From Desulfuromonas sp. TF (GTDB taxonomy: Bacteria; Desulfobacterota; Desulfuromonadia; Desulfuromonadales; ATBO01): 36,870 bases of DNA. Position 1 is the first letter of the stretch, and every line of letters starts with the position of its first letter. A program made the translations under genes and the position numbers. The notes beneath the pieces were generated by a model. The model was not told the origin of the DNA. It searched no databases and worked only from the letters and a program-made list of their open reading frames with translations. Shown here piece by piece: positions 1 through 36,870 of the stretch. The DNA is taken from contig NZ_KI421419.1 of assembly GCF_000472285.1 (NCBI RefSeq), positions 81,343 through 118,212 of the forward strand, read 5' to 3'.

Positions 1-806
1 AGACGCGGGTAGTCGCCCCGGACATGGGGAAGATCGGGGTCGATCGCGATCCGAACGCCCCGCTCGGAAATTTGTCCCTCCACCTGCTCAACCGCTTCGC
101 GGGCCAGTTCGCTCATGGCGATCTCCTGCGGTGGATTGGACTGCCGGCCGATGCGCGACAATGTAAGAAGCTCGTCGAGCAGCATCTGCATCCGTCGCAC
201 GGCTTCCTGGATGTGGGTAATATCTTCTTTCAGGCGCTTGGCGTCGCCAGCCGCCATGTCCTTCTCCAGAAGCCCGAGGAAGCCGCGGATGGTAATCAGG
301 GGGCTCTTCAGATCGTGGGAAACCGTATAGGTGAAGCGCTCCATTTCGGCCGCCTTCGCTTCCAGTTCGGCGATGAGGTGCTCGCGCTCCTGTTCGGCCC
401 GGCGTCGCTCGGAGATGTCGCGGATGATGCCGGTGAAGATGCGTTGCTCCCCCACCCGTGCCTCGCTGACCGCCAGTTCCATCGGGAAGGTTGTGCCGTC
501 CTTGCGCTTGCCGACCACCTCGCGGCCGATGCCGATGATCTTCGGGATGCCGGTGGTGAGATAATTGTGGATATAATGGTCGTGCTCGCTTTGATAGGGC
601 TCGGGCATGAGCATGTTGACCTTGCGGCTTAACACCTCATTGGCAGGATAGCCGAAGATCTTTTCCGCGGCTCGGTTGAAGGACAGAATAATCCCATGCA
701 CGTCAATGGTGATGACAGCATCGACCACCGTATCGAGGACGGCCATCAGCCGGGAATCAATCGCCCGCCGCTCGATTCGATTTTTCCCATTCCGTGGCTT
801 CTCCAT
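1..806 (-). CDS. PAS-domain sensor histidine kinase, FixL-like (3' part outside window)
   Basis: The reading frame opens with ATG at 806 and is still open at base 1, giving 268 residues; an in-frame stop lies shortly upstream, so this is the only ATG start. Residues about 17-135 form a PAS domain and 155-215 a HisKA dimerisation domain with the H-box HDLKSPL (phospho-acceptor His164). The catalytic ATPase domain must lie beyond the window. No membrane segment or signal peptide is visible, so the protein is probably cytoplasmic. The PAS domain resembles FixL: His75, Ile90, Arg95 and Leu111 align with Bradyrhizobium FixL His200 (heme ligand), Ile215, Arg220 and Leu236. The propionate-contacting Arg206 and His214 are Asn81 and Lys89 here. 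Oxygen or redox sensing is therefore an inference. The partner response regulator is not in view. Confidence 0.9.
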   Translation of the reverse strand, partial: MEKPRNGKNRIERRAIDSRLMAVLDTVVDAVITIDVHGIILSFNRAAEKIFGYPANEVLSRKVNMLMPEPYQSEHDHYIHNYLTTGIPKIIGIGREVVGKRKDGTTFPMELAVSEARVGEQRIFTGIIRDISERRRAEQEREHLIAELEAKAAEMERFTYTVSHDLKSPLITIRGFLGLLEKDMAAGDAKRLKEDITHIQEAVRRMQMLLDELLTLSRIGRQSNPPQEIAMSELAREAVEQVEGQISERGVRIAIDPDLPHVRGDYPR

Positions 807-1094
807 TCTCTTCCATGTCGCTAAACTCTACGAAGTGCTTTCGGAAGATCGGCCTGGAAAATAATGGTTCACGGCCTCAGATATCTCCGGATGAATTCCT
901 GCCTCCCCACATCATAACGCGCGTCCTGGATTTTTTACAATCCGGGTACGATAGAAATCTCGAGCCTGCCTCGCTCCTGAAGAAGCCGCCCGGCTTCTGT
1001 CCTCGTCCTCCGTCTTCGGTCTTCCGCGTTGTTTCTTGCGCCTGAGCGCCAAAAAACCTATTATGAATTGATTACTCTGAAAGGCGGCCGACCG
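807..1094. other. Divergent intergenic region between kinase and larA
   Basis: No convincing gene is seen. The region holds a short perfect inverted repeat at about 980-997 (AGAAGCCG/CGGCTTCT) followed by a run of GTC-led heptads. I found no confident promoter. A longer larA start (GTG-like, 1029) is possible but adds 22 residues unlike the family, so the region up to 1094 is treated as non-coding. Confidence 0.5.
999..1025. repeat. Single-arm heptad run upstream of larA
   Basis: GTC occurs at 999, 1005, 1012 and 1019. The last three units (GTCCTCC, GTCTTCG, GTCTTCC) are exactly 7 nt apart. This is the same style of degenerate 7-nt repeat seen at several operon junctions in the window, but here no complementary arm is found. 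It resembles the heptads at 5829-5863 (GTCCTCT, GTCTTTC) closely in sequence. Confidence 0.6.
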
Positions 1095-2366
1095 ATGGAC
1101 CCACTCTTTTTAAAATACGGGACCGAATCCTTCCCCTGCCCTCTTTCCGGTGCCCGGGTGCTGCTCCCGGACCTGCCGGCGCCGCCGGAAGATCCTGAAG
1201 CGCTGATCCGGTCGGCTCTGGACGCTCCTCTGGGGACGCCGCCCCTGGAGGAGATCATCCGGCCGGGGGAGAAGGTGACGATCGTTACCTCGGACATCAC
1301 CCGCTATACCGGCAGTGAAGTCTACCTGCCGATCCTCCTCGACCGCCTGAACGGCGTCGGTGTCGCCGACGGGGACATCGAGGTGCTGATCGGCCTGGGC
1401 ATTCACCGGAAGCAGACCGAGACCGAGCACCGCAAAATCCTGGGACCGGCCTTCGGGCGGGTGAAGGTCACCGACCACGACTGCGACAACCCGGCGGAAC
1501 TGGTCCTGAGGGGGGAGACCCCGGGGGGCATTCCAGTTGTGATCAACAAACGAGTGGCGGAGGCCGACCGGGTCATCGTCACGGGCACCGTCGGATTTCA
1601 CTATTTCGCCGGCTTCGGCGGCGGCCGCAAGGGTCTCGTCCCCGGAGTCGCCGGGCGGGATACCTGCATGGCCTCCCATTTCGCCGTCTTCAATCCGCCG
1701 GCGATCGGGGGCCGCAATCCCCGGGCGGCCACGGGCGTACTGGAAGGGAATCCGGTGCACGAGAACATCCTCGCCGCCGCCCGCATGGTGGAGCCCGATT
1801 TCCTTCTCAATACGGTCCTCTCTCCGGAGAAGAAGATCCTGGATGTTTTCTGCGGCGAACTGGAACAGGCCCACCTGGCCGCCTGTGAACAGGTCCGCCG
1901 GCTCTACGCCGTTCGCCTCGATGATCCCGCCGATCTGGCCGTTGTTTCCTGCGGAGGCTATCCCAAGGACATCAACTTCATCCAGTCGCATAAGGCCCTG
2001 GACTACGGCGTGAACGCCCTTTGGAAAGGGGGTACGATCATTCTGCTGGCCGCCTGCGGCGACGGGTTCGGAAACAAGACCTTTTTCGACTGGTTCCGCC
2101 ACCAGGATCTGGACGATTTCGAGTCGGCCCTGCGCGAGCGCTACGAGATCAACGGCCAGACCGCCTACTCCACCCTGATCAAGGCCCGCCGCTACCGGGT
2201 CATCCTGGTCAGCGAACTGGGCGATGAGGAAACCTGCAGAATGGGGATGGAAAAGGCCTCGGACCTTGACGAAGCCCTCAAAATGGCGTATGAAAAGCTT
2301 CCCCCGAATCCCGCCGTGGTGGTTATCCCCGACGGCGGGACGGTGTTGCCGGTAATAAAGCGGTGA
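1095..2366 (+). CDS. larA: Nickel-pincer lactate racemase, LarA family (DUF2088)
   Basis: A 423-residue LarA-type 2-hydroxyacid racemase, expected to interconvert L- and D-lactate in the cytoplasm using the nickel-pincer nucleotide cofactor. Residues known from Lactiplantibacillus plantarum LarA are present with the right spacing: His104 (family His108), His169 (His174), Lys179 (Lys184, covalent cofactor attachment) and His195 (His200, nickel ligand), within the motif HYFAGFGGGRKGLVPG. Asp67 and Arg70 match the substrate/cofactor-binding DxTR. ATG 1095 is chosen because AAGGCGG lies 8 nt upstream and the family N-terminus starts here. The cofactor genes larB, larC and larE are not in the window. 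Adjacent glcD and glcF support lactate as substrate, though LarA homologues can act on other 2-hydroxyacids. Confidence 0.9.
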   Translation: MDPLFLKYGTESFPCPLSGARVLLPDLPAPPEDPEALIRSALDAPLGTPPLEEIIRPGEKVTIVTSDITRYTGSEVYLPILLDRLNGVGVADGDIEVLIGLGIHRKQTETEHRKILGPAFGRVKVTDHDCDNPAELVLRGETPGGIPVVINKRVAEADRVIVTGTVGFHYFAGFGGGRKGLVPGVAGRDTCMASHFAVFNPPAIGGRNPRAATGVLEGNPVHENILAAARMVEPDFLLNTVLSPEKKILDVFCGELEQAHLAACEQVRRLYAVRLDDPADLAVVSCGGYPKDINFIQSHKALDYGVNALWKGGTIILLAACGDGFGNKTFFDWFRHQDLDDFESALRERYEINGQTAYSTLIKARRYRVILVSELGDEETCRMGMEKASDLDEALKMAYEKLPPNPAVVVIPDGGTVLPVIKR

Positions 2367-2427
2367 TCAGTGATCGGTGATGAGTAAAGGGTTTTCCACT
2401 GATCACCAATCACTGATCACTCGTCAC
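2363..2427. repeat. Heptad inverted-repeat array between larA and glcD
   Basis: Left arm: GTGATCA, GTGATCG, GTGATGA from 2363, with the larA stop codon TGA (2364-2366) inside the first heptad. Right arm 2398-2420 is complementary to 2363-2385 at 21 of 23 positions, with a 12-nt loop; further partial units continue to 2427. As RNA it would form a long hairpin directly after larA. There is no T-run, so it is not a typical intrinsic terminator. The glcD ribosome-binding site (AGAAGGA) lies just after the array. Confidence 0.9.
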
Positions 2428-2440
2428 AGAAGGATTTCAA

Positions 2441-3823
2441 ATGCTCGACCCTCGCATCATCCAGATCCTCCGAGACATCGTCGGCGCCGATAACGTCTCC
2501 ACCGACAAGGCCGACCTGATCTGCCATTCCTATGACGCCACTCAGCAGAAGCATCTCCCCGACGTGGTGGTCTATCCCGCCACGGCCGCCGAGATCAGCC
2601 TGATCCTGAAAATGGCCAATACCGAAAAGGTTCCGGTTTTTCCCAGGGGCGCCGGCAGCGGCTTCACTGGCGGCAGCCTTCCCACCAAGGGGGGGATCGT
2701 GCTGGTCACCTCGCGGATGGACCGGATCCTGCGCATCGACGAGGAGAACCTGGTCGCCGAAGTGGAGCCGGGGGTCGTCACCGAACAGTTTCAGCAGGCG
2801 GTGGAGAAGGTGGGGCTCTTCTATCCCCCCGACCCCGCCTCCCTCAAATTCAGCACCCTTGGCGGCAATGTCGCCGAGTGCGCCGGCGGACCGCGATGCG
2901 TCAAGTACGGCGTGACCAAGGACTACATCCTCGGCCTGGAAATAGTCACTCCGCAGGGAGACATCATCCGCACGGGGGGACAGACCATGAAGGGGGTGGT
3001 CGGCTACGACTTGACCAAGCTCATGGTCGGCTGCGAAGGGACCCTCGGGGTCATCACCAGGATCATCATCAAGCTGCTGCCGCTCCCCGAAGCGAAAAAG
3101 ACCATGCTGGTGCTCTTCGACTCCATCGACGGCGCGGCGCAGGGCGTCTCGGCCATCATCCGCGGCAAGATCATCCCCACCACCCTGGAGTTCATGGACG
3201 CCACCACCATCGACTGCGTTCGCCAGGCTACCGGCCTGCAGATCCCCGCGGCCGCCCGCGCGGTTCTGATCATCGAAGTCGACGGCGACCGCGATCTCAT
3301 CGAACGCCAGGCGAAGCGCATCCTGGACATCGTCGCGCCCCTGGGCGTGGTGGAGACACGGGTGGCGCAGACGCCGGCTGAAAGCGAAGACATCTGGAAG
3401 GTGCGGCGGCAGGTCTCCCCCAGCCTGCGCAAGGTCAACCCCGACAAGTTCAACGAGGATATCTGCGTCCCCAGAAGCCGCGTTCCGGAAATGATCCGTG
3501 CCATCGAGGCCATCGCCTCGAAGTATGAGATTCCCATCGTCAATTTCGGCCATGCCGGCGACGGCAACATCCATGTCAACGTGATGATCGACAGCTCCGT
3601 CCCCGGAGAACTGGAAAAGGCGGAGAAGGCCATCGAGGAGATCTTCGCCGAGACCCTGAAGCTCGACGGCACCATGAGCGGCGAACACGGCGTCGGCATC
3701 ACCAAGGCCCCCTATATCCCGATGGAGCTCGATTCCGCGGCCGTGGCCTATATGAAGACGATCAAACGCGCCCTCGATCCGAACAATATTCTGAATCCCG
3801 GGAAGATATTTCTGGAAGACTAA
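2441..3823 (+). CDS. glcD: FAD-linked oxidase, D-lactate/glycolate dehydrogenase subunit GlcD-like
   Basis: A 460-residue flavoprotein of the GlcD/D-lactate dehydrogenase family, expected to oxidise a 2-hydroxyacid (D-lactate most likely here) and pass electrons to the iron-sulfur subunit encoded next. The N-terminal PCMH FAD-binding domain (about residues 38-215) carries PRGAGSGFTGG. The C-terminal FAD-oxidase domain carries GHAGDGNIHVNV and SGEHGVG near residues 370-425, typical of this family. Length is normal. ATG 2441 is preceded by AGAAGGA. No signal peptide is visible, so the protein is probably cytoplasmic or peripheral to the membrane. It follows larA after a 74-nt heptad array and precedes the GlcF-like gene after another array of 94 nt. 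Glycolate is the main alternative substrate. Confidence 0.92.
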   Translation: MLDPRIIQILRDIVGADNVSTDKADLICHSYDATQQKHLPDVVVYPATAAEISLILKMANTEKVPVFPRGAGSGFTGGSLPTKGGIVLVTSRMDRILRIDEENLVAEVEPGVVTEQFQQAVEKVGLFYPPDPASLKFSTLGGNVAECAGGPRCVKYGVTKDYILGLEIVTPQGDIIRTGGQTMKGVVGYDLTKLMVGCEGTLGVITRIIIKLLPLPEAKKTMLVLFDSIDGAAQGVSAIIRGKIIPTTLEFMDATTIDCVRQATGLQIPAAARAVLIIEVDGDRDLIERQAKRILDIVAPLGVVETRVAQTPAESEDIWKVRRQVSPSLRKVNPDKFNEDICVPRSRVPEMIRAIEAIASKYEIPIVNFGHAGDGNIHVNVMIDSSVPGELEKAEKAIEEIFAETLKLDGTMSGEHGVGITKAPYIPMELDSAAVAYMKTIKRALDPNNILNPGKIFLED

Positions 3824-3829
3824 GGAGCA

Positions 3830-3908
3830 GGGGGTCAGGGGGTAGGGACTGGGGGCTGGGAGAAACAAGCGATTCTCTCTAGCCCCTAGCCTCCAGCCCC
3901 TACCCCCC
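3830..3908. repeat. G-rich heptad inverted-repeat array between glcD and glcF
   Basis: The array begins 6 nt after the glcD stop TAA. G-runs recur every 7-8 nt, and 3838-3862 is complementary to 3883-3907 at 21 of 25 positions, with a 20-nt loop. The left arm has five runs of three or more G separated by 2-3 nt, which also meets the usual intramolecular G-quadruplex pattern on the coding strand. The right arm is C/T-rich and ends 9 nt before the glcF start, leaving no visible Shine-Dalgarno. Confidence 0.88.
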
Positions 3909-3917
3909 TTTTTCACA

Positions 3918-5180
3918 ATGAGCAAACATAAAAACCTGAAAGATTTCGAAGAGCAGATCCGGCAGTGCGTCAAGTGCGGCGCCTGCCAGGCCCACTGCCC
4001 GGTTTTCGGCGAGCAGAAACGGGAGTCGGTAGTGGCCCGCGGCAAGGTGGCCCTGGCCCACGCCCTCCTCGAGCAGGAAGTGGAGCTGGACGAACGGCTG
4101 ATCGCCGACATGTCCAAGTGCCTGCTCTGCGGCTCCTGCTTCGACAAGTGCCCCAACCTCGTCCCCACCGATGAAATCGTCATGGCCACCCGGAGGGAGA
4201 TCGCCGAGCGAAAAGGGCTCACAACCTTCGGCAAGGCGGTGTCCACCGTCCTGCGAAACCCGGCCCTGATGAACTTTATGGCTAAAGGGGGCAGCGCCTT
4301 TTCCCGCCTCCTCTTCAAGAAGGTTCCGGATCAGAGCGGCCTGCGCCTGCGCTTTCCCCTTCCCTTCGTCGCTAAGGACCGCACCCTCCCGGAGGTTGCC
4401 GCCAAGCCTTTCCGCGACCGGCATCCCGAGTTCATCGCCGGCGATCCCGGCATGCCGACGGTCGCCTTCTTCACCGGGTGCATGATCAATTACATGTATC
4501 CGGAAATCGGCGAGGCGACGCTGGCGATCCTGCGCTACATGGGCATGAATATTCTCATTCCGCAGGACCAGGGATGCTGCGGGCTGCCGGCTCTGTCTTC
4601 CGGCGATGCGGCTGCGGTCGAGGACCTCTCGAACAAGAACCTTCTCGCCTTCGGCAAACGGGAACCCGACGTCATCGTCACCTCCTGCGCCTCCTGCAAC
4701 ATCGGCATGGGGAAACACTTCGCCGCTCTCGGCCCAGAGCATGAGCGGCTCGCCGCCAAGGTCACGGACATCCATGTCTTCCTGCAGCGGTACGGGCTGG
4801 CGGAGAAGCTGGCGCAGCTGCCGAAGAAGGAGGTCTTCCAGAGAGTGACCTACCACGACCCCTGCCACCTGCGCACCCAGGGGATCACCCGGGAGCCGCG
4901 GGAGATCCTGAAAAGCCTGCCGGCGGTTCGCTTCGTGGAGATGGAGGGGGCCGACCGCTGCTGCGGCCTTGGAGGGACCTTTTCCGTATACCACTACGAT
5001 ACGAGCAAGAAGATCGGAGCCCGCAAGGCCCCCGGCATCGAGAAGAGCGGAGCCGACCTGGTCGCCAGCGCCTGCCCCGGCTGCATGATGCAGCTGCAGG
5101 ACACCATCGCCCACGCCGGCCTGCCGCAGAAGGTCATTCACATTCTCGAGCTGGTGGCCCGGGAACTCCCCGAGAAATGA
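3918..5180 (+). CDS. glcF: Iron-sulfur (CCG-domain) subunit of 2-hydroxyacid dehydrogenase, GlcF-like
   Basis: A 420-residue heterodisulfide-reductase-like iron-sulfur protein. Two ferredoxin-type [4Fe-4S] motifs lie at Cys17/20/23/27 and Cys68/71/74/78. Two CCG domains follow, with CCGLPA in the first and CCGLGGTF plus ACPGCM in the second. It is expected to take electrons from the flavin subunit encoded upstream and deliver them to the quinone pool or another carrier. ATG 3918 follows a pyrimidine-rich stretch with no recognisable ribosome-binding site, so translation may rely on another mechanism or on the upstream structure. The 3' end overlaps the next gene by 4 nt (ATGA), indicating translational coupling. 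Confidence 0.93.
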   Translation: MSKHKNLKDFEEQIRQCVKCGACQAHCPVFGEQKRESVVARGKVALAHALLEQEVELDERLIADMSKCLLCGSCFDKCPNLVPTDEIVMATRREIAERKGLTTFGKAVSTVLRNPALMNFMAKGGSAFSRLLFKKVPDQSGLRLRFPLPFVAKDRTLPEVAAKPFRDRHPEFIAGDPGMPTVAFFTGCMINYMYPEIGEATLAILRYMGMNILIPQDQGCCGLPALSSGDAAAVEDLSNKNLLAFGKREPDVIVTSCASCNIGMGKHFAALGPEHERLAAKVTDIHVFLQRYGLAEKLAQLPKKEVFQRVTYHDPCHLRTQGITREPREILKSLPAVRFVEMEGADRCCGLGGTFSVYHYDTSKKIGARKAPGIEKSGADLVASACPGCMMQLQDTIAHAGLPQKVIHILELVARELPEK

Positions 5181-5749
5181 AACGTCTTCCCACCATCGCG
5201 TGTCTGCTCCTCCTTGTATTGCTGAATCTTTCGCCGCCGGTCTCCGGCACGGAAAAGCCGGAGATCGACCCCGGAAAACTGGCCGTCCGAATCCACGAGC
5301 TGGTCAACAAGGAGAGAGCCAAGAACGATCTGCCTCCGCTGAAATGGAACGAAGCGCTGGCGGAGATCGCCCGAAAGCACAGCGAAGACATGAGCGAGAA
5401 GGGGTATTTCTCCCATACGAATCCGCGGGGGGAGACGCCCACGGAGCGGGGAGCAAAGGCCGGTTTCACCTGCCGGAAAGAATACGGTTTGGCCTTTCGG
5501 ACGGGACTCGCGGAAAACCTGGCGCAGAATAGCCTGTTCCACGCCGTCCGGTATACCGTCGGTCCTGGCGGCAAAACCCGGGAGCGGCTCTGGAACACCC
5601 TGGAGGAAATCGCCGGCTCGACCGTCCAGGGATGGATGAAAAGCGAAGGACACCGCAAGAACATCCTGAACCCGGGCTACGCCACGGAAGGGATCGGCAT
5701 CGGATTCACCGAGGACGGCAAGGTCTATATAACGCAAATGTTCTGCTGA
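5177..5749 (+). CDS. Exported CAP/SCP-domain protein
   Basis: A 190-residue protein with a signal peptide (about residues 1-24, hydrophobic core LLLLVLLNL) and a CAP/SCP (PR-1-like) domain over about 33-190. Typical features are the helix ELVNKERAKNDLPPLKWN, the motif HSEDM, GYFSHTNPRG and the GHRKNILNP segment near the end. CAP proteins of bacteria are secreted or periplasmic, and their molecular role is mostly unknown. It overlaps glcF by 4 nt and is the last gene before a strong terminator, so it is co-transcribed with lactate genes without an obvious functional link. The alternative that it merely profits from coupled translation is open. Confidence 0.88.
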   Translation: MKRLPTIACLLLLVLLNLSPPVSGTEKPEIDPGKLAVRIHELVNKERAKNDLPPLKWNEALAEIARKHSEDMSEKGYFSHTNPRGETPTERGAKAGFTCRKEYGLAFRTGLAENLAQNSLFHAVRYTVGPGGKTRERLWNTLEEIAGSTVQGWMKSEGHRKNILNPGYATEGIGIGFTEDGKVYITQMFC

Positions 5750-5755
5750 AGCAGT

Positions 5756-5789
5756 AAGGGGGAGCGGCCTCACGCCGCTCCCCCTTTTT
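5756..5789 (+). terminator. Intrinsic terminator after the larA-glcD-glcF-CAP operon
   Basis: A perfect 13-bp stem (5756-5768 with 5774-5786), loop CTCAC, followed by a T-run. It lies directly after the CAP gene stop codon. Confidence 0.93.
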
Positions 5790-5828
5790 CCGTCCTCCCG
5801 CCTTCACTAAAGCTACGGCGGGCAAGCC

Positions 5829-5863
5829 GTCTTCTGTCCTCTGTCTTTCGTCCTCGGTTTTCA
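5829..5863. repeat. Heptad run at the moaA stop codon
   Basis: On the plus strand GT recurs at 5829, 5836, 5843, 5850 and 5857, exactly every 7 nt: GTCTTCT, GTCCTCT, GTCTTTC, GTCCTCG, GTTTTCA. The last unit contains the moaA stop codon (TGA on the minus strand, 5861-5863), so in the direction of moaA the array begins at its stop. No complementary arm is found nearby. Confidence 0.85.
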
Positions 5864-6841
5864 CCCTCCGATCTTCTGCATGCGCCGGCTCCCGTGCTGA
5901 AAATCCTCTTCACCAATGCGGTGCCGCTCCGGCTTTTCGCCGACGGCGGTCCGCAGCAGCTCCTCCAGGGACACGCCCGGAGACTCGCCGCGCAGGGCGC
6001 TCCTCAGATCGATTTCCGCATCGGAAAACAGGCAGGTGCGGATCCGGCCGTCGGCGGTGACGCGCAGACGGTTGCACTCTCCGCAAAAATGGTCGGACAC
6101 GGCGGGGATCACCCCGAGCCGCCCCAGACCGTCCGGGTAGCGGAAGAGGCGGGCCGGGCCGGCCGGGCCCTGCCGGGGAATCGGAATCAGCTCCCCTTCC
6201 CTGCCCAGAGCCTCCATAATGGCCGCCGCGCTGAAGCGGTTTTCCGGGGTATAGTCGAGGCCGTCGCTCACCGGCATGAACTCGATGAAGCGCACCTCCC
6301 AGGGATGCTCGCGGGTGAGATGGGCGAAATCGGCGATTTCGTCCTCGTTCACCCCGCGGATCGGAACCATGTTGATCTTGAGCGGTGTCAGTCCCGCCCG
6401 GTCCGCGGCCTCCAGACCGGCAAGGACTTTCGAAAGGCCGTCGCGGCGGGTAATCCCCTTGAACCGGTCCTCTCTCAGGGTATCAAGGCTGACGTTGATC
6501 CGGGACAGGCCCGCCGCCTTCAGCTCCGGCGCCATTTCTGCCAGCCCCAGGCCGTTGGTGGTGAGGGTTATCTCCGGGCTTTCCGGCAAGGCCGCAAGAC
6601 GGCTGATGAAACCGACGATCCCTTTGCGCACCAGCGGCTCGCCTCCGGTGACCCGGATTTTTCTAACGCCCAGACGCGCAGCCGCTTCCGCCACCCGCAG
6701 CAGTTCCTCATAGGAGAGAATTTCGCCGTGGTTCAGCGGGGCAACACCTTCCTCGGGCATGCAGTAACGGCAACGCAGGTTGCAGCGGTCGGTGACCGAA
6801 AGGCGGAGATAGTCGATGGTGCGGCCGAAACTGTCGCGCAA
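5861..6841 (-). CDS. moaA: GTP 3',8-cyclase MoaA (molybdenum cofactor synthesis)
   Basis: A 326-residue radical-SAM enzyme for the first step of molybdopterin synthesis, GTP to 3',8-cyclo-GTP. The N-terminal SAM cluster motif is Cys20/24/27 (CNLRCRYC). The C-terminal GTP-binding cluster is Cys253/256/270. The SAM-binding GGEP motif and the family's C-terminal Gly-Gly are present. The start is TTG at 6841, with GGGAGGA 5 nt upstream in the transcript and DSFGRTIDYLRLSVTDRC as the expected N-terminus. It is a single gene on its strand here; no other moa gene is adjacent. Confidence 0.96.
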   Translation of the reverse strand: MRDSFGRTIDYLRLSVTDRCNLRCRYCMPEEGVAPLNHGEILSYEELLRVAEAAARLGVRKIRVTGGEPLVRKGIVGFISRLAALPESPEITLTTNGLGLAEMAPELKAAGLSRINVSLDTLREDRFKGITRRDGLSKVLAGLEAADRAGLTPLKINMVPIRGVNEDEIADFAHLTREHPWEVRFIEFMPVSDGLDYTPENRFSAAAIMEALGREGELIPIPRQGPAGPARLFRYPDGLGRLGVIPAVSDHFCGECNRLRVTADGRIRTCLFSDAEIDLRSALRGESPGVSLEELLRTAVGEKPERHRIGEEDFQHGSRRMQKIGG

Positions 6842-7017
6842 GGCGTCCTCCCGACAGGGTCAAAAGATTAATTCACGACGATACGATACCATCATTCTTC
6901 ATCCGGGAGCAACCCCCGCCTTCATTCCGCCGCCCGCGGGGACTTGTTCCCGGCGGGGATTCTGTGGTAGTCTCCATTTTTGTACGGCAGCACGATAAGG
7001 TAAACAGGAGGAACATT

Positions 7018-7992
7018 GTGAGTAAAGCACTAGGACTTTTATCCGGAGGACTTGACAGCAGCCTGGCTGCCCTGGCCTTGAAGCGCCAGGGGGTGGAGGT
7101 CACCTGCATCTCCTTCGTCACCCCCTTCTTCGGGTCGGGCAAGGCCGAAAAGGCCGCCCGCCATATGGACATACCCCTGATCGTCAAGCCGATCGGCGAC
7201 GTTCACCTGGAGATGGTGAAGAATCCCCGGTACGGGTACGGCAAGAACATGAACCCCTGCATCGATTGCCATGCCATGATGTTCCGCCTCGCCGGGGAAA
7301 TCATGGCAGAGCAAGGATTCGACTTCGTCTTCTCCGGCGAGGTGCTGGGGCAGCGGCCCATGAGTCAGAACCTGACGGCCCTGAAGACTGTAGCCAAATA
7401 CTCCGGGGGTAGAGACCGCATCCTGCGCCCGCTGAGCGCCCGGCTCCTTCCCATTACCCCGATGGAAGAAGAGGGGCTGGTCGACCGCGAGCGGCTTCTT
7501 GACATCCAGGGGCGCTCCCGCCGACGCCAGGAAGCGCTGGCAAAGGAATGGGGTCTGATCGAATATCCTTCCTCGGGGGGCGGCTGTCTGCTTACCGAAA
7601 AGCATTTCTCCGACCGCCTGCGCGACCTCTTCGCCCACGATCCCGAGGCGGAGGTGGCCGACGTCGAACTCCTCAAGGTCGGGAGGCAGTTCCGCCTCTC
7701 CCCCCAAGCCAAGCTTACCCTAGGCCGCAACCAGGACGACAACGACAGGATCAAGGTCCAGCTCCGGCCGGGGCAGGTCCTGCTGAGGGCGGCCGATTAC
7801 AATGGCCCCCTCGGGCTGGTGAGCGGCGCCCCTGAAGCGGCCGACCTGGAGACAGCCGGTGCTGTCGTCGCTTCTTACGGCAAGGGGAAGAACGAGCAGG
7901 AGGTGGAAATTCTGATCATTCGCGAGGGGCGCGAGGAGTCAATCCGGATTGCACCGACGGATATGGGGACTTCCCGGCAGTGGATTATTTAA
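7018..7992 (+). CDS. PP-loop thiouridylase-like protein with C-terminal NFACT-R-like domain
   Basis: A 324-residue protein starting at GTG 7018, chosen because AGGAGG lies 6 nt upstream; an upstream in-frame GTG at 6964 has no such site. Residues 9-15 (SGGLDSS) are the ATP-pyrophosphatase PP-loop shared by ThiI, MnmA and related sulfur-transfer enzymes. Cys81 and Cys84 (CIDC) and a later GGGC could be the sulfur-relay cysteines. The region to about residue 215 is the catalytic part. The remaining hundred residues look like the NFACT-R (DUF814-type) RNA-binding domain, which is known fused to such enzymes. A tRNA-thiolation role is likely, but the base modified is unknown. Many genomes label it a tRNA methyltransferase, which the sequence does not support. 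Confidence 0.8.
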   Translation: MSKALGLLSGGLDSSLAALALKRQGVEVTCISFVTPFFGSGKAEKAARHMDIPLIVKPIGDVHLEMVKNPRYGYGKNMNPCIDCHAMMFRLAGEIMAEQGFDFVFSGEVLGQRPMSQNLTALKTVAKYSGGRDRILRPLSARLLPITPMEEEGLVDRERLLDIQGRSRRRQEALAKEWGLIEYPSSGGGCLLTEKHFSDRLRDLFAHDPEAEVADVELLKVGRQFRLSPQAKLTLGRNQDDNDRIKVQLRPGQVLLRAADYNGPLGLVSGAPEAADLETAGAVVASYGKGKNEQEVEILIIREGREESIRIAPTDMGTSRQWII

Positions 7993-8047
7993 GGCGGACC
8001 GGTTCGGGTCTTCCTTAACAAAAATTTCATCTTTATTATCTGTTGAG

Positions 8048-8080
8048 ACAAGGGCCTCCGGTTTGCGGAGGCCCTTGTTT
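8048..8080 (+). terminator. Intrinsic terminator, possibly bidirectional
   Basis: A perfect 13-bp stem (8048-8060 with 8066-8078), loop GTTTG, followed by a short T-rich tail. It lies between the convergent PP-loop gene (+) and secreted protein gene (-). Confidence 0.88.
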
Positions 8081-8107
8081 GTTCCCCGTTATCTCGAGTA
8101 GCCCCTC

Positions 8108-9124
8108 TCAACGGCCGGATCGCGAACTTCCAGAGTGACGTTTGTGGAAGTCACGGCCACCGCTGCCGCCCCGATGAATCCCTCCTCGATCCGAATTTCT
8201 GAACGTATCGGGTCGCCTCTGGAAGCGCTGCATGCTGCTTTTGGTGCCCGGCCCGCGTATCACCCGATCATCCGAGCCACGGCGGACATCTCGACGGTTG
8301 TGGAAGTCGCGCCCACCGCTGATGCCCCGATGAATGCCTCCTCGATTCAGGTTCCTGAAGGTATCGGGGCGCCTCTGGAACCGCTGCATATCACTCTTTG
8401 CTCTCGGTCCGCGTATCACCCGATCATCCGGGCCCCGGCGGGAATCGCGACGGATATGACCGTCGCCAGGGCGCACAATGACGCCGCCTCGGTGCGAACG
8501 AATGAAGCCGTCATGATGATGCTTGCCGCGTAAATCCTTCACTCCTTTGTGGCGATGGATGCCATGGAAATGAAGATGATGTCCCCTGGCATGCTTAAAG
8601 TGACGCGTTCCGGAAAAATGCACGATGTTGAAGCTGAAGAAAATCCGAGAAGAGTAAAACCAGGGGTCCGGGTAATGATAGAACGGATAGTAAGCGTACC
8701 AATCTCCATAACCATAAGGATGGATATAATGTTTTTCAACGACTCGTTCGACGGCGCGCCCACTGTCCGCGGCCGCCTCACCGGGTACGATCAGCCAGGC
8801 ACCGTCGGGCTGCCGGCAGGCCGTGCCGTAAGCCGGTTCCTCAACGCCGCCGATGATTACCGTGGTGACAAATTCCCGGCAATACTGACCGGCGGAATTT
8901 TGAAAGGTGTTCACCGGCACCACGCTTCCTGAACGCGAGGTGTCCGGGTTCACCCACGCCGAGGCCTCGTTCGTCCGGTTGTTTTCCAGGGCATACTGAA
9001 AGGTCTCGGACATGGCCTGATGCTCTGAATCCTCGAGCCCGGTGCCATATTCCTGCCCCCAAAGGGGCGTATAATCGAACATGGCCCCAACCATTACCAA
9101 CAGTAGGAGGGCCGTGCGTTTCAT
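8108..9124 (-). CDS. Secreted protein with surface-antigen-like domain and Arg/His/Gly-rich repeated tail
   Basis: The 338-residue product starts with a signal peptide (MKRTALLLLVMVGAMF, cleavage near WGQE). ATG 9124 is preferred over 9148 because GGGGAG precedes it and the signal peptide begins there. Residues about 25-120 resemble the C-terminal module of 17-kDa surface antigens: a Met-Ser-Glu-Thr helix, EASAWVNPDT, VVPVNTFQN, CREF and YGTACRQPDGAW. The middle is Tyr/His/Phe-rich. The last 150 residues are strongly basic and contain two copies of a 52-residue unit (DDRVIRGP ... RRPDTFRN ... RGGIHRG). The tail might bind metals, polyanions or the cell surface; no function is established. Codon use seems ordinary. 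Confidence 0.8.
   Translation of the reverse strand: MKRTALLLLVMVGAMFDYTPLWGQEYGTGLEDSEHQAMSETFQYALENNRTNEASAWVNPDTSRSGSVVPVNTFQNSAGQYCREFVTTVIIGGVEEPAYGTACRQPDGAWLIVPGEAAADSGRAVERVVEKHYIHPYGYGDWYAYYPFYHYPDPWFYSSRIFFSFNIVHFSGTRHFKHARGHHLHFHGIHRHKGVKDLRGKHHHDGFIRSHRGGVIVRPGDGHIRRDSRRGPDDRVIRGPRAKSDMQRFQRRPDTFRNLNRGGIHRGISGGRDFHNRRDVRRGSDDRVIRGPGTKSSMQRFQRRPDTFRNSDRGGIHRGGSGGRDFHKRHSGSSRSGR
8140..8451. repeat. Two tandem 156-bp copies inside the secreted-protein gene
   Basis: GTGGAAGTC recurs at 8144 and 8300, and GCGTATCACCCGATCATCC also recurs 156 bp apart, so the period is 156 bp (52 codons, in frame). The copies have diverged by scattered substitutions, giving two basic repeat units in the protein's tail. 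Confidence 0.85.
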
Positions 9125-9257
9125 GATCCGTCTCCCCGCTTGAACCACTCTCCCGACAGCTTCTGTGGAAAAATGATCTCCCGGAGGAAAAGGATTGTAA
9201 ATTTGTTTGCCTCGCCTTTGTGAGCCTCCGGGTCAGCCGTTTATCATTCTTATGCGT

Positions 9258-9263
9258 ATTATA
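9258..9263 (-). promoter_or_regulatory. Candidate -10 element for the secreted-protein gene
   Basis: The minus strand reads TGATATAATAC here, a consensus TATAAT with a TG-like extension. The -35 region is poor. It would give a leader of about 125 nt containing an 8-bp long-range stem (9180-9187 with 9226-9233). Confidence 0.4.
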
Positions 9264-9334
9264 TCAGATCGTCGAAAAACATAGGAGACTCCCATGCTTC
9301 CCCGATCCGGATTCTCTTCGAGAATTCCGAAGAA

Positions 9335-9925
9335 TCACTTCCTCTCCCATCCCCCTCCGGACTGCTCGATATACCACCCCTTGCCTGCCTTGTCCCGCCA
9401 GGTATCGGCGAAGATTTGCTGCACTTCATCGGCCTTATCGGGAAAACCGTTTGCCCGGGCGATTTCCTTGTACAGCCGCCGGCGGTCCTCGTTTTCGGCG
9501 GAAACCAGCTGTTGCACCTCGGCCCTGCCTTTCAAGTCCAGCCCGTCGGTGGTGCGGACCTTGAGCAGACCGTCCCGCCCCACGCCCACGTTCCCCGCAT
9601 CGAAATACGGAAACAGCTTTCCCGAGCGCTCCTTCAGGGACGCACGAATAGCCCGGATCTCCGGCGTGCTGACGTCGATGTCCTGCTGGGCGTAGGCGCT
9701 GCGCGGCTGGAGCAGGAAGAACATGCTGCTTCCGGGAGCCTTCTCCAGGAGGGGCGGCTTCGGCGGTTTCGGCTCTTCAGACAAGGCCCGTTCGCCCCAG
9801 ACTTCGTTGACGATGCGGTCCGCGGCGCTGCGCACTTCCTCGGCGGGGAAGTAGATGTTGATGGTCACGCAGGAGACCGCGACGAGGAGGAGCAGAAGAC
9901 CGGCAACTCGGATAGATCTTTTCAT
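9335..9925 (-). CDS. YdbL-family lipoprotein (DUF1318)
   Basis: The 196-residue product starts at ATG 9925, with GGAGG 6 nt upstream; the longer start at 9949 lacks a site. A lipoprotein signal peptide ends in the lipobox AVSC (Cys near residue 19), followed by VTINIYFPAEEV. A Pro/Lys-rich linker follows. The C-terminal half has the DUF1318 pattern: IRAIRASLKERSGKL, a GNVGVGRDGLLKVR segment and the EDRRRLYKEIARANG helix. E. coli YdbL sits beside YdbH/YnbE, large envelope proteins, but no such partner is next to it here. Probable membrane-anchored periplasmic protein of unresolved role. Confidence 0.85.
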   Translation of the reverse strand: MKRSIRVAGLLLLLVAVSCVTINIYFPAEEVRSAADRIVNEVWGERALSEEPKPPKPPLLEKAPGSSMFFLLQPRSAYAQQDIDVSTPEIRAIRASLKERSGKLFPYFDAGNVGVGRDGLLKVRTTDGLDLKGRAEVQQLVSAENEDRRRLYKEIARANGFPDKADEVQQIFADTWRDKAGKGWYIEQSGGGWERK

Positions 9926-10071
9926 CAAAACCTCCAGGCAAGCGCCCATTCACCATTCATATCCAAATATACGCGGACCGTGGGCAAAATCAATTTTCCG
10001 CGCCTTCGGAGACTCGCATCAATCAATTTTCCTTTACGCGCTTACGATTTAATAATCTCCGCCAATACCTA

Positions 10072-10101
10072 TTGACATCGCGGAAGGAACTGATAAAGTA
10101 T
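10072..10101 (+). promoter_or_regulatory. Sigma70-type promoter of the manganese riboswitch transcript
   Basis: A perfect -35 TTGACA at 10072-10077 and -10 AAGTAT at 10096-10101 are 18 nt apart. The start point would fall near 10108, exactly at the first bases of the riboswitch. Confidence 0.7.
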
Positions 10102-10107
10102 CGGCAC

Positions 10108-10220
10108 TAAAAGGGGAGTAGCATCCGGAACCTACCGGCCCGTGCTTCGTCAATACGGTGGTCTCGCCACCCGGACGCGGGAGCTGCGACGTAAAGTCGA
10201 GCCTTGCAAGACCTTTGTCC
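10108..10220 (+). ncRNA. yybP-ykoY (manganese) riboswitch aptamer
   Basis: The hallmark 5' segment AAAGGGGAGTAGC (10110-10122) and the 3' segment GCAAGACCTTT (10206-10216) of the yybP-ykoY class are both present. P1 would pair AAAGG (10110-10114) with CCTTT (10212-10216). The stretch between holds GC-rich helices, such as CCGGAACCTACCGG. The class binds Mn2+ and commonly controls TerC/Alx and MntP proteins; here it precedes htpX and a TerC gene. Confidence 0.9.
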
Positions 10221-10259
10221 ATGCATCAACCATGCATCGGGTAAAGGTCTTTTTCTTTT
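10209..10259 (+). terminator. Riboswitch-controlled terminator
   Basis: AGACCTTT (10209-10216) pairs with AAAGGTCT (10243-10250), extended by a second stem of two ATGCAT copies, and is followed by a T-rich run. The 5' strand reuses the CCTTT that closes riboswitch helix P1, so the two folds exclude each other. Metal binding should stabilise P1 and permit read-through. Confidence 0.82.
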
Positions 10260-10292
10260 ACCGGATGCAAATTAAACGCGGAGGTAAAAGAA

Positions 10293-11148
10293 ATGAACCT
10301 GCTCAAGATCACCTTCCTTCTCACCTGTCTGACCCTCCTTCTTGTCGCCATGGGCAGCGCCATTGGCGGCCAGTCCGGCATGCTCATCGCTTTTTCCCTG
10401 GCGTGCGGCATGAACCTCTTCTCCTACTGGTATTCGGACAAGATCATCCTCAAGATGTACAAGGCCCGGGAAGTCTCCGAAACAGAGAATCCCTCTTTAC
10501 GGGATGGTCCGACGCCTCGCCCTGCAGGCGAATATGCCGATGCCCAAGGTCTACATCATCCCCTCGGAAGGTCCAAACGCATTCGCCACGGCACGCAATC
10601 CACAGAACGCGGCCGTAGCCGCCACTGAGGGAATCCTGCGCATCCTGTCCCCGGAGGAACTCGAAGGGGTAATGGCCCATGAGCTGGCGCACGTTCAAAA
10701 CCGAGACACCCTGATTTCCACCATTGCAGCCACCTTCGCAGGCGCCATTTCAATGCTTGGCAGCATGCTGCAGTGGGCCGCCATCTTCGGCTCCGGCCGC
10801 GGCGAGGACGAGGAAGGGGGAGGAGGCCTTCTCGGCGGCTTGGCCCTTGCGATCATCGCTCCCATGGCGGCCATGCTGATCCAGATGGCCATCTCCCGCT
10901 CCCGCGAATATCGCGCTGATGCCTCCGGAGCGAGGATCTGCGGCAAGCCGCTGGCGCTTGCCGGCGCGCTGCGCAAGCTGCAGCAGGCCTCCACGATGAT
11001 GCCGATGCAGGAGGCGACCCCCTCGACCTCTCACCTATTTATTGTTAACCCCCTGACCGGCGCATCGATGCTGAAGCTCTTCTCCACGCACCCGCCAATG
11101 GAGGAGCGCATCGCCCGCCTGGAAGCGATGGCCTTCTCAAGGGAGTAA
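10293..11148 (+). pseudogene. htpX: Membrane M48 protease HtpX, interrupted by a frameshift
   Basis: The N-terminal part (10293 onward, 66-69 residues, two membrane helices, [18 protein letters not shown]) and the C-terminal part (frame of 10504-11148) together match a complete HtpX zinc metalloprotease. HELAH, the SREYRADA glutamate and two further membrane helices are in the second part. The reading frame shifts at about 10491-10498. Adding a CT dinucleotide there would restore the expected Asn-Pro-Ser-Leu-Tyr-Gly-Met and a 285-residue protein. The ATG at 10504 has no ribosome-binding site. The start ATG 10293 does (GGAGG, 8 nt). HtpX degrades damaged inner-membrane proteins. This may be a real mutation, a sequencing error or recoding. 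It lies first behind the Mn riboswitch, ahead of terC. Confidence 0.85.
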
Positions 11149-11244
11149 TGACCGCTACAATGAAGACGATGATGAAGACTATTTGGCCTATATCGTTCTC
11201 GGGCTCGGACCGGTAAATAAAACCTCGGGATTGGAGAACTTCTC

Positions 11245-12258
11245 GTGAACTCCCTCTGGATGTGGATCGGATTCAACCTCTTCGTCCTCGTGCTGCTCGC
11301 CCTGGATCTCGGCGTGCTCCACCGCAAAGGCAAGGAGGTGGGGATTCGCGAGGCGCTGCTGCTCAGTCTTGGCTACTTCGTCCTGGCGCTGATCTTCGGC
11401 GCCGGAGTCTATCATTTCCTCGGAGCGAACTCCGGAGTCGAGTTTTTAACCGGTTATCTGCTGGAGAAGAGCCTGAGCGTCGACAACATCTTCGTCTTCG
11501 TCCTGATCTTCAGCCATTTTCAGGTTCCGGCGCAGTACCAGCACCGCGTTCTGTTTTGGGGGATTCTCGGTGCCCTGGTGATGCGTGCCGCGCTGATTTT
11601 GACCGGGGCGGCGATCATCGAAGCCTTCCACTGGGTCATCTACATCTTCGGCGCTTTCCTCATCTTCACCGGGGGCAAGATGCTGGTGACGATCAACCAG
11701 GAACCCGACATGGAGGGGAACCGCCTGGTCCGCCTGGTGCGCCGCCGGTTCCGGGTGACGGAAGGGTATGAAGGAAACAGGTTCTTCATCCGCCGTGACG
11801 GCCTGCTCTACTTCACTCCGCTGATGGTGGTTCTGATCCTGGTGGAAGTCTCCGACGTGGTGTTCGCGCTCGACTCCATCCCGGCCATCTTCGCCATCAC
11901 CACCGACCCGTTCATCGTATATACGTCCAACGTCTTCGCCATCCTGGGGCTGCGGGCGCTCTACTTCGCCCTGGTCGGCATCATCCACCGCTTCCATTAC
12001 CTCAAGTACGGCCTTTCGCTGGTGCTCATGGTCGTTGGGGCGAAGATGCTGATCAATGCGGCTTTCGGCAAGGTCATCCCCACCGAGGCTGCGCTGCTGA
12101 TCACCGCGCTGCTGATAGGCGGCTCCATGCTGGTGTCGGTGATCAAGACCCGGAGGCTGCCGAAAGAGATCGGCACCGCAGAAGCCGTTCACGGGTGGGT
12201 GCCGGGGAGTCCGGCAAGAGAAGAATCTGGCAAGGACACGCTGGATACAAAAAAATGA
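11245..12258 (+). CDS. terC: TerC/Alx-family membrane protein (probable manganese exporter)
   Basis: A 337-residue integral membrane protein with about eight or nine hydrophobic segments. The two TerC signatures with membrane-embedded acidic residues are present: EKSLSVDNIFVF near residue 74 and VEVSDVVFALDSIPAIFAIT near residue 202. The soluble loop between residues about 150 and 190 is basic. The C-terminal 35 residues are polar. The start is GTG 11245, with GGAG upstream. Family members such as Alx and MeeF-type proteins export Mn2+. The yybP-ykoY riboswitch 1.0 kb upstream, with only htpX between, fits manganese-induced expression. Confidence 0.9.
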   Translation: MNSLWMWIGFNLFVLVLLALDLGVLHRKGKEVGIREALLLSLGYFVLALIFGAGVYHFLGANSGVEFLTGYLLEKSLSVDNIFVFVLIFSHFQVPAQYQHRVLFWGILGALVMRAALILTGAAIIEAFHWVIYIFGAFLIFTGGKMLVTINQEPDMEGNRLVRLVRRRFRVTEGYEGNRFFIRRDGLLYFTPLMVVLILVEVSDVVFALDSIPAIFAITTDPFIVYTSNVFAILGLRALYFALVGIIHRFHYLKYGLSLVLMVVGAKMLINAAFGKVIPTEAALLITALLIGGSMLVSVIKTRRLPKEIGTAEAVHGWVPGSPAREESGKDTLDTKK

Positions 12259-12364
12259 GTACGAAAAGCTACCCACGTGCTATATTAGATAGAATTAAGG
12301 CTCTGGCCGTGGATGGAAGCGGGACGGGCGGCGAAGCTCGCCTGCCTGCTGATGGCGATAGCAT

Positions 12365-12712
12365 ATGGCATGCCTGAGATCTCAATCGTTTCGCTCACTT
12401 CTCCTTCTGCTCCTCGGATGCTCCCTGACCGCGGCATCCGTCCTTCCGGGCTTCGCAGGTGCGCAGCATCGCTTTGCCCTGGAGACAGCGAACGATCACT
12501 CGCCCCTATTCCCCATTGAGGAGAAGGATCATAGAGGCACCTCGACGGCCGACAACTGCTGGGAAGAAAATGAACTCCCTGAGAATATCCCTCCCGGCGG
12601 GTCGAATTTCCTTGCCGCTGTGACCCATTGCCGGATTCATATCCCTTACCTTCGCACCATTCCCCCTGAAGTCTTTCTGGAACGCTTTGTCCCCCCGCAA
12701 AATCTCTCCTGA
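12365..12712 (+). CDS. Small exported hypothetical protein
   Basis: A 115-residue frame beginning with a clear signal peptide (SFRSLLLLLLGCSLTAAS, possible cleavage after GFAGA or lipidation at Cys19). It continues as a polar region with Cys65 and Cys88 and ends PPEVFLERFVPPQNLS. The hydrophobic start followed by a soluble body, and a C-terminus like that of small exported proteins in Desulfuromonadales, argue that it is real. The ribosome-binding site is poor. I do not recognise a function. It sits 106 nt after terC and could belong to that transcript. Confidence 0.5.
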   Translation: MACLRSQSFRSLLLLLLGCSLTAASVLPGFAGAQHRFALETANDHSPLFPIEEKDHRGTSTADNCWEENELPENIPPGGSNFLAAVTHCRIHIPYLRTIPPEVFLERFVPPQNLS

Positions 12713-12821
12713 ATACCCTCCTCGCATTTTTCGATGCGAACGTCATCAGTTGGTTGCTGGCGCCATCGTGGCGTCTGCCTGTGACAACAGCCTGTAAAAT
12801 CATACATGTATGGAGAACCCT

Positions 12822-13676
12822 ATGTTGAGCGGCCAAATCTTCAATGCGGTCACGATCGTCTACTTTGCGGCAATGATTTTGTTTATCACCTATATGGCCA
12901 CACGGTCGAGGACAGTTGCGCTCACCGCCACAGTTCTGGCCTGGTCCGGTTTCGCGATTCACACCATCGCTTTGGGTCTGCGCTGGTACGAGTCATACCA
13001 GATGCTCGGCGAACATGGTCGTGCGCCCCTCTCCAACCTTTATGAGTCTGTAGTCTTCTTCTCATGGTCGATCCTGCTCACGTACCTGTTGGTCGATCTG
13101 AAATACAGGCAGCGGGCTGTCGGCGCATTCGTGATTCCGGTTGCTTTTCTCGGCATGACGTGGGCACAACTCGGCCTTGATTCGGCGATCGATCCGCTCG
13201 TTCCTGCCCTGCAAAGCAACTGGCTCACTTATCACGTCATCACCTGCTTTCTTGGTTATGCCGCATTCGCCGTGGCCTGCGGAGTCTCCATCATGTATCT
13301 GCTCAAGGCCAATAAGGATAAAAGCGGAAATTCCTCTTCGAAAGGCGGTTTGATGGCGGCTCTTCCGGACGCCCGAATTCTGGACGATATCAACTACAAG
13401 GCGATCATGATCGGTTTTCCCCTGCTTTCCCTGGGGATCATCACCGGCGCTGCCTGGGCCAATTACGCCTGGGGGACCTACTGGAGCTGGGACCCGAAGG
13501 AGACCTGGAGTCTCATCGTGTGGTTCATCTATGCGGCTTTCCTGCACGCCCGCTTCACCCGCGGGTGGGTCGGGCGAAAAGCGGCGTGGCTTTCCATCAC
13601 CGGTTTTGCGGCGACCATTTTCTGTTACCTGGGAGTCAACCTGCTCCTCTCTGGATTGCACAGCTACGGGGGATGA
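12822..13676 (+). CDS. ccsB: System II cytochrome c biogenesis protein, ResC/CcsA type (annotated CcsB)
   Basis: A 284-residue polytopic membrane protein with about eight helices. The diagnostic tryptophan-rich heme-handling segment is WGTYWSWDPKETWSLIVW (about residues 222-239). Conserved histidines flank it, including the His in NWLTYHVITCFLGYA and the His in the last helices. It works with ResB/Ccs1 to deliver heme to apocytochromes c at the outer face of the membrane. No resB partner is adjacent. ATG 12822 is preferred because GGAG lies 7 nt upstream; ATG 12810 has no site. A strong need for c-type cytochromes fits metal-respiring bacteria. Confidence 0.92.
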   Translation: MLSGQIFNAVTIVYFAAMILFITYMATRSRTVALTATVLAWSGFAIHTIALGLRWYESYQMLGEHGRAPLSNLYESVVFFSWSILLTYLLVDLKYRQRAVGAFVIPVAFLGMTWAQLGLDSAIDPLVPALQSNWLTYHVITCFLGYAAFAVACGVSIMYLLKANKDKSGNSSSKGGLMAALPDARILDDINYKAIMIGFPLLSLGIITGAAWANYAWGTYWSWDPKETWSLIVWFIYAAFLHARFTRGWVGRKAAWLSITGFAATIFCYLGVNLLLSGLHSYGG

Positions 13677-13876
13677 TGTGAATCCTCGTTTCCCCCCCTA
13701 GCATATGATCCCCATAGACTATACTTCCAGTGTACTCGCCGTTTCTCGGGCTGCCGTGTCGGTCGGAAGGAAAGGGATGTTTCATTAGGCGCATCGGAAT
13801 GCAGCCATTGTCGGCTGTCGCATCGCGCTTGGACATGTACCAATTGCAGTTTATGGGGGGGCTTGGAGAATAAACA

Positions 13877-15199
13877 GTGGAAAAAATCGGACTCGAACTC
13901 TTTATCGTCCTGTTGCTCATTCTGGCCAACGGCTTTTTCGCCGGAGCGGAACTCGCCATCGTCTCGGTTCGCCGCGGCCGGATCGCACAATTGGCGGCCG
14001 AGGGAAGCAGACGGGCCAAACTCGTGGAGCAACTTCTCTCCGACCCTCACCGCTTCCTGGCCACGGTCCAGATCGGCGTTACCTTGGTGGGAACAGCGGC
14101 GTCCGCCGTTGGGGGCGCCGCCGCGGTCGAGGTTATCAAGCCGCTTTTGCAGCAGGTCCCGATTCGCCTTGTCGCTAATGCCGCTGAACCTCTTGCCCTT
14201 TTTCTGGTGGTCGGCTTTATCGCCTATCTCTCCCTGATTCTCGGAGAGCTGGTGCCCAAGGCTCTAGCTTTGGAATATTCGGACCGGATCGCTCTCGGCG
14301 TAGCCCGTCCGATTCGTTTCCTGGCCCGGATCGGGGGTATCCCGGTCTTTATTCTGACGCTGTCGAGCCAGGCGGTTCTGCGTCTGCTGGGGATCAAGGC
14401 ATCCGGGGAGCAGGCCTTCATCACGAAAGAAGAAATCGAGCACTTGGTGGCCGAAGGCCGTCAGGCCGGGACGGTTACCCCCGGCGAGCAGGAGTTCATT
14501 CGCAATGTATTCGAGTTCTCCCAGACCCAGGTGAGGGAGGTCATGGTGCCTCGCCCCCGCATCGTGGCGCTGGATCTGGAAGGGGATCAAGAGCTGATCC
14601 TGAAAACGGTCCTTAACGGTCAATATTCACGCTACCCGGTCTATCGGGGCGAGATCGAGAACGTGATCGGCTTCATCCATGCCAAGGATCTGCTGGGGCG
14701 GGCGGTGCAGGCCCAGACCGTGGACGTGGAGAGCCTCCTACGGCCTGCCTTCTTTGTCCCGGAGACGAAAAGAACCAACGACCTTCTGCGGGAGATGCAG
14801 CGTCGCCACCTTCACATGGCGATCGTCGTTGACGAATATGGCGGGCTCAGTGGAATCGTCACGACCGAGGACCTGCTGGAGGAGTTGGTTGGCGAGATCG
14901 AGGATGAGCATGATATAGGAGGGCCGAAGCGTATCCAGCCCATTAAAGATGGGGGCTACATGGTCGACGCATTTCTTACTCTCAATGATCTGGAGGGACT
15001 GCTCGGAGTGCGTTTCCCTGAAGGTGTACCCTATGACACCCTTTCCGGGCTGATTCTCTTCGAACTGGGGCATATCCCTGTGGAAGGCGAAAAGGTGAAG
15101 TGGGGCGATTACCTTCTGACGTGCGTCAAAGTCTCCCAGACGGCGATCCGCAGGGTCAAGATCGAACCGGCAGGCCTGGAGAAAACCTGGAAAGAATAA
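13877..15199 (+). CDS. CNNM/CBS/CorC-domain membrane protein (hemolysin C/TlyC-like)
   Basis: A 440-residue protein with the CNNM (DUF21) transmembrane domain over about residues 1-195, beginning with the family motif [18 protein letters not shown]. It is followed by a CBS pair (about 210-330, with EVMVPRPRI and [20 protein letters not shown]) and a CorC_HlyC domain (about 350-435). CNNM/CorC proteins are linked to Mg2+ or Co2+ export; the name hemolysin is historical. The start is GTG 13877, with GGAG about 10 nt upstream. Preceding bases 13677-13876 show no gene. The SHOCT gene follows after 41 nt and is probably co-transcribed. Confidence 0.92.
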
Positions 15200-15240
15200 T
15201 CGGTTCTCCACAGGTCCAACTTCAAAAAGAAGGCGAAAAG

Positions 15241-15444
15241 ATGTCACTGATGATGTGGTTTTTTATCGTTTTGATCGGACTTATCTTCCTGGCAGGGCTG
15301 GGATATGTCGTCAGGGCCATACTGATGCAAATCCGGTTGTCCGATCCTGAAAGCAGAGCCAGGGCCGATCTTCTCATGGATCGATACAGAGAAGGCGAGA
15401 TCACCCCTGACGAATACCGGGAAAGGAGGAAGGATATCGATTAA
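15241..15444 (+). CDS. Small SHOCT-domain membrane protein
   Basis: A 67-residue protein: one N-terminal membrane helix (residues about 3-28), then a SHOCT motif ending RYREGEITPDEYRERRKDI. SHOCT motifs are short helical adaptors at protein ends and are thought to mediate oligomerisation. ATG 15241 has GAAGGCG upstream; a longer in-frame start at 15100 would lie inside the CNNM gene and is unlikely. It follows the CNNM/CorC-like gene and may be its accessory protein, which is inference. Confidence 0.82.
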   Translation: MSLMMWFFIVLIGLIFLAGLGYVVRAILMQIRLSDPESRARADLLMDRYREGEITPDEYRERRKDID

Positions 15445-15501
15445 AGTAATCCGCAAAGCCTTTGCAAGTGATACTTCTGAAAGGATGACCTGATTTGCCT
15501 T

Positions 15502-15936
15502 TCAGGCGTTTTGCGGAACGATAAGAATGTCACATGGTGCCGTGCGTAAAACATGATCGGTGACATTGCCGATCAGGACATTGGAAACGCCCGTGCGGCG
15601 GACGGTCCCCATGACGACTAGATCGTTTTTACGGTCCGCGGCAAACTGGACGGTTCCGGAGGAGGCGTATCCCTTTCGCACATGCTGCTCGACAGGATGC
15701 CCGGCGAGGTCGATATCCAGCCGCCATCTGTCCATTGATGTCATCGCCCATAATTCGGTTCGCTGCCGGTACTGTTCCGCTTTTTCGACCGCACCGGCCA
15801 TGCTCAACTGCTCCTCTCCCCAGATCCCGTACACATGCAGCAGATCGATGCCGGCTCCAGGTGCCAGAAAAGTTGTGGCGGCTAGGGCCTGCCGCGACGC
15901 ATCAGAGAAGTCGGTTGGCACAAGAACCCGGCGGTA
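15502..15936 (-). CDS. Universal stress protein (UspA family), 5' end lost or altered
   Basis: Residues match a UspA domain: RVLVPTDFSDASRQAL at the N-terminus, DLVVMGTVRRTGVSN and the ATP-binding-type IGNVTDHVL near the C-terminus. About 140 residues are recognisable. Similarity begins at Tyr-Arg-Arg (codons up to 15936), yet no ATG, GTG or TTG lies in frame immediately upstream. The first usable codon is GTG 15921, which encodes the Val of LVPTDFSD. The normal first few residues have evidently been replaced. Directly across the junction, on the other strand, begins half of an AI-2E transporter gene. It may still be made from GTG 15921, but this start would cut into beta-strand 1. Confidence 0.8.
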   Translation of the reverse strand, partial: YRRVLVPTDFSDASRQALAATTFLAPGAGIDLLHVYGIWGEEQLSMAGAVEKAEQYRQRTELWAMTSMDRWRLDIDLAGHPVEQHVRKGYASSGTVQFAADRKNDLVVMGTVRRTGVSNVLIGNVTDHVLRTAPCDILIVPQNA

Positions 15937-15941
15937 GGGGT

Positions 15942-16388
15942 ATTGTAAAGGCCGTGCAGGGAGCCTTGGGAGGATTGATCTTCTGGCTTCTCGGCATCCC
16001 GGGTGCGTTGCTGTGGGGCGTGGTGATGGCCTTATTGTCGCTTTTGCCTGTTGTCGGGGCGGGTCTGATCTGGGGACCGGTCGCGATTTACCTGGCTGCC
16101 ACCGGCCACTGGGGGCAGGGGCTGATTCTGGCAGCCTTCGGAGTGGGAGTCATCGGCCTTGTCGACAAAGTCCTGCGCCCGATTCTCGTGGGGCGCGACA
16201 CCAAGCTGCCGGATTATATCGTGTTGCTTTCGACGCTCGGCGGCTTCGTGCTATTCGGAATGAATGGGTTCGTGATCGGGCCGTTGCTCGCTGCCCTCTT
16301 CGTAGCCTTCTGGGGCATCTTCATGCGGGAATTCAATCCACCACAAACAGCCCCGCAGGAAATTGATTCCATTGCAGATGATGCTTGA
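15942..16388 (+). pseudogene. C-terminal half of an AI-2E/PerM-family transporter
   Basis: From 15942 the frame reads IVKAVQGALGGLIFWLLGIP, then LLSLLPVVGAGLIWGPVAIY, then PDYIVLLSTLGGFVLFGMNG and IGPLLAALFVAFW. This is the second half of an AI-2E family transporter (about 145 of a usual 350 residues), with roughly four membrane helices. Upstream bases in this frame are antisense to the universal stress gene, so the N-terminal half is missing. No start codon with a ribosome-binding site is visible. Most likely a remnant from a deletion or inversion whose junction lies within about 15937-15942. Confidence 0.85.
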
Positions 16389-16728
16389 CCAAGGCCACTT
16401 CAACCATTGACACGAGAGGTTCCCAATTCGGTTTTCGGCATTGTACTGACGACGATCGTGACCTGTGAAATTTCCCCCTGCTCACCCTTCGTACTTCTAG
16501 TCAGGTGGTGAGAAAATGCACTACTAATCCACAACAGGGCGCCGTCGACAACGGAATCGCTGTCTCAAAATTCACGACTGGCCGGACGCTTATCCCCTGT
16601 CTGACATTGTCGTGACTTATACGACACCTTCCAAAGTCTGTTCTTTTCGCCGCATTGGATGGCCTTTTTCTCGTGATACAGTCTTTTCCTGGCGCTGAAC
16701 ACCTATGGTTTTCGAGTTCTGTTTTCAG
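16389..16728. other. Gene-free stretch upstream of yefM-yoeB
   Basis: No supported gene. The composition is visibly less GC-rich than the surrounding core genes and short broken frames occur on both strands, consistent with decayed or recently joined DNA. No transposase motif or insertion-sequence end could be recognised. Confidence 0.5.
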
Positions 16729-16766
16729 TTGACTATCGACTCCATTTGGCGTACGCTTTAACGTAC
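16729..16766 (+). promoter_or_regulatory. yefM promoter with paired GTAC operator
   Basis: -35 TTGACT (16729-16734), 17-nt spacer, -10 TACGCT (16752-16757). Two GTAC cores at 16751-16754 and 16763-16766 form the inverted repeat GTACG-N6-CGTAC. Their 12-bp centre spacing equals that of the L and S palindromes (core TGTACA) in the E. coli yefM-yoeB operator. The first core overlaps the -10. Autorepression by YefM-YoeB is the expected mechanism. Confidence 0.65.
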
Positions 16767-16783
16767 CTTAAGAGGAGAAGAAA

Positions 16784-17026
16784 ATGACTACTATTACGGC
16801 GACTGAAGCAAGGAAAAGCCTCTATAAACTTCTCGATGAAGTTTCCGAATCGCATGAGCCTGTACAAATCACCGGTAAGCGCGGCAATGCGGTCCTGATC
16901 GCTGAAGACGATTGGCGGGCGGTTCAGGAGACGCTCTATCTCCATTCTGTGCCGGGCATGAAGGAATCAATTGTTGAGGGGATGAATACCCCTGTCGATG
17001 AGTGCGACGAGGACCTTGACTGGTGA
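16784..17026 (+). CDS. yefM: Antitoxin YefM (Phd/YefM family)
   Basis: An 80-residue antitoxin with the typical N-terminal dimer fold: the TEARKSLYKLLDEV helix, then QITGKRGNAVLIAEDDWRAV. The acidic C-terminal tail (VDECDEDLDW) wraps the toxin. ATG 16784 is preceded by AGAGGAG. It overlaps yoeB by 4 nt (GTGA), the usual coupling. It neutralises YoeB and represses its own promoter together with it. Confidence 0.95.
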   Translation: MTTITATEARKSLYKLLDEVSESHEPVQITGKRGNAVLIAEDDWRAVQETLYLHSVPGMKESIVEGMNTPVDECDEDLDW

Positions 17027-17286
17027 GTTGGCGGATCGTTTTTACCAAGCAAGCCCAGAAGGATGCGAAGAAATTATCGGCTTCAGGACTGAAGCCGAAA
17101 GCCGAAAAGCTGCTTGGTGTCCTAGCGGAGAATCCATATCAGACCCCGCCTCCGTATGAGAAGCTTGTTGGCGATTTGGCTGGAGCATATTCCCGTCGAA
17201 TCAACATTCAGCACCGACTTGTCTACCAGGTTCTGGAAGAGACAAGAACGGTGAAGATGCTGCGAATGTGGACGCATTATGAATAG
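17023..17286 (+). CDS. yoeB: Toxin YoeB, ribosome-dependent mRNA endonuclease
   Basis: An 87-residue RelE-superfamily toxin. Catalytic residues known from E. coli YoeB are present: Glu46, Arg65 and the C-terminal His85-Tyr86 pair (family His83-Tyr84) in WTHYE. Glu63 of the E. coli enzyme is Gln63 here. It cleaves mRNA on the ribosome when YefM is degraded. GTG start 17023 overlaps the yefM stop. A terminator follows at 17326. Confidence 0.95.
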   Translation: MSWRIVFTKQAQKDAKKLSASGLKPKAEKLLGVLAENPYQTPPPYEKLVGDLAGAYSRRINIQHRLVYQVLEETRTVKMLRMWTHYE

Positions 17287-17325
17287 TTGTTGAGTTTTTA
17301 TAAGTCACGGCATCTTAAATATCAT

Positions 17326-17355
17326 AACCCCGCTTGGTGATCTGGGCGGGGTTTT
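17326..17355 (+). terminator. Intrinsic terminator after yoeB
   Basis: An 8-bp stem AACCCCGC/GCGGGGTT (17326-17333 with 17346-17353), a 12-nt loop and a TTTT tail. Confidence 0.85.
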
Positions 17356-17491
17356 CTCGCATTGCAGGAGTGTGTAAGATCACCCATGGAAATATGGTGA
17401 CGGCTATTCATCTTCGGGAGATAACATCGGATCTGGAGGACATTCTTTGCCAGTTCTTCCGGGAGGGTGTGGAGCTGGCTCGACCTGCTGA

Positions 17492-17544
17492 GTTTACTTC
17501 TTGTAAACCAATTTGCAATGTGGTACTGTTTACTCAAAGTAAAC
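17492..17544 (+). promoter_or_regulatory. higBA promoter with two identical operators
   Basis: GTTTAC-N5-GTAAAC occurs twice, at 17492-17508 and 17528-17544, with centres 36 bp apart. A promoter sits on them: -35 TTGTAA (17501-17506), 17-nt spacer, -10 TACTGT (17524-17529). The first palindrome covers the -35 and the second starts at the -10 and covers the start site. These are very likely HigA (or HigBA) operators. Confidence 0.78.
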
Positions 17545-17566
17545 ACCGCCTATTGATGGAGATGGA

Positions 17567-17875
17567 ATGCACGTTATTCGCAAGAGGGCTTTCGAGGAGG
17601 CTACCAGAAGGTTCCCGAATGATAAAACAGCGATCATGGACGCTTACCGGGTCTTGAATAGTGGGACATTCAAAACCCCGGAGGAGCTGAAACAAATATT
17701 TCCAAGCATTGATAACTTCAAGTACAAGGACAAGTGGTACGTGATAGACATCGGCGGTAACAATCTGCGGATCATGGCGATGGTCCTATTCACCAACCAG
17801 AAATTCTACGTCAAACACATCGTCACGCACGCAGAATACGACAAGCTTTGCAGGAAATACAGAAAGGAGAAATGA
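17567..17875 (+). CDS. higB: Toxin HigB (RelE superfamily mRNA interferase)
   Basis: A 102-residue protein of the HigB type. Diagnostic parts are the N-terminal MHVIRKRAFEEATRRFP, the centre KWYVIDIGGNNLRIMAMV and the C-terminal YVKHIVTHAEYDKL. As in other higBA loci the toxin gene comes first. It lies 22 nt after the second operator palindrome, and its stop codon overlaps the HigA start region (ATGATGA). It is expected to cut mRNA on translating ribosomes. A recognisable, apparently intact toxin. Confidence 0.93.
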   Translation: MHVIRKRAFEEATRRFPNDKTAIMDAYRVLNSGTFKTPEELKQIFPSIDNFKYKDKWYVIDIGGNNLRIMAMVLFTNQKFYVKHIVTHAEYDKLCRKYRKEK

Positions 17876-18315
17876 TGAATACGGCGACAGCAAAAAAACT
17901 TGAAGCTTCGTTTCTCTCCTTCTTCAAAACTGCACACCGGGTAATTGAAATCGAAACCGAAGAAGACTACGAGTTCGCTCTGGATCTTGTCGAGCACTTG
18001 ATTACGAAGGCCGAGGACCGTGAGGGGGAGCCGCTGCTTCGTATGATCGACATGGTTGCCGACTCAATCGAGAAGTACGAAAACAGCCTTGAGAGTGTGA
18101 GCAACTACATCCAAGAGGTTGAGACCGGCGACCCGGGAGTCTCAACGCTAAGAGTGCTCATTGATCAGCACAACCTGTCATATTCCGATCTGAAGGAAGA
18201 GATCGGCTCAAAATCTCTGGTATCTCAAATCCTGAGCGGATCGAAGAATTTAACCAGGACACACATCGCAAATCTGACAAGACGGTTCAGAATCAGCCCT
18301 GAACTATTTTTCTGA
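17875..18315 (+). CDS. higA: Antitoxin HigA (helix-turn-helix)
   Basis: A 146-residue protein. The C-terminal 60 residues are a Cro/C1-type helix-turn-helix (TLRVLIDQHNLSYSDLKEEI, then SLVSQILSGSKNLTRTHI). The N-terminal part is helical and acidic. ATG 17875 is chosen (GGAG 5 nt upstream) over ATG 17872 (2 nt). It overlaps the higB stop. It neutralises HigB and should bind the palindromes upstream of higB. A double hairpin follows the stop. Confidence 0.92.
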   Translation: MNTATAKKLEASFLSFFKTAHRVIEIETEEDYEFALDLVEHLITKAEDREGEPLLRMIDMVADSIEKYENSLESVSNYIQEVETGDPGVSTLRVLIDQHNLSYSDLKEEIGSKSLVSQILSGSKNLTRTHIANLTRRFRISPELFF

Positions 18316-18327
18316 TCAAACACGAAA

Positions 18328-18380
18328 CCCCAGCAGCGTACAGAGAACACTCCCCGCTGCTGGGGCTATAGCAGCTTTTT
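18328..18380 (+). terminator. Terminator region after higA with two alternative hairpins
   Basis: Hairpin A: CCCCAGCAGCG (18328-18338) with CGCTGCTGGGG (18355-18365), 11 bp. Hairpin B: GCTGCT (18356-18361) with AGCAGC (18370-18375), followed by TTTTT. They share the bases 18356-18361 and cannot form together. B is the one next to the T-run. Confidence 0.7.
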
Positions 18381-18642
18381 CCTCTCGACTCTCAACAAGT
18401 GAGATAATCGTCCTAAAATCAATTCCCAGATACCCTGGAACTTTTCACATCAGGTCACGTCACCCCTTCGGTTGCATATCCGCCACGAGCTGTTTCGCCT
18501 CTAGGCGTCGCGGCAATGCGGCAGGGCGTCCGAGGTACAGAATCTCATCGGAGAGCCTTTATTTTTTCAGTGATCTGTGACATAAGAAGGGCGGAGCTGT
18601 TTTATATTTTGGCTCGATTTCCACTCCTTTCAAGAGTTTTTT
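18381..18642. other. Leader region upstream of the bifunctional methyltransferase/reductase
   Basis: No gene is seen. I looked for SAM and cobalamin riboswitch hallmarks, which would suit a methionine gene, and did not find them convincingly. The ribosome-binding site before 18643 is weak (AAGAG). Confidence 0.4.
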
Positions 18643-20493
18643 ATGATCAACGCGGATCAAAGAGGAAAACTGTTTCTCGAACGTCTGGCTTCCGAAATCA
18701 TCATCGGCGACGGTGCCATGGGGACGCTCCTGTACAGTCGCGGGGTTCCTCTGGATGCCAATTTCGAATATCTCAATCTGATCGATTCCGACCTGGTGCG
18801 GGGCGTTCATGCCGATTACGTCGATGCCGGTGCCCAACTGCTCGAAACGAACACTTTCGGGGCAAACGCGCTACGGCTTGGGGCTATCGGCCTTGAGAAA
18901 AAGGTCCGGGTCATCAACGAGGCCGGCGCCCGACTTGCACGCGCCGCGGCCGGGCCGGAGCGGTTTGTCGCCGGGGCGGTGGGTCCCCTGATCCGCCCCC
19001 GCGGGGAATCGGGCGAAATCACCCCCGAGCAGAAGAAGGAAGTGCTGCGCGAGCAGATGGAAGCCTTGGCGCAGGGAGGGGTCGACCTTTTCATTCTCGA
19101 GACGTTCTCCGCCCTGGACGACCTGGAGACCGCCCTGGCCATTGCCGGAGAGCTCGGTCTCCCCACCGTTGCGCAGATGGCCTTTCTGGAGGAGGGGCGC
19201 TCCCGGGAAGGGGTGTCCGCCGAGGAAGCGGCCCGCCGCCTGGATGCCGCCGGCGCCGCCGTCCTGGGGGCCAACTGCGGCTCGGGCCCGCGGGATCTTC
19301 TCAAGGTTCTCTCCCGCATGGGGGCGGTTTCCGCTCTGCCGCTGTCGGCCTTCGCCAACTCCGGTTTTCCCCAGTACGTGGACGGGCGCTACATCTATCT
19401 GGCCACCCCCGAATATTTCGCCGCCATGGGGCGGGAGATGGCCGCGGCCGGCGCCTCCCTTGTGGGGGGATGCTGCGGAACCACTCCGGACCATATCCGA
19501 GCCCTGGCCCGGGCCCTTGCCGGAGCCGGACCGGAGCCTCGGCCGCGCCGGCCTCGGGTGGAGACTCCCGTCGCCGGGGAGAAGGAAAGGAGAGAGGCGG
19601 CTCCGAAAACCTTTCTCGACGAGTGGGGCCGGCGGCCGGTGGTGACGGTCGAAATCGATCCGCCGCGGGGAATCGACTGCACGAAGGTTCTGGCGGCGGC
19701 ACACACCCTGGCCGGGGCGGGGGTGGACGCCATCAGCCTGGCGGAAAACCCCCTTGCCCGAATCCGGATGGGGAACCTGGCTCTCGGAAAGAAAATCCAG
19801 GATGAAACCGGCGCCGAGGTGATCGTTCATGTCACCTGCCGCGACCGCAATCTGATCGGCCTCCATTCGGAACTGATGGGCGCTCACCTGCTGGGGCTCC
19901 GCAATATCCTGGCTGTGACCGGAGATCCCGTATCCGTTGGAGGCGAGGCGGGGGCCACCAGCGTTTTCGATCTCAATTCCGTAGGGCTTCTGCAGCTTCT
20001 TTCCGCCTTGAACCGGGGAGAGAGTCTTCTCGGGACGGACCTCGGAGCTTGCAGCAGCTTTCTTCTCGGCGCCGCCTTCAATCCCAATCTGCCCAGCATG
20101 GACGGCCAGCTCAGGCGTCTGGAGAAAAAAGTCGCGGCGGGGGCACGCTTCGTGCAAACTCAGCCGGTTTATTCACGAGAGATTCTGGACACTCTGCTGG
20201 AGCGCACCGCACCGCAGGGCATCCCGGTCCTGGTGGGAATTCTCCCTCTGGTGAGCGAGCGCAACGCCGAGTTCCTGCATAACGAGGTGCCCGGGATCAC
20301 CCTGCCGGACGAGGTGCGCCGGCGCATGCGGGGCAAAAGCGGCGAGTCGGGGGTCCGGGAGGGATTGGATCTCGCCATGGAACTGGTGGAGGCCGGCAGG
20401 GGAAGGGTCGGCGGCTGGTATCTCATGCCGCCTTTCGGCAAGGTGGATCTGGCATTGGAACTGATGGCGGCTATTCGCCGGGATTGGCGGTAA
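18643..20493 (+). CDS. Bifunctional homocysteine S-methyltransferase / methylenetetrahydrofolate reductase
   Basis: A 616-residue two-domain protein like Bacillus YitJ. Residues about 1-295 are a zinc-dependent homocysteine methyltransferase domain; the zinc ligands Cys212 (GANC) and Cys277-Cys278 (GGCCGTT) are present, with GDGAMGTLLYSRG at the start. Residues about 325-616 are a MetF-type flavin-dependent methylenetetrahydrofolate reductase (VVTVEIDPPRG, LAVTGDP, QPVYSREILD). It would make methyl-tetrahydrofolate and methylate homocysteine to methionine. There is no cobalamin domain, so any B12 role would have to come from elsewhere. Its last 23 nt overlap the convergent glutaredoxin gene. 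The start is ATG 18643. Confidence 0.93.
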   Translation: MINADQRGKLFLERLASEIIIGDGAMGTLLYSRGVPLDANFEYLNLIDSDLVRGVHADYVDAGAQLLETNTFGANALRLGAIGLEKKVRVINEAGARLARAAAGPERFVAGAVGPLIRPRGESGEITPEQKKEVLREQMEALAQGGVDLFILETFSALDDLETALAIAGELGLPTVAQMAFLEEGRSREGVSAEEAARRLDAAGAAVLGANCGSGPRDLLKVLSRMGAVSALPLSAFANSGFPQYVDGRYIYLATPEYFAAMGREMAAAGASLVGGCCGTTPDHIRALARALAGAGPEPRPRRPRVETPVAGEKERREAAPKTFLDEWGRRPVVTVEIDPPRGIDCTKVLAAAHTLAGAGVDAISLAENPLARIRMGNLALGKKIQDETGAEVIVHVTCRDRNLIGLHSELMGAHLLGLRNILAVTGDPVSVGGEAGATSVFDLNSVGLLQLLSALNRGESLLGTDLGACSSFLLGAAFNPNLPSMDGQLRRLEKKVAAGARFVQTQPVYSREILDTLLERTAPQGIPVLVGILPLVSERNAEFLHNEVPGITLPDEVRRRMRGKSGESGVREGLDLAMELVEAGRGRVGGWYLMPPFGKVDLALELMAAIRRDWR

Positions 20494-20743
20494 GGCCCAG
20501 GATTCCGTTCAGTTCGCCCTTTTCGTCCAGGTCGAAGAGGTCGTCACATCCACCCAGCAGGTCGCCGTCCACGAAAATTTCCGGCACCGTTTGCCGTCCC
20601 GCGCGGCGGTGCATTTCCTGCTCCTTGACCGGATCGGTGGTGACGTCGTACTCGGTGAACTCCACGCCCTTGATGCGCAGAAGTTCCTTGGCTCTTTTGC
20701 AGTAAGGGCAATAGCTCTTCGTGTAGATTTCGACCTTTTTCAT
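20471..20743 (-). CDS. grxC: Glutaredoxin (GrxC type)
   Basis: A 90-residue dithiol glutaredoxin with the active site CPYC (Cys12, Cys15), the TVPEIFVDG cis-proline segment and GGCDDLFDLDEKGEL for glutathione binding. ATG 20743 is preceded by AGGAAA. It reduces disulfides with glutathione or a similar thiol. Its 3' end overlaps that of the methyltransferase/reductase gene by 23 nt, tail to tail. Confidence 0.94.
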   Translation of the reverse strand: MKKVEIYTKSYCPYCKRAKELLRIKGVEFTEYDVTTDPVKEQEMHRRAGRQTVPEIFVDGDLLGGCDDLFDLDEKGELNGILGLTANPGE

Positions 20744-20870
20744 CTGCTGATTTCCTGTAATTCAAAAGGTAAATATCAGGGGCCGAAAACGCCCGCATTG
20801 GATCTCTGCCTTTATACAAGGATTCAGTGTAACCAGGAATCATGGAAATTCAAGGGAGTCTGAAAAAAAG

Positions 20871-21287
20871 ATGATGAGTTTGGGAAAGGGACTTGCCACC
20901 CTGATGTCGGCATTTCTGCTCTTGTCCTGCGGGATGATGGCGCGCCCCGGTCAGGAATTCGAGACCGCCGGCCGCGACTATGTGCAGCGCCTGCGATGGA
21001 TGGACCATGACGGCGCCTCCCGGCACTACTCCGAAGAGTATCGGGAAACCTTTCGGCAGCGCTTCGGGGATCTTAAGGACCTGCATATCGTCGATGTCCG
21101 CCTGGAATCGGTCGACCTTCGGGAAGAGGCCGGGCGGGCGGAGACCTCCATCGTCCTGGAGTATTATCTCTTGCCCTCGGCCACGGTCCGACAGTTCCGC
21201 CTGCAGCAGGAGTGGGCCTATCAAGGCGGCGACCGTTATCACCCGGGTGCCTGGCGTATCATTTCCCCTTTTTCCGGCATCCCCTGA
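20871..21287 (+). CDS. Hypothetical lipoprotein
   Basis: A 138-residue product with a lipoprotein signal (lipobox LLSC, Cys20) and a soluble domain with no recognised family. The body looks like a small alpha+beta fold of the nuclear-transport-factor-2 size: YVQRLRWMDHDGASRHYSEE, then paired strands ETSIVLEYYLLPS and FRLQQEWAY. That fold is only a guess. Start 20871 or 20874; GGGAG is 12-15 nt upstream. Followed by 282 nt of non-coding DNA and the sfrB promoter. Confidence 0.7.
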   Translation: MMSLGKGLATLMSAFLLLSCGMMARPGQEFETAGRDYVQRLRWMDHDGASRHYSEEYRETFRQRFGDLKDLHIVDVRLESVDLREEAGRAETSIVLEYYLLPSATVRQFRLQQEWAYQGGDRYHPGAWRIISPFSGIP

Positions 21288-21414
21288 CCCCTGTCGGGGC
21301 GATTCCTCGCCCGCAGGAGCCGTCCTCCTGCAGACCCTCCGAATCACGGGTAAAATATGCGTCATTCCAAGGTCTTATTTGTCCGGAAGTGAAAGACGTT
21401 GGGGAAAATTTCCC

Positions 21415-21465
21415 TTGATTTAGATTCCCTCCTTATGGTATTTAACTGCATACTGTATACAGAAT
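21415..21465 (+). promoter_or_regulatory. sfrB promoter with GntR-like palindromic operator
   Basis: -35 TTGATT (21415-21420), 18-nt spacer, -10 TATTTA (21439-21444). Immediately downstream, at the start site, is the perfect palindrome CTGTATACAG (21453-21462) within ATACTGTATACAGAAT, symmetrical at 14 of 16 bases. Sites of this kind are typical of FadR/FCD-type GntR repressors. No regulator gene lies nearby. Confidence 0.6.
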
Positions 21466-21569
21466 AGCGCGAGGCAATTACCGGGAAAGAGCAGTCTTTC
21501 CCTTTTCTTAGGAAGTTTTTCGTTCTTCTTTTATGGAGTGAGAACGACGGAACTATACAGGAGGCCGAT

Positions 21570-23588
21570 TTGTCTCAGGTCGTATTTTCCAGCTGGGGAA
21601 GAAACATCGTCGATAACCGCCAGGGAGGCAGCAGCGAAACTGAGATTTTTCAGAAGAAGCTGCCGGTGACCTACGACGGCGATCGCCCGTGGTCCGCCTT
21701 TATGGGATGGGATGGGGTGATCCTCACCAGCCCGGGAGTGGATGTGGTGGCCATGGCCGCCGAATATGCCAGGCGGGTCCAGGAGAATTACTGCTGCGCT
21801 AAATGCACCCCCGGAAAGCGCGGCACCCGCGTCATGCAGGATACCCTCGCCCGCATCGTCTCCGGCCATGGGGAAGAGCGTGATCTGGCGACCATCGAAA
21901 GTATCGCCGGACTGCTGGAGAATTGCAAATGCACCCTCTGCATGACCTCCGCGGTGCCGGTGCTGGATACGGTCAAGCATTTCCGCGACGATTATCTCGC
22001 CTATATCCGCGGCGAGCGCAAACCGAAGCCGGCATCCTATAAGGTCAAACTTACCGCGCCGTGCCAGGACAAGTGTCCTGCCCACATCGACATTCCGGCC
22101 TATATTGAAACGATCAAGGACCGCCGCTACGGCCACTCCCTCTCCGTGATCCGGGAAAGCATGCCGCTGCCGGCGGTCTGCGGCCGGGTCTGCCCGCATC
22201 CCTGTGAAACCGCCTGCCGTCGCAAGAATGTGGATGAGCCGATCAATATCATGGTTCTCAAGCGCACGGCGGCCGATTACGAGTGGAAGCACCACAAGAC
22301 TCCGCCGATGCAGCCCAAGCCTCGCAGGGACAAGACCGTGGCCGTGGTCGGGGCCGGGCCGGCCGGACTGGCGGCGGCCTATTACCTGGCCCTCGAAGGG
22401 TATCCCGTCACCATTTACGAGGCGCTTCCCGAAGGCTTCGGCGGCGGTATGATCGCCGTGGGCATTCCCGCCTACCGGATGCCGCGTCATCTTCTGCAAC
22501 GAGATATCGACATCATCAGCAGCCTCGGGGTGGAGATCATCTACAGCACCCGGATCGGCAAGGATATCCCACTGGCCGAGCTGAAGGAAAAATACGACGC
22601 CGTTTTCCTCGCTCCCGGCGCCCATCGCTCCAAGCCCATGGGGGTTGAAGGCGAGGACAAGGGGTACGAAGGCTTTCTTCCCGGCGGCATCGATTTTCTC
22701 CGCGAGGCCTACATGGGACAGCCGACCGGCATGGGCAAGAAGGTCGTGGTGGTCGGCGGCGGCAACACCGCCATCGACTGCGTACGCGTCGCGCTGCGAG
22801 AAGGGGCGGAAGATTCCATCCTGGTGTATCGCCGGACCCGCAAGGAGATGCCGGCCGATTCCTGGGAAGTGGACGGAGCCGAAGAGGAAGGGGTTCAGTT
22901 CGAATTTCTGGTCAATCCGACCCGCATCGTCACCGAGAACAACAAGGTCGTCGGCGTGGAGGTGGTCAAAATGGCGCTCGGCGAGCCGGACGAATCAGGA
23001 CGCCGCCGCCCCGCGCCGGTCCCCGGAAGTGAATATGTCATCGAATGTGATACGGTCATTCCGGCCATCGGCCAGGATCCCGACCTCTCCTTCATTCCCG
23101 AGGACCTGGGGATCGACATCACCCGCTGGAATACCGTTGTCACCAAGCACCTCCCCCTGAAGAATGCGGCCGACCGGGAGCTGAAGGACGGCATGGGCAA
23201 CCCTCTTTCCCGAACTCTGATTACCGACCTCGACGGGGTCTTTGCCGGCGGGGATGCCGAAATCGGCCCTCTCACCGTCGTGGCATGCGTCGGCAGCGGG
23301 CACCGGGCCGCCCGGGTCATCCAGCGCTATCTCGAAGAGGGGCAGGTCTATCTCAGCGACGACGATATCATGGAAGATATCCTCTCCCACCTCGGGGTTT
23401 ACGACAAGAATGAAGAGGTTCCCGTACTCGATGCCGCCGCCAGGGAAAACCAGGCGGAGATCCACGGGCGGCAGCGGGCGAGCTTCAAGAACTACTCCGA
23501 GGTGGAACTCGGGCTCAAGGACAGTCAGGCGGTTCGGGAAGCGGAGCGGTGTCTGCGGTGCTACCGTGTGGCCATGATGGCGGTATAA
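21570..23588 (+). CDS. sfrB: NAD(P)H oxidoreductase flavin subunit SfrB (GltD-like with NuoF-type iron-sulfur domain)
   Basis: A 672-residue protein. Residues about 70-140 are the NuoF-type [4Fe-4S] domain (Cys76, Cys79, Cys121, Cys124 among candidates). About 160-235 is the GltD-type Fer4_20 domain (Cys165/169 and Cys204/208/212/216). About 257-600 is a GltD-like FAD/NAD(P)H domain (GAGPAG 261-266; second Rossmann GGGNTA 396-401). It matches SfrB of the cytoplasmic NADPH-dependent Fe(III) reductase SfrAB of Geobacter. Genetic work on that enzyme points to a role in NADPH balance during acetate growth rather than direct metal respiration. The start is TTG 21570, with AGGAGG 6 nt upstream. The sfrA partner follows after 85 nt. 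Confidence 0.9.
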   Translation: MSQVVFSSWGRNIVDNRQGGSSETEIFQKKLPVTYDGDRPWSAFMGWDGVILTSPGVDVVAMAAEYARRVQENYCCAKCTPGKRGTRVMQDTLARIVSGHGEERDLATIESIAGLLENCKCTLCMTSAVPVLDTVKHFRDDYLAYIRGERKPKPASYKVKLTAPCQDKCPAHIDIPAYIETIKDRRYGHSLSVIRESMPLPAVCGRVCPHPCETACRRKNVDEPINIMVLKRTAADYEWKHHKTPPMQPKPRRDKTVAVVGAGPAGLAAAYYLALEGYPVTIYEALPEGFGGGMIAVGIPAYRMPRHLLQRDIDIISSLGVEIIYSTRIGKDIPLAELKEKYDAVFLAPGAHRSKPMGVEGEDKGYEGFLPGGIDFLREAYMGQPTGMGKKVVVVGGGNTAIDCVRVALREGAEDSILVYRRTRKEMPADSWEVDGAEEEGVQFEFLVNPTRIVTENNKVVGVEVVKMALGEPDESGRRRPAPVPGSEYVIECDTVIPAIGQDPDLSFIPEDLGIDITRWNTVVTKHLPLKNAADRELKDGMGNPLSRTLITDLDGVFAGGDAEIGPLTVVACVGSGHRAARVIQRYLEEGQVYLSDDDIMEDILSHLGVYDKNEEVPVLDAAARENQAEIHGRQRASFKNYSEVELGLKDSQAVREAERCLRCYRVAMMAV

Positions 23589-23604
23589 GAACGAATCGTA
23601 TCAG

Positions 23605-23659
23605 GGCAAAAGGCGAAGGGTAGATGGGTTAGCCGCCCTCAGCCTTTTGCCGTTTTTTT
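23605..23659 (+). terminator. Intrinsic-terminator-like hairpin between sfrB and sfrA
   Basis: Bases 23605-23620 pair with 23636-23651 at 14 of 16 positions (core GGCAAAAGGC/GCCTTTTGCC), followed by seven T. The left arm parses as G-led heptads (GGCAAAA, GGCGAAG, GGTAGAT, GGGTTAG), a weaker form of the arrays elsewhere. It could reduce sfrA transcription relative to sfrB. Confidence 0.75.
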
Positions 23660-23673
23660 GAGGTGAAAACATT

Positions 23674-26244
23674 ATGGTCACTCTGACGATCGACGGCAAA
23701 ACAACAAGCGCACCTGCTGGGACGACGATTCTTGAGGCGGCCCGCCAGGTGGGCATCACCATCCCGACCCTCTGCTGGCTGGAAAAGATCTCCCCGACCG
23801 GGGCCTGCCGGATCTGCGTGGTGGAGGTGGAAGGTATCGACCGGCCGCAGACCGCCTGCAATACGCCGGTCAAAGAGGGGATCGTCGTCACCACGCGCAC
23901 CCAGAAGCTTCAGGCCATCCGCAAGCAGGTGGTCGAGCTCCTTCTGGTCAATCATCCCCTCGACTGTCCCGTCTGCGATGCCGGCGGGGAATGCCAGCTG
24001 CAGGACATCTGCTATGAATTCGATGTGGCGTCTCAGCCCTTCGAAGCCGAAGACGTCAATCACCCGACGATCAACGAGTGGCCTCTGATCCAGCAGGTTC
24101 CCAACCGCTGTGTGCTCTGCGAGAAGTGCGTCAAGGTCTGCCATGAGGTGATCGGTTCGCAGTCGCTCTTCCTGAACGAAACCGGGGACAAGGCTTTCAT
24201 CGACAAACACCTTGAGCTTTGCGAGTACTGCGGCAGCTGCGTTGCGGTATGTCCCGTAGGGACCATGATCTCCAAACCCTTCAGGTTCAAGGCACGCCCC
24301 TGGGAATTGACCCGAATCCCCAGCACCTGCACTTATTGCGGCAGTCACTGCCAGATCGACCTCAACGTCAAGAATAATCAGGTTCTCCGGGTCACCTCCG
24401 AGGACGGCGTGACCGTCAACGACGGAACTCTCTGCGTCGGCGGATTTTTCGGGTACGGTTATATAAACTCGGAGAAGAGGCTCCGGCGGCCTGCCCTCAG
24501 GAAGGACGGGGTAAACCAGCCGGCCACCTGGAACGAGGCATTGAAAGCCGTGGCTGACAAGATCCGCGAACTGCGGGCAAGTGCCGGTGCCGACGCCCTG
24601 GCTGGACTGGGCTCGCCGCGCCTGACCAACGAGGAGAGCTATCTTTTTCAGAAGTTCTTCCGGGCTGCCGTAGGGACCAATAATATCGATTCAGAGGCCC
24701 GTTTCGGCGCCTTGAGGACTCTCAAGGCCCTCGATGCCGCCCTCGGTCTGAAGGGCCCCAGCAACCGTCTGGATCGCATCGGCAAGTCCGAGGCGGTACT
24801 GGTCTTCGCCTCCGATGTCACCGCAGAAGCACCGGCCATCGACTGGCAGATCGAAACCGCCTGCCGCAAGCGGGACGGCAAGCTGGTCGTCGCCAACATG
24901 CGCAGGGTGAAGCTGACCCGCTATGCCGAAACCTTTCTTCATTACCGACCGGGCAGCGAAGTCTTTCTGGCCAACGCCCTGGGTCGGATCATCCTGGAGA
25001 AGGGATTGGCGGACGAGGCGTTTCTCACCCGGTATGTGGAAAACCTCGATGAACTCAAGGCCCATCTGCTGGCGGTCGACCTGAAGGAGGCGATTGCCGA
25101 GACGGGACTGTCACTGCAACTCCTCGAAGAAGCGGCCCTTTATCTGGGCGCCGCCGGTTCAGTGGCCATCATCTTCGGCGAGGATGTTATAAAGAGCGAC
25201 CAGGCTGAACTGAAGATCGCTGCGATCGGCAATCTCGCCCTGGTGACCGGGGCTCTGCACGGCGATATCGGCGGACTCTTCCCGGTCAATGAAAAAGGGA
25301 ACATGCAGAGCCTTCTCGACATGGGAGTCTACCCCGAGTCCCTCCCCGGCTACCAGGAGTATGCCTCGGCTAAGTCCCGGTTCGAGCAGGCCTGGCAGGT
25401 CAAGCTGCCGGACGGCGGCCGTGACGCCCTGGGCATCCTGGAGGGAATCGAAAAGGGGGAAATCAAGTTCCTCTACCTGGCCGCCACCAACCCCGTGACC
25501 TCTTTCCCCGAGAGCGGCCGCTGGCGCAAGGCGCTGGAGAAGGTCGAGTTCCTGGTGGTGCAGGATATCCTCTCCTCCGAATTGACCGCCATGGCCGACG
25601 TGGTGCTCCCCGGAACTTCCTTCGCTGAGAAGAGCGGAAGCGTCACCTCCCTCGATCACCGGGTCAGCTGTCTGGGCAAGGCGCTGACTCCCGTCGGCGA
25701 GGCCCGGGAAGACCTGGAAATCCTGGCGGACCTCTATGCCCGGGTTTCAGGAAACGGCCAACAGCCACTTAACGCCGAGGCGGTGCTAAGCGAGTTGAAG
25801 AAGCTGACACCTCTCTACAGCGAGGTCTGCTTCACCGGCCACGGGAGGTGCCGCCCCTGCCTGAAGGAGCCCTATGTCCCCGAAGAGAAGAGCCTGACCT
25901 ACATCCCGGTCGAGGGGAGTCCGGCCGAAACCGGTCTGCAGCTTCTCAGTGGGAAGATCCTCTCTCACTTCGGCACCACCTCCACCTATGCCGACGGTTG
26001 CCTGGAGGCAGCCCCCTCCGGCTATATCGAAATCCACCCCGAGGATGCCAAAGCCTGCGGCGTCGAGGACGGCGGGAGGATCAAAGTGACCTCCACCGCC
26101 GGCTCGGCCCAGGGCCCCGTGCTTATCAGCGGCAATGTGCCCAAGGGTCTGCTCTTCGCTCCCTATCACTTCAGGGAGCTCAATATCCAGCAGGTGATCC
26201 CGCAGGGCCGGAACCGTGCCGTCGTGGAAATCACCAGGGCCTGA
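23674..26244 (+). CDS. sfrA: NAD(P)H oxidoreductase large subunit SfrA (NuoG/formate dehydrogenase-like)
   Basis: An 856-residue multi-cluster protein. It has an N-terminal [2Fe-2S] ferredoxin domain (Cys34/45/48/62), a His94-Cys98/101/107 [4Fe-4S] motif and two ferredoxin clusters (Cys146/149/152/156 and Cys183/186/189/193). A molybdopterin-oxidoreductase-type cluster (Cys219/222/226/254) and a long molybdopterin-like domain to about residue 735 follow, with a dinucleotide-binding beta-barrel at the end. This is the NuoG/FdhA architecture and fits SfrA, partner of the flavin subunit SfrB. Whether it holds molybdenum is unknown. ATG 23674 is preceded by TGAGGTG. A strong terminator follows. 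Confidence 0.9.
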   Translation: MVTLTIDGKTTSAPAGTTILEAARQVGITIPTLCWLEKISPTGACRICVVEVEGIDRPQTACNTPVKEGIVVTTRTQKLQAIRKQVVELLLVNHPLDCPVCDAGGECQLQDICYEFDVASQPFEAEDVNHPTINEWPLIQQVPNRCVLCEKCVKVCHEVIGSQSLFLNETGDKAFIDKHLELCEYCGSCVAVCPVGTMISKPFRFKARPWELTRIPSTCTYCGSHCQIDLNVKNNQVLRVTSEDGVTVNDGTLCVGGFFGYGYINSEKRLRRPALRKDGVNQPATWNEALKAVADKIRELRASAGADALAGLGSPRLTNEESYLFQKFFRAAVGTNNIDSEARFGALRTLKALDAALGLKGPSNRLDRIGKSEAVLVFASDVTAEAPAIDWQIETACRKRDGKLVVANMRRVKLTRYAETFLHYRPGSEVFLANALGRIILEKGLADEAFLTRYVENLDELKAHLLAVDLKEAIAETGLSLQLLEEAALYLGAAGSVAIIFGEDVIKSDQAELKIAAIGNLALVTGALHGDIGGLFPVNEKGNMQSLLDMGVYPESLPGYQEYASAKSRFEQAWQVKLPDGGRDALGILEGIEKGEIKFLYLAATNPVTSFPESGRWRKALEKVEFLVVQDILSSELTAMADVVLPGTSFAEKSGSVTSLDHRVSCLGKALTPVGEAREDLEILADLYARVSGNGQQPLNAEAVLSELKKLTPLYSEVCFTGHGRCRPCLKEPYVPEEKSLTYIPVEGSPAETGLQLLSGKILSHFGTTSTYADGCLEAAPSGYIEIHPEDAKACGVEDGGRIKVTSTAGSAQGPVLISGNVPKGLLFAPYHFRELNIQQVIPQGRNRAVVEITRA

Positions 26245-26272
26245 CGGCTGCTTCCATCTTGAAGTAAATTTA

Positions 26273-26308
26273 GGCGCCCCGGCGAAAAACGCTCGGGGCG
26301 CCTTTTTT
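26273..26308 (+). terminator. Intrinsic terminator after sfrA
   Basis: Stem GGCGCCCC/GGGGCGCC (26273-26280 with 26295-26302) with an inner GCG/CGC helix around AAAAA, followed by TTTTTT. Confidence 0.93.
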
Positions 26309-26361
26309 CATCCTGGTGCCACCAGCCACCAGGCTCAACGGATTAATCCCGGTTTTTTTCT

Positions 26362-26760
26362 TCAATGCTCTCTGTATCCCAGCACCACCAGTAGACAGCT
26401 TCCGTCGGCGATAACGTTGATGCCGGCCTTCCGGCATTTCTCTACTGCTGCGGGACTCTCGGCGCCGGGCTGCATCCAGACGTTCTCGACACCTTTGCCA
26501 ATGGCCTCGTCAACAACCGTCTCGGTTATTTTCGGCGGCGTGATGACTGAGAGGCTCTTGACGTCCGGGGGGAGGTCGGCAACGCCGGCGACGCAGGGAA
26601 CCCCCTCGATCTTATCCGCTCGTGGATTGATCGGAATAGCCTTTTTGCCGTTCGCCAGATAGCAGCGCAGTACCTTGTTGCCGTACTTCTCCCGATTGGT
26701 CGAGGCGCCGGCAACGCCGAAAGCCTGGGAACTCAAGAATTTTTCGATGCGAGGATCCAT
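26362..26760 (-). CDS. CoA-binding domain protein (YccU-like)
   Basis: A 132-residue Rossmann-fold protein of the CoA_binding_2 family: AFGVAGASTNREKYGNKVLR at the N-terminus (nucleotide loop), KAIPINPR, then a GVENVWMQPGAES segment and CRKAGINVIADGSCLLV. ATG 26760 has AAGGAGC 6 nt upstream; the frame stays open further upstream but without a sensible start. Family members bind CoA, but a catalytic role is not established. Single gene, divergent from the membrane protein gene at 27041. Confidence 0.9.
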   Translation of the reverse strand: MDPRIEKFLSSQAFGVAGASTNREKYGNKVLRCYLANGKKAIPINPRADKIEGVPCVAGVADLPPDVKSLSVITPPKITETVVDEAIGKGVENVWMQPGAESPAAVEKCRKAGINVIADGSCLLVVLGYREH

Positions 26761-26939
26761 GGTATGCTCCTTATGATAAATTGGATTATTTAAAATATTA
26801 CCAGAGCCTGGCGCCGCGGCGTAAAGTTCCGAAAGGAGAAGAGCCCCTGATTCCTTCCCGTTGCGGGACAGGCATTTCCGACCATCCGTCATAGGGTGCG
26901 CCACGGAGGAAAGGAATTGCCCGGAGTAAGTCGCATCTG

Positions 26940-26967
26940 TTGACAAGGAAAGGACTTGCGGTAGATT
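26940..26967 (+). promoter_or_regulatory. Candidate promoter for the membrane protein gene at 27041
   Basis: -35 TTGACA (26940-26945) and -10 TAGATT (26962-26967) with a 16-nt spacer. It gives a leader of about 65 nt. Confidence 0.5.
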
Positions 26968-27040
26968 TGGATAATCCGGACCTTGCAATGCACGATATCG
27001 CGGGAATACACAGAAAAATAAAGATAGAATGGAGACTGGA

Positions 27041-27511
27041 ATGGATGAGGTACGCAAGAGGCGTCTTGGGGTCAAAGTTTTCCGGCTTGCGGAGGTGTCG
27101 GAAGATGAATGGCGGAAGTTGATGCCCAGGTACTGGACCGAGACGAAGGTCTGGTGGCTGATTCCCACCTGGGTATTGATCGTTCTGTTGATTGCCGGCG
27201 CCGGACTTGTTCTCGCAGGGGATTCGTCCCTGCTGCGCCTTGAAGGTCTTGCCCTGGCCCTCCTTGCCGCAGGGAAGATCGGCGGTCGTTACAGCCAGAC
27301 GGATGGATTCCAGTTTGGATATGATCTGGGACGGTGGGACGGAGTCTGCCGAGCTCTGGATATCCATGAAAAAGAGCGGGAGGAACTTTACTTTCTGGCC
27401 CGCGGCCTGATTTACGATTCGGAATCTGAAACCGAACCAGAGAAACTCTCCGGGAAAGACAAACAGCACCTACCATCGGGAGTATTCCGGCCTTCCTCAT
27501 TTACTTCCTAG
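27041..27511 (+). CDS. Hypothetical membrane protein
   Basis: A 156-residue product. A basic N-terminus (about 1-35) is followed by two closely spaced hydrophobic segments (WWLIPTWVLIVLLIAGAGLV and LLRLEGLALALLAAGKIGG). Then comes a soluble part with FQFGYDLGRWDGVCRALD and an acidic tail. ATG 27041 is chosen over ATG 27029 because GGAG lies 6 nt upstream. A consensus-like promoter precedes it. No family is recognised. It ends tail to tail with the PAP2 gene, sharing the bases CTAG as both stop codons. Confidence 0.7.
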   Translation: MDEVRKRRLGVKVFRLAEVSEDEWRKLMPRYWTETKVWWLIPTWVLIVLLIAGAGLVLAGDSSLLRLEGLALALLAAGKIGGRYSQTDGFQFGYDLGRWDGVCRALDIHEKEREELYFLARGLIYDSESETEPEKLSGKDKQHLPSGVFRPSSFTS

Positions 27512-28287
27512 TGTCCCCCAATCGGATCCTTCCCCTCCTCCGTTTCTTCCTGAGGTGAAGCGCCTTCCGGTTCGATCCGGCCCCGGTACTGCAGCCAGCG
27601 GCCGAACTGCCAGCACGCCAATGTCCATAATGCGCCGGCAGTCCATCCGGCAAGTACATCCGTCGGCCAGTGAACCCCCATGTAGACCCTGCTGATGCCC
27701 ACCCCTATAGTCAGGAGAATAGCCAGGGTCAGCAGGTACAGCTTCATCCGCAGCCTTTTCTGCACCCGGCAGAGCAGGGCCGCCAGGGTCAGATAGGTCA
27801 CCGCAGACATCATCGCATGCCCACTCGGAAAACTCATCGTATAGACATAGGACTCGTGCGGCACCAGGTCGGGTCGCGGCCTGTCGAACCCCTGTTTCAA
27901 CAGCAGACTGAGAAAAATGCCGCTCCCCACTGCAACGGCCACCAGCAGCGCCGTGCGGCGTTTGTGCTCAAGCAGGAGAAACCCGATCACGGCAAAAGTC
28001 AGCAGCATGAGGACGGCCATGCCGCCGAGGGCGGTAAAATCGCGGCCGATTTCCTCGACCCATTTCGGCCCGATCGGATCGGAAAGATCCGCGGGATTCC
28101 GCAAGGCCAGCAGGATCAGCATGTCGAAGGCATGCGTATCGCCCTCCACCACGTTTTCCGCCAGTTCGATAAACGCCCATGCCCCGCCGGCCATCAGGAA
28201 GATGGTCAACAGGATACCAAGTTCATGTCGGTCGCGCGAGCGTATCAGCTTTGCCTGGAACCATCGCCGTGAGAAAGAGTCGCCCAT
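27508..28287 (-). CDS. PAP2-superfamily membrane phosphatase
   Basis: A 259-residue protein with about six membrane helices. The three phosphatase motifs are in order: KQGFDRPRP, SFPSGHA and SRVYMGVHWPTDVLAG (catalytic His in motif 3, and motif 2 His). It is related to undecaprenyl-pyrophosphate or phosphatidic-acid phosphatases; the substrate cannot be told. ATG 28287 is used (GAGGTGG just upstream in the transcript), not the far upstream start, whose extra residues are antisense-like and overlap nuoN. It lies 28 nt after nuoN on the same strand and may be read through from the nuo operon. Confidence 0.9.
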   Translation of the reverse strand: MGDSFSRRWFQAKLIRSRDRHELGILLTIFLMAGGAWAFIELAENVVEGDTHAFDMLILLALRNPADLSDPIGPKWVEEIGRDFTALGGMAVLMLLTFAVIGFLLLEHKRRTALLVAVAVGSGIFLSLLLKQGFDRPRPDLVPHESYVYTMSFPSGHAMMSAVTYLTLAALLCRVQKRLRMKLYLLTLAILLTIGVGISRVYMGVHWPTDVLAGWTAGALWTLACWQFGRWLQYRGRIEPEGASPQEETEEGKDPIGGH

Positions 28288-28315
28288 AACCACCTCTGAA
28301 AGCAGGGAGGAAGCC

Positions 28316-29728
28316 TCAAGGGATAATAAGTCCGATGAGGTCGAGCAGGGGCCCGGGGAACATGCCGAGAGCCAGGGTCGCGGCCAGGCAGATGGCAAGG
28401 GCGGTGTGTTCGGAAGCGCCGCCTCGGGCATGTTCGACCTCGCATTCATAGGTCATGAACATGTAGACGATGACCCGCAGGTAGTAGTAGAGAGAGACAA
28501 GGGAAGCGAGGATGCCGAGGACGGCCAGCCAGCCGTAGCCGGCTTCGATGGCGGCCCGGAAGATGGCGAATTTGCCGACGAAGCCGATGGTAGGGGGAAT
28601 GCCGGCCAGGGAGAAGAGAAAGACCGCCAGGACGGCGCAGCGGAAGGGGAAGCGCCAGCCGATGCCGTGGAAATCATCTAGGTTCTGCGGCTCTCCCTTC
28701 GGTCCGGAGAGGGAGGCGATGACTCCAAAGGCCCCGAGGTTGGCGACGGAGTAAGCGACCAGGTACAAGGCCACGGCGCGGTTCCCGGACGCCCCGCCAG
28801 CGAGCAGGGCGAGAAGGGTATAGCCCATGTGCACCACCGAGGAGTAGGCGAGCATCCGCTTGATGTTCTCCTGGTTCAGGGCAGCCAGGGTGCCGAAAAC
28901 CATGGAGAGGGCGGCCAGGGCCCAGAGAAGCGGTGCCAGGTCTCCGCGCGCGGGCATTCCCGCCAATACGGTGATCAGGGCGGCGAAGACCGCCCCCTTG
29001 GATCCGGTGGACAGGATACCGGTCACCGGCGCCGGCGATCCCTGGTAGACGTCCGGTGTCCAGAGGTGGAAAGGGACCAGGGAAACCTTGAAGCCGATCA
29101 CCACCAGGAGCATCCCCCAGCCGAGAAGCCCGATGGGCCGCATCTGCGCTCCTGAGGCGATACCAGCCATCGCCTCAGGCAGATGGAAGGTGCCGCTGGA
29201 GGTGTACACCAGGGCGATTCCAAAGGCGAGGAAGCCGGTGGCCACCGCCCCGAGGACGAGGTACTTCAGCCCCGCCTCGGCCCCCTGTGGATCGTCCTTG
29301 TGGAAGGCGATCAGGATATAAAGCACCAGGGTGAACGCCTCCAGGCCGAGGAAGAAGCCGACCAGGGAGGTGGCGGACGAAAGCAGGGCCATCCCGGCGG
29401 CGGCGAAGAGGATCAGGGCGGTATATTCCCCGCCGGCGAAGCGGCGTTCGTGGGCATAGCGCACCGAAAGGAGCAGGGTGATCGCAGCCGTCAGCGACCA
29501 GAGGGCGGTGAAGAAACGGGCGAAGGGTCCGGCGCCGTACATCCGGGTGATCTCCGCCACCGGCGGCGTATGGAAGGCGGCCGCGGCTGCCGCAGCCAGG
29601 GCGATCGCCGTCCCGAGCAGAACCAGGCGGCTGCGGCGCGGCCACCAGGCCCCGAGGAGCAGCACTCCTGTTGAGCCGAGAGCGAGGATCAGAATCGGAA
29701 AGAGGGCGGAGAGATCGGCTCGAGTCAC
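28316..29728 (-). CDS. nuoN: NADH-quinone oxidoreductase subunit N
   Basis: A 470-residue antiporter-like membrane subunit of respiratory complex I. Fourteen or so hydrophobic helices are visible. The family features include FFLGLEAFTLVLYILIAF (Glu in helix 5), LGAVATGFLAFGIALVY, and LLVVIGFKVSLVPFHLWTPD with its conserved lysine. It contributes to proton pumping. The start is GTG 29728, with AAAGGAGGG upstream, overlapping nuoM by 4 nt. It is the last nuo gene in transcription order. Confidence 0.96.
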   Translation of the reverse strand: MTRADLSALFPILILALGSTGVLLLGAWWPRRSRLVLLGTAIALAAAAAAAFHTPPVAEITRMYGAGPFARFFTALWSLTAAITLLLSVRYAHERRFAGGEYTALILFAAAGMALLSSATSLVGFFLGLEAFTLVLYILIAFHKDDPQGAEAGLKYLVLGAVATGFLAFGIALVYTSSGTFHLPEAMAGIASGAQMRPIGLLGWGMLLVVIGFKVSLVPFHLWTPDVYQGSPAPVTGILSTGSKGAVFAALITVLAGMPARGDLAPLLWALAALSMVFGTLAALNQENIKRMLAYSSVVHMGYTLLALLAGGASGNRAVALYLVAYSVANLGAFGVIASLSGPKGEPQNLDDFHGIGWRFPFRCAVLAVFLFSLAGIPPTIGFVGKFAIFRAAIEAGYGWLAVLGILASLVSLYYYLRVIVYMFMTYECEVEHARGGASEHTALAICLAATLALGMFPGPLLDLIGLIIP

Positions 29729-31233
29729 GGCATCCCTCCTTTAAGTGCCAGCAGGGATGTCCCTCCCAGCAGGCGCTGAACCGGCTCGCGGATCGGAGCC
29801 AGGAAAGGCTCGGGGTAGAGCCCGAGCCAGAGAACGAGCAGGGCCAGCGGCACCAGTACCAGCATCTCGCGCGGCTCCAGATCAACCCAGCATTCGGCAT
29901 GCTTCATCGGTCCGGGCGGACCCCAGATCACCCCCTGGACCGCGCGCAGCATGTAGGCGGCGGCGAACACGACCCCGCCCAGGGCCAGGGCGCCCCAGAG
30001 GGGGTTGACGCGGAAGACGCCGAGCAGAATCAGGATCTCGCCGGCAAAGTTGTTCAGCCCGGGCAGGCCGAGGGAGGCCAGGGAGAAGAAGAGGAAGAAG
30101 AAAGAAAGGATCGGCACCCGTCCCCACAGGCCCCCCAATTGCCCCAGATCCCGGGTCTCGGCCCGGTGCTGGATCATCCCGGCCATGATGAAGAGCGCTC
30201 CGGTGGTGATCCCGTGATTGAACATCTGCAGCACGCTCCCCTCCATGGCGATTGCATCCCAGGCGCAGAATCCCAGCACCATGAAGCCGACATGAGCCAC
30301 CGAGGAGTAGGCGATCAGACGTTTGAGATCGTGCTGAGCATAAGCGATCCAGGCGGCGTAGAAGATGCCGGTCAGGGCAAGGACCGCCAGCAGCGGAAAG
30401 GAGGCCTGGGCCATCTCCGGGAAGAGAGGAAAGGCGATGCGGATTAGACCGTAAAGGCCGGTCTTGAGCAGCAGCCCGGCCAGATCGAGGGAGCCGGCCG
30501 TCGGCGCCTCGGTATGGGCGTCGGGAAGCCAGGTATGCAGGGGAACCAGCGGCACCTTGACCACGAAAGCAAGCAGGAAGGCCGCGTAGAGCCACGGCTC
30601 GATGGCGCCGGGGATATCGGTCTGCTGCAGCGCCGCCAGGGCGAAGGTGTACTCTCCTGTCTGCTGCCCGTGCAGCAGGTAGAGGGCGATGATTGCCAGG
30701 AGCATCAGCAGGCTGCCGGCCATGGTGAAGATGAAGAACTTGACCGCCGCATAGACCCGCCGCTCGTGTCCCCAGACACCGATGAGAAAAAACATGGGGA
30801 TGAGCATGACCTCCCAGAAGAGATAGAAAAGGAAAAGGTCGAGGGCGAGGAACACCCCCATGATCCCCCCCTCCATGAACAGGAGCATGGAGAAGAAAAT
30901 CGCCACCTGGTATTTGCGGCGCCAGGAGATGACGATGGCCAGCAGCTGGGTGAGGGCGGTCAGCAGGACCAATAGCAGGGAAATGCCGTCCAGTCCCAGG
31001 GTGTAGCGGATGCCGAAAGGGATGATCCACGGATGGTCTTCGTACCGAAGCCAGCCCCCCTGACCGCCGCCGGTGACGAAGAGCCCGACCGCCGTCACCA
31101 GAATAGCCAGGGTGGTCACCAGGGCGATCCAGCGGCTCACCCGCGGATGATGCCGCAGCAGAAGGCAGAGCGCCGCGGCCGCCATCGGCAGGACGATGAG
31201 AGAGGAGAGCCAGGGGAAGGAGTCCAGGTTCAA
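29725..31233 (-). CDS. nuoM: NADH-quinone oxidoreductase subunit M
   Basis: A 502-residue antiporter-like complex I subunit with about fourteen helices. Typical segments are FYLFWEVMLIPMFFLIGVWG (helix 5 Glu), FVVKVPLVPLHTWLPDAHTE with the conserved Lys, and DLKRLIAYSSVAHVGFM. The start appears to be TTG 31233. It lies at the very edge of a heptad array and has no Shine-Dalgarno, because the array's C/T-rich arm reaches the start codon and even codons 2-3 keep the 7-nt phase. The next in-frame ATG would delete part of the first helix. It overlaps nuoN by 4 nt. Confidence 0.95.
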   Translation of the reverse strand: MNLDSFPWLSSLIVLPMAAAALCLLLRHHPRVSRWIALVTTLAILVTAVGLFVTGGGQGGWLRYEDHPWIIPFGIRYTLGLDGISLLLVLLTALTQLLAIVISWRRKYQVAIFFSMLLFMEGGIMGVFLALDLFLFYLFWEVMLIPMFFLIGVWGHERRVYAAVKFFIFTMAGSLLMLLAIIALYLLHGQQTGEYTFALAALQQTDIPGAIEPWLYAAFLLAFVVKVPLVPLHTWLPDAHTEAPTAGSLDLAGLLLKTGLYGLIRIAFPLFPEMAQASFPLLAVLALTGIFYAAWIAYAQHDLKRLIAYSSVAHVGFMVLGFCAWDAIAMEGSVLQMFNHGITTGALFIMAGMIQHRAETRDLGQLGGLWGRVPILSFFFLFFSLASLGLPGLNNFAGEILILLGVFRVNPLWGALALGGVVFAAAYMLRAVQGVIWGPPGPMKHAECWVDLEPREMLVLVPLALLVLWLGLYPEPFLAPIREPVQRLLGGTSLLALKGGMP

Positions 31234-31341
31234 GGTAAAAGGTCCGAGGTTAAAGGTTAAAGGATCGAGGATAAAGGTAAAAGGATCGAGGATAAAGGAG
31301 AAGACAGGATTCCTTTAACCTTTATCCTTTTACCTTGTACC
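31227..31341. repeat. Long heptad array spanning the nuoL-nuoM junction
   Basis: On the plus strand GG occurs at 31227 and then every 7 nt through 31297, eleven consecutive units such as GGTAAAA, GGTTAAA, GGATCGA and GGATAAA. After a short centre, CC recurs every 7 nt at 31312, 31319, 31326, 31333 and 31340. The outer parts are complementary (31231-31256 with 31312-31337, about 22 of 26). The phase runs into the last nuoL codons on one side and the first nuoM codons on the other. Confidence 0.93.
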
Positions 31342-33207
31342 TATATAATCCACCAGCATCCATGCGAGTATCAGCAACAGCCCCCAGGCAAAGCCGCCCA
31401 GATACGTATGCAGGCGGCCTGTTGCGGTCCGGCGCAGCGACTGGCCGAGCCCCATCAAGGCACGGCCGGTCCCCTCCAGCAGGCCGTCGATGCCGCGCAC
31501 GTCCGTCCACTGCCAGAAGAAGTGGGCGAGGAGGTTGAAGGGGCGCAGCACCACTGCCTGAACCAACCGGTCGGCCTCCCATCCGCTCAACAGGAAGGCT
31601 TTGAGTGCACGGGGGCGCTCACCGGGAAACGGGATATAGCGCCGGCGGGCCAGGGCCCAGCCGCTGAAGAAAATGGCAACGGCAACCCCGGTCAGCCACC
31701 ACTCCAGGGAATGGGATGCATGCATTTCGAAACCGCCCTGGGCGCCCAGGAAACGCTCCAGGGTTCCATCGCCTCCCCAGGCCGCCGGCAGATTGAGCAG
31801 CCCGCCGAAGAGCGCGAGCACCGCCAGAGGCGGAAGAGTCCAGCGCATTACTGCAGGCAGGTGGTGATGTTCCTCGCCGCCGGCGGGGTGGCGCGCCTGT
31901 CCGGCGAAAACCAGATAGAGCAGTCGAAAGGTATAGAAGGCTGTGAGCAGGGCGGTAAAGAGGCCGATCCCCCAGAGAACACGGTGGAAGGGGTCGCCGG
32001 CGGCGAAAGCGGCCAGCAGGATGGCATCCTTTGAGAAGAATCCGCCGGTCAGGGGAGCTCCGGCCAGGCACAGGGCTCCGGCGAGGAAGGTCCAGAAGAC
32101 CAGCGGAGACCTGCGAGCCAAGCCGCCCATCCGGTAGATGTCATTCTCCCCCGTCAGGTGGATGGCGCACCCTGCTCCCATGAAGAGCAGGGCCTTGAAA
32201 AAGGCGTGGGTGATCAGGTGGAACATCCCCCCCGCCACGGAGCCGAGACCGACGGCCAGGAACATGTAGCCGACCTGGCTCATGGTCGAGTAGGCGAGGA
32301 CCCGCTTGATCTCCCGCTGCGCCAGGGCGCAACTGGCTGCATAGAGGGCGGTTATGGCGCCGACCGCGGCTATCCAGGCCATTCCCGCCGGAGAGAGGGA
32401 AACGAGGGGAAAGAGGCGGGCCAGCAGGTAGACCCCGGCAGTCACCATGGTGGCGGCATGGATCAGGGCCGAGACCGGGGTCGGACCGGCCATGGCGTCC
32501 GGAAGCCAGGTCATCAGCGGCAGCTGCGCTGATTTTCCGCAGGCGCCGGCGAGCAGAAGCAGGGTGAGCAGGAAGAGAGCCTCCGGGGGGAAGCCGGCCG
32601 CCGCCTGGTTGATCCGGTCGATGGAAAGAGTGCCGGTGAGAGCGAAGAGCCAAAGCAGGGCGATGCCGAGGAAGACGTCGCCGGTGCGGGTGACCAGGAA
32701 CGCCTTGCGGCCGGCGTCGGCGTTCTTCTCTTCCCGATACCAGTAGCCGATCAGGGCGTAGGAGCAGAAGCCTACCCCCTCCCAGCCGAGAAACAGGACA
32801 AGGAGGTTGTCTGCCAGCACGATGGTCAGCATCGCGAAGACGAAGAGATTGAGCAGGGCGAAGAAACGGGCGTAATCACGTTCTTCGGCCATGTAGCCGA
32901 TGGCATAGAGGTGTATCAGGGTTGATACGAAGGTGACCATCAGGGTCATGGCGGCCGAAAGGGGATCGAAGACGATCTCCACCGGCACCTGCAGCTCGCC
33001 GCTGGCCAGCCATGTGTAAAGTGCCGTTCGGGTTCCCCCCTCCTTCGCCAGCGGCCACAGCAGAAGCGTCGCCAGGGTAGCCAGTGCCACGGCCCCGACG
33101 GCGAGCGCCTCGGCCAGTCGCCGCGGCAGTTTCCGCCCGACGACCACGTTCAACGTGGCCGCGGCCAGGGGAAGCAGGGGTATGAGGAAGAGCAGTTTCG
33201 GATTCAT
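31330..33207 (-). CDS. nuoL: NADH-quinone oxidoreductase subunit L
   Basis: A 625-residue largest membrane subunit of complex I. Recognisable segments are FVFAMLTIVLADNLLVLFLG and WEGVGFCSYALIGYWY (helix 5 Glu), QLPLMTWLPDAMAGPTPVSA with its conserved residues, and REIKRVLAYSTMSQVGYMF. A long amphipathic C-terminal region ends in a final membrane anchor, as in E. coli NuoL. ATG 33207 is chosen because it overlaps the nuoK stop by 4 nt and gives the usual N-terminus (LLFLIPLLPLAAATLNVVVG). The longer frame upstream is antisense-like. Its last codons are part of the heptad phase of the following array. Confidence 0.96.
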   Translation of the reverse strand: MNPKLLFLIPLLPLAAATLNVVVGRKLPRRLAEALAVGAVALATLATLLLWPLAKEGGTRTALYTWLASGELQVPVEIVFDPLSAAMTLMVTFVSTLIHLYAIGYMAEERDYARFFALLNLFVFAMLTIVLADNLLVLFLGWEGVGFCSYALIGYWYREEKNADAGRKAFLVTRTGDVFLGIALLWLFALTGTLSIDRINQAAAGFPPEALFLLTLLLLAGACGKSAQLPLMTWLPDAMAGPTPVSALIHAATMVTAGVYLLARLFPLVSLSPAGMAWIAAVGAITALYAASCALAQREIKRVLAYSTMSQVGYMFLAVGLGSVAGGMFHLITHAFFKALLFMGAGCAIHLTGENDIYRMGGLARRSPLVFWTFLAGALCLAGAPLTGGFFSKDAILLAAFAAGDPFHRVLWGIGLFTALLTAFYTFRLLYLVFAGQARHPAGGEEHHHLPAVMRWTLPPLAVLALFGGLLNLPAAWGGDGTLERFLGAQGGFEMHASHSLEWWLTGVAVAIFFSGWALARRRYIPFPGERPRALKAFLLSGWEADRLVQAVVLRPFNLLAHFFWQWTDVRGIDGLLEGTGRALMGLGQSLRRTATGRLHTYLGGFAWGLLLILAWMLVDYIGTR

Positions 33208-33509
33208 CCCTTCATCTCGCTGAAAGCATCGGCTTCGATCGTCTTCTTGCGCCGGCTCAGATAGACCACCACCGCCAGGGAGATGGAGACCTCGGCCGAC
33301 GTCATCGCCATGAGGAAGATGACGAAGATCTGGCCGTCGACCTGCTGCCAAAGCGCCGAGGCGCCCACCAGGGTGATGCCGACGGCGTTAAGCATGATCT
33401 CCACCCCGATCAGGATCATGATCAGGTTGCGCTGCGCCAGGACACAGGCGAAACCAAGGAAGAACATGGCGCCGGAGAAGGCCAGAATGTGAGACATCGG
33501 CACGATCAT
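33204..33509 (-). CDS. nuoK: NADH-quinone oxidoreductase subunit K
   Basis: A 101-residue small membrane subunit with three helices. The conserved glutamates are in RNLIMILIGVEIMLNAVGIT (helix 2 Glu) and TSAEVSISLAVVVYL. It overlaps nuoJ and nuoL by 4 nt each, indicating coupled translation. Confidence 0.96.
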   Translation of the reverse strand: MIVPMSHILAFSGAMFFLGFACVLAQRNLIMILIGVEIMLNAVGITLVGASALWQQVDGQIFVIFLMAMTSAEVSISLAVVVYLSRRKKTIEADAFSEMKG

Positions 33510-34027
33510 CGGTCTTCCTCTTCCGGTTTCAGTCCCCCCGGTCCGACTCGCCCGACGTAATAGGCGCCCACCGCGGCGAAGAGGAGCTGGAAGGAGACGA
33601 CCTGAACGGCCAGGGCATACTCATGGAACAGGGCGTAGCCGAAGACCCGCGGCGAGGCGTAAAATGCGGGTTTCCCGTCCACACCTCCCGGGTCGATGGC
33701 CATCAGCAGGAGGGTGCAGCCGAGAAGCACGGCCGACAGCAGCGCCACCGGCCCCCAACTCCGCCAGCCGGGTCCGGCAGGCACCTCCGTCGGCGCCAGT
33801 TCCAGCATCATGATGATGAACAGGAACAGCACCATGATGGCGCCGGCATAGATGATCACCTCCCAGGCAGCGACCAGCGGCGCCCCGAGGAGGTAAAAGA
33901 TCAGCGCCAGGGCGAAGAAAGCGTTGACCAGGTAGATGACCGCATGCACCGGGTTGCGCCGGGTGATGCACATCAGCGTCGCCCCGAGGGCGGTCACGGC
34001 CAGGATGTAGAAGAGAATAGCTGCCAT
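33506..34027 (-). CDS. nuoJ: NADH-quinone oxidoreductase subunit J
   Basis: A 173-residue membrane subunit with five helices. The family segments are RNPVHAVIYLVNAFFALALI and AAWEVIIYAGAIMVLFLFII, including the conserved Tyr/Gly region of helix 3. ATG 34027 follows a heptad array; the ribosome-binding site is weak (CGGATTTGAA). It overlaps nuoK by 4 nt. Confidence 0.95.
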   Translation of the reverse strand: MAAILFYILAVTALGATLMCITRRNPVHAVIYLVNAFFALALIFYLLGAPLVAAWEVIIYAGAIMVLFLFIIMMLELAPTEVPAGPGWRSWGPVALLSAVLLGCTLLLMAIDPGGVDGKPAFYASPRVFGYALFHEYALAVQVVSFQLLFAAVGAYYVGRVGPGGLKPEEEDR

Positions 34028-34034
34028 TTCAAAT

Positions 34035-34109
34035 CCGTGAGGTGTGAGGAGTGAGGGGTAAGGAGAAAAGGCACGTATCGCCTCACTCCTTACGCCTCAC
34101 GCCTCACGG
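34035..34109. repeat. Heptad inverted-repeat array between nuoI and nuoJ
   Basis: Plus strand units: GTGAGGT, GTGAGGA, GTGAGGG and GTAAGGA from 34037, then CCTCACT, CCTTACG, CCTCACG and CCTCACG from 34081 to 34108. The arms match at about 24 of 30 positions. In the direction of transcription the array begins in the nuoI stop codon (TGA, 34104-34106) and ends 7 nt before the nuoJ ATG. Confidence 0.92.
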
Positions 34110-34634
34110 CATATTGGTTTTTATATCCACCGGCCCGTACTCGTCTTCGTTTCCGCCCCGGGGATTGACCACTCCGATGCCTGCGTGGCGGTAGTAATTG
34201 TATTCGCTGTCCTTCCCGCCGTGGTCCACCAGCAAATCCTCCTTTTCGTAGACCATATCGATCGAGGCGTACTTGGAAAACTCGTAGTCGGGACTCATCT
34301 GGATCGCCCAGGTCGGACAGGCCTCGGCGCAGAGGCCGCAGTAGATGCAGCGGGCAAAATTGATGCGGAACCAGGTGGCATACCGGCGGCCGTTCGGCTG
34401 CTCCGCCGACTGCATGGAGATGCAGTCGACCGGGCAGGCGGCGCTGCACAGGTAGCAGGCGACGCAGCGCTCGCCGCCGTCCGGATCGCGGGTGAGAATG
34501 ATCCGCGCCCGGTATCGCGGCGGCGGCTGCCGCTTTTCTTCCGGGTACTGGATCGTCACCGGTTTGCGGAACATGTTCCGCAGCGTCACCCAGAAGGGCT
34601 GGACGGTTCCTTTTAGATCGCGTAGGAGAGGCAT
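34104..34634 (-). CDS. nuoI: NADH-quinone oxidoreductase subunit I
   Basis: A 176-residue iron-sulfur subunit carrying clusters N6a and N6b. The two ferredoxin motifs are CVACYLCSAACPVDC and CIYCGLCAEACPTWA. ATG 34634 is chosen: it gives the normal N-terminus (MPLLRDLKGTVQPFWVTL). The longer start at 34667 would read heptad-repeat DNA. The only Shine-Dalgarno-like bases (AAGGA) are supplied by the heptads themselves. Confidence 0.95.
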   Translation of the reverse strand: MPLLRDLKGTVQPFWVTLRNMFRKPVTIQYPEEKRQPPPRYRARIILTRDPDGGERCVACYLCSAACPVDCISMQSAEQPNGRRYATWFRINFARCIYCGLCAEACPTWAIQMSPDYEFSKYASIDMVYEKEDLLVDHGGKDSEYNYYRHAGIGVVNPRGGNEDEYGPVDIKTNMP

Positions 34635-34641
34635 AACTGCT

Positions 34642-34715
34642 GTCCTTTGTCCTTTGTCATTGGTCATTTGTTTAAAAGTTTTTCCACAAATGACAAGTGA
34701 CTAATGACCAATGAC
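34642..34715. repeat. Heptad inverted-repeat array between nuoH and nuoI
   Basis: Plus strand units: GTCCTTT twice, GTCATTG and GTCATTT (34642-34669), and on the other side AAATGAC, AAGTGAC, TAATGAC and CAATGAC (34688-34715). The arms match at about 24 of 30 positions. In transcription order it starts 4 nt after the nuoH stop (TAA, 34720-34722) and ends 7 nt before the nuoI ATG. Confidence 0.92.
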
Positions 34716-34719
34716 GGTT

Positions 34720-35709
34720 TTACCGCAAAGCGAGTAGCACCGCTCCCGTCACCAGTACGTTTACCAGCGCCAGCGGGATGAGGAACTTCCAGCCGAAGTG
34801 CATCAGCTGATCGTATCGCAGGCGCGGCAGGGTGCCGCGCATCCAGATGAAGAAAAAGGCCACCGCCAGCACCTTGAGCATGAACCAGACGATGGGCGGC
34901 AGCAGCGGTCCATGCCAGCCGCCCAGAAAGAAGACGGTGGTGACGGAGCCGAGAATGATCATGTTGATGTATTCGCCGACGAAAAAGAGGCCGAAGCGCA
35001 TCCCGGAGTACTCGGTATGGAAGCCGGCGACGATCTCGTTCTCCGCTTCCGGCAGGTCGAAGGGGACGCGCCGTGATTCGGCCGCCACACTGACCATGAA
35101 GATGAAGAAGGCGATCGGGTTGGTGATCAGAAAGGGTACCGTCTCCTGCGCATGGACGATCTCAGTGAGGGAGAAGGAGCGCGCATGCAGGACCACCGGA
35201 ACGATAGACAGTCCCATGGAGAGTTCGTAAGAGATGAGCTGGGCGAGACCACGGATGCCGCCGAGCAGGGAGTACTTGGAATTTGAGGCCCAGCCGCCCA
35301 AGGCGACCCCGTAGACAGCCAGGGAAGAGAGGCCGAGAAAATAGAGAACCCCCACATTGAGGTCGCAGACGACCATCGGGACCTCCCGGCCGAAAATCGT
35401 CAGCGCCGGGGCGAAAGGGACGACGGCGAAGGAGAGGATTGCCGTCACGGCTGCCAGTCCCGGCGCCAGCATGAAGAGCCACTTGTCCGCGCCCGTCGGG
35501 ACGAAATCCTCCTTGGTCAGCAGCTTGATCACGTCCGCCAGCGGCTGCAGCAGGCCGAAGGGACCGACCCGGTTCGGCCCGTAACGGAGCTGCATGCGGG
35601 CGAGGATCTTGCGTTCGGCCAGAACGAGGTAGGCGGCCATGGTCAGAACCACGCCGAGAATGAGGATGAGCTTGATCAGAGTGAGGAGAACCATCACCCA
35701 GTCGATCAT
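34720..35709 (-). CDS. nuoH: NADH-quinone oxidoreductase subunit H
   Basis: A 329-residue membrane subunit forming part of the quinone site. Signatures are ERKILARMQLRYGPNRVGPF near the N-terminus, LQPLADVIKLLTKED, and the FDLPEAENEIVAGFHTEYSG loop. Eight helices are visible. ATG 35709 is preceded by AAGGAGGAG and overlaps the nuoG stop by 4 nt. Confidence 0.96.
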   Translation of the reverse strand: MIDWVMVLLTLIKLILILGVVLTMAAYLVLAERKILARMQLRYGPNRVGPFGLLQPLADVIKLLTKEDFVPTGADKWLFMLAPGLAAVTAILSFAVVPFAPALTIFGREVPMVVCDLNVGVLYFLGLSSLAVYGVALGGWASNSKYSLLGGIRGLAQLISYELSMGLSIVPVVLHARSFSLTEIVHAQETVPFLITNPIAFFIFMVSVAAESRRVPFDLPEAENEIVAGFHTEYSGMRFGLFFVGEYINMIILGSVTTVFFLGGWHGPLLPPIVWFMLKVLAVAFFFIWMRGTLPRLRYDQLMHFGWKFLIPLALVNVLVTGAVLLALR

Positions 35710-36870
35710 GTCTCCTCCTTTTCCACCCGGCAGCTGCGCGGGCTGCGGCCGGGAACAAAGATTTCCAGAGAGGTGCCGCGCAGGCGGGGGATAAGCACCA
35801 GCCCCGGGGCCATGGCCGTGCTCAGGCGCACGGTCGCCGACGTCCGGCCGAGATCGGAGGTCAGCCGGACTGTTTCGCCAGCCGCCAACCCAAGGCGGGT
35901 GGCGTCATCCAGGTGCAGCCAGATGTGCGGTTCCGGTCGGACCGGATCGAGGACCGGTGAGAAGGCCGCGATCGCTTCCGAGCCGAACAGGCATTCCATG
36001 GCGAGAAGGCGCAGGCCATTCCCCGGCTCCGCCGGCCGGCGGGAGGTTGACGGTTCGGCCGGCATCCTGCCGTCTCCGGTCACCCGCCGCCCCGTCCCTT
36101 CCGGGTCCAGGTCGGCCAGTCCGGTAAAGCGCGGATCGGCTTTTTCAAGCTCCCGCCGGATCGAGGCGAGGGAGCCGGATCGCCCCTGCAGCTCATGGAG
36201 AACCGCCCACGCCGGTCTCGGCTCGCTCCCCGGCGTGACCGGCTCGAAGGTGCGGGGAGGATGGTCGCCGTCTCCGGTGACCCCGATCGGCGTCCCCGGA
36301 TCGAAGACGGAGGCGAAAGCAAGCATCCTCCCTTCCTGGTTGATGAAGGTCCCGGCACTCTCCGCCGGCGCCGTGGTCGGCAGAAAGATGTCGGCCCGGC
36401 CTGCCGTTACAGTGGGCAGATAATCGAGGACGAGCAGCCATTCCAGGTGGGACAGGGCCTCATGCATCCTGCCCGGATGCGGATGATCGGTGAAGGGGTC
36501 GCCTTCCAGGCAGACCAGCGCCTTGATCCGCCCCTCCCGGATGCCGGTGAGCAGGGCAGCGGCGTCCGGGCCGGTTTCAGGCGCCAGAAGGGCGCCCCCG
36601 AAGCTGTTGGGTCCCCCCAGAAGGATCGAGGCGCCGCAGGGACGGTCGGTGGTGGAAAGTTCCCGAGCCGTCCCCAGAAGTGTTCGGCATCCCCCGGCCC
36701 CGAGAAGATCGATGCCTCCGGCCAGCACCGGCCGCTTCGCTTCGCCGAGGCGGGCGGCGATCCCCGCCAGGATTGTCGCTTCCTGGCGGCTGAAGGCCTC
36801 GAAGTTCCCCGTGGCGATCGCCTGCAGTGCCGCGCCGAGCCTCTCCGGAGCCAGCGGCAGGGGCACGGCG
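35706..36870 (-). CDS. nuoG: NADH-quinone oxidoreductase subunit G, C-terminal part (5' end outside window)
   Basis: 388 residues of the C-terminal molybdopterin-oxidoreductase-like half of NuoG. The frame is open to the right edge, so the iron-sulfur N-terminal half lies outside. Recognisable parts are PVLAGGIDLLG, IKALVCLEGDPF, DIFLPTTAPAESAGTFINQE and the C-terminal beta-barrel (LGLAAGETVRLTSDLG). As in other NuoG proteins this half is thought to be catalytically inactive. It is followed by nuoH with a 4-nt overlap. The order G-H-I-J-K-L-M-N is the standard complex I operon; nuoA-F would lie to the right or elsewhere. Confidence 0.94.
   Translation of the reverse strand, partial: AVPLPLAPERLGAALQAIATGNFEAFSRQEATILAGIAARLGEAKRPVLAGGIDLLGAGGCRTLLGTARELSTTDRPCGASILLGGPNSFGGALLAPETGPDAAALLTGIREGRIKALVCLEGDPFTDHPHPGRMHEALSHLEWLLVLDYLPTVTAGRADIFLPTTAPAESAGTFINQEGRMLAFASVFDPGTPIGVTGDGDHPPRTFEPVTPGSEPRPAWAVLHELQGRSGSLASIRRELEKADPRFTGLADLDPEGTGRRVTGDGRMPAEPSTSRRPAEPGNGLRLLAMECLFGSEAIAAFSPVLDPVRPEPHIWLHLDDATRLGLAAGETVRLTSDLGRTSATVRLSTAMAPGLVLIPRLRGTSLEIFVPGRSPRSCRVEKEET

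Follow-up and report, generated by a model that had tools for sequence, protein, structure and literature searches.

The nuoL-nuoM junction

We analyzed a stretch of 36,870 nucleotides (the window, G000:C8:81343-118212) from a 4.40 Mb genome of the Desulfuromonadales. It contains a nuo cluster in which nuoL is followed by nuoM on the minus strand (Table 1). The probable ATG of nuoL at 33207 overlaps the stop codon of nuoK, and the reading frame is open to 33351 (a position counted from the translation). The gap between nuoL and nuoM is filled by repeats with a 7-nt step. As an earlier note on this DNA had described, GG recurs on the plus strand at 31227, 31234 and onward to 31297 (eleven units), and CC recurs at 31312, 31319, 31326, 31333 and 31340 (five units), each series in a single phase. 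The same note had the repeat phase invading both genes, and this was also borne out. The TTG start of nuoM lies inside a heptad unit, and the final in-phase CC on the coding strand spans codons 2-3 (AAC CTG). At the other gene, two units fall within the last codons of nuoL (GGT ACA AGG TAA), with the stop codon inside a unit.

Beyond the earlier note, we found that the GG and CC arrays are the two arms of a single palindrome. On the coding strand, the shorter arm reads AGGTACA AGGTAAA AGGATAA AGGTTAA AGG on the nuoL side and is followed by the loop; the C-terminus of NuoL (...Y I G T R stop) falls within this first arm. The longer arm consists of CCTTTAT CCTCGAT CCTTTTA CCTTTAT CCTCGAT CCTTTAA (units 1-6) and CCTTTAA CCTCGGA CCTTTTA CCTTGAA CCTGGAC (units 7-11), and a second period of 21 nt, equal to three units, runs through it (3.2 copies at 89%). 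The period-7 score of the array was 15.5; one block-shuffled copy of 2,036,870 bases contained no period-7 segment scoring at least 12. A search of Rfam with positions 30800-31700 gave nothing at gathering score, the best hit having 26 bits (E 0.017) compared to a gathering score of 100. When the whole genome was searched for copies, the element had only partial matches apart from itself. There were 66 of these at E of at most 10, many being the same places counted on both strands, and the best by E (2e-8) had 75% over 83/115 bases.

Table 1. Positions of genes, repeat arms and palindromes in the window.
Feature	Position	Strand	Remarks
nuoM	29725..31233	-	Pfam Proton_antipo_M 4.1e-71; TTG start 31233-31231
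nuoL	31330..33207	-	Pfam Proton_antipo_M and Proton_antipo_N; stop TAA 31332-31330
Longer heptad arm	31223..31302	.	GG each 7 nt on plus strand; mRNA CC-rich (CCTTTAT, CCTCGAT, CCTTTTA ...)
Shorter heptad arm	31312..31342	.	CC each 7 nt on plus strand; mRNA GG-rich
nuoM start segment	31226..31242	-	17 nt around TTG; predicted partner of nuoL end
nuoL end segment	31326..31342	-	17 nt, stop codon within
Heptad palindrome, GTGAGG-type	34037..34108	.	nuoI-nuoJ; nuoI stop included
Heptad palindrome, TTGTCAT-type	34641..34715	.	nuoH-nuoI; Shine-Dalgarno (SD)-like GGACA before nuoI ATG 34634
Heptad palindrome, GTGATCA	2363..2421	.	Stop of ORF 1029-2366 within first unit
Heptad-like palindrome, CTGGGGG / CTAGCCC	3828..3907	.	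Tandem Repeats Finder: period 8 for one arm

Besides the one at nuoL-nuoM, the window holds four heptad or heptad-like palindromes. The conserved start of nuoI is the ATG at 34634, and the heptad arm before this gene adds an in-frame ATG at 34667, together with GGACAAAGGACA, which resembles an SD (34634-34667). Elsewhere in the window, a 156-nt direct repeat is present in two copies (8137-8453, 82%). A second nuo-like antiporter and NuoI-like gene set, with a NuoM that is 47% identical, was found at G000:C13:231050-237341.

Predicted pairing and the start of nuoM translation

The 17-nt segments at the end of nuoL and the start of nuoM are reverse-complementary at 16 of 17 positions; the maximum among 20,000 random stretches was 15. 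When coding bases only were compared, 7 of 8 were complementary. In the predicted fold, the nuoM TTG was paired with a probability of 0.77-1.0 in 4 of 5 sequence contexts, and with only 0.37-0.62 in the shortest. Removal of the 5' arm gave pairing of 0.03, 0.09 and 0.78 for the three bases of the TTG. A shorter fold (z -3.12) favored an inner register in which the TTG is mostly free. At the nearest relative (locus L038), nuoL end and nuoM start were complementary at 7 of 17 positions; the first two bases of its TTG were open (0.04 and 0.08) and the third was paired at 0.69. Masking of the nuoM start is therefore not conserved in this sister.

The TTG is the sole in-frame ATG, GTG or TTG between the upstream in-frame stop and nuoM codon 13, and the residues after it lead into an FPWL-like motif found in relatives. 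No SD core is present at SD distance upstream of this TTG, in agreement with the earlier note. However, its further claim that nuoM must start by an unusual route was not supported. Among 311 genes with one possible start (codon-model calls), an SD core was present in 54%, compared to 23% in random sequence; since it was absent from the other 46%, a special initiation route for nuoM is unneeded. A superseded count on cruder ORFs gave 40% of 168 genes and 25% in random sequence, and nuoM is outside both sets because it has a further in-frame start within 90 nt. An SD core was lacking in 6 of the 12 single-start genes behind a heptad array. In the nuo cluster, SD cores precede nuoH, nuoI, nuoK and nuoN; nuoM and nuoJ, each behind heptads, have none. 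Taken together, nuoM probably initiates at the TTG without an SD. Its initiation is perhaps coupled to nuoL, in which case ribosomes finishing nuoL would open the stem. What is unusual at nuoM is the predicted pairing of its start with the nuoL stop region.

Heptad arrays across the genome

Genome-wide counts covered the window and 100 other stretches, 2,036,870 bases in all. The main gene calls came from a codon model, were made in this analysis and are uncurated. Our first calls were length-based and took long false ORFs, for instance at window positions 2417-4318 on the minus strand. With the codon-model calls, 63 intergenic arrays scored at least 12 for period 7. The multiples of 7 gave 36, 18 and 9 (periods 14, 21 and 28), and the periods from 4 to 15 that are not multiples of 7 gave 0-8 each. 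The cruder calls gave 51 intergenic arrays for period 7 compared to 0-5 for other periods. Of 83 period-7 arrays, 39 were wholly intergenic, 35 straddled a gene end and 9 were inside a called gene. These 83 arrays had 44 different consensus units, in contrast to the single fixed unit of the Xanthomonas and Beggiatoaceae reports. An inverted partner (arm score z of at least 4) was found in 48 of 85 scored heptad gaps. Under a stricter, conservative control that took flanks from the same array families, 8 of 30 arrays had inverted arms at p of at most 0.02. The nuoL-nuoM array thus belongs to a large group of palindromes, built of heptad repeats, that occupy gaps between genes in this genome.

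An array scoring at least 8 started within 12 nt of the stop codon at 61 of 1528 gene ends, and 19 of these arrays abut the stop directly. At those 19, the last 7 coding bases matched the repeat phase at 4.26 of 7 positions, compared to 2.67 when the ends of other genes were used. For all 61 gene ends the match was 2.72 compared to a control of 2.13, with 0 of 5000 resamples as high; the cruder calls gave 2.96 and 2.19. The match at the 19 gene ends indicates that entry into coding ends is habitual for the arrays and not peculiar to nuoL-nuoM. Seeding of arrays by the stop codon was considered and is not claimed: the stop was repeated 7 nt downstream in 10 of 61 cases compared to 6.5 expected, with no clear excess.

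Heptads were present in 73 of 947 co-directional gaps, 12 of 193 convergent gaps and 1 of 147 divergent gaps. The divergent gaps differed from the co-directional ones (Fisher p 0.0003) and the convergent gaps did not (p 0.55). This near-avoidance of divergent gaps ties the arrays to gene 3' ends. The cruder calls had suggested an equal frequency across orientations (48/734, 15/284 and 11/235), which the divergent count from the codon model undid. Palindromic arms (z of at least 4) occurred in 40 of 73 co-directional, 8 of 11 scored convergent and 0 of 1 divergent gaps. Mismatches between arms were G-U in 63 cases and A-C in 78 in co-directional gaps, where 141 informative mismatches limit the power of the wobble test, and 12 and 12 in convergent gaps. 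The cruder calls gave 49 and 53, so that the absence of a wobble bias was unchanged with the codon model. With no G-U bias among the mismatches, there is no bias toward the RNA strand.

The nuo junctions of relatives

We searched 58 genomes, our own included, and read the best 30 loci for each protein. The relatives found were Desulfuromonadales, the nearest being the sister with 79% NuoM identity. No close congener of our genome was found, and the polarity of events therefore rests on this single relative. Between nuoL and nuoM, a period-7 array scoring at least 8 was present at 7 of 30 loci (own included), whereas scoring of other periods between 4 and 12 gave 0 to 3 loci. This set retains L015 and L027, whose upstream ends are doubtful. 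Units varied by locus (CTTGAAC, AGGTGAC, GATGTGA, CAGGAGC-like and others), and two congeners had about 2 (L029) and about 8 (L030) GATGTGA units. From a set of 80 loci we also read 64 and found 3 with an array. Two (L038 and L040) belong to genomes already counted, and the third is from a Schekmanbacteria record in which the adjoining upstream ORF is short. Upstream of nuoM, this last locus (L084), from another phylum, has a TTCAGGC heptad palindrome.

The comparison of sister junctions that the earlier note had proposed gave a divided answer. The nuoM start TTG AAC CT, within heptads, is common to our genome and L038, in which the heptads extend two units into nuoM and an in-frame TAG is located five codons upstream of the TTG. 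In contrast, the nuoL end is not shared. Because they are shared, the nuoM-start bases may be older; the end of nuoL, judged by comparison with one relative, looks as if it had been written by the array as an inverted copy. An origin of the repeats in the coding sequence beside them, as the earlier note had it, is a possibility. The phase enters both coding ends, but the nuoL end seems to be a product of the array and not its seed. The terminal residues of both NuoL and NuoM vary among relatives.

Arrays scoring at least 8 (own included) were also present at 11 of 30 nuoH-nuoI loci and 6 of 30 nuoI-nuoJ loci; extraction was faulty at L173 (nuoH-nuoI gap) and at L184 (nuoH end), and both loci were retained in the set of 30. 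One genus had both empty and filled nuoH-nuoI sites, with a 4-nt gap in G058 (L256) and heptad elements in its congeners G050 (L168), G013 (L170) and G030 (L172). Two of its species have a palindrome of about 80 nt built of TTGTCAT/TTGTCCT, and a fourth species has a long CAACGGA array that reaches the nuoI ATG. The elements of L168 and L170 fold at -36.4 and -40.5 kcal/mol, respectively, and their arms stay complementary as the units change. No target duplication was seen by eye between empty and filled sites. The differences in unit number and presence among congeners indicate that arrays turn over quickly, and this genus would be a good system in which to observe the birth of an array.

Other features were observed at these junctions. 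At L015, the frame called upstream of nuoM closes with a TCTGGTA heptad run that halts at TAG with no array beyond; this is possibly an array relic turned into protein, in a locus with a doubtful upstream call. At L011 and L041, a 9-codon ATG ORF between nuoL and nuoM, recognized by eye, has a TGA that overlaps a possible nuoM TTG start, and it is explained by a frameshift error or else encodes a leader peptide. A different palindrome of high GC content (GGGGCGA...CGCCCC type), in which period 7 is absent, was present between nuoI and nuoJ at L168, L169, L170, L172, L173 and L178.

Origin of the heptad palindromes

We give about even credence to the explanation that slippage and fold-back copying at the DNA level made the heptad palindromes, which are tolerated and have coupling as a consequence. 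From the observations above we infer the following course. Arrays would lengthen by replication slippage in 7-nt steps (and at nuoL-nuoM also in 21-nt steps), and the nascent strand would fold back and copy the opposite arm by template switching, which would make the arms complementary. The unequal arms at nuoL-nuoM (11 and 5 units) indicate that such arm correction is incomplete. Arrays would persist downstream of genes, where they are least harmful, but not in the promoter gaps of divergent gene pairs. Their growth would enter coding ends and be tolerated there, because a 7-nt unit, not being divisible by three, gives a stop in every frame when it contains TAA or TGA, and because both proteins, NuoL and NuoM, are variable at their termini. 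At nuoL-nuoM, copying may have extended into both genes, so that the final nuoL codons now repeat the nuoM start, inverted and nearly unchanged. In the transcript, the TTG of nuoM is predicted to be base-paired to the region of the nuoL stop and would be released by ribosomes finishing nuoL; nuoM would then initiate without an SD, as in RNA-unfolding translational coupling. It is possible, and we propose it tentatively, that arrays which grow from coding ends and are copied back write a masking stop region, so that translational coupling arises as a by-product of copying errors and is not selected.

A second explanation, which we regard as rather unlikely, is that an RNA hairpin has been selected behind genes to protect the transcript or to set the relative expression of nuoL and nuoM, the heptads being incidental to the stem. 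Several observations would suit it: heptads are located behind gene 3' ends whether the gap is co-directional or convergent and are almost absent from divergent gaps, the stem predicted at nuoL-nuoM is strong (z -3.12), the nuoH-nuoI arms of L168 and L170 remain complementary despite a change of unit, and three nuo junctions in the window carry a heptad palindrome. The divergent gaps fit both explanations, as tolerance of the arrays and a role in the transcript would each account for them; the fall of the divergent share to 1 in 147 led us to weight copying lower and the hairpin higher. However, a selected stem would be expected to accept G-U pairs, and no G-U excess was found among the mismatches. 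In addition, one congener within a related genus lacks the element at nuoH-nuoI, the sister does not mask its nuoM start, and close to half of the gaps with heptads have no palindromic arms.

It is improbable that the elements are REP- or MITE-like mobile palindromes, inserted beside stop codons and moved by a RAYT-like (Y1) transposase. Two Y1_Tnp matches in the genome exceed the cut-off, and both the 61 gene ends with a nearby array and the presence or absence of elements among congeners would agree with mobility. However, the 44 units in 83 arrays speak against it, near-identical palindromes with a shared core were not found (the nuoL-nuoM element having partial matches only), and the empty and filled nuoH-nuoI sites had no target duplication by eye. 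We attach similarly little likelihood to binding of the arrays by a protein (such as S1, Csp or Csr) that recognizes a pattern once in every 7 nt and promotes SD-independent initiation. The 3' arm beside the nuoM TTG is pyrimidine-rich and SD-less, and a comparable proposal has been made for TAACTGA repeats in a part of PMC4679880. In contrast to what such a protein would need, no unit sequence is common across sites, and arrays occur in convergent gaps (12/193), where no start lies downstream. Chance periodicity or assembly error, for which we found nothing in favor, is scarcely credible, as shuffled sequence had no period-7 segment of such a score and the separately assembled sister has heptads of its own at nuoL-nuoM.

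Relation to known repeats and systems

The cyanobacterial STRR repeats are a further likely relative. According to an earlier survey, as cited in a part of PMC4679880, heptad repeats outnumbered every other class of longer simple repeats in most of the genomes covered. GGGAATC and GGGGA(T/C)T heptamer repeats are described for Xanthomonas and Nostoc in sections of Rehm 2015 (PMC4692102), and arrays with inverted partners have already been published there for Xanthomonas. In the portions of that account that we cite, there is one G-rich unit per organism and the focus is on quadruplexes; in contrast, our genome has many units, and its arrays include stop and start codons. In Geobacter metallireducens, class 3 sites with GGGACCG elements were reported in 2009 (PMC2700814, in part). 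That delta-proteobacterium also has tandem heptads, pairs of sites on opposite strands, and elements both within and between genes. However, the sections cited interpret them as putative regulator sites or RNA elements with a fixed consensus, whereas the unit here varies by site. The TAACTGA repeats of Beggiatoaceae (PMC4679880, 2015) are likewise heptads directly upstream of starts that are mostly SD-less, but they have one fixed unit according to the same parts of that source.

RNA-unfolding translational coupling is exemplified by rpmI-rplT, at +52 nt, in a portion of a review (PMC12548453). As in that account, the downstream start at nuoL-nuoM is predicted to be masked by a structure involving the upstream gene and to be freed by upstream-gene ribosomes. 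In contrast, the spacing here is 96 nt, the masking is not seen in the sister, and coupling is at the stage of a prediction. Template switching creates and maintains hairpins (PMC8794818), and quasipalindrome mutations are documented in E. coli (PMC7202029). The mechanism in these two sources yields reverse-complement copies and mends arms, as required for the copying that we favor; heptad arrays are not the subject of the parts cited. A search of the open literature gave neither a description of matched arms combined with many units in one genome nor one of a palindrome that links a stop to a start.

In our judgment, errors in DNA copying account for the heptad arrays better than a dedicated switch does. 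In this genome the units are numerous, the arms match and arrays extend into coding ends, and a congener of a relative has an empty site; these four features allow a mutational origin to be told apart from a function of RNA or protein. Should the pairing at nuoL-nuoM operate as predicted, it would show how neighboring genes can become coupled through a copying error.
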